Below are positions 1 to 40,628 of a DNA stretch of 40,628 bases, piece after piece. The notes beneath the pieces are model-generated. The model did not search any database and was not told the origin of the DNA. It saw only the letters and a program-made list of their open reading frames with translations. Source of the DNA: a virus. The translations under genes were made by a program, and so were the position numbers. Every line of letters starts with the position of its first letter. Position 1 is the stretch's first letter. The stretch lies in the IMG/VR virus record IMGVR_UViG_3300030329_003857, positions 1-40,628 of that record; one strand, written 5' to 3'.

Positions 1-776
1 CTAGGAAGTTTTTGGTAAAAAACATTACAATATTTTGTGCTTTCTCTTTCATAGCATTCAAAATATTCTATCAAATCTTCTTGCTTACCATCCCTATCGT
101 AAGCCATAGTTATATCTTTATATTGAAAATCATTCGAATCTGACATTCCTTTTGTAAAATTTTGATCAGATTCGTTAGAATGAGACGCTTTTTTTATTTT
201 AGATTCATATTCAGGATACATATGAATTAATTGCGTTTTAGGTAAAACTTTTCTAACAATAATATGACTTGCATCTCTATATAAAGGATCTCGAGATTTA
301 GGATCTATAAATACATCAAATGGATCTGGTTGTTGAATAACAATCTCTCCCATGCCATTATCAGCATTTGGATCAACGCAAACTTGTAAGAAGCCTACTC
401 CTTTAGTTATAGAGTCATTAACAACATTTGAATATAAAGTTTGTCCATTTGAATTACTCCAAACATAATCAGCTACATCAGCAAATAATGCTGCTACATC
501 TGAATCTGATTGTTCTACTCCAACAGCCTGCCATCTAGGAGAATTGCTAGTAGCGTAATAATTTAACATTTCTACTACTGGTATAATTCTATTAACTGTA
601 AAAGTTGGCATCCCTTGATCTTCAAGAGCATTCTTTTCATCTTCAGTCAATTGATTATCAAGATAAAAATCATGTCCTTTTTGATTGACAGTTTCCCATC
701 TTTGACGAGGACTATCATTTATAGCATCAAATAATTTTTTTATTCTTAAAGCTCTTTTATCTGGTTTTTTAGCCAT
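1..776 (-). CDS. P22-like portal protein, partial (3' end outside the window)
   Basis: The dodecameric portal is the DNA channel at one capsid vertex and the docking site for the terminase and tail. About 258 N-terminal residues are visible, with no stop before the left edge. The protein opens MAKKPDKRALRIKKLF, followed by a helical stretch (FTVNRIIPVVEMLNYY) and then a region with QPDPFDVFIDPKSRDP and ASHIIVRKVLPKTQL. Portals of the P22-like podovirus family typically carry this arrangement near the N terminus, in particular the aspartate-rich 'DPFDVFIDP' piece before a mixed alpha/beta wing. Its ATG overlaps the stop codon of the large terminase (TAATG), which suggests translational coupling and gives the usual terminase-portal order. 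The family call is from memory of motifs and gene order, not from an alignment. Confidence 0.8.
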   Translation of the reverse strand, partial: MAKKPDKRALRIKKLFDAINDSPRQRWETVNQKGHDFYLDNQLTEDEKNALEDQGMPTFTVNRIIPVVEMLNYYATSNSPRWQAVGVEQSDSDVAALFADVADYVWSNSNGQTLYSNVVNDSITKGVGFLQVCVDPNADNGMGEIVIQQPDPFDVFIDPKSRDPLYRDASHIIVRKVLPKTQLIHMYPEYESKIKKASHSNESDQNFTKGMSDSNDFQYKDITMAYDRDGKQEDLIEYFECYERESTKYCNVFYQKLP

Positions 777-2329
777 TATGCAAGCACCCAATTTTTAGGT
801 CTATATTGTTTTTTATGGAATGTCCCATCTTTCTCCATTACTAGATTTTTTGGCGGACTAGCATATTTTACAGCATATGCCAAAGCATCTATGGTATCAT
901 CATGAGCCATACGTGGTCCGAATGTAATAATTTCTCGGTGAAGATCGTAATGATTTTTTTTTATAAATACTTGACCTATACTAAAACGTTGTGCTAATAT
1001 CTCCTGTATTCTATCCCTTTTAGACAATCTTGTTCCAGGTTTTTCCTCTTTCCACCTTACTGAAAAATCATTTCTTCTCATAGATTCACTTCTCAATGCT
1101 TGAAAAATAGGTCTACTCATAGTTGTTTCTTCTACTGTGAATAAACTTGGGCGATACTTATGAGCAAAATCAAACATAATATCAACAATTCCAGACTTCC
1201 CTTCTCCAACGATAGCCATAACTGGTAGACTCCTCTCTCTAACATAATCAAGAACATATAGATTATTATTAGAATCGACTGCAACAGCCATAATGACTGA
1301 GTAGTCGCTATCTCTTCTATTGATATCTGTTGCTGGGTCAACTCCAACGTAGATATTGACTGGCTTAAGATCGTCGTCATGAAAAATATAAGAAATACCA
1401 TGTTCTTCAATATATTCATAATTACCCTCCCAGTATTTTATATGCCTACTATTAAATACAGAATCTTCCTCAGATTGAACTTCCATCATATATTCTTGAT
1501 AAAACTTACTAGGCATACCAGAATCTCTATAGAACTTCTTTTTTTCTTCTAATTTTTCTTTTGGAAACCAAGAATCCCATAAAGAATTTCCTTTATTGTC
1601 TATTGCTTTATATGTCTTCACAGTCCAAGCAAAATCTATTTTATCTTTTTTAGCTCTCTCATGATTTGTTAATAAATTGTTAATAAAACTATCAAAATGA
1701 ACAGGAGTACCATTGATACGCAACCTACCAGTGTGAGGTTCTAGAGCTGGATAAACAACTGCAGTAATAAGATTTGCATTCTTTGATCTAGCTTCTGGAG
1801 TAAGCGTATTATTCTCATCTTCAAAATCATCTAGTATAATTAAATCATATCGTTTGTGAAGTTTGGCTCCACCCCTAATACCAGAAACATTTGATTTAGA
1901 AAGAAGTTTGCACCCATTAGATAATTCTATATCTTCTTCTGTCCACTTTCTTCCCTTTAAATTTCCAAAATAATATTTAATCTTATCATTAAATTCTAAA
2001 TGTGTCTTTACATAGTCCATATTACCAGATGCTAATTTTTGCGTAGCAGATACCCAACCATAAAACAACGGTTCTTTTGCAAAACAAAATTTATGAAGTA
2101 TATCGCATTTAGTTAATACTGTCTTTCCATGTCCTCTAGGCATAATAATTGCCAACTGTTTACACTCTTGATCCATAATAGAATCGGCAATTTCATAATG
2201 AAACCAAGGTGTTTCACTTCGCATGAAGTCATCTGGTAAAAATAGCTTACCAAAAGCAAGCATATCCTTATGCGCCATAACTAACGCTTCTTCTGCTTTA
2301 GAAACGTTATTCTTGTTTATGTTCGCCAT
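776..2329 (-). CDS. terL: Terminase large subunit (packaging ATPase and nuclease)
   Basis: This is the motor that pumps DNA into the procapsid and cuts the concatemer. The 517-residue length is normal. ATPase motifs are clear: Walker A MPRGHGKT at residues 63-70 and Walker B LIILDDFED near 163-171. The C-terminal RNase H-like nuclease has its acidic residues in VGVDPATD (D331), TVEETTM (E400/E401) and AHDDTIDALAYA (D477/D478). It lies between small genes and the portal. Its start overlaps the end of the preceding 61-residue gene by 23 bases, and its stop overlaps the portal start. All expected catalytic residues are present, so it should be functional. Confidence 0.97.
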   Translation of the reverse strand: MANINKNNVSKAEEALVMAHKDMLAFGKLFLPDDFMRSETPWFHYEIADSIMDQECKQLAIIMPRGHGKTVLTKCDILHKFCFAKEPLFYGWVSATQKLASGNMDYVKTHLEFNDKIKYYFGNLKGRKWTEEDIELSNGCKLLSKSNVSGIRGGAKLHKRYDLIILDDFEDENNTLTPEARSKNANLITAVVYPALEPHTGRLRINGTPVHFDSFINNLLTNHERAKKDKIDFAWTVKTYKAIDNKGNSLWDSWFPKEKLEEKKKFYRDSGMPSKFYQEYMMEVQSEEDSVFNSRHIKYWEGNYEYIEEHGISYIFHDDDLKPVNIYVGVDPATDINRRDSDYSVIMAVAVDSNNNLYVLDYVRERSLPVMAIVGEGKSGIVDIMFDFAHKYRPSLFTVEETTMSRPIFQALRSESMRRNDFSVRWKEEKPGTRLSKRDRIQEILAQRFSIGQVFIKKNHYDLHREIITFGPRMAHDDTIDALAYAVKYASPPKNLVMEKDGTFHKKQYRPKNWVLA

Positions 2330-2492
2330 CTACTTGACTTAAATCTTTCAAAGTTATAGGATTATCGTTTGGTTGCTTATTATACTCATCTGCTGTAGTA
2401 TGTTCCCATAAATCATCCATACAAGGATCGCATATACCGCCAGGGTTCATAGTTGGGGAATCGCATTCATGACAATGATATGGTGTAGGCAT
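2307..2492 (-). CDS. Small Cys-rich protein, probable zinc ribbon
   Basis: A 61-residue protein that starts MPTPYHCHECDSP and continues with GGICDPCMDDLW. The two CxxC pairs (CHEC and CDPC) are spaced as in a zinc ribbon or rubredoxin-like knuckle, and the C-terminal half is acidic and polar. The start is well supported by AAAGGAG placed 6 bases before the ATG. It overlaps the start of the large terminase, so the two are probably co-translated. The function is unknown; small zinc ribbons are common in phage packaging and early regions. The zinc-binding suggestion is from the cysteine spacing only. Confidence 0.75.
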   Translation of the reverse strand: MPTPYHCHECDSPTMNPGGICDPCMDDLWEHTTADEYNKQPNDNPITLKDLSQVDGEHKQE

Positions 2493-2503
2493 TTTAATCT
2501 CCT

Positions 2504-2905
2504 TTAGTATTGTACTGATACATAAGCCATAGGAGTGGAGTTGACAACAAGTTCTGGCTGGAAGTTAGCCCCGACACCAACGTACTCACCCCTAATTTTT
2601 TTACCGCCCTCAATAACAATAGGCTGGATACCAGACCATATAACGCTATCGTCAACCATAATATATGCGTGAAAGTAAGCGTCATAATGTCCTTCGTCTA
2701 TTTGGTATATATAATATGTGAATACTGGGCGCCATGTATTTACACCATCCTGCTCTGCGTAGGTATTAAAATATATAGGTATTTTACTTTCTGCATCAAC
2801 AATTCTTCTTTCGACAGTTAGATATTTATCTTCACATCCGATATAACAAATAGTTAAAAATAAAAAAAACGCTATACATATAATAAATTCAATTATCGCT
2901 CTCAT
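2504..2905 (-). CDS. Probable membrane-anchored or lipoprotein, unknown role (o-spanin candidate)
   Basis: A 133-residue protein with a hydrophobic N terminus (residues 3-23, IIEFIICIAFFLFLTICYIG) ending at a cysteine, C24, in the setting YIGC. This resembles a lipoprotein signal, although the -3 residue is atypical. The rest is polar and beta-rich, with many aromatic residues and a run PVFTYYIYQIDEG. It overlaps the preceding TM/coiled-coil gene by ATGA. A membrane-anchored coiled-coil protein followed by a small lipoprotein recalls the Rz/Rz1 spanin pair used in Gram-negative lysis, but the length and beta content are unusual for an o-spanin. The reading frame is well supported by the overlap; the role is inference. 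Confidence 0.65.
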   Translation of the reverse strand: MRAIIEFIICIAFFLFLTICYIGCEDKYLTVERRIVDAESKIPIYFNTYAEQDGVNTWRPVFTYYIYQIDEGHYDAYFHAYIMVDDSVIWSGIQPIVIEGGKKIRGEYVGVGANFQPELVVNSTPMAYVSVQY

Positions 2906-3216
2906 TCTTTCTTTTTTCTTTTGGCAAAAGGATTGATGTTAAATTCTTTTTGATAGAACCTAACTTGCTCCTCCATCTGCTCAATTCTTTCGTTTTCTTC
3001 TTGGATATGTCTTTCCACCAGCTCTTCAATTTTTTTATTAGCTTCTGGTATTTCAACATTTTCAACCCTTTCAATTTTCGCTTCCAGAGTCGCAAAACGA
3101 TTTTCATGCGCTTGATATACTTTACCAAATCCATATATTCCTCCACCTATTACAATCATCATTGGCAGAAGAGTATCCCAACCAAATGGCAGGACAATCC
3201 CATGCTTATCCGACAT
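2902..3216 (-). CDS. Membrane protein with one TM helix and coiled coil (i-spanin or holin-like candidate)
   Basis: A 104-residue protein. Residues about 13-32 (WDTLLPMMIVIGGGIYGFGK) form one membrane helix. They are followed by a long charged helix (residues about 38-90, e.g. NKKIEELVERHIQEENER) with heptad-like spacing, and a basic tail KRKKKE. An N-terminal anchor plus a coiled coil is the layout of an inner-membrane spanin, and also of some small tail or lysis accessory proteins. Start and stop are both coupled: TAATG with the upstream gene and ATGA with the lipoprotein-like gene downstream. The GH108 lysin lies far away at the other end of the window, so a lysis role is only a suggestion. 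Confidence 0.7.
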   Translation of the reverse strand: MSDKHGIVLPFGWDTLLPMMIVIGGGIYGFGKVYQAHENRFATLEAKIERVENVEIPEANKKIEELVERHIQEENERIEQMEEQVRFYQKEFNINPFAKRKKKE

Positions 3217-3395
3217 TACTTCGGTGAATCCTTTATTACTTGTTCATATAGTTCTATAGAAATTAAATCTTTCGCAGCATCAGATCCCATATTGGTATTC
3301 GGATGCCTATCTAGAACTCTTTTAAATCTTTTTTTCAAATCCACACCATCTTTTATAACTGTAAAGGAGGTTACTATTTTACCTAAATTATTCAT
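3216..3395 (-). CDS. Small protein of 59 residues, unknown function
   Basis: A 59-codon frame begins MNNLGKIVTSFTVIKDG and ends QVIKDSPK. Its ATG overlaps the stop of the upstream 337-residue gene (TAATG), and its own TAA overlaps the start of the downstream membrane-protein gene (TAATG). AAAGGAGG-like sequence does not precede the start, so translation probably relies on coupling. The predicted chain is basic in its first half (LKKRFKRVLDRH) and then helical and acidic. Filling a gap exactly between two coupled genes is the main evidence that it is real. I do not recognise the family. Confidence 0.8.
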   Translation of the reverse strand: MNNLGKIVTSFTVIKDGVDLKKRFKRVLDRHPNTNMGSDAAKDLISIELYEQVIKDSPK

Positions 3396-4408
3396 TATGG
3401 CTCTAAAATTTCTATATCTTTTAAATCTTTTTCGGTTATATTAGGAGCTACAATTGGTAATTTAGTCATAAGGTTTGCTATTTCCCTATCTGAATAACCA
3501 TGTCTTAAATCTTGCAACCCCTCATTTGCCATTCCATATTTAGTTGTTAGCCTATCATGAGCTGTTATAGGTCTATGTATCGGAGCTTTAGGTAAGTCAG
3601 ATTCAAGTATTGTTTCTCCTGGTCTTAACTTCCCAGTTGCTCTAGTGCCCATTATTTTAGAATATGTCTCAGTAGGATCTTGTGCATATTTTGTAGAGCT
3701 TTTAGATATTATAGGAACGTAGTCATACTTTTTGGTGGCATAACTAACCACGCTTTTCCCTCGCCTAGGCGTTAGTTTTTGATTTTCCTTTATAAAAGCC
3801 TTCATTCCGCTAGGAATATTTGTATTACCTTTTGTTACATAATGCATAATTTCTTCAGCCAACAAAGGAATTGCACTTTTTTCATCAATATCTTTTAAAG
3901 TATTAGAATTAATATATATTTTATCATCATTGGGAGAAAAGACAGCATGTACCTCACCTTCATAACCCGAGGGTTTTCTTGCATTTATCTGACTACGATC
4001 CATTGGTTGAATATTTTTATTAAATTCTATTTCGTCTAACCTTTTTAAATAGTCCCTTTTAAGATCTACTGCCTCATCCCAGTTATCTATTATATTGTCC
4101 ATTTTATGCACCCACTCAGGGTCACTTATATAATTTCTTAAATACTCAACTACTTCAGGAACCTTTTTTTGAACTACCCTTGCTCCCTTACTAGCCATTT
4201 TCCCACTAACACCAGGAACTAAAGCAAAAGCAGCTTCAAGAGCTACCTCTTCTTTTGATTGTGGTACGAAAAAATCTATCATATCCGCAACACGATCCTC
4301 TTGCAATTTTGCTTTCTCTGGATCGTCTGGATACCTAGAAGCGAGAGGTTTCCACTCTACAAATCTTCTACCTAGACTTTTTTCTTTAGTTTTTTTCCCG
4401 TTTGCCAA
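3395..4408 (-). CDS. Hypothetical protein with zincin-like EExxH segment
   Basis: A 337-residue soluble protein in the packaging operon, between the small terminase and small membrane genes. It begins at a TTG with GAAGGA about 8 bases upstream, 23 bases inside the end of the terminase gene. Around residue 185 it has AIPLLAEEIMHYVTKG, preceded by a beta-strand-like KIYINSNTL and followed about 60 residues later by DPTETYSKIMGTR. This layout recalls minimal zinc proteases (HExxH and a downstream Glu), but the first histidine is replaced by Glu, so the metal site would be incomplete. The protein may be a degenerate zincin or unrelated. The C terminus is charged. Function unknown. Confidence 0.75.
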   Translation of the reverse strand: MANGKKTKEKSLGRRFVEWKPLASRYPDDPEKAKLQEDRVADMIDFFVPQSKEEVALEAAFALVPGVSGKMASKGARVVQKKVPEVVEYLRNYISDPEWVHKMDNIIDNWDEAVDLKRDYLKRLDEIEFNKNIQPMDRSQINARKPSGYEGEVHAVFSPNDDKIYINSNTLKDIDEKSAIPLLAEEIMHYVTKGNTNIPSGMKAFIKENQKLTPRRGKSVVSYATKKYDYVPIISKSSTKYAQDPTETYSKIMGTRATGKLRPGETILESDLPKAPIHRPITAHDRLTTKYGMANEGLQDLRHGYSDREIANLMTKLPIVAPNITEKDLKDIEILEP

Positions 4409-5129
4409 CTTCTGATCCTTCTATAAGATCTGGTCTTTTAGCGGTTAATAATTGATCATCTTCAAAACCTTGAAATACAGCTCCAGTAACCTGGGTAACT
4501 TTACTTTTGGGTACCACGTCTGCTGCATCCCATAACATTTTAAAAGCATTTAAGCGATCAAGAGGTCTATCGGCACTATCCGCTTCCTCTTTTACACCTT
4601 TTACTAAATATTCTAAATCTATATCTAGCTTTTTAAATACTTCTTCTAATTCTTCTTTTACTGCTGACACAATTCGCTCCTGTTTTATTAATATTCCAGC
4701 TCTTACCTTTGCATATTTATCACTTTTTGTATGAAAAGCTTTTTTATACGCTTCTGCTGGAGGCATTCCTATTGCTATATATTTAGCAAAGACTACTTCC
4801 TGTGCGGTAAGTTTCTTTCTTTTTGTAACGGAATCTAAATGATTATTGTTTCCACCAAAGCTATATATGTTCTTTCTTCTATTCGTATCCATATTAATAT
4901 TTGGCAAACAAACAAAAGTTCCCGTACAAGTTCCTACATATCGTAAGAAACGTTTTCTTTGTTTCATTACACCACAACGTATTACTTGTATAATAGCACC
5001 GTCGTCAGCAAGAACCCAGTCCCCTATATCGGCAGTTCTCCAATTCTTAACTACCTTAATGTCATCTGGAACCTCTAAAGAGTCGTCATATACAATATGA
5101 GGTACTTTCGATATACTATATTCACGCAT
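4386..5129 (-). CDS. terS: Probable terminase small subunit
   Basis: The small terminase recognises phage DNA and loads the large subunit. This 247-residue protein has an unusual N-terminal domain (residues 1-95, beta-rich, with GDWVLADDGAIIQVIRCG). It then has the typical helix-turn-helix segment KLTAQEVVFAKYIAIG followed by PPAEAYKKAF at about residues 106-132, next a helical stretch KQERIVSAVKEELEEV, and an acidic C terminus. The 'LT-x-E/K-F...Y...G-A-AY' pattern is characteristic of many phage small terminases. Its place upstream of the large subunit on the same strand supports this, although four small genes and one 337-residue gene separate them. The N-terminal extension of about 100 residues is not typical of the family. 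Confidence 0.7.
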   Translation of the reverse strand: MREYSISKVPHIVYDDSLEVPDDIKVVKNWRTADIGDWVLADDGAIIQVIRCGVMKQRKRFLRYVGTCTGTFVCLPNINMDTNRRKNIYSFGGNNNHLDSVTKRKKLTAQEVVFAKYIAIGMPPAEAYKKAFHTKSDKYAKVRAGILIKQERIVSAVKEELEEVFKKLDIDLEYLVKGVKEEADSADRPLDRLNAFKMLWDAADVVPKSKVTQVTGAVFQGFEDDQLLTAKRPDLIEGSEVGKREKN

Positions 5130-5352
5130 CTGCTATTAAGCCATTGCAATCAGCAGCAGCTCTAAATATCTGATTTTGGTCTTCCATGGACATTTTTTCA
5201 GCTTGTTCAAAAAAATTATCAGAACTACAGCTTATTTCAAGCGAAGGCGGATCTTTAGCTATAGAAGGCTTTAATTGTACTATTTTCTCCTCTATAGAAT
5301 CTATAGTATCGTCTTCTTCGTTGTACATTATGGTTAATATGTACTTTTTCAC
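5122..5352 (-). CDS. Small acidic protein, first gene of the leftward operon
   Basis: A 76-residue acidic protein (YNEEDDTIDSIEEKIVQ) at the head of the leftward packaging block, overlapping the small terminase by 8 bases. The longest frame uses a GTG at 5352 with no Shine-Dalgarno sequence; the next candidate is ATG at 5328, also without one. A TATAGT hexamer lies immediately upstream of the GTG on the minus strand, so a leaderless transcript is possible. The composition suggests a small helical protein. I do not recognise a family, and the exact start is uncertain. Confidence 0.6.
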   Translation of the reverse strand: MKKYILTIMYNEEDDTIDSIEEKIVQLKPSIAKDPPSLEISCSSDNFFEQAEKMSMEDQNQIFRAAADCNGLIADA

Positions 5353-5402
5353 AATACTATAATTTAATTAAATAATAAAATAAAGTGTATATAAAAAAAT
5401 AG

Positions 5403-5430
5403 TTGACAGATATAGTGTTTTTACTATACC
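5403..5430 (+). promoter_or_regulatory. Sigma70-like promoter for the rightward early block
   Basis: TTGACA at 5403-5408 is a perfect -35 hexamer. TATACC at 5425-5430 follows after 16 bases, giving an expected start near 5437. It is the best promoter match in the divergent region and points into the early genes. A strong terminator at 5448-5490 follows at once, so read-through must be controlled or the product is a short RNA. Confidence 0.65.
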
Positions 5431-5447
5431 TTACGGTCGAACAGACC

Positions 5448-5490
5448 GCTACCATAGACGCCTTTTTTCACTCTATGGTAGCTTTTTTTT
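5448..5490 (+). terminator. Rho-independent terminator directly after the early promoter
   Basis: The 11-base arm GCTACCATAGA (5448-5458) pairs perfectly with TCTATGGTAGC (5472-5482) around a 13-base loop, and eight T residues follow (5483-5490). A smaller hairpin, CGGTC-GAACA-GACCG (5434-5448), sits just upstream and shares one base with it. This is a textbook intrinsic terminator for rightward transcription. Its place about 20 bases after the predicted start suggests attenuation, antitermination or a small RNA. Confidence 0.8.
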
Positions 5491-5660
5491 ACCCCAATAC
5501 GAATCGTAAGTACTTGATTTCCCTGTACTTACGCTATCCTCCAAACGTACAAAAATTGCCACATTTTAGTATGCGATCATACATTGGAACGGGTACCCCC
5601 TTACTGGGTTTTTCATGAAGAAGAATCCGTTATTAATGAATTAGACATAAGGAGTCTATT
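5491..5660. promoter_or_regulatory. Control region with two inverted repeats before the first early gene
   Basis: This stretch holds no convincing gene. CGTAAGTAC (5505-5513) is a perfect inverted repeat of GTACTTACG (5525-5533) across an 11-base spacer, and GTATG-CGAT-CATAC (5569-5582) is a second, shorter one. Both could be operators for a repressor dimer or RNA hairpins. The stretch ends with the ribosome binding site TAAGGAG of the gene at 5661. A weak TTGCCA hexamer at 5556-5561 has no good -10 partner. Confidence 0.45.
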
Positions 5661-5954
5661 ATGAGTAAATCAACTAAGAAAGTCTATCTCACTGAAGGTG
5701 AAGGTGGCTTTAAATTCTATTCTTTAGCGCCTAACAAAGCTGTCGAAGTAGACGGTATCACTGAGGGCTGGGACAATACTGTATTAATCAAGCGTCGTAC
5801 TGCTACTATGAATGTCGATGGCATGAAGTATCACTATGCTGGTCTACCTGAAGAATGGAATGAAGTACCTCTCGAAGAAATGGGCGATTATGGTTGGACT
5901 GCTGAGGGCACCCTGGATACTCAGACTGGTGATTTCTCCCTATCTAACGCCTAA
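5661..5954 (+). CDS. Codon-adapted acidic early protein, unknown function
   Basis: A 97-residue protein, first of the rightward block, with TAAGGAG 8 bases before its ATG. It has about 16 Asp/Glu against 9 Lys/Arg, no cysteine, and several aromatic and beta-prone stretches (KYHYAGLPEEWNEV, GDYGWTAEGTL). Its DNA is clearly richer in G+C than its neighbours and prefers codons such as CGT, GGT, ATC and TAC, whereas nearby genes use AGA and ATA. This points to selection for very high early expression or to recent acquisition. Strongly expressed, acidic first-early proteins often act against the host, but nothing in the sequence proves that here. It is followed by a hairpin at 5958. Confidence 0.85.
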   Translation: MSKSTKKVYLTEGEGGFKFYSLAPNKAVEVDGITEGWDNTVLIKRRTATMNVDGMKYHYAGLPEEWNEVPLEEMGDYGWTAEGTLDTQTGDFSLSNA

Positions 5955-5957
5955 CTC

Positions 5958-5975
5958 AAGGGGCTAGCGCCCCTT
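5958..5975 (+). terminator. GC-rich hairpin after the first early gene (weak terminator or processing site)
   Basis: AAGGGGC (5958-5964) pairs with GCCCCTT (5969-5975) around the four-base loop TAGC, starting 4 bases after the stop of the preceding gene. There is no T tract, so it may stabilise the 3' end of the highly expressed first message or act as a partial terminator rather than a full stop. Confidence 0.5.
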
Positions 5976-5990
5976 ATCGTGATATTAAAC

Positions 5991-6052
5991 ATGGGTTGGT
6001 CAGACATCCTGCATCCACAACTCCTACCTCCTTAAGGTACTGATCAACCCAT
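5991..6052 (+). promoter_or_regulatory. Structured intergenic element S1 (13-bp stem)
   Basis: ATGGGTTGGTCAG (5991-6003) pairs with CTGATCAACCCAT (6040-6052), 13 pairs of which one is G-U. Inside, TACCT-CCTTA-AGGTA (6025-6039) forms a hairpin that stacks directly on the outer stem. The inner sequence ACCTCCTTA (6026-6034) equals the 3'-terminal anti-Shine-Dalgarno sequence of 16S rRNA. It is one of five similar elements in this block (S1-S5). Confidence 0.6.
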
Positions 6053-6090
6053 CACATCCAATTAAACATTACAAACGAAAGGAATAAACA

Positions 6091-6522
6091 ATGGATAATC
6101 AAATTAAACGTGAATTTATCTATAAGATTACAGTTATTGATCAAGATATGGATTATGAATGGGCTACCAAACTAAGGAATGAGTTCTATGAACTACACCT
6201 AGAGAATGTACTTGTAGCTGGTGATAAGAGTGTAATAACTATAGCATCTTATATATCAACAGATATTCTAGCATATGAAACACAATGTTTAGATGATAAT
6301 AATTTCTATGACTTGAACATGTTTATAGTACATATGGATAACATACAAGAACGTGATTGCATAACGATAGGTCAGTTAGGAACACATAGAATAGTATATA
6401 GTGAAAACTATCAAGCTGATAGATACGACGATAGAGTCAAAGCACATTTTGTTCATAAAAGTAGAGTAATTGATAGTTTTATAAACATAATTAATGAATC
6501 TATAAGCAAATGGAGAAAATAA
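6091..6522 (+). CDS. Hypothetical early protein
   Basis: A 143-residue soluble protein with a good site AAAGGA 7 bases before the ATG. It starts MDNQIKREFIYKITVIDQD and alternates strands and helices (VITIASYISTDIL, CITIGQLGTHRIVY), ending in a helical, basic tail NESISKWRK. No motif known to me is visible. It lies after structured element S1, and its stop overlaps the start of a 54-residue membrane peptide (TAATG), so the two are translationally coupled. Confidence 0.8.
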   Translation: MDNQIKREFIYKITVIDQDMDYEWATKLRNEFYELHLENVLVAGDKSVITIASYISTDILAYETQCLDDNNFYDLNMFIVHMDNIQERDCITIGQLGTHRIVYSENYQADRYDDRVKAHFVHKSRVIDSFINIINESISKWRK

Positions 6523-6686
6523 TGACTAACAAATACTTCAATGAAGATGAGTCCTGGGCTCTATTATATCTAATTCTATTTATCTTTCTCGCATTATTCA
6601 TAACGCTATCATATGCTGCTTACCTCGAAGAAGATTTAACAAAAGAAACGCTAAAGGAGTTAACTTATGATAATAAAAGCACCTAA
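6522..6686 (+). CDS. Small single-pass membrane peptide (54 residues)
   Basis: The frame starts at the ATG overlapping the previous stop (TAATG) and encodes MTNKYFNEDESW, then one strongly hydrophobic helix (about residues 13-34, including LLYLILFIFLALFITL), then an acidic/charged tail EEDLTKETLKELT. It overlaps the deformylase gene by 20 bases, and its last codons carry that gene's ribosome binding site AAAGGAG. The peptide fits the phage habit of small inner-membrane early proteins; its target is unknown. Confidence 0.75.
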   Translation: MTNKYFNEDESWALLYLILFIFLALFITLSYAAYLEEDLTKETLKELTYDNKST

Positions 6687-7173
6687 TTCCATATTATCAA
6701 CAAGATGTCAAACGCTTAGAAGACACAATTATGTCGGAATAGTTAATAAATTCATTAAAAAGAGCTGGAAACATCGTGAAGGAGCTTGTGGTATAGCTGC
6801 TAATCAAGTAAACATGCCTTATAGATTATTTATAGGGAAGATGAATAAAGCTGCCAAACATCAATTCTGGAAATTATTTATAAATCCAAGAATTGTAGTT
6901 AAACCAGATAGTGTTAAAATAGGTGGTTGGTTTCCAATTGAAGAAGAATGTCTATCAATACCTGGTAAGGCTTATAATACTATTAGAGAAGATCGTATAA
7001 CTATAGTATACAGAGATATGGATTTTAAGATAGTTTGGGCTACTTATGATAACATGAATGCGAGAATTATACAACATGAAGTAGATCATCTAAATGGTAC
7101 ATTAATTAGTGACATACATCAAACAGAATTTAGTCTAGAAAACCATAAAATAATAAATAAGGAGGCATCATGA
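6667..7173 (+). CDS. def: Peptide deformylase
   Basis: Peptide deformylase removes the formyl group from the N-terminal methionine of new proteins. All three family motifs are present in this 168-residue protein: motif 1 as ACGIAANQVN (canonical GxGxAAxQ, the first Gly replaced), motif 2 as EEECLSIPG with the metal-binding Cys, and motif 3 as IQHEVDHLNG with both metal-binding His and the catalytic Glu. The C terminus stops shortly after motif 3, as in other phage-encoded enzymes. AAAGGAG precedes the ATG. The next gene overlaps by ATGA. Phage deformylases are known mostly from cyanophages and other marine phages and are thought to support rapid processing of phage proteins. Confidence 0.93.
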   Translation: MIIKAPNSILSTRCQTLRRHNYVGIVNKFIKKSWKHREGACGIAANQVNMPYRLFIGKMNKAAKHQFWKLFINPRIVVKPDSVKIGGWFPIEEECLSIPGKAYNTIREDRITIVYRDMDFKIVWATYDNMNARIIQHEVDHLNGTLISDIHQTEFSLENHKIINKEAS

Positions 7174-7361
7174 ATGTATTTCAATACGTCAAGTATAAAT
7201 TAAAAGAAAAAAGGGCAATAAAGGACTGTCAATTTAATGAACCGTTACATTATCATCATGACGGCTGTCCTTCATGTGATATTCCACTATTTGATGAGCA
7301 ACAGTACTGGGAATATATGGCTGATCGTAATCCAGATGACGGAAGTTGGGCTGGAAGATGA
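7170..7361 (+). CDS. Small hypothetical protein with CPSC motif
   Basis: A 63-residue protein coupled to the deformylase by an ATGA overlap and preceded by AAGGAGG. It is basic at the N terminus (KYKLKEKRAIKDC), followed by a His-rich and Cys-containing segment (HYHHDGCPSCD) that could hold a metal ion, and an acidic, aromatic C terminus. A single CxxC with nearby histidines makes a small zinc knuckle possible but not certain. No family recognised. Confidence 0.75.
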   Translation: MNVFQYVKYKLKEKRAIKDCQFNEPLHYHHDGCPSCDIPLFDEQQYWEYMADRNPDDGSWAGR

Positions 7362-7621
7362 AAGAATATGAAAAATCAAATGAACAGCTTGTTATGGATA
7401 ATATAGCTCAAGAGTTTCTAACTAACTCTATTAAAAGGTTTATTGATTGTGAAAAGCAAGATATGCTTACCATGACTAATAAAATAAGTGATATTGAACA
7501 ACAACTAATCAATTTAAATGCAAAGATGAAAAGTAATTATTTATTAGTTAACGACAGATGTAATAGTGCATTTGATATGATACACGAACTAGAAAGGAAG
7601 TTAAATCGTGAAAGAGAATAG
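7358..7621 (+). CDS. Small coiled-coil protein
   Basis: An 87-residue, almost entirely helical protein (MKEYEKSNEQLVMDN...), with heptad-like stretches KISDIEQQLINLNAK and IHELERKLNRERE. A longer frame opens at a TTG 12 bases upstream, but the ATG at 7358 overlaps the previous stop as ATGA and is the better start. It overlaps the next gene by 14 bases. It may be a small oligomeric or adaptor protein; no function can be read from the sequence. Confidence 0.75.
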   Translation: MKEYEKSNEQLVMDNIAQEFLTNSIKRFIDCEKQDMLTMTNKISDIEQQLINLNAKMKSNYLLVNDRCNSAFDMIHELERKLNRERE

Positions 7622-7811
7622 AATAAGAAGACATAGCGCAGAAGAAACGCTAGATCTTTTAAATCAAATTGATAAATCTAATAAAGAATTAGATGAATAT
7701 AAAATAAGGGTAGCAAAACTTACTAAAGACGGTTTTATAAGTAAAGATGCAGAAAAAGCATTAAATTACCCTACATTATATTTAGATGATTTGTATAATA
7801 CAAACAAGTAA
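7608..7811 (+). CDS. Small helical protein, GTG start
   Basis: A 67-residue charged, helical protein (EETLDLLNQIDKSNKEL) that starts at GTG 7608, with AAAGGAAG about 8 bases upstream inside the previous gene. The C terminus is richer in aromatic and acidic residues (YPTLYLDDLYNT). It is the last gene before the ubiquitin-like protein, 11 bases apart, so it may be expressed with that cassette. I see no recognisable domain. Confidence 0.7.
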   Translation: MKENRIRRHSAEETLDLLNQIDKSNKELDEYKIRVAKLTKDGFISKDAEKALNYPTLYLDDLYNTNK

Positions 7812-7822
7812 AGGAGGCTCAT

Positions 7823-8044
7823 ATGAGTGATACAAATACCTCGACAACTGTAGTTCTAGCAAGAGATAATTCTTCCTGGAATGCATATGACTCACAATCA
7901 AATAAACTAGACGGTTTATTAGATGAGTTAGGTGTCGAAAACGCTTCGGTGACAGTAAATGGAACATTACATCAAAATTATGATGTTCCAATCAGTCATG
8001 GTGATGAGATTGTGGTTATAAGCCGCAATAAGTCAGGTGGGTAA
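7823..8044 (+). CDS. Ubiquitin-like beta-grasp protein (ThiS/MoaD type) ending in Gly-Gly
   Basis: A 73-residue protein with a strong site AAAGGAGG before the ATG. The C-terminal half reads SVTVNGTLHQNYDVPISHGDEIVVIS and ends NKSGG at the stop codon. 'VNG...' followed by 'GDEIVVI' and a terminal GG is the hallmark of the ThiS/MoaD/ubiquitin-like beta-grasp family, in which the terminal glycine is adenylated by an E1-like enzyme. The protein could be a sulfur carrier or a protein tag. Because E2-like, JAB protease and E1-like genes follow, a protein-conjugation tag is more likely. It corresponds to protein C of PRTRC cassettes in role, not necessarily in descent. The exposed Gly-Gly means no proteolytic maturation is needed. 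Confidence 0.85.
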   Translation: MSDTNTSTTVVLARDNSSWNAYDSQSNKLDGLLDELGVENASVTVNGTLHQNYDVPISHGDEIVVISRNKSGG

Positions 8045-8046
8045 AT

Positions 8047-8199
8047 GACCTGGTAAATGTCTTCTCATAACTAGGTCAGTAAAGCGGGTCTAGTTGATCT
8101 TGATGTTTTCTATCCTTTCGTTTCACAAGATCAATGGAAATAACCGTCACTTCAGATTAAGCTGCAAGAGCTTCCTGTTGCATGCTAGATCCGCTTTTA
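8047..8199 (+). promoter_or_regulatory. Structured intergenic element S2 inside the Ubl cassette
   Basis: The outer arm AAAGCGGGTCTAG (8081-8093) pairs with CTAGATCCGCTTT (8185-8197), 13 pairs with one G-U, extendable past one bulged base. Inside are a perfect 9-bp stem TTGATCTTG/CAAGATCAA (8094-8102, 8126-8134) and AAGCT-GCAAG-AGCTT (8159-8173). A separate stem GACCTGGT/ACTAGGTC (8047-8054, 8070-8077, one G-U) lies just upstream. This looks like a multibranched RNA between the Ubl gene and the next gene (AAGGAGG at 8224). Confidence 0.65.
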
Positions 8200-8238
8200 C
8201 TATTAAACAATTTAAACGCACATAAGGAGGATAACAAT

Positions 8239-8535
8239 ATGTGTACATACACTTCGGGTAATCACAGATGCACTCATCATAGAGATTATGATCCTGTGAT
8301 TAAAAAGAGAAATATAGATCTACCAGATGGAATCAGTTTAATCGATGAAGGCTATGTCGATGAAGACTATATAGATCCAGAGATAGAAGTAATAGAAAAC
8401 TATATAGGACATGAATTGTCGTATATAACTAGAAAGTTAAAGGCGGAAACTTTTATTGGGACTGGTAATCAGATAGCTAGATCAGTATCAAGAAACGTTA
8501 CATACACAACTGAAGTAAAAAGGAGGTCAAATTAA
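8239..8535 (+). CDS. Cys/His-containing small protein in the Ubl cassette
   Basis: A 98-residue protein. A longer frame opens upstream, but AAGGAGG directly before the ATG at 8239 fixes this start. The N terminus is MCTYTSGNHRCTHH, with Cys2, His9, Cys11, His13 and His14 close together, suggestive of metal binding. It is followed by a very acidic stretch (SLIDEGYVDEDYIDPEIEV) and a basic, Ser/Thr-rich end with EVKRRSN. It lies between the Ubl and E2-like genes and is directly joined to the latter (stop at 8535, next ATG at 8536). It may be an adaptor or substrate-recognition part of the system, but this is inferred from position only. Confidence 0.75.
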   Translation: MCTYTSGNHRCTHHRDYDPVIKKRNIDLPDGISLIDEGYVDEDYIDPEIEVIENYIGHELSYITRKLKAETFIGTGNQIARSVSRNVTYTTEVKRRSN

Positions 8536-9939
8536 ATGTTTGCATTTATAAAGCATATTAAAACATCGATGTTAAAATTGCCGCCACCTACACAGATAAT
8601 GGGTTATAAAGATTTCGATGAAATGAAAGAATCTGGTCATTATAAGAAATTATTAGACCAATTTAAAGAAAAGGTAATAAATGAAGATGTGGACTCAATA
8701 TTTAAATTAAGAAAGATATTAAATAGAGTTGCTACAGATAAACAGATAAGTAGAGTTAGTGAGCTAGAAAAGAGAGATTATGGAATAAGATATATAGCTC
8801 AAAACGCTAGAAAGCTTGATAAGATTGTAAGAAGTTTAAATACTTACCTGGATAAGACAACACAGGATGAGTCTATATTAGATAATTTAGGAGTTTCTAT
8901 TAGATTAATTAGAAATAACTCTAGATATAATGTTAGACTAAGAAATGATATGGATAGCAGAGAAAGAATAGATGGTATACCTCACACATTAAATAGTAGA
9001 ACTACTTATGATAGAGCAAGTGAAAGGAATAGAGGTTTCTCTAAATATGTCGCTTTATCTTTACCACTATATATATTTAGGATAAAAATAATAAATCCTA
9101 CAATGGATGTATCAGATGGAGTTCAAAGAGGAGAGCAAGGGAATGATTCATTTAAAGTACCAATCCCCTGGGATCTAGACTTTATGTTAGTATATGAGAT
9201 AGGAAAGTATTTGCCAAAATTATTAATAGAAGACTTTGTCTTATTAGATGAAATGGATAATTATGCAGATTTATTAAGATATATTCATAGAGAAATGAGA
9301 TCTGAAAGAGATGGCGAGTATCAAATGGCTAATATAGATTATGATAGTGGGGATTCAGAATGGAATATGTCAGAAGAAGATAGTGGTTTAGTTAGACAAC
9401 ATTATTATAATAGACATAGAGGTGGAAATAACGCAATAATATTTACTGGAGCTACTGGATATCATAGAAGACCTAGACATCCTCATCCGTTTATAGCTAA
9501 TCATGATACATCAACCCCTTGTTGGGCTGGATGGAGAGGAGATTTAGATAAAGCTAGGAAAGACATGGATATAAGGAGATTAGCATTCTTAATAAAAGGA
9601 TGGGCTACAATATATAATCAAACTAGTCATCCTCATCATAATATAAGCAACTTTATGTTAGGTTTACCAAAAATAGCAAAAGATAGAGGTTGGGCTCATC
9701 AACAAGTAAGTCATGAATGTTGGGATCAACATCAAAATCCTGATTTATGTGATGAAATAGAATGTACATTAAGAAATAGCTGTGAAGCGTTCATATCATT
9801 TAACGGTAAAGATAAGATAGTAGAAACAGTTACAGGAAATAGTTATTATGATATCGATGGAGTGAGAATTAATAAATTAAGTTCAGAAGAAAAAGAAAGA
9901 CTTATGTCAAACAATAACCAAGGAGGAAACAATGAATAG
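8536..9939 (+). CDS. E2-like (UBC-fold) ubiquitin-conjugating protein with N-terminal extension
   Basis: A 467-residue protein. The first 200 residues are helical and basic with no motif I know. From about residue 205 a UBC-like domain is suggested, with the segment RHPHPFIANHDTSTPCWAGW at 314-333: an HPH followed about 12 residues on by a cysteine in a 'PC-x-GW' setting (C329), then a helix with RRLAFLIKGWATIYNQTS. E2 enzymes show the same order: 'HPN/HPH...g..C.g', then C-terminal helices. C329 would carry the Ubl thioester. The C-terminal region has extra Cys/His (HECW, C405, C410, C416), possibly a metal site. It overlaps the JAB gene by 8 bases. The E2 call rests on this motif plus context; a profile or structure comparison is needed to settle it. 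Confidence 0.7.
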   Translation: MFAFIKHIKTSMLKLPPPTQIMGYKDFDEMKESGHYKKLLDQFKEKVINEDVDSIFKLRKILNRVATDKQISRVSELEKRDYGIRYIAQNARKLDKIVRSLNTYLDKTTQDESILDNLGVSIRLIRNNSRYNVRLRNDMDSRERIDGIPHTLNSRTTYDRASERNRGFSKYVALSLPLYIFRIKIINPTMDVSDGVQRGEQGNDSFKVPIPWDLDFMLVYEIGKYLPKLLIEDFVLLDEMDNYADLLRYIHREMRSERDGEYQMANIDYDSGDSEWNMSEEDSGLVRQHYYNRHRGGNNAIIFTGATGYHRRPRHPHPFIANHDTSTPCWAGWRGDLDKARKDMDIRRLAFLIKGWATIYNQTSHPHHNISNFMLGLPKIAKDRGWAHQQVSHECWDQHQNPDLCDEIECTLRNSCEAFISFNGKDKIVETVTGNSYYDIDGVRINKLSSEEKERLMSNNNQGGNNE

Positions 9940-10822
9940 ACCATTTGTTAAAATATCAGAAAATGATTGGAATAAAATAATAAAGTATGCAAGAACTGCT
10001 TACGATATGCATAGTGCAGAAATAGGAGGTATGGCTCATGCATTTATTGATGACGGAGTGTGGATAATAAAAGATCCAGTAATATTAAAGCAGACAATAT
10101 CTGGCGGGAATTGCACTATAGATAAAGAAGCTTTAGCTGAATATTATACAGAATCAGTTAAAGATTATAATAAGCTAGATCTAACATCAGATAAATTCTT
10201 GTATGTATGGTGGCATTCACATCATAATATGAAAGCTTTCTGGTCTGGAACAGATGAAAAGACAATAGAAGACGCAGCAAAACACGGTCCAAGTATGAGT
10301 TTAGTGGTAAACAACAAGCAAGATTATGAATTAAGATATACCTTTAAAGAACCAATTGAAGCATATGTAGACTGTGATTTAAAGATAGTAAACAATCAAG
10401 ATGATCCTATTAGAGATGAAATAAAAGAATTATGTACTCTAACTACTATAGGTAAGAATATGATAAATGAATTAGAAAACGAAAGAACGATTAGACCTGG
10501 ATTAGAACATCAATCAAATATGTTTGATGATATGCTAGACACGTATGAATACAATCCAACTATGCAAGAAGAAATTAGTGGTGCATTATATGATGATAAA
10601 AGAGTATATATGATTGAAGAATCTTCTAACGATGTTAATGATATACTTATAGACTATATGAGTGAATCAATAAACTATAGTGCATTTAGAACTTTAATAG
10701 AAGATATAAATGATAAATATGGTGTATATGATATATCATATAAAATACCACCAAAGAAAGACATGCATAAAGTAAGTGCAACAACATTACTAAAAGAATC
10801 AAAGAATAAGGAGGCAAACTAA
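9932..10822 (+). CDS. JAB/JAMM metalloprotease (deubiquitinase-like)
   Basis: JAB proteases use zinc to cleave the isopeptide or peptide bond after a Ubl Gly-Gly. This 296-residue protein has the full catalytic set: E30 in SAEIGGMAHAF, then WWHSHHNMKAFWSGTD, giving H95 and H97, S105 and D108 with the exact H-x-H-x7-S-x2-D spacing. The core should span residues 1 to about 135. The remaining 160 residues are acidic and helical and may recruit partners. It overlaps the E2-like gene by 8 bases and the E1-like gene by TAATG, so all three are translationally coupled. Because the Ubl already ends in Gly-Gly, deconjugation is more likely than maturation. Confidence 0.9.
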   Translation: MNRPFVKISENDWNKIIKYARTAYDMHSAEIGGMAHAFIDDGVWIIKDPVILKQTISGGNCTIDKEALAEYYTESVKDYNKLDLTSDKFLYVWWHSHHNMKAFWSGTDEKTIEDAAKHGPSMSLVVNNKQDYELRYTFKEPIEAYVDCDLKIVNNQDDPIRDEIKELCTLTTIGKNMINELENERTIRPGLEHQSNMFDDMLDTYEYNPTMQEEISGALYDDKRVYMIEESSNDVNDILIDYMSESINYSAFRTLIEDINDKYGVYDISYKIPPKKDMHKVSATTLLKESKNKEAN

Positions 10823-11688
10823 TGTCAGCAATAACAGTGCAAGATATTACAAGTAGAAATGGCGGTTTATTTAACTTAGCCACAACTAAAATAGGAATTA
10901 TAGGGGCAGGAGCTATAGGATCGTTTACAGCAGAATCTTTAGTTAGATCTGGTTGTATGAATATAACAGTAATAGACGGAGATTCAGTTGGTCCAGAGAA
11001 TATAGGTGTACAGAATTATGATATAGATGATTTAGGTAAAAGTAAAACCATAGCTCTTAAAGAAAAATTAATTAGAATGAATCCAACATTAATTATAAAT
11101 GCATGTCCATTTAATTGGGAACCATTACAATCAGAGGGTAGGGGGCTGCGGAGCGATCATAGTCAAGCACTAGTTCAATTATTAAATAGTGATATACTTA
11201 TAATGGCTGTAGATAACATGCAAACTAGAATAGATATAGTTAAAGATCTTGTTCATAAAAGAAAAGATTTTAATAAAAACATATATCTAATTGATTCTAG
11301 AATGGGAGCGGAGGTATTTCAATTATACTTATTTAAAGATGATTGGAAATATGGAGATTATAAGCTTACCTGGTATAGTGATGAAAACTCAGATCAAGAG
11401 CCTTGCAATGCTAGAAGTACATCTTATTGTGCTAATATGGCTGCTGCATTTATAGTCAACCAAATAAAGAAAATAGTTCAGCAAGAAGCTACTGAAAATG
11501 AAATAACATTTAGTTTTAATGGAATGTTATTAGCCTCAAAGCTAGATCATAATATTGAATTACCTGAAGCTCCAGCTTCTAATGAAGAAAGAGAAGGATC
11601 ACCTGAAGACTATGAAGATACATATCCTAATGGATACTATAAAGCACCAGAAGATGAAGAATTACCTAATTTCTTCATAGGAGATTAA
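10822..11688 (+). CDS. E1-like / ThiF-family adenylating enzyme
   Basis: ThiF/E1 enzymes adenylate the terminal glycine of a beta-grasp partner and pass it to a cysteine. The 288-residue protein shows the Rossmann nucleotide loop IIGAGAIGSFTAESL (Gly at 28, 30, 33), the acidic VIDGDSV (D52, D54) with N-x-x-x-Q after it, a lysine in LGKSKT, and the second aspartate in AVDNMQTR (D131, R136). A candidate catalytic Cys is C195 in EPCNARS, with C203 nearby. The C-terminal tail (about 250-288) is very acidic. It lacks the CxxC zinc pairs of MoeB and the rhodanese domain of biosynthetic enzymes, and no thiamin or molybdopterin genes are near, which favours protein tagging. A short GC-rich patch lies at 11133-11157. 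Confidence 0.9.
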   Translation: MSAITVQDITSRNGGLFNLATTKIGIIGAGAIGSFTAESLVRSGCMNITVIDGDSVGPENIGVQNYDIDDLGKSKTIALKEKLIRMNPTLIINACPFNWEPLQSEGRGLRSDHSQALVQLLNSDILIMAVDNMQTRIDIVKDLVHKRKDFNKNIYLIDSRMGAEVFQLYLFKDDWKYGDYKLTWYSDENSDQEPCNARSTSYCANMAAAFIVNQIKKIVQQEATENEITFSFNGMLLASKLDHNIELPEAPASNEEREGSPEDYEDTYPNGYYKAPEDEELPNFFIGD

Positions 11689-11742
11689 TAATAATATAGT
11701 TAAATTCTCGGTCGAGAGAAACACCAAATAGGGAGGATACCT

Positions 11743-11952
11743 ATGGTTTACGATCAAACAATCTTACAAACTAAGACTGTAAGACATCTTATTAAAATAA
11801 TAAGATTACTTCTTAGTGAAAAAACAAGAGAAGAGCCGTCTACTAAAAAATTAGCTAGACAAGCTATTACATCATTCAATAGAGCCGATCAAATATTAAT
11901 GGATGCTATGAAATGGAAGAGGAGATCGCATAAGTACGAAAGGAGTCAATAA
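11743..11952 (+). CDS. Small basic hypothetical protein
   Basis: A 69-residue basic helical protein (MVYDQTILQTKTVRHLIK..., ending KWKRRSHKYERSQ), with GGGAGG about 6 bases before the ATG. A small hairpin, TTCTC-GGTCGA-GAGAA (11705-11720), lies in the 54-base gap after the E1-like gene and may separate the two messages. Its stop overlaps the start of a 45-residue membrane peptide. The positive charge would suit nucleic-acid binding; no family recognised. Confidence 0.7.
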   Translation: MVYDQTILQTKTVRHLIKIIRLLLSEKTREEPSTKKLARQAITSFNRADQILMDAMKWKRRSHKYERSQ

Positions 11953-12089
11953 TGATTACAATTGTTGAATTTATTTCAAATCTAGCATTATTAAGTTTTT
12001 GGTTATTTATAGGTGCTGTATCATTATTTCTAATACTAATATTTATATATATAATATTAGATAATATGAAAAATGGAGATGAGAAATGA
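11952..12089 (+). CDS. Small single-pass membrane peptide (45 residues)
   Basis: Starts at the ATG overlapping the previous stop (TAATG) and ends by an ATGA overlap with the next gene. It encodes MITIVEFISNLA, then a long hydrophobic helix (about residues 11-36, with FLILIFIYIIL), and a short charged tail DNMKNGDEK. The AAAGGAG in the preceding gene serves as ribosome binding site. It is one of three tiny membrane peptides in this early block. Confidence 0.75.
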   Translation: MITIVEFISNLALLSFWLFIGAVSLFLILIFIYIILDNMKNGDEK

Positions 12090-12406
12090 AGGGAAATCTT
12101 AAAAAATTAGTTAAAAGCATAATTATATCTAATAATATAGCAAAAGATAATGATATTTTCTTAGCATTTAAGGTTTATGAGTCTTTAGATAAAGATTTCA
12201 AACCTCCAAATAAGAAACCAATGACAGTAGTAGATTTCTTTACAAAATTACACAAAGGCTCTTTGCCTAGTTATGACTCTATTATTAGAGTTAGGAGATA
12301 TTTAAACCAGCACTATCCAGATACCAGAGGTACTAGTTATTTAGCTAGGCAAAGTAAAGCTAATAAAAAGAGAAAATATTTTAAAAAGAAATTAAAGGAG
12401 GAATAG
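12086..12406 (+). CDS. Small basic hypothetical protein
   Basis: A 106-residue protein, coupled on both sides (ATGA before it; its TAG shares a base with the GTG start of the nuclease gene after it). It begins MKGNLKKLVKSIIISNNIAKD and ends in a strongly basic tail rich in Lys/Arg (KANKKRKYFKKKLKEE). A middle segment (SLPSYDSIIRVRRYLNQH) is helical and may be a winged-helix or helix-turn-helix piece; such proteins next to recombination genes are often DNA-binding. Function not known. Confidence 0.75.
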   Translation: MKGNLKKLVKSIIISNNIAKDNDIFLAFKVYESLDKDFKPPNKKPMTVVDFFTKLHKGSLPSYDSIIRVRRYLNQHYPDTRGTSYLARQSKANKKRKYFKKKLKEE

Positions 12407-13203
12407 TGAATTTAAACTTAATAGATATGTTCAGTGATTTTCTTAAAACGGTTCAAGAAGATAATCAAGCAATTAGAGATAAAGAATATAAAGATAGGTT
12501 CTTTGCTTCTAATGCTGGGTTGTGTTATAGAAAATTATATTATCATGAACAAGGAATGCCTAAAAATGATATAAGCGATAATGGTCTAAGAAATATGAGA
12601 TTAGGAACTGTATTTGGTGCAGACTTTGAGAGGGCAATAGGTTGGTATTTTGACAAATATCATAATGAAATAAAGAAAAAGAATCTTAAATATTATAGTG
12701 AAGAGTTCTTATATAGCAGTCATATGAAACCAGCCATTGGAGGACACTTTGATGCTTTAATTGTAGATGAAAGCGATGAAAATCATAGAAAAGGATACTT
12801 GTATGATGTTAAAACTACAAATGTATTTAAATATGGTAAGCTATTTGGTAAGAAACCAGATGAAAAACCATCTTATAATTATGAATTACAATTAGGGACA
12901 TATGCTAATTTATTAGAAGAAAGTAAAGAACATTGTGATGAAGTTGTATTTATGGCAAATATATATTTAAATAAAGACTTTGGTCAGATGCAAATGAAAG
13001 AAGCTGGAGCTATATGGAAAGAGCATGCAAAGAATTATTGGCTTAATTATCTTAATTATAATGGCGAAGAACCAGCTATACAGGTTAAAGCTGTCCCATT
13101 TTATCCATCATGGGAGTGCGATAACTGTAGTTATTCAGTTATTTGCGATTCGCCACACATTAAAAAAAGGAAAGTAAATGAAACAAGTAAGAACAGTAAA
13201 TGA
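12406..13203 (+). CDS. Cas4/RecB-like Fe-S PD-(D/E)xK exonuclease
   Basis: A 265-residue nuclease, starting at GTG 12406 behind AAAGGAGG. Catalytic residues are D116 in GGHFDAL, then D134 and K136 in YDVKTTN, with the downstream Q-x3-Y (LQLGTY, Q162/Y166) typical of the RecB/Cas4 family. Four cysteines would bind an iron-sulfur cluster: C40 in GLCYRKLYY near the N terminus and C238, C241 and C247 in ECDNCSYSVIC near the C terminus, exactly the Cas4/AddB layout. The enzyme probably resects DNA ends to single strands for the annealing protein encoded next. There is no CRISPR array or other cas gene in the window, so a recombination or replication role is more likely than spacer acquisition. Confidence 0.88.
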   Translation: MNLNLIDMFSDFLKTVQEDNQAIRDKEYKDRFFASNAGLCYRKLYYHEQGMPKNDISDNGLRNMRLGTVFGADFERAIGWYFDKYHNEIKKKNLKYYSEEFLYSSHMKPAIGGHFDALIVDESDENHRKGYLYDVKTTNVFKYGKLFGKKPDEKPSYNYELQLGTYANLLEESKEHCDEVVFMANIYLNKDFGQMQMKEAGAIWKEHAKNYWLNYLNYNGEEPAIQVKAVPFYPSWECDNCSYSVICDSPHIKKRKVNETSKNSK

Positions 13204-13216
13204 AGGAGGCAATATT

Positions 13217-13912
13217 ATGCCTAACAAGAAAAACCTGGATCTGTGGAAGAAAGTTGAGAAAACAGATCCTAAACATACAAGGAAGGTGCAAACAAGAGGT
13301 GGTTTTACCGCTATTGATGCACAATATCAGTTAAAAGTAGCTACTGAAGAGTTCGGTCCATTTGGACAAGGATGGGGAGTTAAAGATGAAAATATAGAAA
13401 AATGGGAAGAAGTTGGATTAGTTCTTTATCAAGCTACCTTATGGTATACAAATGGATCATTAAAAGGAGAATTTCCTATTAATGCATCTATTCAGTATAA
13501 AGTAGGAGATAGACTAGATAGTGACTTTGCTAAGAAAGTTACAACAGATGCTTTAACCAAGGGATTATCTAAGCTTGGATTTAATGCAGATGTATTTCTA
13601 GGAATGTTTGATGATAATAAATACGTAGCAGAAATGCAAAAGCAGTTTGGAGATGGTATCTCAGATAAGCAATCTAAAGCATTTGAGGCTCTTCTTAAGA
13701 AGATGGTTGGAGAGGGAATGGCTCCAATAGAAGCAACAAAATGGAAAAATGCTTTAAAACAAAATAAAATAACGACAAGCAACTATGATTCAGCCGTTGA
13801 AAGCTTAAAAGCTAAACATGCTGAAATGCTTAAAACAATAAAACCAGAAAAGGAGAATGAAAATGGCGATGACAGTGGAGTTGTCAGAACTGACAGCGAA
13901 AACGAGCAGTGA
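13217..13912 (+). CDS. Rad52/Erf-type single-strand annealing protein
   Basis: A 231-residue protein. The frame is open further upstream, but GAAGGAGG 7 bases before the ATG at 13217 gives the better start (MPNKKNLDLWKKVEK). The core (residues about 25-145) contains RGGFTAIDAQYQLKVA, FGPFGQGWGVKD and SDFAKKVTTDALTKGLSKLG with FNADVFLGMFDDNKYV. The sequence 'T-D-A-x-x-(K)-(A/G)-x-x-x-(L/F)-G' after a long beta region is typical of phage Rad52-like annealing proteins. The C-terminal third is Lys-rich and helical. It lies between the Cas4-like nuclease and the SSB-like protein, a standard two-component recombination module. Confidence 0.8.
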   Translation: MPNKKNLDLWKKVEKTDPKHTRKVQTRGGFTAIDAQYQLKVATEEFGPFGQGWGVKDENIEKWEEVGLVLYQATLWYTNGSLKGEFPINASIQYKVGDRLDSDFAKKVTTDALTKGLSKLGFNADVFLGMFDDNKYVAEMQKQFGDGISDKQSKAFEALLKKMVGEGMAPIEATKWKNALKQNKITTSNYDSAVESLKAKHAEMLKTIKPEKENENGDDSGVVRTDSENEQ

Positions 13913-14408
13913 TACTGCTGAATTTAAACCATTACCAGACGGTGTATATTACGGGCACATAACAGATGTACAAGAACCTATAACAGATCTTAAGACTAAA
14001 TATGGCACAGTTGATATATTAAAGTTAGAAGTTACTATAAAAGATGGGAAAAATGGATTTGATGGTAGGAAAGTATGGCCAAGTGTGTTTATTACAAAGG
14101 AAGATAGTGATGGTAATGAACCTGAACCTTCAGCCAATCTAAGATTGTATCATTTCTTAGAAGCTGCGGGTTACCCATTAGAAAAGAAAGAACAAACAAT
14201 CGGAGAAGTTAAGAAAGATTGTATTGTTATACCTACTAGTCATGATGAAATAGATAGTGATAATTTGGTTGGTAAACCAGTAAAGATTACTACTAAGACT
14301 AGAGAATGGGAAAAGGATGGTGAAACTAAATCTGCTCCAGATGTTAAATATTGGGATACCTGGAAAGATGGTACTCCATTGGAATCAGATGATCTGTTAC
14401 CATTCTAA
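13863..14408 (+). CDS. Single-stranded DNA-binding-like protein with acidic tip
   Basis: A 181-residue beta-rich protein. Two ATGs are possible: AGGAG lies only 1 base before 13857 but 7 bases before 13863, so I choose 13863 (MAMTVELSELTAK). It contains LPDGVYYGHITDVQEP and DILKLEVTIKDGKNG, a layout seen in phage DUF669-like recombination partners. The last six residues are DDLLPF, the acidic plus Pro-Phe tip that SSB proteins use to recruit partners. It overlaps the annealing-protein gene by 50 bases in another frame. The SSB role is inferred from the tip, fold-like pattern and position after the annealing protein. Confidence 0.75.
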   Translation: MAMTVELSELTAKTSSDTAEFKPLPDGVYYGHITDVQEPITDLKTKYGTVDILKLEVTIKDGKNGFDGRKVWPSVFITKEDSDGNEPEPSANLRLYHFLEAAGYPLEKKEQTIGEVKKDCIVIPTSHDEIDSDNLVGKPVKITTKTREWEKDGETKSAPDVKYWDTWKDGTPLESDDLLPF

Positions 14409-14420
14409 ATAAAAAGATCA

Positions 14421-14498
14421 AAGGCCTGTCTTATATTCAACACGTAAAAATAGAAAACAAATAACATTGTTTTTGATTTAATATGTAGGGCAGGCCTT
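14421..14498 (+). promoter_or_regulatory. Structured intergenic element S3 (16-bp stem)
   Basis: AAGGCCTGTCTTATAT (14421-14436) pairs with ATGTAGGGCAGGCCTT (14483-14498) over 16 positions, three of them G-U. Inside is AAAACAA-ATAACA-TTGTTTT, a 7-bp hairpin. The element starts 13 bases after the SSB-like gene and ends just before AAAAAAGGAGG of the next gene. Wobble pairs suggest selection on RNA rather than on a DNA palindrome. Confidence 0.65.
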
Positions 14499-14513
14499 AA
14501 AAAAGGAGGATAT

Positions 14514-14615
14514 ATGTTTTATCCAATAGATTTAGGTTGGATACTAATTACAATTGCTACTTTATTAGTGTCCATATTAATAATAAAAGGAATAGGAGGA
14601 TGGGATGATAAGTAA
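14514..14615 (+). CDS. Tiny membrane peptide (33 residues)
   Basis: AAAAGGAGG lies 5 bases before an ATG opening a 33-codon frame: MFYPIDLGW, then one hydrophobic helix (ILITIATLLVSILIIK) and a short end GIGGWDDK. The strong ribosome binding site right after element S3 is the main support. It overlaps the next frame by 11 bases. Function unknown. Confidence 0.65.
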   Translation: MFYPIDLGWILITIATLLVSILIIKGIGGWDDK

Positions 14616-14760
14616 AATAAAAATCCCTTTAGACTCTATAGAGTTGAATAAATTAAAAAGTGGTGTAATTTTCACATGGGAAGTAAGAGATAATAATAAT
14701 GAGTGGGTTCAAGTGAAGATAAAATATGATAAAAATGGAAAGTGGGTTGATGATGAGTAA
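14605..14760 (+). CDS. Small hypothetical protein (51 residues)
   Basis: A 51-codon frame starting at ATG 14605, with AGGAGG 4 to 5 bases upstream inside the preceding tiny gene. It encodes MISKIKIPLDSIELNKLKSG, followed by a beta-rich, Trp-containing part (IFTWEVRDNNNEWVQVKIK, ending KWVDDE). Such alternating strands suggest a small beta-sheet protein. It overlaps the following gene by 11 bases, as is usual here. Confidence 0.65.
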   Translation: MISKIKIPLDSIELNKLKSGVIFTWEVRDNNNEWVQVKIKYDKNGKWVDDE

Positions 14761-15235
14761 GGGTAAATATAAATGCATAGCTTGTGGATATATAGATGAT
14801 AAGGTGGAGGTAAAAAGAGCTGCAAAACGTATGTATACTAAATTCCCTAAAGATATAAGAGATTCTTTAAAAAAGATATTTACAGATATTAATAAAACAA
14901 TATATAAAGGATCTATGCCTGAAGAATATAAATATAGATTTTTATATGCAATTAATGTTTGTTCAGAAGAAGATATAAGACACGGGATTAGAGTTTGGGA
15001 TGCATATAATTATGGTAAGCAAGCTAAAACATTGAGATATTTACAAGCAATTATACTTGGAAACGCTGAAGAGAAAGAAGCTAAATTAAAAGCAGAAAGA
15101 AAAATGTATGGATCTAATCCGCCCGACCTAGATAAGGTAGAAGTAAAGTCTATATATGAGCATGAAAGAAGATTTGCTAAAAATAGTATGCTTTTAAAGC
15201 AGGTAAAAGTTGCTAGAAGAAAATCTCGGTACTAA
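14750..15235 (+). CDS. Hypothetical protein, possible replication accessory
   Basis: A 161-residue protein upstream of the DnaB helicase. The start is uncertain (ATG at 14750 or 14753; GGAAAG lies about 7 bases before 14750). It begins with MSKGKYKCIACGY (one CxxC) and is then helical and basic, with SEEDIRHGIRVWDAYNYGKQ and KTLRYLQAIILGNAEE near the middle. A helical domain with a 'YLQ/F-AII' segment, located before the replicative helicase, recalls phage helicase loaders, but I do not find a diagnostic ATPase or DnaD signature. The C terminus is very basic (KVARRKSRY). Confidence 0.65.
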   Translation: MMSKGKYKCIACGYIDDKVEVKRAAKRMYTKFPKDIRDSLKKIFTDINKTIYKGSMPEEYKYRFLYAINVCSEEDIRHGIRVWDAYNYGKQAKTLRYLQAIILGNAEEKEAKLKAERKMYGSNPPDLDKVEVKSIYEHERRFAKNSMLLKQVKVARRKSRY

Positions 15236-15270
15236 TTTCTTTGTGCCCTTTTTAATAAAAATTAAACTTT

Positions 15271-15375
15271 AGGGGTGATAATCTTGAGTTTTTTCTTTAT
15301 GTTATTTGAACCATGTTGTGTTGAAATATTAAAAGAACTTGTCTTAAGTGAATAAGTTGGCGCTTTATCACCCCT
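15271..15375 (+). promoter_or_regulatory. Structured intergenic element S4 (11-bp stem)
   Basis: AGGGGTGATAA (15271-15281) is a perfect complement of TTATCACCCCT (15365-15375), closing a loop of 83 bases that holds a weaker AACTT/AAGTT pair. The whole 160-base gap between 15236 and 15395 has no gene except this element. It ends just upstream of TTGGAGG, the ribosome binding site of the next gene. Its 5' arm starts with the same AGGGGTG as element S5. Confidence 0.6.
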
Positions 15376-15395
15376 TAAAACCTTGGAGGATTAAA

Positions 15396-15608
15396 ATGAG
15401 AATACATCCATCTTGGGCAGATAAATGCCCTACCTGTTCTTGTCAAATGGAAGAATATATCTGTAACGAATATTGGGATAGATATGAAAATGTAACCAAA
15501 GAAGAATTTGGATTATGGTGTGAAGAATGTAAAGAAGACAAAACTTCTTTTATGATAGATACAGTTAATGAAAGCAAAATAAAGGAAATGAAAAGTGAAA
15601 GTATATAA
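15396..15608 (+). CDS. Small zinc-finger-like protein
   Basis: A 70-residue protein. An in-frame GTG lies 48 bases upstream inside element S4, but TTGGAGG before the ATG at 15396 decides the start (MRIHPSWADKCPTC). Two Cys pairs, CPTC (with another Cys two residues on) and CEEC, flank an acidic, aromatic stretch. They could bind one zinc ion. The end is helical and charged. It overlaps the next gene by 14 bases. No function assigned. Confidence 0.75.
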   Translation: MRIHPSWADKCPTCSCQMEEYICNEYWDRYENVTKEEFGLWCEECKEDKTSFMIDTVNESKIKEMKSESI

Positions 15609-15813
15609 GAATATAAATGGAATAAAAAAAATGGTATCTTCAATTGGAGATGATAAAATTTATGCATTAAGAATAGATAATCACGATGAAGCTAGAGTAT
15701 TATTAGAGTCTTTAAAAGGATTTAAAAAACTTAATGTCATAGGAGCACCAGATAGTAGCATATTAGAAGGAGCTGTTAGAGAAATTGAACAAAAAATATT
15801 AAACGGTGGATGA
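15595..15813 (+). CDS. Small hypothetical protein, GTG start
   Basis: A 72-residue protein beginning at GTG 15595, with AAAGGAAAT about 8 bases upstream. The first part is beta-like (KIYALRIDNHDEARVLLESL), the rest helical, ending EIEQKILNGG. The final Gly-Gly is probably chance: the preceding segment is a helix, not the last strand of a beta-grasp fold. It overlaps the next gene by 8 bases. Function unknown. Confidence 0.65.
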   Translation: MKVYKNINGIKKMVSSIGDDKIYALRIDNHDEARVLLESLKGFKKLNVIGAPDSSILEGAVREIEQKILNGG

Positions 15814-16138
15814 GGAGTGTAATATCTATATAGTTTATATGGGACACAAAAAAATAAAACCACTTTTTAAAGAAAAAGCACAAAAAGGATATTTTCTATT
15901 AAAAAATTTACCTAAAGGTCAATATTTTTGTTTAAACGGTGGAGCTGAAGGATATGTAATAGAACATACTCCTGGAGCTTCATTAGTTTGTTTTACAAAT
16001 CCACCTATAGGTTGCGATAAAGAAGACATAAATTATTGGACTGGAAGAAAACACATAGCACCAGCCACACAAGTAAGGAGGTTTAATGGTAAGAAAAAGT
16101 TACGTAAAAAAGGTAAAAGAAGAGATAATACAAAGTAA
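15806..16138 (+). CDS. Hypothetical protein with basic tail
   Basis: A 110-residue protein, start uncertain: GTG at 15806 without a clear ribosome binding site, or ATG at 15839. It has a beta-rich centre (GYFLLKNLPKGQYFCLNG, then VIEHTPGASLVCFTNPPIGC) and a strongly basic end (RRFNGKKKLRKKGKRRD). The last 53 bases overlap the DnaB gene in another frame, and that gene's AAGGAGG is inside it. The basic tail may bind nucleic acid. No family recognised. Confidence 0.6.
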   Translation: MDEECNIYIVYMGHKKIKPLFKEKAQKGYFLLKNLPKGQYFCLNGGAEGYVIEHTPGASLVCFTNPPIGCDKEDINYWTGRKHIAPATQVRRFNGKKKLRKKGKRRDNTK

Positions 16139-17471
16139 AGTGTATCCACATTCAATACAAGCAGAAGAAAGTGTATTGGGTTCATTATTAATCGATAATG
16201 AATTATATCCAAAGGTAGTTAAGTATATATCAGATCCTAAAGTATTTTATTCAGAAAGGAATAGGGTATTCTTTAAGGTTATAAAAGAACTATTAGAAAA
16301 GGATAAAAAAGCTGACGCTATTACAACTCTTGCAATAGTAAAGAATAAGGATAGATATAATATTAGTTCATATTGGGCAACTGGTTTAATAGATGGAATA
16401 CCAACAACAGCTAATATTGAAAGTCATGCTAAAATAATATATCAGAAATATAGAACTAGAGAGATCATTAAAGAAGCAAGAAAAGTTCAAAGAAATGCTA
16501 CTGATGATTCTATGAAATATAAAGATATATTAGAATTAGTAAGATCTCTTAGTGATCAATTCTTAGATGGAGAATCTTTTAATGAATTTGATATAGCACA
16601 GTGTGCTAAAGAAACGATAGAAAGTATTAGAAATAATGATTCATTAGTAAAGTTTGGGTTTAATCAATTGGATGGAATGGCGGGAGGAATGACTCCAGGA
16701 GAAATAACTGTTATAGCAGGAAGACCAGGTCACGGGAAAACAACATTTGCAATGAATCTTATAAAGAATTTATTAGAGCAAGATAAGAAAGTTATGGTTA
16801 TTAATAGAGAAATGACCAATACTGAAATGATGAAAAAGTTAATTGTTAATTTATCTAATCATATAAGCTATAGATCTATTAGATGTGGTAGCATAACAGA
16901 CAAAGACGGACAAGAGGTTAATGCAGTACTTCAATTCATTACTACAGAATACAAAGATAAATTAATCATGTATGATGATGTTTATGATATGCCTGAGACA
17001 GTTTCAGCAATATCAAGACATAGACCAGATGTAATTATAGATGATTACATTCAATTGGTAAGAGTTCAAGACATGGATGCAAGAAGATTTGAAATAGAAT
17101 ATGTTATGCAAGAATATAAATGGATAGCTAAAAAGTATAAAGCAATACCAATATTGGTTAGTCAGTTAAATAGAGATATTGAAAGAAGAATTGATTCTAT
17201 ACCAAAGATGAGTGATTTAGCTGAAGGTTCATCTATAGAGCAAATAGCTGAAAATGTCATATTTGTATATTATGATTATAAAATTAATTATGAAAATTCA
17301 GAGATTGGGAGAGATTTCTCTCAATTGGTAGCTGCTAAAGTAAGATATGGAGTATCTGGAACATTTAAAGTTGGATTTGATGGAGATAAAGCAAGGTTTT
17401 ATGAAACTGATGCTCCAGTCGCAAACGATCAACACACAGAACACGTAGCTTCTGAATCTTTATTTGAATAG
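16086..17471 (+). CDS. dnaB: Replicative DNA helicase, DnaB family
   Basis: This hexameric helicase unwinds DNA at the replication fork. The 461-residue protein has the N-terminal helical DnaB domain (HSIQAEESVLGSLLIDNELY, near residue 22), a linker, and the RecA-like ATPase. Walker A is AGRPGHGKTTFAMNL (about 211-225), Walker B is DVIIDDYIQLVR, and a further conserved segment is ILVSQLNRDIERR, including the arginine-rich end found in DnaB. AAGGAGG precedes the ATG at 16086. Its stop codon TAG forms the base of element S5. No primase or DNA polymerase is seen in the window; the phage may use host enzymes or encode them outside. Confidence 0.93.
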   Translation: MVRKSYVKKVKEEIIQSKVYPHSIQAEESVLGSLLIDNELYPKVVKYISDPKVFYSERNRVFFKVIKELLEKDKKADAITTLAIVKNKDRYNISSYWATGLIDGIPTTANIESHAKIIYQKYRTREIIKEARKVQRNATDDSMKYKDILELVRSLSDQFLDGESFNEFDIAQCAKETIESIRNNDSLVKFGFNQLDGMAGGMTPGEITVIAGRPGHGKTTFAMNLIKNLLEQDKKVMVINREMTNTEMMKKLIVNLSNHISYRSIRCGSITDKDGQEVNAVLQFITTEYKDKLIMYDDVYDMPETVSAISRHRPDVIIDDYIQLVRVQDMDARRFEIEYVMQEYKWIAKKYKAIPILVSQLNRDIERRIDSIPKMSDLAEGSSIEQIAENVIFVYYDYKINYENSEIGRDFSQLVAAKVRYGVSGTFKVGFDGDKARFYETDAPVANDQHTEHVASESLFE

Positions 17472-17558
17472 GGGTGTGCAAAGTATATCCTCCTTATGTT
17501 AAGTTAGTTGTTTTAGACATGCAACTAACTCTAATTGACATCAATCTGCACACCCCTA
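17469..17558 (+). promoter_or_regulatory. Structured intergenic element S5 (12-bp stem)
   Basis: TAGGGGTGTGCA (17469-17480) is a perfect complement of TGCACACCCCTA (17547-17558). Inside, AGTTAGTTG (17502-17510) pairs with CAACTAACT (17522-17530), with further pairing around it. The 5' arm begins with the DnaB stop codon. CCTCCTTA (17489-17496) lies single-stranded near the 5' arm and could pair with a Shine-Dalgarno sequence. The methyltransferase site AGGAG follows 5 bases after the element. Confidence 0.7.
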
Positions 17559-17574
17559 AACCTAGGAGATTAAA

Positions 17575-18540
17575 ATGAGAATGTTAGACTTATTTAGTGG
17601 TATAGGCGGCTTTGCCTTAGCTGCACAATGGGTTTGGAAAGATGAATTAGAAATAGTAGGTTTCTGTGAAATAGAAGAATACGCTCAAAAAGTACTTAAA
17701 AAGAATTTTCCTAATGTTAGCATATATGAAGATATTACTAAATTAAATGGAAAAGAAATCAAGAACATAGACTTATTGACTGGCGGGTTTCCCTGTCAAG
17801 ATATAAGTATAGCAGGGAAAGGAGCAGGAATTGAAGGAGAAAGGTCAGGTCTTTGGTCAGAGATGTATCGCATCATTAGCGAAATACGACCTAAGTACGC
17901 ACTCATTGAGAACGTACCAATGCTCATTCATCGAGGACTTGAACGTGTACTCTGCGACCTTGCCAAAATCGGGTATGATGCGGAGTGGCAAGTTATCGGA
18001 GCAGACGATGTTGGAGCATGGCATAAAAGAAAAAGGATATGGATTGTTGCCTACCCCAAGAAGCCAAGAGCCAGGCAGGACGACAGAAGGATACGGTCGA
18101 GGTTTAGCGGAGCTAATCGAGGGGAAAAAACAATTACAGAAGAAAAAACTTATTCCAACTCCAGTAGCCTCAGATGGAACAGTAGGTTCAATAATTGGGA
18201 AAAAAGACTCATTCAAAAGATTAAAAAGCGGATCGATAAGAAAGATAAATCAAAATGGCGTAGATGGGAGCATAGGTTTAGGAAGGTTTGTAAAACTAAT
18301 GCCAACACCTACAGCTTCAGACGCAAATACTCATTGGAACGACAAGAAGAGATTCGACAGCTTAACAGCGGAGATCAACAGACAGAAAGAAGAAAAGGAC
18401 AATACTGGACAGTTGAACCCAAGGTGGGTAGAGTGGCTAATGGGGTTCCCCATAGGGTGGACAGACTTAAAGGGTTAGGAAACGCTATTGTTCCACAAGT
18501 AGCAGAAATTATAATGAATAGGATAAAAAATGCCATCTAA
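17575..18540 (+). CDS. dcm: DNA (cytosine-5) methyltransferase
   Basis: Transfers a methyl group from S-adenosylmethionine to C5 of cytosine, probably to protect phage DNA from restriction. In 321 residues the family motifs are in one frame: motif I LDLFSGIGGFA (4-14), motif IV GGFPCQDIS with catalytic C74, motif VI IENVP (111-115), motif VIII GAWHKRKRIWIVAYP, and motifs IX-X RVANGVPHRVDRLKGLGNAIVP near the C terminus. The target-recognition part between VIII and IX (about 160-290) is Arg/Lys/Ser-rich because it shares its DNA with a second gene read in another frame. It follows element S5 and overlaps the next gene by 11 bases. No cognate restriction enzyme gene is seen. Confidence 0.93.
   Translation: MRMLDLFSGIGGFALAAQWVWKDELEIVGFCEIEEYAQKVLKKNFPNVSIYEDITKLNGKEIKNIDLLTGGFPCQDISIAGKGAGIEGERSGLWSEMYRIISEIRPKYALIENVPMLIHRGLERVLCDLAKIGYDAEWQVIGADDVGAWHKRKRIWIVAYPKKPRARQDDRRIRSRFSGANRGEKTITEEKTYSNSSSLRWNSRFNNWEKRLIQKIKKRIDKKDKSKWRRWEHRFRKVCKTNANTYSFRRKYSLERQEEIRQLNSGDQQTERRKGQYWTVEPKVGRVANGVPHRVDRLKGLGNAIVPQVAEIIMNRIKNAI
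17831..18478 (+). CDS. Gene coded inside the methyltransferase in the +2 frame (PTPxASD-type protein)
   Basis: A 215-residue frame lies wholly within the methyltransferase. Its TTG start has AAAGGAG 7 bases upstream. The protein is far from random: LLPTPRSQEPGRTTEGY, LIPTPVASDGTVGS and LMPTPTASDANTHW are three similar 'PTP' repeats. It also has the N-terminal LRTYQCSFIEDLNVYSATLPKSGMM broken into shorter pieces, and ends LNPRWVEWLMGFPIGWTDL. From memory, this layout (SGMxR, repeated LxPTPxASD, then LNPxWVEWLMGFPxGW) occurs in many phage proteins near or fused to cytosine methyltransferases; their function is not established. Seeing it out of frame inside an intact methyltransferase suggests true dual coding. 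The methyltransferase frame still has all its own motifs. Confidence 0.75.
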   Translation: MKEKGQVFGQRCIASLAKYDLSTHSLRTYQCSFIEDLNVYSATLPKSGMMRSGKLSEQTMLEHGIKEKGYGLLPTPRSQEPGRTTEGYGRGLAELIEGKKQLQKKKLIPTPVASDGTVGSIIGKKDSFKRLKSGSIRKINQNGVDGSIGLGRFVKLMPTPTASDANTHWNDKKRFDSLTAEINRQKEEKDNTGQLNPRWVEWLMGFPIGWTDLKG

Positions 18541-18838
18541 ATCAAAATCAAAAGGAAATAGATTTGAAAGACTTATTGTTGCTATGACTAAAGATCAGGG
18601 GATAGCAGCAAAAAGAGCATACGGATCTAATGGTCAATCTCTAGGAGAGCATGAAGAAGTAGATGTTCTCATAAATAAAAAAATTAAGGTACAGTGTAAA
18701 ACTAGAAAGCAAATTGCTAAATGGATGATGCCAAATGAAAATGTTGATATACAAGTAATTAAGGAAGATAGAGGTATTCCTTACGCTGTATTACCTTATG
18801 ATGATTATCTAGAACTAATAAAAGGAGAGAAAAAATGA
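18530..18838 (+). CDS. Hjc-like PD-(D/E)xK nuclease (Holliday-junction resolvase type)
   Basis: A 102-residue protein with the small-resolvase layout: KGNRFERLIVAMTKDQG at the N terminus (catalytic Glu in an early helix), then EEVDVLINKKIKVQCKTRK with Asp, then Gln-Cys-Lys in place of the usual E-x-K. The end is basic and aromatic. Archaeal Hjc and phage homologues of this size resolve branched DNA; VRR-NUC-like proteins are another possibility. It overlaps the methyltransferase by 11 bases and the last gene by ATGA. The role in resolving replication or packaging branches fits the nearby annealing module. Confidence 0.72.
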   Translation: MPSKSKSKGNRFERLIVAMTKDQGIAAKRAYGSNGQSLGEHEEVDVLINKKIKVQCKTRKQIAKWMMPNENVDIQVIKEDRGIPYAVLPYDDYLELIKGEKK

Positions 18839-19059
18839 AAATTGAAAACTTCGGAAAAAGATTATATAATAATAAAATGGCAACGATTGAATTAATAGAT
18901 TTTTATAAATACTTATTAAAAATAGGAACTATAAAAGAAAATGGTGCTGCACACAAAAGAATGATTCAATTAACCGAGATGAATGATAAGCAATATAGAG
19001 AAAAAAGACTTAATGCATTCTTCGCAGCTCGAGCGAAGGAGCGAGGCACGAGCGACTGA
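18835..19059 (+). CDS. Last early gene, small basic protein
   Basis: A 74-residue helical protein (MKIENFGKRLYNNKMATIELIDFYKYLLKIG) coupled to the nuclease gene by ATGA. The last 12 codons fall in the GC-rich repeat at 19024-19078, giving an unusual end (ARAKERGTSD) and a stop within a GAGCGACT repeat. The gene may originally have ended elsewhere and been extended by this repeat. Function unknown. Confidence 0.65.
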   Translation: MKIENFGKRLYNNKMATIELIDFYKYLLKIGTIKENGAAHKRMIQLTEMNDKQYREKRLNAFFAARAKERGTSD

Positions 19060-19078
19060 GCGACTGAGCGAGAGCTGC
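19024..19078. repeat. GC-rich tandem repeat and hairpin at the convergence of early and late units
   Basis: GCAGCTC (19024-19030) pairs with GAGCTGC (19072-19078). Between them are GAGCGA motifs, with three tandem 8-base copies GAGCGACT, GAGCGACT, GAGCGAGA (19050-19073) and a palindrome GCTCGAGC (19027-19034). The base composition is far above the local AT-rich DNA. It lies over the end of the rightward block, and the stop of the leftward 1152-residue gene follows at 19079. A two-way transcription terminator or an inserted repeat are the best explanations. Confidence 0.6.
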
Positions 19079-22000
19079 CTATCTTCTCATATATTTATAA
19101 TATCTACTAATTTTTCCAGCTCTTTTTTGCATTTCTCTATCATAATCCCATTCACCAAAAACAGAAGTTACTCTCTCAGCTCCTTTTCTAGCCGCTCCTA
19201 AACTTTCCCCATAAAGACCACCAGAGAATGAATGCTGCGCTGCGGGATTCTGCCAATAACTATCATCTGGGGTTTCCCCACTTATATAAGCTTCATAAGC
19301 TCTATTTATTGCAAGTAGAGTTAAGAACGTATCAGTTCCTCCAACCCCAACTAAATTCCTCATTACTCTACTTCCAAGAAATAAATTCTTATCTTCCCAA
19401 TCTTCTTCATCTCCAGTTGCTATATTATGAACTAAAGCCCCTGATGCGAATATTAAAGCATATAAAGGATCATTTAATCCATAACCAAATTTATGTGCTC
19501 CTTTTGTTTGCACAGCTCTTCTAGCGCTAAGTAAAAAAGGGATGCTTATCCATGCTGGATTAATAAAAACAGCAAATGTAAAAAATGATGTAGCTAATCC
19601 ATGTAACATTAAATGACCTTGACCTTTTCTAATAGCTGGAGCAAGCCTTCTATAGGCTTCAGCTCTTTTAGAATAAGATGCTCCATGCCAAGGTAGATGA
19701 AATAAGGCTATTATAGCGTCAGCATAAGCTCTACTAGCTGCCCAGGCTTTCATGCCGCTTTTCTTTAATTTACTTCTATCCTTTGGGTTTAATAATCTTC
19801 CTTCCTCGTCTTGATCAAATAAAGTCCCAGGTTTATAATAGCTTCTTATTAACTGACGTTGAGTATCAAGACTCCATCCAAACTTCTGGTTCCTCCAGAC
19901 ACCTAAAGACCCCCACCATTTTCCCAATGTAGTTCCAAACATATCTCCAACATGTTGTGCTTCCAATCCAAATTGAGTAAAAAATACATAATTTCTAGCC
20001 AATTCATCTATTCTAGATGTGGACATTCTTTGACCTTTTAGAAGTCTTTTTATTTTATTATGTGCAATTATATAAGATGTAACCCTAAGATCTGTCTCTG
20101 TTTGCTCAATTGAAGGCATAATTCCATAAGCATTTAATATAAATTTTGCAGCACCCTTAACCCTACCTTCAGCTTTTCGTACTTCCACCCTTCTTTGAAT
20201 AGCATAATTACCAACTTGTCTAGCTACTCTATTAACAAGACTTGGAAATTCACGTTTTAAAACCTTTAAATCATTATTATATAATCTTTTTAATTCTCTT
20301 CTAGAGCTATCCCTAGGCTGATTTTCTATATTATTAATTGCTTTAAGTATATGTTTTTTAGCTGCTTTATAATCCTCAAGTTCATTAGCTCTAAAAGCTT
20401 TATCTAAAAATCCCTCTAAATACTTAATATATACAGTAATACCAGCATTCTCTGCTTTTTCCATCCAATAATCTCTGTTTTTTCTAAGCATTTGAGATGC
20501 GATATTAAATTCTTCTCGACCACTATTGAGTATATCTTGAAGTACAGAACTAAAGTTTTGCACTCCGTCCAAAGGGTTGGAAAGAAGATTACCTACATTA
20601 ACAGAATTTAATGTTCTAAAAGCTCTATTTGTTGCATTCGGATCAGTAGTTATTCCAATTCTATTAAGCATTCTTCCCAAAGAATCATCTTGAAATCTCA
20701 TTCCAAAAATACTTCCCTCAGCATCAGGGAACCCAAAAGTTCTTTTAAATAAGTTTATAGCATATTTCATGCTTCTAGGCTTACTTATATTGCTAATTGC
20801 TAAGTTAGCTAACTCAAGAACAACTTTCATTCTTTCTATACTAGAAATATTCTCAGATATATAATCTTGTATAACAAATTCATCTGTTCTAGCAACATTT
20901 ATAGGTATTAAATGTGTTATTTCTCTAAAGTGTTTAGCATAATTGTCGGCAAATATAGGATTATCAGATTGAGTTGTATCTCTTAATATGTTAGGATCGG
21001 ATAATATTTCTAATTTTTGATTTAATAATAATAAATTTCTATTACTCTCTACTAAGTCTCCAAATCTTTCAATCTTCTTAGCTGGGTTTTCTTCTGCTTC
21101 GTACAACATAGAAGCATCTTCAACTCTTTTTGTCCACTCTTCTTGAGCTGCTCTTATAGCTGTAATTCTCTTACCTGCAGTATATAATCTTGGAAAATAA
21201 GATTTCTTTTTTGTATTAATTAATTGGAACTCTGTTAAGCCATGTATTTGGACAAATTCATTATCAAGCATAGTTAAATATTTAGCAACATCTTTCTGCT
21301 TATCTTCTGGCAGACTTTTAATAGCAGCTCTTAATTCATCTCTTTTATCAACTATACTATTATATTCTGCAACAAAGTTTACTCCAGACTCATCTAAAAT
21401 ATCTTGTATGGATCGTACATAGTTCAAATATATTTCCAATTGGTTCATCCCATACCAGTTCCCAGGACCACGATTTTTTTTAGTTATCTTTTTAGCATCA
21501 AAAACTAATTGCTTATCCCCTAATATTGGTTTTTCAAAACCTATCCATTGGCGATCTTCGTTCATCATGTATGGGGCTCTATCAAAAAAAGAATATATAG
21601 GATCTTTTGTTCCTGGATAATACTTACCCTTAACTTTATCTTCTCTTTGATAGACCCAAACTTTACCATTTTCATCAAAATAGGCTTGACCTCTTAATAG
21701 CATAGCTGTTAATTCTAGCAAGTCTTCTTTATCTCCAAATAAATCAGCAAGAGGTTGCTGCATTAAATGACCAGCTGCAGTATTCATTAGCTCAACAAGA
21801 CCATAATCTTTTCTATTAAATAAAATTCTTTTACCTGGGTATCTAGACTCCTCTTTGGCGCTTATTCTTTTCTCAGGTCTTTTTCTAGTAAATCGCCTTG
21901 TTTGCTGTTCTACATTTTGATTATAATATGTTAATCGTTTTATAAAATTATAGAAAGGTAAGTTAGCAGTCATCTGTGCTAACCTCATGGGAGTAATAAA

Positions 22001-22537
22001 CTCTAATTGTAAATTACCAATCCAACCAGTTGTTATATTGAGATCTGAGTCAGCTTTAACATTCATCATTGCTGCTAACATGCCACCTATTTGAGCTAAC
22101 AAGCCTACTGGCAACTTTTCTAAGTTTGGAACCAACCCTCCATCTTCTTTTACTCTAAGTATATAATTTTCTGATTCTGGATCGCTCCTATTGGAGTATT
22201 GTAATATTAAATTACTAGCAAACTCATCAAAAAGATCTTTTAAGTCATCTCTTCTCTCTAAAGCAGAGCTAATATGCATAAGCCATCTTCCTTTATCAGC
22301 GTCTTTACCAAAAGTTTTTTTAAGAATAGGCTCTAGTTCATCGTTAGGTATAAAATTATATTTTTTTCTTTTCTTGATTCTAGACAACGCACTAATAAAA
22401 TTTTTAACCCTAGTACCATATTCTTCACTGTTTTCTAAGTTGCTTAAATGTTCTCCTTTCATTTGTGATTCTAATTTTAAATTAGTACCAGCATCTTTTA
22501 CAGTATCCTCACCCCTTACACATTGATTACTACTCAT
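19079..22537 (-). CDS. Large internal virion protein candidate (1152 residues)
   Basis: The last late gene. An in-frame GTG exists 9 bases upstream, but ATG at 22537 overlaps the RNA-polymerase stop as ATGA and gives MSSNQCVRGEDTVK. The protein is mostly helical and basic, with KKRKKYNFIPNDELEPIL near the N terminus. Two hydrophobic stretches lie near the C terminus (HGLATSFFTFAVFINPAWISIPF; DPLYALIFASGALVHNI), and the chain ends in a basic tail. This layout resembles ejected inner-core proteins of podoviruses and the 'large polyvalent protein' group. No polymerase or hydrolase motif is visible. Coupling to the giant polymerase suggests the two act together in the virion or during DNA entry. 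Confidence 0.75.
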   Translation of the reverse strand: MSSNQCVRGEDTVKDAGTNLKLESQMKGEHLSNLENSEEYGTRVKNFISALSRIKKRKKYNFIPNDELEPILKKTFGKDADKGRWLMHISSALERRDDLKDLFDEFASNLILQYSNRSDPESENYILRVKEDGGLVPNLEKLPVGLLAQIGGMLAAMMNVKADSDLNITTGWIGNLQLEFITPMRLAQMTANLPFYNFIKRLTYYNQNVEQQTRRFTRKRPEKRISAKEESRYPGKRILFNRKDYGLVELMNTAAGHLMQQPLADLFGDKEDLLELTAMLLRGQAYFDENGKVWVYQREDKVKGKYYPGTKDPIYSFFDRAPYMMNEDRQWIGFEKPILGDKQLVFDAKKITKKNRGPGNWYGMNQLEIYLNYVRSIQDILDESGVNFVAEYNSIVDKRDELRAAIKSLPEDKQKDVAKYLTMLDNEFVQIHGLTEFQLINTKKKSYFPRLYTAGKRITAIRAAQEEWTKRVEDASMLYEAEENPAKKIERFGDLVESNRNLLLLNQKLEILSDPNILRDTTQSDNPIFADNYAKHFREITHLIPINVARTDEFVIQDYISENISSIERMKVVLELANLAISNISKPRSMKYAINLFKRTFGFPDAEGSIFGMRFQDDSLGRMLNRIGITTDPNATNRAFRTLNSVNVGNLLSNPLDGVQNFSSVLQDILNSGREEFNIASQMLRKNRDYWMEKAENAGITVYIKYLEGFLDKAFRANELEDYKAAKKHILKAINNIENQPRDSSRRELKRLYNNDLKVLKREFPSLVNRVARQVGNYAIQRRVEVRKAEGRVKGAAKFILNAYGIMPSIEQTETDLRVTSYIIAHNKIKRLLKGQRMSTSRIDELARNYVFFTQFGLEAQHVGDMFGTTLGKWWGSLGVWRNQKFGWSLDTQRQLIRSYYKPGTLFDQDEEGRLLNPKDRSKLKKSGMKAWAASRAYADAIIALFHLPWHGASYSKRAEAYRRLAPAIRKGQGHLMLHGLATSFFTFAVFINPAWISIPFLLSARRAVQTKGAHKFGYGLNDPLYALIFASGALVHNIATGDEEDWEDKNLFLGSRVMRNLVGVGGTDTFLTLLAINRAYEAYISGETPDDSYWQNPAAQHSFSGGLYGESLGAARKGAERVTSVFGEWDYDREMQKRAGKISRYYKYMRR

Positions 22538-25500
22538 GAAATACACCCCATTTCTTCGAATATAGATTTATAAAGTTTTTTCATAGGGCTAAGCTCTTTT
22601 ATATCATCTTTAGAGAGAAAATCTGCTTGAGTCAAAGCTTCATTATAATATTCATAGTACATTGATACGGTATTAGGACCCAATACAGTATCAGAACCTC
22701 TATTAGCTGGAGGCATTAACCCTGGATTCTTTCTACGGTAACCAAATTCAGCACTAGCAGTGGTTGTTAAGTAAGCAGTGGTAAAAGCCATTCTTTGAGC
22801 ATCGCTCATAGAATCATATATTCTAGCCCATTTTTCATAAATTTTTCTAGCATCTGGATCATAAGACCATTTGTTTATATTAAATAAATTTTCTGCTTCA
22901 TCAGGATCGTCTACAGGTTGTTCTTTTGCTTCAACTTCTTTTCTTTTATATAAATTTGAAATATCATTAGTTAATTTTTGAGCAGAAATTTGAGCTGAGT
23001 GCAAATGTCTATTAATTTTTGCCATATCGGCAGACGTAGGTTTACCTTTTATTCCCAATTGCTTCATAGCTGTTTTAATTATTCTTTCTGGCATTACATC
23101 TTGTAGCATTTCAGCTGCTATTAAATGAGCCATTTGAGTTTTAGCTTTAGAGAAAGTAAAAAAGTCTATAGGTTTATTATATTTAATTAGTTCCTTAGCA
23201 AAGAAAGTAGCTAAATGATCATAATAATGGTTAGCACCTTCTTTACCTTTAATATGTACAGAAGAACCATCTTCAAACTCATGAACTTCATCATGTCTTT
23301 GAGCAATATAATCTTCATAAATAGAACTTATTTCAAAATATTCTGAAAAAGGTATTTCCCTACCCCCTAAATTACCTCTAGATAAATCACCAGCTTTTTT
23401 AATCGGGTTTAACAACAATTGTTTTAAAATTTTTATTTCTTCTGGTTCTAATAAAGTACCGTCATCTTTCTTAAAATACATATTCATTAGTTTATTTAGA
23501 CTATAATCCCATTTATCTAACAATAGTAACTTTGCATGGTCAACAGCAGCTTGCATATATCTTCTAACCATATTTGAAACAGAATGACTTTCCCCCATAT
23601 CCTCATCAAAAACAGTATCATCTAATTTGCGAGGAGATATTCTTATTTCCTTACCTTCAGGATCTACTATATCAATCTCTTCAAGCCAAGTAGATAAAAC
23701 ACCAATTTGCCTAGCGAATGAACCTATTTCAGATATAGCTCCTTTACCATATTGCATAGCCATAATACTCTCTACTAGATCTTGAATGTTGCCAACATTA
23801 TAATCTCTTTTATCACCTTTTAGGGAAATGCCTATATTGCCACCAAGCTTCTTCGGTTGTCTTCTTTTAAACATGTTTCCAACTTTTTGAAATGCTTTAT
23901 CAAAAAATAAGACTGAAGCTTTATCTCCATCACCATCTCCCTCAAACACTTCCTTAACAACTCTTGGGCTAACAATAAATGTATCTCCCATACCCTCAGT
24001 AACCATCTTTACTCTTAATACCCTATATCCAAATCTAGAAGGAATAGGACTTCTTGTAACCATAACCTCTGTAGGTTTTCTTTCCAAATAATCATTTATG
24101 TCATTAACGGTAATATCTCTTCCTTTTTCTTTTTTCATTCTATTAACAATATTTTTTATAATACTATGATCAGCAGGTAATATTATTTCATTATCAGTTA
24201 CAGACCCAGTAGGATCCATTCTAAAATCTAAATTGCTACCAAATTGAAAAAAGCTAGATATTCCTTCTAATATATCATTTTTAAGTATCCTTCTAGCATT
24301 TTCTAAGCCAGAAGAATGAAAACCTGCACCAAGTTTAGCGGCTAATATATATGACAAACTCTCGTTCTCTAATAATCTACCAGAGTGGCTTAGTAAATAA
24401 GCATCTAACTCTTTTGGAGATTCAGATATGGTTATTAATCTTCTAAATAATGATTTAGCGGTATGAAATCTTTTTGGATCTGGATTATTAAACATCTCCA
24501 TAACAGCTTCTTGCATAGCAGGTTCTGGAAAGTAATTCATTAGCTGAGGATAAAATTTAGATCTTTGCTTTTCTTGTTCGTGTGGAAATTGAATAAGACC
24601 TATCGCTTCACCCATAATATCAAAAGCCTTATTATAACCAACGTATTCACCAGTTCTAACTTTTGCTTCATCATCAGACATTAAATAGTCTAAATAATTA
24701 CCATCTGCATCATATATATTAAGATAACCATCTTCATCTCTTTTAAATTCAGCAATAACTTGATCTCCATCCATTATTTGAGCACTATCAACCCAAGGTG
24801 GTAGCCACATAGACATTTCCTGGTGTTTGTTCATCATAACACCGTCACCAAATCTTTGATAATGAACAGTTTTTGCTCTCCTAGCCCTACCTTTTGTTCC
24901 TAAATATTTAGGATAATCAACCGCTAGTACACGTTCGGACACCATAGTCATTCCATCAAGTATATATTGCCACATATTATCTATGTTTTGAACTAGCTTA
25001 TTATCTTTGATAGTACCATCGTTAAGTTTCATTCTAAACGTAACATTAGAATTTTCTCCATCACCAACTTTAGAGTCAAACACCATAACCTTTTTAGGTG
25101 GCATATTAGGATTAGATAAAGCTGGGGTAAGTGCTATTTTAGATCTATTTTGTATATCTCTACCGCTAACATTATAATAATCCTTACCGTATATTCTCTT
25201 ATACATTTCATGTCTTGCAATATTAGCAGCCATAAACCTTTGATCGGATCCATCAGCAAAAAAGTCTATTAGATCTGGGTTATTAAATTCTGGTATATAC
25301 ATCTTTATAATTTCTTTTGCCCTATCCTCAGTAATACCTTCATTTGCCCAATAAGTTCTATAATTAGCAGCATTTATATAATGTTCTTTTTTTATCTTTG
25401 CTAACAAAATATTGTTACCGTCACCACGAACTACAACTGGAATAAAATCAGCTTTTATGAGTGATTTAAATAATCTAAGCCACTGAGGACGAGTTATATT

Positions 25501-28500
25501 TTTTCTTCCTTTAAAAGGTTTTCTTCCCCATTTTTTTACACCTTCTTTATCTTCATAAGACACCCATCCCCAAAGATCATCAAGAGATATATAAGCATAA
25601 GAATCAGGATCTAAACCCCACTTTTCTATCATCCTAGTTCTTACCCAGTCTAAATTCTTATTCTTCTTAAGAAACCCTTTATTTTCTTTTTTCTTATAAA
25701 CAAAGTTCCACGTTTGCTTTGTTTGATTCCATGTCCCTAAAAGAGTTCTTATTGTCCCGCTAGTATTACCTCTATTAATCTTTGCTTTATTAACAGGATT
25801 GCTATTAAGCCAAAATCTCAAAGCAACCCTTCTATTAGAATCGGTTTCATCTATTATTTGAGATGCTTTCCTACCACTCATTAAAAACCAACTATTATTT
25901 TTTATAAATTCATCACTAGAAAGAATTTGTATAAAATCTTCAAAACTTCCAGACTTCCTAACTGCCTCATATAAAGCAGCCTGTTGTCTATCTGTTGGGG
26001 TTATTCCCATAACAGCAAAGAAAGTATTATTCATAGCCTTAGTATTATTTGCAGAAGAATTACCAACGCTAGGATCTAAAGAGTCAGCACCTATAGATTC
26101 TCTTATAAATTCACCAGCATATGTAGCTGCGTGTATCCAATTTTGAACTTCATCGTCAGTAAATGGAAGACTCTCTAATTCTTCAAGGCTTGAGACCCCA
26201 GTTAATCCATAATGATCTTTAACTAGTGTATCTGGATCAATTGGAAAAGAAACTGGATCACTAGAAAACTCTTCAACCCAATCATCAAAAACGCCTTTAA
26301 TAGGGGAATCTGATAGATGTTTGCTTACCATTTTACTCCAAATACTAAAAAAAGTATTATCTACACCATATTTTTGCTTAGTTTGTTCCCAGGCAGTAGC
26401 AAAAGCAGCCCCAGCTCTTCGTAGATCCCTACCTTTTAAGCCACCTTTTCTATTCCAAGATATAAAAGGTTTAAATTCTTCCTCATCATCTGCTAATTCA
26501 TGTGGAGCATCATCGCCAGTAAGTTCGTCATCCATATTTTGAGCAGTTGTAGCAATATCTGATTCCCCAATGTTTTCTGTATCTGGTTCACTAGATATTA
26601 GATTATCAAAATCATCGTTAGAACTAAGAGTTTCTTTCTGTTTTTGCTTAGATTTTAATAGATCCTGCGCTTCTTGAGCGATTTTCTTTTGAGAAGCATT
26701 TAGCTCATCTGATTGTTTTGCTACCTCTAATAATATATGATTAACTATATCGGCCTTCTTTTTTAAACCAGATATATCAATTCCTCTTTTTTTAGCAAGT
26801 TCTTTAAGTTCTGTAACGAACATTTTTTCTATTGGTTTTTCAGGTTTTTCCTCGACTGCAGCTTTAGACTCTTTTGTAGCAGAAGTCTGAGCATCTGCTT
26901 TAAGAATTTTCTTATAATCTTCTACCCGTTCCTTCCAATTTTTTATAAGTAATTTTGTACCGCTAATTGAATCCTCAAGACTTTTTCTTTCATTATAAGA
27001 GGCATCCTCATCCATTTCTTTCAGCTCTTTTTCCAACTCTACTTGTCGTCCTTCTTCAGATGCTATAGTCCTCTCATATGACTCAATTTGTTTTTCAAAA
27101 TATTTAATAGGGTCTTTTTCAAGTAAAGCTAAATCCTTTTTGCTATCAGCAATTTCCTTCTCTATCTGCTTTAAAGCTTCTGACTTTTTCTGATTTCCAT
27201 AAATTCTTGGAAATCTTTCATAAACATCTTCAGGCTTAGCTTCAGCAGCTCTTCTTAAATCTTTATAAATTTCATCAAGTTTTTTCTTTGCCCAACCTAT
27301 TGCTACCTTCCATCCATCATCAGGCTCTGTAGGTTGAGTAGGGTCAAGTAGTTCTGATTTATCTTCATATTTTTTCTGCTTACGTTTTTTAACTGGAGGT
27401 TTTTTATCTAACTTTAAGCCTCTTTCAATTAAAATATCGGTTAAAGCTCTAGCCTGAGATACTTTAGTCTTAGCAAACATATCAGTAAGAGTTTTACCTT
27501 CTGATAGTTTAGCTAATTCTGCTATTAATTCAGGATTTTCATCAGCCCATTGCTCCCAAAGAGCTTTATATTCAGCATATGTATCTATACTTTTATCTTT
27601 AGGCGGTTTACCTTTGCCCTCTTCAATTGATTTATAACCTTTAACATCTACTTGATAATGTTCTTCAATAGTTCTACCATCAGACAACTTAGCATTTAAA
27701 GCACTAAATCTTTTATCACCTTTAGTACTTACTTCATAAGTAGATTTTTTACCTTTAGGTTTTTTAATTCCAGATGGAGTCCCAATTTGTACCCCACCAG
27801 GTGGAGGTCCTTCTTTTTTCTCTACATCTTCTGCTAAAGATTCTATTAAATTACCTTTAATATCATAATAATTAGCAATTTCAGATTCAAAAATTTTTAC
27901 TTTTTTTGTAGTAGGGATATACATTTGAGATTGTTGGGTTAGGATACCCTGGTACTGTTTTTCATTTTTACCTGTCATGGGATTTTTAGCAGTAGTAACC
28001 CCAACAATTTTAAACTTAATTTTTTCTCCCCATTTAGGTAAATATATTTGATTTTGACTATGAGCTGTATCGGGGTTTAAGTCAACTATTTTAGGACTAT
28101 TTGGATCTTTAGTGAATGTACCTTTATTTTTACTAGCAATATTTTTTCTAGCTTTTCTCTTGTCTTTATTAGCTGTAATCTTTTTCATCTCTTTAAAAAG
28201 ACGATCCATCTCTTTTTTATCTTCTGGGTTTTTAGTATTCTTCCATCTCTTTTCAGCTTCAGTATGCTGAGCCCGAAGATCTTGAAATGCTTTACCTAAA
28301 GTTCTTTCGTTATTTGTGTTATTGCTTTCTTGGTCGCCAGAGTAGTCGGTATTATCTTCTGCCGTCATATCTTTCTTTGAAGTGGCAAAAAATTCTTTAG
28401 ATTCATCTCCAATTTTTTTACCAAAAACAGCTTGAACTCTAGCTTTAGTCCCTAAGACTGCGTAAAAATCTTCAGCCGTTAAACCTAGATCTTTCATTAT

Positions 28501-30402
28501 TTTCTTAGCACCGTAAGATTTTAATATTTTAATAACTTGTTTTGGATCTAACATCCAAGATTGATCTGAAACCCGAGCAAGATAATAATCTTCAGCGTCT
28601 GCAGTTTCATCAGTTAATTCTTGAACCTCTGGCATTAACCTAGCCATTGTAGGATCAGCCATCATTGCAATAGTAACTATTTGATCATTCTTATCGGCAA
28701 AAGGTTTTGAAGACTCCTTTATTTTAGTTGATATATCTTGAGCAGCCTCCAACTTATCTGACATAGCCTGAGATAGTTCTTTTTGCTCTCTATACCTTGA
28801 AATCCTATCTTCAGCTCTAGTTAAAGCCATACTAGCACCACCAAAAACTAATCCACCAGTAGCTCCACCAACTCCAGCTTCATATAATCTATCAGATTTT
28901 TCTAAAGAAGTATAGCGCATATAATCTGGCATCATGTCTTCCATCATAGACATATTTAATGATTCTTGTAAATATTCTGTAGATCCTTCTGAGAACATTT
29001 CAAGAGCTAGCTGACCTGGGACTTTTACATAAGGGCTCTTAAACCATTTTTTGTTAATAGAATTAGCAATAGAGCGTTGTCCTTTAGAAGACTTAATCCA
29101 GTTAGACTTAACCCTACCTAACCCCTGAAGAGTTTTACTAGCACCCCATTGAGCAATAAGAGTTCCTCCAATTTCAAAAGCAGTAGCATAAGCTGCATAT
29201 TCTTTTGATTGTGAAATAGCAATTGCTTCTATTTCATTATCTGTTAATTGATCATAACTAATTCTTCTTTCATCGCCAGTTTCAAATTCAGAACCAATAG
29301 TCAATCCGTGTCTATCAATAAAATCTTCTTGAGATATGTCTCCATTGTCTCTATTAACTACATCAGCTTGAGCTCTAGATCTTGCTTTTTTAAGTTGTTC
29401 AACAGCTTCATCATAATACGCTCCTCCTTCTTGTAAAAATCCAGTTCCAGAACCAAGAGTTACACCAGCAAATATCCTAAGAGCACCTGCCCCAGAAGCT
29501 GCAAGACCAGCAGCAATAATTCTTGGAACAAAACTACTTAGAGCGCTTTGAATTACATATTCTCCTGCTTTATTCAATACATAATTTGGTTTATCCCAAG
29601 CCAACCCAACTAAACCTTTGCCATAAGATCTACCAGCTTCAGCTAAAGGTAAATTATAAATACCAGTAGATTGCTCTAAGTCAGTTTCTGTTTTTTTATC
29701 GTATTCATCGGTCCATTTCATAATGCTATTACGAAAATCATTTTCATCTAACTCTTTAGCTGCTTCTATATAATCATCACCTATGGGAGCCGCCATATTT
29801 CCAGCCTGCTTTACTAAACTAGAAAAGGCAGTTCTAAAAGATCTTCGCCAATTATCGCCAGCTCTTTCATTAGCTTCGTTAGCACTATATTTTTTAATAG
29901 TACTTTCCATTAAAGGTAAAATTTTATTATCTAGATAGTTACTTAGCTTATTTCTAACTTCTTCTTTACCTTCAGGACCTATATTTTCTGGAATAGATTG
30001 TTCTATAAATCTTTGAAGACCAGCTAAGTATTTAGCTTCTTCTTCAATTATTCTGTTTTTATGTATATCTGTTAATCTATTATAATTAATATCATCGCTA
30101 GCTATATCTCCTAATACATTATAATAATGACTAAATAGTTTATCCTCCCTACTATCGTCTCCAATTTTAAACTCGTTACTTAAACTAGCATTTTTCCAAT
30201 CAAAAGGTCTGCCACCACCATCGGTAACAAGAGTATTAATATCATTAAAAAGATCTTCATGTAAATAGCCACTACCATTAGGAAATCTTTGTGGCTTATA
30301 CTGAATCCACTGAGGTCTTTCTAGAGCTTCCTTATCTACAGCATCTGTAAAAATAGTACGATATAAATTAGTAGCACTAGGGCTTGCAATAATTTTAGGC
30401 AT
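22534..30402 (-). CDS. Giant virion protein with two-barrel RNA polymerase motifs
   Basis: A 2622-residue protein. Residues 1-600 look like an internal virion protein, with Gly/Ala-rich hydrophobic parts near 284-325 and 507-530. A Lys/Glu-rich coiled region follows (about 690-1180) and a SAP-like DNA-binding helix pair (VTELKELAKKRGIDISGL, from about 1195). The polymerase core is suggested from about 1800. DGMTMVS starts at D1816 and QRFGDGVMMNKHQ holds a candidate Lys at 1859 (barrel 1). VTRSPIPSRFG has R2117 and P2119, and FEGDGDGDKASVLFFD has D2156, D2158 and D2160 (barrel 2, D-x-D-G-D). R to first D is 39 residues; the bacterial beta-prime subunit has nearly the same gap. AAVDHAK near 2286-2292 recalls a motif of cellular RNA-dependent RNA polymerases. 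Probably injected to transcribe early genes, as in crAss-like phages. Confidence 0.75.
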   Translation of the reverse strand: MPKIIASPSATNLYRTIFTDAVDKEALERPQWIQYKPQRFPNGSGYLHEDLFNDINTLVTDGGGRPFDWKNASLSNEFKIGDDSREDKLFSHYYNVLGDIASDDINYNRLTDIHKNRIIEEEAKYLAGLQRFIEQSIPENIGPEGKEEVRNKLSNYLDNKILPLMESTIKKYSANEANERAGDNWRRSFRTAFSSLVKQAGNMAAPIGDDYIEAAKELDENDFRNSIMKWTDEYDKKTETDLEQSTGIYNLPLAEAGRSYGKGLVGLAWDKPNYVLNKAGEYVIQSALSSFVPRIIAAGLAASGAGALRIFAGVTLGSGTGFLQEGGAYYDEAVEQLKKARSRAQADVVNRDNGDISQEDFIDRHGLTIGSEFETGDERRISYDQLTDNEIEAIAISQSKEYAAYATAFEIGGTLIAQWGASKTLQGLGRVKSNWIKSSKGQRSIANSINKKWFKSPYVKVPGQLALEMFSEGSTEYLQESLNMSMMEDMMPDYMRYTSLEKSDRLYEAGVGGATGGLVFGGASMALTRAEDRISRYREQKELSQAMSDKLEAAQDISTKIKESSKPFADKNDQIVTIAMMADPTMARLMPEVQELTDETADAEDYYLARVSDQSWMLDPKQVIKILKSYGAKKIMKDLGLTAEDFYAVLGTKARVQAVFGKKIGDESKEFFATSKKDMTAEDNTDYSGDQESNNTNNERTLGKAFQDLRAQHTEAEKRWKNTKNPEDKKEMDRLFKEMKKITANKDKRKARKNIASKNKGTFTKDPNSPKIVDLNPDTAHSQNQIYLPKWGEKIKFKIVGVTTAKNPMTGKNEKQYQGILTQQSQMYIPTTKKVKIFESEIANYYDIKGNLIESLAEDVEKKEGPPPGGVQIGTPSGIKKPKGKKSTYEVSTKGDKRFSALNAKLSDGRTIEEHYQVDVKGYKSIEEGKGKPPKDKSIDTYAEYKALWEQWADENPELIAELAKLSEGKTLTDMFAKTKVSQARALTDILIERGLKLDKKPPVKKRKQKKYEDKSELLDPTQPTEPDDGWKVAIGWAKKKLDEIYKDLRRAAEAKPEDVYERFPRIYGNQKKSEALKQIEKEIADSKKDLALLEKDPIKYFEKQIESYERTIASEEGRQVELEKELKEMDEDASYNERKSLEDSISGTKLLIKNWKERVEDYKKILKADAQTSATKESKAAVEEKPEKPIEKMFVTELKELAKKRGIDISGLKKKADIVNHILLEVAKQSDELNASQKKIAQEAQDLLKSKQKQKETLSSNDDFDNLISSEPDTENIGESDIATTAQNMDDELTGDDAPHELADDEEEFKPFISWNRKGGLKGRDLRRAGAAFATAWEQTKQKYGVDNTFFSIWSKMVSKHLSDSPIKGVFDDWVEEFSSDPVSFPIDPDTLVKDHYGLTGVSSLEELESLPFTDDEVQNWIHAATYAGEFIRESIGADSLDPSVGNSSANNTKAMNNTFFAVMGITPTDRQQAALYEAVRKSGSFEDFIQILSSDEFIKNNSWFLMSGRKASQIIDETDSNRRVALRFWLNSNPVNKAKINRGNTSGTIRTLLGTWNQTKQTWNFVYKKKENKGFLKKNKNLDWVRTRMIEKWGLDPDSYAYISLDDLWGWVSYEDKEGVKKWGRKPFKGRKNITRPQWLRLFKSLIKADFIPVVVRGDGNNILLAKIKKEHYINAANYRTYWANEGITEDRAKEIIKMYIPEFNNPDLIDFFADGSDQRFMAANIARHEMYKRIYGKDYYNVSGRDIQNRSKIALTPALSNPNMPPKKVMVFDSKVGDGENSNVTFRMKLNDGTIKDNKLVQNIDNMWQYILDGMTMVSERVLAVDYPKYLGTKGRARRAKTVHYQRFGDGVMMNKHQEMSMWLPPWVDSAQIMDGDQVIAEFKRDEDGYLNIYDADGNYLDYLMSDDEAKVRTGEYVGYNKAFDIMGEAIGLIQFPHEQEKQRSKFYPQLMNYFPEPAMQEAVMEMFNNPDPKRFHTAKSLFRRLITISESPKELDAYLLSHSGRLLENESLSYILAAKLGAGFHSSGLENARRILKNDILEGISSFFQFGSNLDFRMDPTGSVTDNEIILPADHSIIKNIVNRMKKEKGRDITVNDINDYLERKPTEVMVTRSPIPSRFGYRVLRVKMVTEGMGDTFIVSPRVVKEVFEGDGDGDKASVLFFDKAFQKVGNMFKRRQPKKLGGNIGISLKGDKRDYNVGNIQDLVESIMAMQYGKGAISEIGSFARQIGVLSTWLEEIDIVDPEGKEIRISPRKLDDTVFDEDMGESHSVSNMVRRYMQAAVDHAKLLLLDKWDYSLNKLMNMYFKKDDGTLLEPEEIKILKQLLLNPIKKAGDLSRGNLGGREIPFSEYFEISSIYEDYIAQRHDEVHEFEDGSSVHIKGKEGANHYYDHLATFFAKELIKYNKPIDFFTFSKAKTQMAHLIAAEMLQDVMPERIIKTAMKQLGIKGKPTSADMAKINRHLHSAQISAQKLTNDISNLYKRKEVEAKEQPVDDPDEAENLFNINKWSYDPDARKIYEKWARIYDSMSDAQRMAFTTAYLTTTASAEFGYRRKNPGLMPPANRGSDTVLGPNTVSMYYEYYNEALTQADFLSKDDIKELSPMKKLYKSIFEEMGCIS

Positions 30403-31745
30403 TAGTTAGGAAACCCTAAAGCTGTTTTAGTTTTAGATGGACCTATAGTAGTAGGAACATCTTCAGCTCCTACACCAACTCCAGGATTCGTGTATTCTCT
30501 TTCTAGATTTTGTTGTTCTATAATGACACCGTATAGAGTGTAAGCATCTGTAATGCTGCCAAATAGGCTAGAATAAAAAGCTTCCCTATGTTTAGAGCTA
30601 GTACCAATGTCTTTACCGTCTTTATCTTCAAAAGCTTTATAATACTTTTGAAATGCACCTCTCTTATTGGGCATTTCCCTCATTGCTACATCATACATAT
30701 TTTGAATATGTTTAAAACTATAGCTTTGTAAATTTGGATCATATTCTCCAGCACCCATTGCCGCTTCTTGAGCTTCCTGTCTTAAATCTTCTGGTAAAGA
30801 ATTTTCTATAAATCTTCCAAGCTGATAAAGAAGATTTGGAAAATATTGAGGGTTCATAAGTGCATCATCATCAAATCCACCCTCTATATTTAAACCCCTA
30901 ATAGGAGAGGTTGGAACATATGATTTTACAGCACTAATATTATGACCTATATTCCTAAAAAGACTTTCAATTCTTCTACGACCTACTTCTCGCCAATCAT
31001 CAAAAGTTTGAGAACCGTCATCTTTCATCTTAGCTAAAGCAACATTTCTAGTAGCATCTACTGTAAAAAATTCATCGCTATAATTCATAATAGCCTCAGA
31101 TCCTTTAACGGCTATTGATCTTTTATATTCATCAGGAAGATTTTCAAAAAGATTACTATAAGTATCTTGAATTAGGTTTTGAGCTACATTTCTTGGATTA
31201 TCTTTAGTATGAGGATCAGTTTCTTCCATAACTTTTGCTAATTTTACATTAGTGTTTCTTTCTTCTAATAAACCTATCATTTCCCTAACTTCTTTATCTG
31301 TATCAGGGCTATGTATATTTTCCATTGCGCTAATCTTTAAAGACTCTAATCCATCTTCAAATGATTTTTGATCTTTAGGATCAAGATTTTTTATGTTACT
31401 ACTTTGCCTTAAAAGATCTGCCGCAGTAGTTCTTATATTAGTGTCTTCGTCAATAAGAGCTTTCTTTTCATTTAAACTTCTTACACTAGCTTCCCCAAGC
31501 CCCACTATAAGTGAGTCGTTAGAATTTTGACCTATAATACTGTTAATATTATCAATAGCAGAATCTATATTCTCAGGGCTATTACTTTGTTTGCCTATTT
31601 CTAATTCTGTAGTTATCATTCCTTTAGCAATAGTAGATTGCCTATTGGCTTGTTCAAAAAGCTTGTTCATAGTCCTATATGTACCTTGGACAGATTTATT
31701 CCTAGCACCGTACAATTGATTCATTATATTTTCTAATTCAGCCAT
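30402..31745 (-). CDS. Internal virion protein candidate (447 residues)
   Basis: A 447-residue, largely helical polar protein (MAELENIMNQLYGARNKS...) with TAGGAAA before its ATG. The end lies directly at the start of the giant polymerase gene. Segments such as KKALIDEDTNIRTTAADLLRQ and FLAKVMEETD-like helices alternate with short loops; there is no membrane helix. Position between a structural protein and the giant virion protein, and equal strand and spacing, suggest a core or ejection protein. No family recognised. Confidence 0.75.
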   Translation of the reverse strand: MAELENIMNQLYGARNKSVQGTYRTMNKLFEQANRQSTIAKGMITTELEIGKQSNSPENIDSAIDNINSIIGQNSNDSLIVGLGEASVRSLNEKKALIDEDTNIRTTAADLLRQSSNIKNLDPKDQKSFEDGLESLKISAMENIHSPDTDKEVREMIGLLEERNTNVKLAKVMEETDPHTKDNPRNVAQNLIQDTYSNLFENLPDEYKRSIAVKGSEAIMNYSDEFFTVDATRNVALAKMKDDGSQTFDDWREVGRRRIESLFRNIGHNISAVKSYVPTSPIRGLNIEGGFDDDALMNPQYFPNLLYQLGRFIENSLPEDLRQEAQEAAMGAGEYDPNLQSYSFKHIQNMYDVAMREMPNKRGAFQKYYKAFEDKDGKDIGTSSKHREAFYSSLFGSITDAYTLYGVIIEQQNLEREYTNPGVGVGAEDVPTTIGPSKTKTALGFPN

Positions 31746-31755
31746 AATAATTTTC

Positions 31756-33237
31756 CTACGTTAATAATCCTTTTCCTAATTTATATCCACCTCTTATAGC
31801 AGACCCAGCCGTACCGCCAGTCATAACATCTAAAGCTAAAGTACCAGCACCAACAACTTTATCAATACTGCCTAATGCTTTATCTACTTTTAGCTTATCT
31901 TTTAATTCTTTTTCAACTGTTTTTAAAGTATTCTCTGATTCCCTTATACCAGCCATAGTTCCTTGTCTTCTTCTGGTAGCAGATGCTTCAGCTACATCAT
32001 ATGATGATTTTGCCGATGCAACAGTCTGTGCCATAGAGTCTGCAAGTGTACCTCTTATTGCTTCAGCTTTCTTCTTTATAGATCCAACAGCAATATTAGA
32101 TGTTGATTGTTGAGCTTTTTTAAGCTGAGTATTACCAACGAATCCTGCAGATTCTATAGCTGCATCCCTTTTCCCTTGAGCTGCCTCTACAAAAGAATCA
32201 TAGCTAGCTATAGTATCACTTCTTTGACCTTCTAACGTAGATAACCCGTAACTAACCTCTTCTAAAGCAGCTTTAGTGGCATCAGCAGGCTTATTTGCCC
32301 CAGCAATCATCTTTACAGAATCTAATGGTCCTTGCAGCTTTGCACTTAAAGCACTACCTTTATCAAGCATTCCAGTAACTTTGTCATCTAATCCGCTAAA
32401 TTTCTCTCTCATTGCACCAAATTTGTCTTTTAATCCACCTATTTTATCAGCAATAGATGATCCTGCTTCGCCACCTGGTGTCATTGCTTCTTTAAATTTA
32501 TCTAGTTCTTTATATCCAACATCTGCAAAAAAATCTTTTAATGTTGCTCCAGAGCCTATTTCAGGTTTTTCTTGAGCAACTGCCTGTGCGGGAAGATCAA
32601 ATTCACTACCAGCTCTTCTTATTCCAGACATTACTCTTGTTTTCTTTTCGAAATTATCTTTTTCACTAGATCTTGTATATGTTGGTATTCGAGCTTCACC
32701 GCCAAGATTAGATTTAACTTTGCTAAAATCTACGCTCCTACCATCTAATATATCTCCTACCATTTCAGGCTCAATAGAAGGATCAAGGCTTCCTCTTCTA
32801 ATACTTAATGAATCCTGTTTCTGTCGAGGAAAATCAATATCTGGTGCATCAAATTTTTCACCAGCTATACTTGATATCAAATCATCAGGTAAAAATCCTT
32901 TTGGATCTCCTATTGGAGGTTGAGATTGAACATTTAAAAGATCATCTTGGACATCAAGGTCAGCTAACATTTGAGGTGATTCCTGAATAGGAGCCATTGT
33001 TTGCAATTCTGGCTTTGCAATAGCTGGTTGAGCTAAATGAGGTTGATTTAACCCAAGCATATCTGCTCTATTTTCCTTACCAGGATCCATACCCTCTACT
33101 CCTTGCGCGCCAAGGTGTTTCATCATATCAATTACACTATTAGGATCACCTTTAAAGCCAGGTAGAAAATCTGCATAATTTTCTCTTAATGATTCTAGTA
33201 GAGCTAAGTTTTGTTCGGCTTTAGGGTATACGGGCAT
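31756..33237 (-). CDS. Structural/internal virion protein candidate with glycine-rich end
   Basis: A 493-residue protein. The frame extends 32 codons further upstream into the preceding gene, but GAGGAGG sits before ATG 33237 and only 4 bases separate it from the upstream stop, so I take MPVYPKAEQNLALLES. The first half is Pro/Gln-rich and likely disordered (AQPAIAKPELQTMAPIQ). The second half is a long Ala/Ser/Lys helix region (residues about 270-460) and ends in a glycine-rich hydrophobic part GTAGSAIRGGYKLGKG. This layout is common in podovirus internal or ejection proteins that insert in membranes. No enzyme motif seen. Confidence 0.72.
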   Translation of the reverse strand: MPVYPKAEQNLALLESLRENYADFLPGFKGDPNSVIDMMKHLGAQGVEGMDPGKENRADMLGLNQPHLAQPAIAKPELQTMAPIQESPQMLADLDVQDDLLNVQSQPPIGDPKGFLPDDLISSIAGEKFDAPDIDFPRQKQDSLSIRRGSLDPSIEPEMVGDILDGRSVDFSKVKSNLGGEARIPTYTRSSEKDNFEKKTRVMSGIRRAGSEFDLPAQAVAQEKPEIGSGATLKDFFADVGYKELDKFKEAMTPGGEAGSSIADKIGGLKDKFGAMREKFSGLDDKVTGMLDKGSALSAKLQGPLDSVKMIAGANKPADATKAALEEVSYGLSTLEGQRSDTIASYDSFVEAAQGKRDAAIESAGFVGNTQLKKAQQSTSNIAVGSIKKKAEAIRGTLADSMAQTVASAKSSYDVAEASATRRRQGTMAGIRESENTLKTVEKELKDKLKVDKALGSIDKVVGAGTLALDVMTGGTAGSAIRGGYKLGKGLLT

Positions 33238-33241
33238 ATTA

Positions 33242-33763
33242 TTACTTCCCTCCTCTACTATAATGATGAGGTCTATATATATCTTTTGATTTCTTTTTAT
33301 CCTCTTTAAGCTTTTTAGGCTTGCTAATATCATACCCCATCATATTCATAAGTTCATATATTTCAGGATTAACTTCTGCACTTTTAGCTTGAGCTAAATC
33401 AGAAGCAGAAAATTCCCAGTCTCCATAAGACATAACATCATCCCCCAATCTCATTTGATATCTTGTCGGCATCTTAAACTTATCGCGCATCTCAGGCTTT
33501 AAAGTTGAGATATAATCAGATATTATATCAAAATTTTTATCTGATTTATCGAGTATTTTCTTTTTTACGCTACCTCCAGCAAAACCAGCTCCAAGCGCCT
33601 CAAGAACGCCTATCCCTTGCTCTAGTTTACTTGGCTTTAACTCTTCTTTAGCAGCACTCTCTACATTTCTAAGAATACCAGATAAATTCCTAGTTGCTCG
33701 GCTAGGCATTATATTGCTATCATAGTGCTCAGCGTATAAATCATTTTTCTTCTTTCCATTCAT
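33242..33763 (-). CDS. Hypothetical virion-region protein (173 residues)
   Basis: A 173-residue protein with AGAGGGA before its ATG, starting 3 bases after the tail-fibre gene. It begins MNGKKKNDLYAEHYDSN, has a short Gly/Ala hydrophobic part (LEALGAGFAGGSVKKK) and ends with a basic His-rich tail (KDIYRPHHYSRGGK). It is placed between tail fibre and internal protein candidates, so a virion assembly or minor structural role is plausible. No recognised domain. Confidence 0.7.
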   Translation of the reverse strand: MNGKKKNDLYAEHYDSNIMPSRATRNLSGILRNVESAAKEELKPSKLEQGIGVLEALGAGFAGGSVKKKILDKSDKNFDIISDYISTLKPEMRDKFKMPTRYQMRLGDDVMSYGDWEFSASDLAQAKSAEVNPEIYELMNMMGYDISKPKKLKEDKKKSKDIYRPHHYSRGGK

Positions 33764-33765
33764 AA

Positions 33766-35997
33766 TTATCCCTCTAAGGCTTCTACTTTTGCACTTAACT
33801 CTTTTACTGCCGCTACCAACATTGGTATTAGCATATCTACATTTAGACTGTGAAAGTCATCATAACCATATTCCGCAGTTGTGCTGACTGCTTCTGGAAT
33901 CACAGTTTTAAATTCTTGTGCGCTAAATCCCCATCTTTTTACATCTTTTAAATGTGAATCACCTAAAAACGACTCCTTAAATTTATAAGATATTGGGTTC
34001 AAATTCTTTATAATATTAAGTCCATTCCCTATACTAACCTTATTTTCTTTAACTCTTTCATCTGAAGACTGATTCCAGGTAGTTGTATTAGCTCCATTAT
34101 ATGATCCGCCTTGAAAATGAAAGTTCCAATAATAATCAGTTGCTGTTGTATCTCCACCAGCTCTAAACACCAAACCCATTTCACCTTGAGTTTGAACTCT
34201 AGCCGTTATAGAAGCATTCCAAGCACTACCATAAGTACCTGACTCACTTGTATACCAACGAATACCTCCAAGAGTTTGATCCCCTACTACGCCTGTATCT
34301 GTACCATATATCTCATAATAACCTGTATCATCTTGATCAATTGTTAATCGGACACGATCATTAGTTATTTTAAATTCAGTATTTGCTGGTTGATTAACCT
34401 CACCAGTTCTTGTTATTTTAAATTTATTACTTCCTTCATAATTAAATACAAATTCACCAGAATTAGTACTATCATCATCGTGAAAAATAGTCCACCAATC
34501 TGATAAGTGATTTCCTCCAGTTTCAAATAAAAATAAACCATGTCTTGTGCTACCATCTAAATCTGAAAATATTTTTACATCTCCATCTTTTTCTAAAGCA
34601 ACCTTTGTATTCCCATCTACTACAGCCGATATAGCAGATGAAGTAATATCCCATCCACCTATTTCTCCATCTTGTGCAAATATTGTTCCTTTTAGATGAA
34701 CATTGTTTGAATACAGTCCAAAATAATTAGATTGACTACCACTCAACCCAGCATCAGTATCAGTTATTCCATCTAATCTTCCTAGCCTTGCTTTTACTTT
34801 ATTTGTACTATTCCAAGTAGCATAGCTAGTAACTCCACTAAAAATATCAATAAAAGGAGCACCAGAATCATCAGCCGTTAGATATACTCCACCTTGTCTA
34901 CTAGCAGTATTTGTATTACCAATCCTTACAAATTCATCTCCTTCTTCTATGCTCCCTGTATTACTTGGTGCACCAGTTACAGCTCCTAATGTAAGAGTTA
35001 ATCCATTTACATTAGTAACTTTAGCAAATATTCTCTTAACAACAGAACTACTATCTAAGCTAACTCTTTGCATTAATAATATATCATTTACTGCAAATGG
35101 AGTTACACTATGACCAGATGGGTCTTCAAATACAACCTCTGTCTGTGAATTTACAGTAGCAACCTTCCCTGTAGCTGAAACAAATATACTTCCATTTGTT
35201 GCTCTTACTTGTTGTATTAATAGTTCATATACCGATAGCGTTCCACGCAATACCATATCTGTTGTTTCAAAACTTGTAGGAGTTAATCTCCATCCAGCTC
35301 CTGTAAACCCAGAACTAAAAGGATCAGAAGAAATATTAACAGGGTTAGAAGGACTATTCTTTCCTACTATTATTGCATCTGTTGGATTTAATATAAGATC
35401 AGTAGTGGGATTAATAGTCATGGCAGTGGAAGCAGCTGTCGTTAACGATGGGCTTTTGACTGACGTAAACGTAGCTACTCCACCGCCAACAGTTCCAGAA
35501 GTAGAAAAATTAGAAGATGTATTTGTCCAATCAATATGTTCATTGGCAACAAATCCAGTAAAACTATCATGATTAAGGCTAGTATAAATATTGGTTGGAT
35601 TGCTAATAGACATATCAGTCACTTGAGGTTCACCTGAGAAAATAACATTGCCTGTAAAGGTATGAACCGCACTTATTGTTCTAGCTACTGTATTGTGTAC
35701 ATATTGTGTATGATCATCAGTTGATAGGTTTTGTAACTCACTATGAATGCTAGTCCCAGATGGAGCTGCTATAGATCCACCAGATATTGTAATATTAGTA
35801 GAAGAGCTTCCAGTAATAGATAAATTTGGATCAGTGCTTAATGGAGAATAATATTTCTTACCACCAATATACTGAGTTTCTCTATACCCAGAACCTGGTA
35901 CATTTTCTGTCACTTTTTTACCTTTTTGAGCTTTCCCTGTGGATTGCTTTACTTGAGCTAAGTGCCTTTGTTTTCTTTCTGATCTATTACTTGGCAT
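33766..35997 (-). CDS. Tail fibre/spike with C-terminal S74 intramolecular chaperone
   Basis: A 743-residue protein. The first part is basic (NRSERKQRHLAQVKQS), followed by long beta-rich repeats typical of trimeric fibres (many Thr/Ser/Gly/Asn; e.g. LTTAASTAMTINPTTDLIL). The last 100 residues form a peptidase S74 chaperone: SSDERVKEN from residue 644 with the Ser-Asp pair, then LNIIKNLNPISYKF, WGFSAQEFKTVIPEAV and NVDMLIPMLVAAVKEL. In this family the domain trimerises the fibre and then cuts itself off at the conserved Ser. It is the likely receptor-binding protein. The stop/start distance to its neighbours is normal. Confidence 0.88.
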   Translation of the reverse strand: MPSNRSERKQRHLAQVKQSTGKAQKGKKVTENVPGSGYRETQYIGGKKYYSPLSTDPNLSITGSSSTNITISGGSIAAPSGTSIHSELQNLSTDDHTQYVHNTVARTISAVHTFTGNVIFSGEPQVTDMSISNPTNIYTSLNHDSFTGFVANEHIDWTNTSSNFSTSGTVGGGVATFTSVKSPSLTTAASTAMTINPTTDLILNPTDAIIVGKNSPSNPVNISSDPFSSGFTGAGWRLTPTSFETTDMVLRGTLSVYELLIQQVRATNGSIFVSATGKVATVNSQTEVVFEDPSGHSVTPFAVNDILLMQRVSLDSSSVVKRIFAKVTNVNGLTLTLGAVTGAPSNTGSIEEGDEFVRIGNTNTASRQGGVYLTADDSGAPFIDIFSGVTSYATWNSTNKVKARLGRLDGITDTDAGLSGSQSNYFGLYSNNVHLKGTIFAQDGEIGGWDITSSAISAVVDGNTKVALEKDGDVKIFSDLDGSTRHGLFLFETGGNHLSDWWTIFHDDDSTNSGEFVFNYEGSNKFKITRTGEVNQPANTEFKITNDRVRLTIDQDDTGYYEIYGTDTGVVGDQTLGGIRWYTSESGTYGSAWNASITARVQTQGEMGLVFRAGGDTTATDYYWNFHFQGGSYNGANTTTWNQSSDERVKENKVSIGNGLNIIKNLNPISYKFKESFLGDSHLKDVKRWGFSAQEFKTVIPEAVSTTAEYGYDDFHSLNVDMLIPMLVAAVKELSAKVEALEG

Positions 35998-38885
35998 TAT
36001 TTTAATGTTTTATCTCTATATACTAAATTAATATCATTTAACACAAATCCATTGTCTGATGTTCCAGAAATCATAACTTGATAACTATATTTATTATTAG
36101 CATCAACAGCGTCTACTGGTGTAAATCCTAACGTCTGAAATTCAGAACATTGAGTTAATGATTCATTAAATGACTTTGCATTTATTTCTCCAGAATTATT
36201 TGTAATATATTTAACTGTAGGAAGACTAGAACCTGGACATTTATAGCTTATATATACCTTTTTTAATGTTTTTCTTTGAGCTGGATCTCCTAAAGTTTCA
36301 TCTTTAGTTATAATCTTTATAAACATAGTAGAATTATAATTTTTCCAATGAAACTCATATAAATAACTTCCTTGATCTGCATAAGCCTTTAATGTTCCAT
36401 CGCTTAAGGTAATCATATTTGTCCAAGGGTAAGCGTTGTAAGGACCTTCAACATCTCCGCTAAATGCTAATGTAGTATTATTATTTGATGCAGTTGGAGT
36501 ATTGCTCAATGTAAATGAAGTACTATTTATGATTCTATATACCTTTGAATTAGAAGGTATACCTGTTCCTGTTACAGAAAGCCCTTTAACAATGTTAGCG
36601 TTAGCATCATGATTTATTACATTATTACCACTTGTAACATCGCAAGTAGCATCATTAAAACTTGAAGCTGAAAACACCCCTTGTCTAACCCAAGACCCAG
36701 TAATTAAATTATATTTATATGCTTGAGGAGAATCACTGTGGCTATGAATGATGAGATCTTGCTTTAATGGGCTATATCCTATTGTAGGTTCTGCACCTAT
36801 AAATGATTCCCAATGATTTCTATCAATTTTTTTACCAAGAAGATCGATTACTTCTTTACCGTTAAATATAAATACGCCATATTTATTAACCCAAGCTACC
36901 CCTTCTGGTAATTTACAAACAGCTGATGCGTTCCAAACCCCTCGGTGCTCATATGCAGCTTCTAAATATTCTATATCTTGAGTAACGTTAATTAAATACA
37001 TGGTTCTGTTTTTAAATTGTAATAAAAAGTCTCCAAAGTGTTCTAGATCAGTTATAGAATCTCCATCATTTATAGCTACATCTATATAACTAAACTCTGT
37101 AAATACATCAAACATATTGGGTTCTGATTTATAAACTCTATCTTCATAGATAGATGTTTTACCTAAACTATCAGTAACTTTTACATTCCCAACGTACGCC
37201 CTTCTATTCATTACAGTAGAAGCTTTAAATTGCATCTTTTTAATCTTATCGTCTTCCACATAACCTGCAGTAGTCTCAAATGAATCAATAGCAGGAGGAT
37301 CAAAATAAGTCATATAGCTCGATAATTTATATCCATTGTTAGTTTCAGCAGAAGAATCAAAAGCTACATAAGCAGAATCCCCAGGTTTTCTACCACCTTT
37401 TTCAAAATCAACTTCTAAGAATAGCTTTTTATCTGAAACTAAAGGATTCCCATCTATATCATATTCTACATAATATAGATTTGCTCCAGTTATTCTTTTA
37501 GAATAAGAACTAGACCCTATTTTAAACCCATCTGAATGTGGTTCTAAATATACATTTGCCTTTATTATTTTATTCTCTAACTGCAATGCACCAGAAGATA
37601 GTTGTTTAGTTGTTGATTCTTGCTTCTTATCATACTTCCAACTATAAAACCATTTATACCAACCATTCCATAAACCTCGAGATGACTCTCCAATAGCATA
37701 ATCAGCTACAGCAAAACTAAATTGCCCAGTTGAGCTATGGACCACTGAGCTTGCATTAAAGTTTGCTTCTACAACAAAATGATCAATAGATGCCCCGCTT
37801 GGGCTACCTTCAATTTCATCATGTTTGCCGTATTCTATTTCAATTTCTGTCCAAGCATTTGCATTTATTTGAGATTGACCTATATGATAAATCCAAGCAT
37901 CGTTACCTGATGTTCCAGTATCTTGAACATCGTTCCCAACTCTTACTTTTAAAGCAGGATCTATCATATTTGCCTTCACTTGAGTTGGAACAAATATCTG
38001 AAAAAAGAAGCTTTTATCTGTAAAATCTTTTTGTGCAGAATTTTCTAATCTCATTTTAAATTTTACAAAATCATCATCAGTGCTATCTTTACTAACTAGC
38101 ATTATCTTTCCAGATCCGCTAGGTGCTGATATTACTTGATTTCCAGTATATTGTACATCTTGATAAGAATCTTTTCTTCCATAAGTTGCGGCAGATTCAG
38201 TCCATGAATCAGGTTCTCCATGTTGAGTGTATAAGCCGTTTATAATAGAACTTTCAGAATCTTTAAATTGAGTAAAATATGTTTTACTGCCGCTTTCTTC
38301 TTGCAAATCTAAATATAGAGTTCCATCTGTTATAGCCTCTGAATCAGGGGCACTATCATTTCTAGTCTCTTTGCCATCCGTAGGAGGATCTATATAAGCA
38401 TCAACTGCTTGTAAAGATATGGTGTCAGAACCTGCACCAAAGTTTCTAGACTTAACAACGCCTAAGAATTTTACATCATTGGTAAATGTTGCATCAGAAG
38501 ATCTAAGCCCTCCATCCCCAACGTAAAAATCCACATCAGGGCTACCTGATAAAGCATGAACAGTTGTCCAAACATTACCAGTAGCTTGCTTTCTTTTTAT
38601 ATTTGCACCATCTAAGGCTACTTCAAATTCTGTATCGGATTCTGTAGGAGGTGTTGCATCATCCCAATCGCTATCATAACGAAATAGACATTTACCTGGC
38701 TTTGGAGCAACAAAGGACTCTGGAGGGGTAACTGATATCCACCTTTGTCCAATGCGAACTCTTCCAGCATTGCTGGTATCAACATTTACAGCTTCAGCAA
38801 GTTCGTTTTCTTCTATATCCCTTGCGTCAGAATAGTTATTTAAACCACCGTCAAATGGATTTATCTGTTTGCTTTTTCTTGGCAT
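35997..38885 (-). CDS. Large tail protein (962 residues)
   Basis: A 962-residue beta-rich protein. The N terminus (INPFDGGLNNYSDARDIEENE, shortened here) has the 'F-x-GGLN...D...i..ne...a.N' pattern frequent in tail/stabilisation proteins of podoviruses, where each copy contacts the neck or tail tube. The middle has many Asp/Ser/Gly-rich strands, and a stretch 'VTGTGIPSNSKVYRI' followed by STSFTLSNTP, a common add-on strand repeat in tail proteins. GGAAAG precedes the ATG. Its stop touches the start of the tail-fibre gene. Exact position in the tail is inferred from order and size. Confidence 0.65.
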   Translation of the reverse strand: MPRKSKQINPFDGGLNNYSDARDIEENELAEAVNVDTSNAGRVRIGQRWISVTPPESFVAPKPGKCLFRYDSDWDDATPPTESDTEFEVALDGANIKRKQATGNVWTTVHALSGSPDVDFYVGDGGLRSSDATFTNDVKFLGVVKSRNFGAGSDTISLQAVDAYIDPPTDGKETRNDSAPDSEAITDGTLYLDLQEESGSKTYFTQFKDSESSIINGLYTQHGEPDSWTESAATYGRKDSYQDVQYTGNQVISAPSGSGKIMLVSKDSTDDDFVKFKMRLENSAQKDFTDKSFFFQIFVPTQVKANMIDPALKVRVGNDVQDTGTSGNDAWIYHIGQSQINANAWTEIEIEYGKHDEIEGSPSGASIDHFVVEANFNASSVVHSSTGQFSFAVADYAIGESSRGLWNGWYKWFYSWKYDKKQESTTKQLSSGALQLENKIIKANVYLEPHSDGFKIGSSSYSKRITGANLYYVEYDIDGNPLVSDKKLFLEVDFEKGGRKPGDSAYVAFDSSAETNNGYKLSSYMTYFDPPAIDSFETTAGYVEDDKIKKMQFKASTVMNRRAYVGNVKVTDSLGKTSIYEDRVYKSEPNMFDVFTEFSYIDVAINDGDSITDLEHFGDFLLQFKNRTMYLINVTQDIEYLEAAYEHRGVWNASAVCKLPEGVAWVNKYGVFIFNGKEVIDLLGKKIDRNHWESFIGAEPTIGYSPLKQDLIIHSHSDSPQAYKYNLITGSWVRQGVFSASSFNDATCDVTSGNNVINHDANANIVKGLSVTGTGIPSNSKVYRIINSTSFTLSNTPTASNNNTTLAFSGDVEGPYNAYPWTNMITLSDGTLKAYADQGSYLYEFHWKNYNSTMFIKIITKDETLGDPAQRKTLKKVYISYKCPGSSLPTVKYITNNSGEINAKSFNESLTQCSEFQTLGFTPVDAVDANNKYSYQVMISGTSDNGFVLNDINLVYRDKTLK

Positions 38886-39036
38886 GTCTTTCCATATATT
38901 CTTTTTTACTTACCTTCTTGTCTTTAATCTTGCCCTTCATTATCTCAGCCTGATAATATTTAGGTTGTTTTATAAACCAGTCCCAATCAGTCATCATTCC
39001 ATCAGATTCTTCATATGTATCATTTTTTCTTTTCAT
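38851..39036 (-). CDS. Small charged hypothetical protein (61 residues)
   Basis: A 61-residue acidic-to-basic protein (MKRKNDTYEESDGMM, then DWFIKQPKYYQAEIMKG and a Lys-rich end). AAAAGGAAA precedes the ATG. It overlaps the phosphoesterase gene by 17 bases and the large tail gene by 35 bases, both in other frames. The tight position supports it as a real gene. No family recognised. Confidence 0.6.
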   Translation of the reverse strand: MKRKNDTYEESDGMMTDWDWFIKQPKYYQAEIMKGKIKDKKVSKKEYMERHAKKKQTDKSI

Positions 39037-40036
39037 ATTTTTTCCTTTTCCAGGTTAAATAATCAGCAGCTTCTAGAGGATCAAATATTGTAGTTACCAA
39101 TCTAGGATCATTGTCATCATACTGAGGATCAATAATCGTAACAGGACACATGAATATATTTTGATCAGGTAATCCTTTTTCTACCGCATATCTATCATGT
39201 ATCTTATAACTAGCTATTCTTAACCCATGACTAATCAATCCAGTAGCGGGATCCTTTAACACTTGATATCCAGAAACATGAGTATGACCACAAGTCAATA
39301 TGTGATCTCTATGACCCATCTGAACTGCTTTAGAAACTCCATGAGCAGTATTCCACATAGAATGTCCTTTAAAATCATGTCTTGAATTTATGCGAACTAT
39401 CTTTTTATTAGGGAATTGAAGATTTAATCTTACTCCCCAATTATTAAATACTCCACCTTGATGAGACATTATCCATTCTAATGGATCGCCAGAACCACTC
39501 CAAGCATCGTGATTACCGCCAACAAGATATAACCAAGGAACAGAAGAAATGAAATACTCTGCTAATCTCCAGCTATCTTTTGCACTAGTTGATTGCTGAC
39601 TATATAGATGAGCAATTCTTCCTATCCAATTATTCTGAACATCTCCAACATTTCCTGCAAACATTCCATCTGTTTCATTTACAATTTTAGAATGTTCTAA
39701 CAACATTTCTAAATTTGTACCATCATCATCAACATGAGGGTCACCAAAATGAGCTATCCCAATTGGACCATTTACTTTAATCTTCACGTTAATTAACTCA
39801 GCTTGAGTCATATAATCATTTTTAAGATTATATCGCCTGATCCTATCTTCGATTAATTTATCTATTGGAAGATTACCAGTTGGAAGATCTTCTACTTCAA
39901 AAGTAGAATTTTCCTTATTTAGTTTTTGTCTCCACTTTCTCACAGTTCTTGGATGTACATCATATACTTCTGCAGCATATTTAACTCCATAATCTTTTGC
40001 AAGTAACACTGCCTCTTTGTGGCGTTGATTTGTCAT
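39020..40036 (-). CDS. Calcineurin-like metallophosphoesterase with N-terminal helix-turn-helix
   Basis: A 338-residue protein. The first 40 residues form a resolvase/homeodomain-like helix-turn-helix (ALLAKDYGVKYAAEVYDVHP with RTVRKWRQKL, given in parts). The phosphoesterase motifs follow in order: FGDPHVDD, GNVGD, VGGNHDAW, SRHDFKGHS and CGHTHVSGY. These supply the two-metal site (D, H, D, N, H, H). Such enzymes hydrolyse phosphodiesters or nucleotides; an N-terminal DNA-binding piece suggests action on DNA. It lies between endolysin and tail genes and overlaps both neighbours. Its substrate is not known. Confidence 0.85.
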   Translation of the reverse strand: MTNQRHKEAVLLAKDYGVKYAAEVYDVHPRTVRKWRQKLNKENSTFEVEDLPTGNLPIDKLIEDRIRRYNLKNDYMTQAELINVKIKVNGPIGIAHFGDPHVDDDGTNLEMLLEHSKIVNETDGMFAGNVGDVQNNWIGRIAHLYSQQSTSAKDSWRLAEYFISSVPWLYLVGGNHDAWSGSGDPLEWIMSHQGGVFNNWGVRLNLQFPNKKIVRINSRHDFKGHSMWNTAHGVSKAVQMGHRDHILTCGHTHVSGYQVLKDPATGLISHGLRIASYKIHDRYAVEKGLPDQNIFMCPVTIIDPQYDDNDPRLVTTIFDPLEAADYLTWKRKKYEKKK

Positions 40037-40509
40037 ATTTCTATTGACCTCCTATACCATCCATAATAGAATTTCATCTGAGAATCATTCTTTAGGACGA
40101 TTTTTGCATAATGTAAAACCCTAAAAGCAGTCAAACGATCCTTTTCCAGCCTATCTGCGCCTTTGATCGTTTTTGGACCGATTCTTCCATCAACATCTAA
40201 TTTAGCACCTTTCTGATTACAGGCTTCTTGAAGTATCTTTACAGCTCTTCTTTGACCCATATTCACTACCATATCGAAATATGTTTCACGAATAGATTCA
40301 GGAAGTCTTTCTGCTTTACAAGGTTTCCAATAATGTTCAAGATATATTTGTTTAGCTTTTACTTCTGTTAGCTTTGCAATATCTTCATCTGGGAAAGCTC
40401 TTTGACTGATTCCAAATTTGGTTAAACCTCCTCTGTCATCAGCATCATTTACTAGCCCACCTTCTCGTTTTAATACTGCATCAACTATCTGTCCAAAAGT
40501 AACTCTCAT
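40033..40509 (-). CDS. Endolysin, GH108-type muramidase
   Basis: Degrades host peptidoglycan at lysis. The longest frame starts at 40524, but AAGAAGGA lies just before ATG 40509 (MRVTFGQIVDAVLK), which is the better start and gives 158 residues. The N-terminal catalytic segment LKREGGLVNDADDRGGLTKFG (given in part) has the conserved Glu (E16) of glycoside hydrolase family 108. The C-terminal half (NMGQRRAVKILQEA, then LDVDGRIGPKTIKGAD) matches the peptidoglycan-binding domain that normally follows. No signal peptide is present, so a holin is needed. The stop overlaps the phosphoesterase start (ATGA). Confidence 0.9.
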   Translation of the reverse strand: MRVTFGQIVDAVLKREGGLVNDADDRGGLTKFGISQRAFPDEDIAKLTEVKAKQIYLEHYWKPCKAERLPESIRETYFDMVVNMGQRRAVKILQEACNQKGAKLDVDGRIGPKTIKGADRLEKDRLTAFRVLHYAKIVLKNDSQMKFYYGWYRRSIEI

Positions 40510-40520
40510 TTTTTCCTTCT

Positions 40521-40616
40521 TCATTTTTTCTTTGATTTATTAGCTTTTTTACTGGATTTGCCTTTCTTTTTAGGTCTTCCACGTTTTTTTCCATATGTTC
40601 CTACTCCGCTTGGCAT
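40521..40616 (-). CDS. Tiny basic AT-hook-like peptide (31 residues)
   Basis: A 31-codon frame starting MPSGVGTYGKKRGRPKKK and ending in a Lys-rich tail. GAGGG lies upstream near the window edge. The KKRGRPKKK core is an AT-hook-like DNA-binding motif. The gene ends 12 bases before the chosen endolysin start. Similar 'MP-x-G-x-GTYGKKRGRP' peptides appear in the structural regions of other aquatic phages, as I recall, but no function is known to me. Confidence 0.7.
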   Translation of the reverse strand: MPSGVGTYGKKRGRPKKKGKSSKKANKSKKK

Positions 40617-40628
40617 CTACTTACCCTC

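Follow-up and report, generated by a model that had tools for sequence, protein, structure and literature searches.

Known ubiquitin-like gene sets and the phage locus

Ubiquitin-like (Ubl) conjugation in bacteria is best known so far as a form of anti-phage defence. In the Bil system, the order BilA-B-C-D corresponds to Ubl, E2, JAMM protease, and E1. A related arrangement is the PRTRC cassette of plasmids, classed as operon type 6d by Iyer et al. 2006 (PMC1779556). In the PRTRC plasmids we examined, it lies near ssb, dnaN, recA, or parB. In phages, the tail assembly genes of Lambda/T1 encode the Ubl TAPI together with the JAB-NlpC protein TAPK (PMC1779556).

We analysed the whole 40,628-nucleotide stretch of IMG/VR record IMGVR_UViG_3300030329_003857, here called the window. 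The record belongs to a tailed phage, with TerL, tail fibre, DnaB, RusA, and endolysin genes present. As the original prediction had placed them, four genes on the plus strand occupy positions 7823–11688: a 73-aa beta-grasp Ubl (7823..8044), a 467-aa E2-like protein (8536..9939, RHPHPFIANHDTSTPCWAG), a 296-aa JAB/JAMM isopeptidase (9932..10822), and a 288-aa E1, a ThiF-type activating enzyme (10822..11688). The bases show both predicted junctions among the last three genes: the JAB start (9932) overlaps the end of the 467-aa gene (9939) by 8 bases, and a TAATG overlap joins JAB and E1 at 10822. As had been claimed, the phage itself carries the set in its early block; recombination and replication genes follow directly. 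The four genes look like one operon-like unit, an apparently complete cassette for reversible Ubl tagging. A Cys/His ORF of 117 aa (8182..8535, plus strand) also lies inside the cluster and had been proposed as an additional component. It has no family match and no homologue in any class I locus searched (class I being the relatives with a terminase related to that of the window), so it is probably outside the system.

The cassette resembles PRTRC in having a Ubl (~70 aa), an E2-like protein, a JAB protein, and a ThiF-type E1 adjacent and in the same order (C - F - B - A - ThiF), one further protein before the E2, a location on mobile DNA near replication genes, and a similar C...W...[ST]-x-P-x-N pattern in the E2-like protein. 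In contrast to PRTRC, the phage cluster has no ParB or PRTRC_E, its Ubl has a free Gly-Gly end, and its E2-like protein is much longer and unmatched by Prok-E2_D. The E1 scored 36.7 bits against TIGR03736 (PRTRC ThiF), below the NCBIfam cut-off of 144.75, and the JAB scored 23.6 bits against TIGR03735 (PRTRC_A), below 101.8. TIGR03737 (PRTRC_B/Prok-E2_D) had no match in the phage record, nor did PRTRC_B profile searches of several genomes give any. With plasmid loci chosen by annotation and tblastn as comparators, the phage E1s fell in a clade separate from nine PRTRC ThiF proteins (100/100 support for PRTRC).

Bil likewise has one gene each for Ubl, E2, JAMM protease, and E1, but here the cassette is carried by a phage and the Ubl has a single domain. 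We considered whether the cassette is a phage-borne relative of Bil-like systems that tags the particles of co-infecting phages. The shared gene order, a weak match of the E1 of phage crAss001 to the BilD model (2.5e-5), and the accessory, all-or-none presence described below fit this idea. However, none of the window proteins matched the BilA–BilD models among the matches listed, the Ubl, E2-like, and JAB proteins had no Bil-model match there, and the cassette is located among early genes with no link to structural genes. We consider such a role improbable.

Type II CBASS (Cap2/Cap3) shares the JAB companion, and its E1-E2 models are the most similar to the phage E1 core; among defence models, they were the nearest in the matches listed. 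The match covers only the E1 part: the phage E1 and E2 are unfused, the phage encodes the Ubl, and cyclase and effector are lacking, with no nucleotidyltransferase found in the cluster. TAPI/TAPK also pairs a phage beta-grasp protein with a JAB domain; however, the Lambda/T1 set has neither E1 nor E2 and sits among tail genes, unlike the early-block cluster of the window. By sequence, the phage cassette is neither PRTRC, Bil, nor CBASS.

Ubl, E1, and JAMM protease

The AlphaFold2 model of the Ubl (pLDDT 81.8) has the b-b-a-b-b-b order of strands and helix, and its best structural matches were Mth1743, MoaD, ThiS, TtuB, SAMP2, and ubiquitin/ISG15 (Z 8.4–6.8). The protein ends in ISRNKSGG, and G72-G73 is invariant in 34 relatives, so that the predicted fold and the C-terminal Gly-Gly both bear out its assignment as a ubiquitin-like beta-grasp protein and putative modifier. 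Alone, the window Ubl reached an E-value of only 0.039 against Pfam ThiS, which was matched by the Ubl of 10 of the 34 relatives. The Ubl profile was built without E1, JAB, or E2 ORFs, an earlier version that drifted into E1 sequences having been discarded; four weak extra matches to it, lacking GG, were unrelated phage ORFs. In some relatives, 1–4 residues or a whole DUF7303 domain follow the GG. The Ubls of class II, which comprises crAss-like phages (including the cultured crAss001) and Flavobacterium phage FpV4, with terminases that do not match that of the window, carry a C-terminal extension after KSG in every case. In crAss001 the cassette corresponds to gp76–gp79, gp78 being the E2-like protein. 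Such extensions imply a processing protease.

The E1 matched Pfam ThiF (E=1.4e-23) and, in the PDB, TcdA, Cap2, UBA5, and MccB. The ATP-binding G28-x-G-A-I-G, D52-x-D54, K75, D131, and the predicted catalytic C195, the residues that define the ThiF/E1 superfamily, were all 100% conserved in 67 class I sequences. The JAB protein matched Prok-JAB in Pfam (1.1e-4) and PRTRC_A (3e-5). A profile combining the window and crAss JAB proteins had JAMM1, CSN5, and Rpn11 as its best PDB matches and, by these matches, is closest to true deconjugases. The JAMM motif had been called perfect, and rightly: E30, H95-S-H97, S105, and D108 follow the metalloprotease (JAMM/MPN+) pattern E...H-x-H-x(7)-S-x-x-D, and all five residues are 100% conserved in 59 class I sequences.

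These three proteins could also serve a sulfur- or amino-acid-carrier pathway, in which a ThiS/MoaD/CysO-like Ubl is loaded by the E1 and the JAMM protein releases the product (as in CysO/Mec+). The 467-aa protein would then be the enzyme that draws on the carrier to alter a small molecule, a nucleotide, or a tRNA. The Ubl fold is closest to ThiS/MoaD/TtuB, the E1 is ThiF-like, and some known JAMM proteins act with carriers. Like ThiS/ThiF and MoaD/MoeB, the cassette combines a Gly-Gly-ending beta-grasp protein with an adenylating E1, but it adds JAMM and E2-like partners. As predicted, no biosynthetic genes of the sulfur-carrier type adjoin it; the cluster lacks a sulfurtransferase, rhodanese, or biosynthetic gene, and its conserved neighbours serve DNA replication and recombination. 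In the E1 tree, the phage enzymes form clades apart from MoeB/ThiF, and the 467-aa partner has a conserved HP[FY]I...C motif and no known biosynthetic domain. We consider a carrier pathway improbable.

The E2-like protein

The 467-aa protein had no significant match in Pfam, PHROG, or NCBIfam, and no Pfam E2 family was found for 37 members of its family. Its gene sits between Ubl and JAB in 42/42 deep class I loci. The active-site segment, predicted as HPH...Cys, reads H317-P-F-I...C329; the cysteine is kept in 54/55 relatives, whereas just 33/54 have H at the motif histidine. The conserved HP[FY]I...C is followed by W356 (W in 54/54) and P366 (P in 54/55) in a W and P-x-N arrangement much as in PRTRC_B. 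A UBC fold was not recovered from the full-length AlphaFold model (pLDDT 61), for which Foldseek/PDB searches returned mainly coiled coils. Because coiled-coil proteins dominate these matches, the missing UBC proves nothing. Searching BFVD with the same model gave six viral proteins at E<1e-7 and one crAss-like protein at 0.036.

Profile comparisons by hhalign were faint. Against PRTRC_B, the score exceeded 150/150 shuffles, yet the probability was about 1%, and the negative control PRTRC_F was also slightly above its own shuffles. Against approximate eukaryotic E2 sequences, the class I protein aligned weakly (3/150 shuffles as high) and the class II second protein gave nothing. The cysteines align with each other among class I, class II, and PRTRC_B, and with that of UBC for class I only. 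A distant kinship with PRTRC_B is thus possible. The class II second protein carries an HSH motif and scored 19.8 as a decayed JAB (1/100 shuffles as high). Its Cys-x-Gly and its PRTRC_B match (0/100 shuffles as high) make an E2-like protein the more probable reading.

The E2 assignment is a weak point of the scheme, since it depends on the motif, the gene position, and a faint resemblance to PRTRC_B. The 467-aa protein might be no E2 at all, with the E1 passing the Ubl straight to substrates or to this protein as an adaptor; the archaeal SAMP and Urm1 systems need no E2, and the unrecovered UBC fold agrees with this. The near-invariant cysteine with its PRTRC_B-like W and P-x-N, and the Cys-on-Cys alignments, argue against it, and we regard it as unlikely, though less so than a carrier pathway.

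Distribution and proposed function

The complete Ubl-E2-JAB-E1 set is present in 42/42 class I loci with at least 3.8 kb upstream, where the genes overlap or abut, and JAB is present in 62/62 with at least 1 kb upstream. The same order is found in 80/81 class II loci. The same four genes recur in this order in about 120 further viral loci, which rules out chance association. Both phage lineages preserve the E1 and JAB catalytic residues, the Gly-Gly end of the Ubl, and the cysteine of the E2-like protein. The E1 is the only sequence bridge to relatives in single-protein searches: scans of viral contigs with the 467-aa protein or JAB singly gave no match, and neither did tblastn of both in named phages. 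We also took 45 relatives from a search in which the cassette did not serve as seed. Of these, 25 had the complete cassette, and 7 had JAB and E1 with a 530–602-aa ORF at the E2 position (five read, two near-copies). Because 32/45 thus carry it and 13/45 have no part of it, the cassette is, on this distribution, accessory and comes or goes as a whole.

We infer, with a probability of roughly 0.7, that the cassette is a reversible conjugation system that activates a phage-encoded Ubl, attaches it to proteins, and takes it off again. The E1 would use ATP to adenylate the C-terminal glycine of the Ubl and take the Ubl as a thioester on Cys195, from which it would pass to Cys329 of the E2-like protein and finally to amino groups on the targets. 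The E2-like protein has a long and variable N-terminal region, partly coiled-coil, which may hold the substrate. The JAMM protease would remove the Ubl from targets and, in phages whose Ubls have residues after the glycines, first trim the precursors. The system has no E3, which counts against conjugation.

The targets proposed earlier (host defence, competing phages, own virions) are speculative, and no evidence picks one. The most likely function, at slightly less than an even chance, is to modify proteins of the host or of its defences at an early stage of infection, because the unit is accessory, kept intact, and placed in the early block ahead of recombination and replication genes. The next choice, less probable, is conjugation to the phage's own recombination or replication proteins, analogous to SUMO or PCNA modification. 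In class I, the cassette is immediately followed by Sak4-like, SSB-like, and primase-helicase genes; in crAss-like phages, it adjoins genes for primase, UDG, resolvase, and exonuclease. The PRTRC cassette has similar neighbours. However, the 13 relatives without the cassette have the same replication module.

Herein, the same set and order in more than 100 other phages suggests that many phages tag proteins in infected cells. Among the open-access papers searched, none describes such a cassette in a phage. We put at even odds a broader proposal: that two unrelated tailed-phage groups, to one of which the cultured human-gut phage crAss001 belongs, each have a reversible Ubl conjugation pathway of their own that acts during infection to reprogramme or disarm the host. 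The E2 would then represent a new family, and the JAMM protease would process Ubl precursors, Ubl-DUF7303 fusions among them. Since cultures of crAss001 and FpV4 exist, the pathway is open to direct testing by remnant proteomics. If true, a widespread, complete cassette in phages would reverse the defence picture and represent a new host-takeover or counter-defence chemistry, and the new E1/E2/JAMM sets would bear on how ubiquitin systems arose.

Cassette genes of the window phage

The IMG/VR virus record, of which the window covers 40,628 of 44,139 bases (33% G+C in the window), belongs to a tailed phage; it encodes a terminase, a tail fibre protein, a DnaB-like helicase, RusA and an endolysin. 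The original prediction had named four open reading frames in one cassette, and checking of the window sequence bore out their coordinates and overlaps: a Ubl (7823-8044), a 467-residue E2-like protein (8536-9939), a JAB protease (9932-10822) and an E1 (10822-11688), all on the (+) strand. Single-sequence family searches gave a firm identity for E1 (ThiF, 1.4e-23), a moderate one for JAB (1.1e-4) and a marginal match for the Ubl (ThiS, 0.039), and identified no family for the 467-residue protein. An AlphaFold2 model of the Ubl (pLDDT 82) had a b-b-a-b-b-b arrangement and matched Mth1743, MoaD, ThiS, TtuB, SAMP2 and ubiquitin-type proteins with Z values of 6.8-8.4, which are middling yet all consistent with one fold.

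Several other genes were seen in the window. A peptide deformylase gene (6667-7173, (+); Pfam, 2.5e-28), encoding a protein-modifying enzyme of the early block, lies just 5' of the cassette and was not found in loci with a window-like E1 (class I). A DNA methyltransferase gene (17575-18540, (+); phrog_363, 1.7e-80) adjoins the helicase. A 2622-residue protein (22534-30402, (-)) contains a conserved phrog_9995 segment and an endonuclease VII-like segment.

Occurrence in two phage lineages

With the window E1 as tblastn query, 73 phage records were matched, mostly crAss-like Bacteroides phages and Flavobacterium phages. The cassette order is kept in crAss001 as gp79 (with a beta-grasp-like N-terminus), gp78, gp77 ('metalloprotease') and gp76 ('ThiF'), and is the same in FpV4 and other matched phages, where existing annotation names the pieces only one by one. 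No description of the cassette in phages was found among the papers that the literature search covered. For class I, IMG/VR was scanned with an E1 alignment and the best 80 of 222 relatives were taken. Among these, Ubl, E2-like, JAB and E1 genes occurred in this order, mostly abutting or overlapping, in all 42 loci whose upstream sequence reached 3.8 kb or more, and JAB was present in all 62 that reached 1 kb or more. A scan with the crAss E1 gave class II, which includes crAss-like phages and FpV4; of its 81 loci that were long enough to judge, 80 had all four genes. Both sets are counts of loci, not species, because each holds near-duplicates. The window terminase matched 14/16 class I records, the remaining two being short fragments, and 0/14 class II records; the cassette therefore occurs in two distinct phage lineages.

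Only three E1 matches came from bacterial genomes. Class II E1 genes were seen on contigs binned as Spirochaetia (L088) and Clostridium (L089); the former is probably phage DNA, since it lies beside crAss001 in the E1 tree. Directly 3' of E1 in crAss-like phages is a conserved gene, crAss001 gp75 (L003 6618-7430), which had no family match and is a possible class II cassette partner.

Conservation and comparison with known systems

Across 67 class I and 69 class II sequences, the ATP-site residues and predicted catalytic Cys of E1 (C195 in the window, C332 in crAss001) did not vary; the JAMM residues E/H/H/S/D of JAB were likewise invariant in 59 and 71, respectively. G72-G73 was invariant among 34 class I Ubls, with Lys two places ahead of it in more than 90%. 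Many class I Ubls stop exactly at GG and others carry 1-4 extra residues. Three run on through Gly-Gly into a DUF7303 domain (L024 3710-4333; L030 2288-2878; L085 2686-3300), much as ubiquitin-fusion precursors do. Related phages encode similar sequences as stand-alone ORFs. The class II beta-grasp-like domain usually ends in K-S-G, followed by a variable C-terminal part; in the crAss-like phage cr106_1 (L002 2029-2544) an HNH endonuclease gene directly after K-S-G cuts the precursor gene in two. Extensions past GG or K-S-G would fit processing by the JAMM protease.

The class I E2-like proteins share the motif [HFY]-P-[FY]-[IV]...[VI]-C-[LFY]-[GD] (Cys in 54/55, Pro in 53/54), with a Trp 27 residues past the Cys in window numbering (54/54) and then P-[LY]-N; the class II motif is Y-x-H-S-H...F-C-x-G. 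These resemble HPN...C-L in E2 enzymes and N-x-Y..G..C-x-G...W-E...T-H-x-N in PRTRC_B, the E2-like PRTRC member. In profile comparisons among class I, class II and PRTRC_B, and of class I with eukaryotic E2, Cys paired with Cys. Class II scored 21.1 against class I (shuffle maximum 16.6) and 20.2 against PRTRC_B (15.7), and class I scored 20.2 against PRTRC_B (18.5); against eukaryotic E2, 3/150 shuffles reached the class I score. Because hhalign probabilities were about 1% and one control, PRTRC_F, likewise exceeded its shuffles, E2 kinship is supported but not proven. A model of the whole 467-residue protein (pLDDT 61) was dominated by its N-terminal coiled coil.

Among known systems, PRTRC is nearest in layout, but the phage cassette scores far below its cut-offs and PRTRC E1s form their own clade, apart from the phage E1s. 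Membership in Bil or CBASS failed on both models and architecture, and lambda TAPI/TAPK comprises Ubl and JAB only (PMC1779556).

An accessory unit and its likely role

To avoid cassette seeding bias, we searched with the downstream primase-helicase and considered the 45 loci in which 6 kb or more of upstream sequence was available. All four genes were present in 25, none in 13, and JAB and E1 with a 530-602-residue ORF at the E2 position in seven, two of them also with a Ubl match; this ORF was read in five of the seven, the other two being near-copies. A single cassette gene on its own was found in 0/45 loci, and the recombination/replication module was otherwise collinear in the cassette-free loci that were read. 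The cassette is thus acquired or lost as one piece. Genes for Sak4-like, SSB-like, primase-helicase, endonuclease VII and RusA proteins lie next to it, the SSB-like assignment being our reading of a 199-residue family without a match, from its sequence and position.

The anatomy and conservation of the cassette are most economically read as a reversible conjugation pathway, in which the Ubl would pass through thioester formation, transfer, conjugation and deconjugation. Its position points to early action, and its accessory status argues against an essential role in replication and for an interaction with the host or with rivals.
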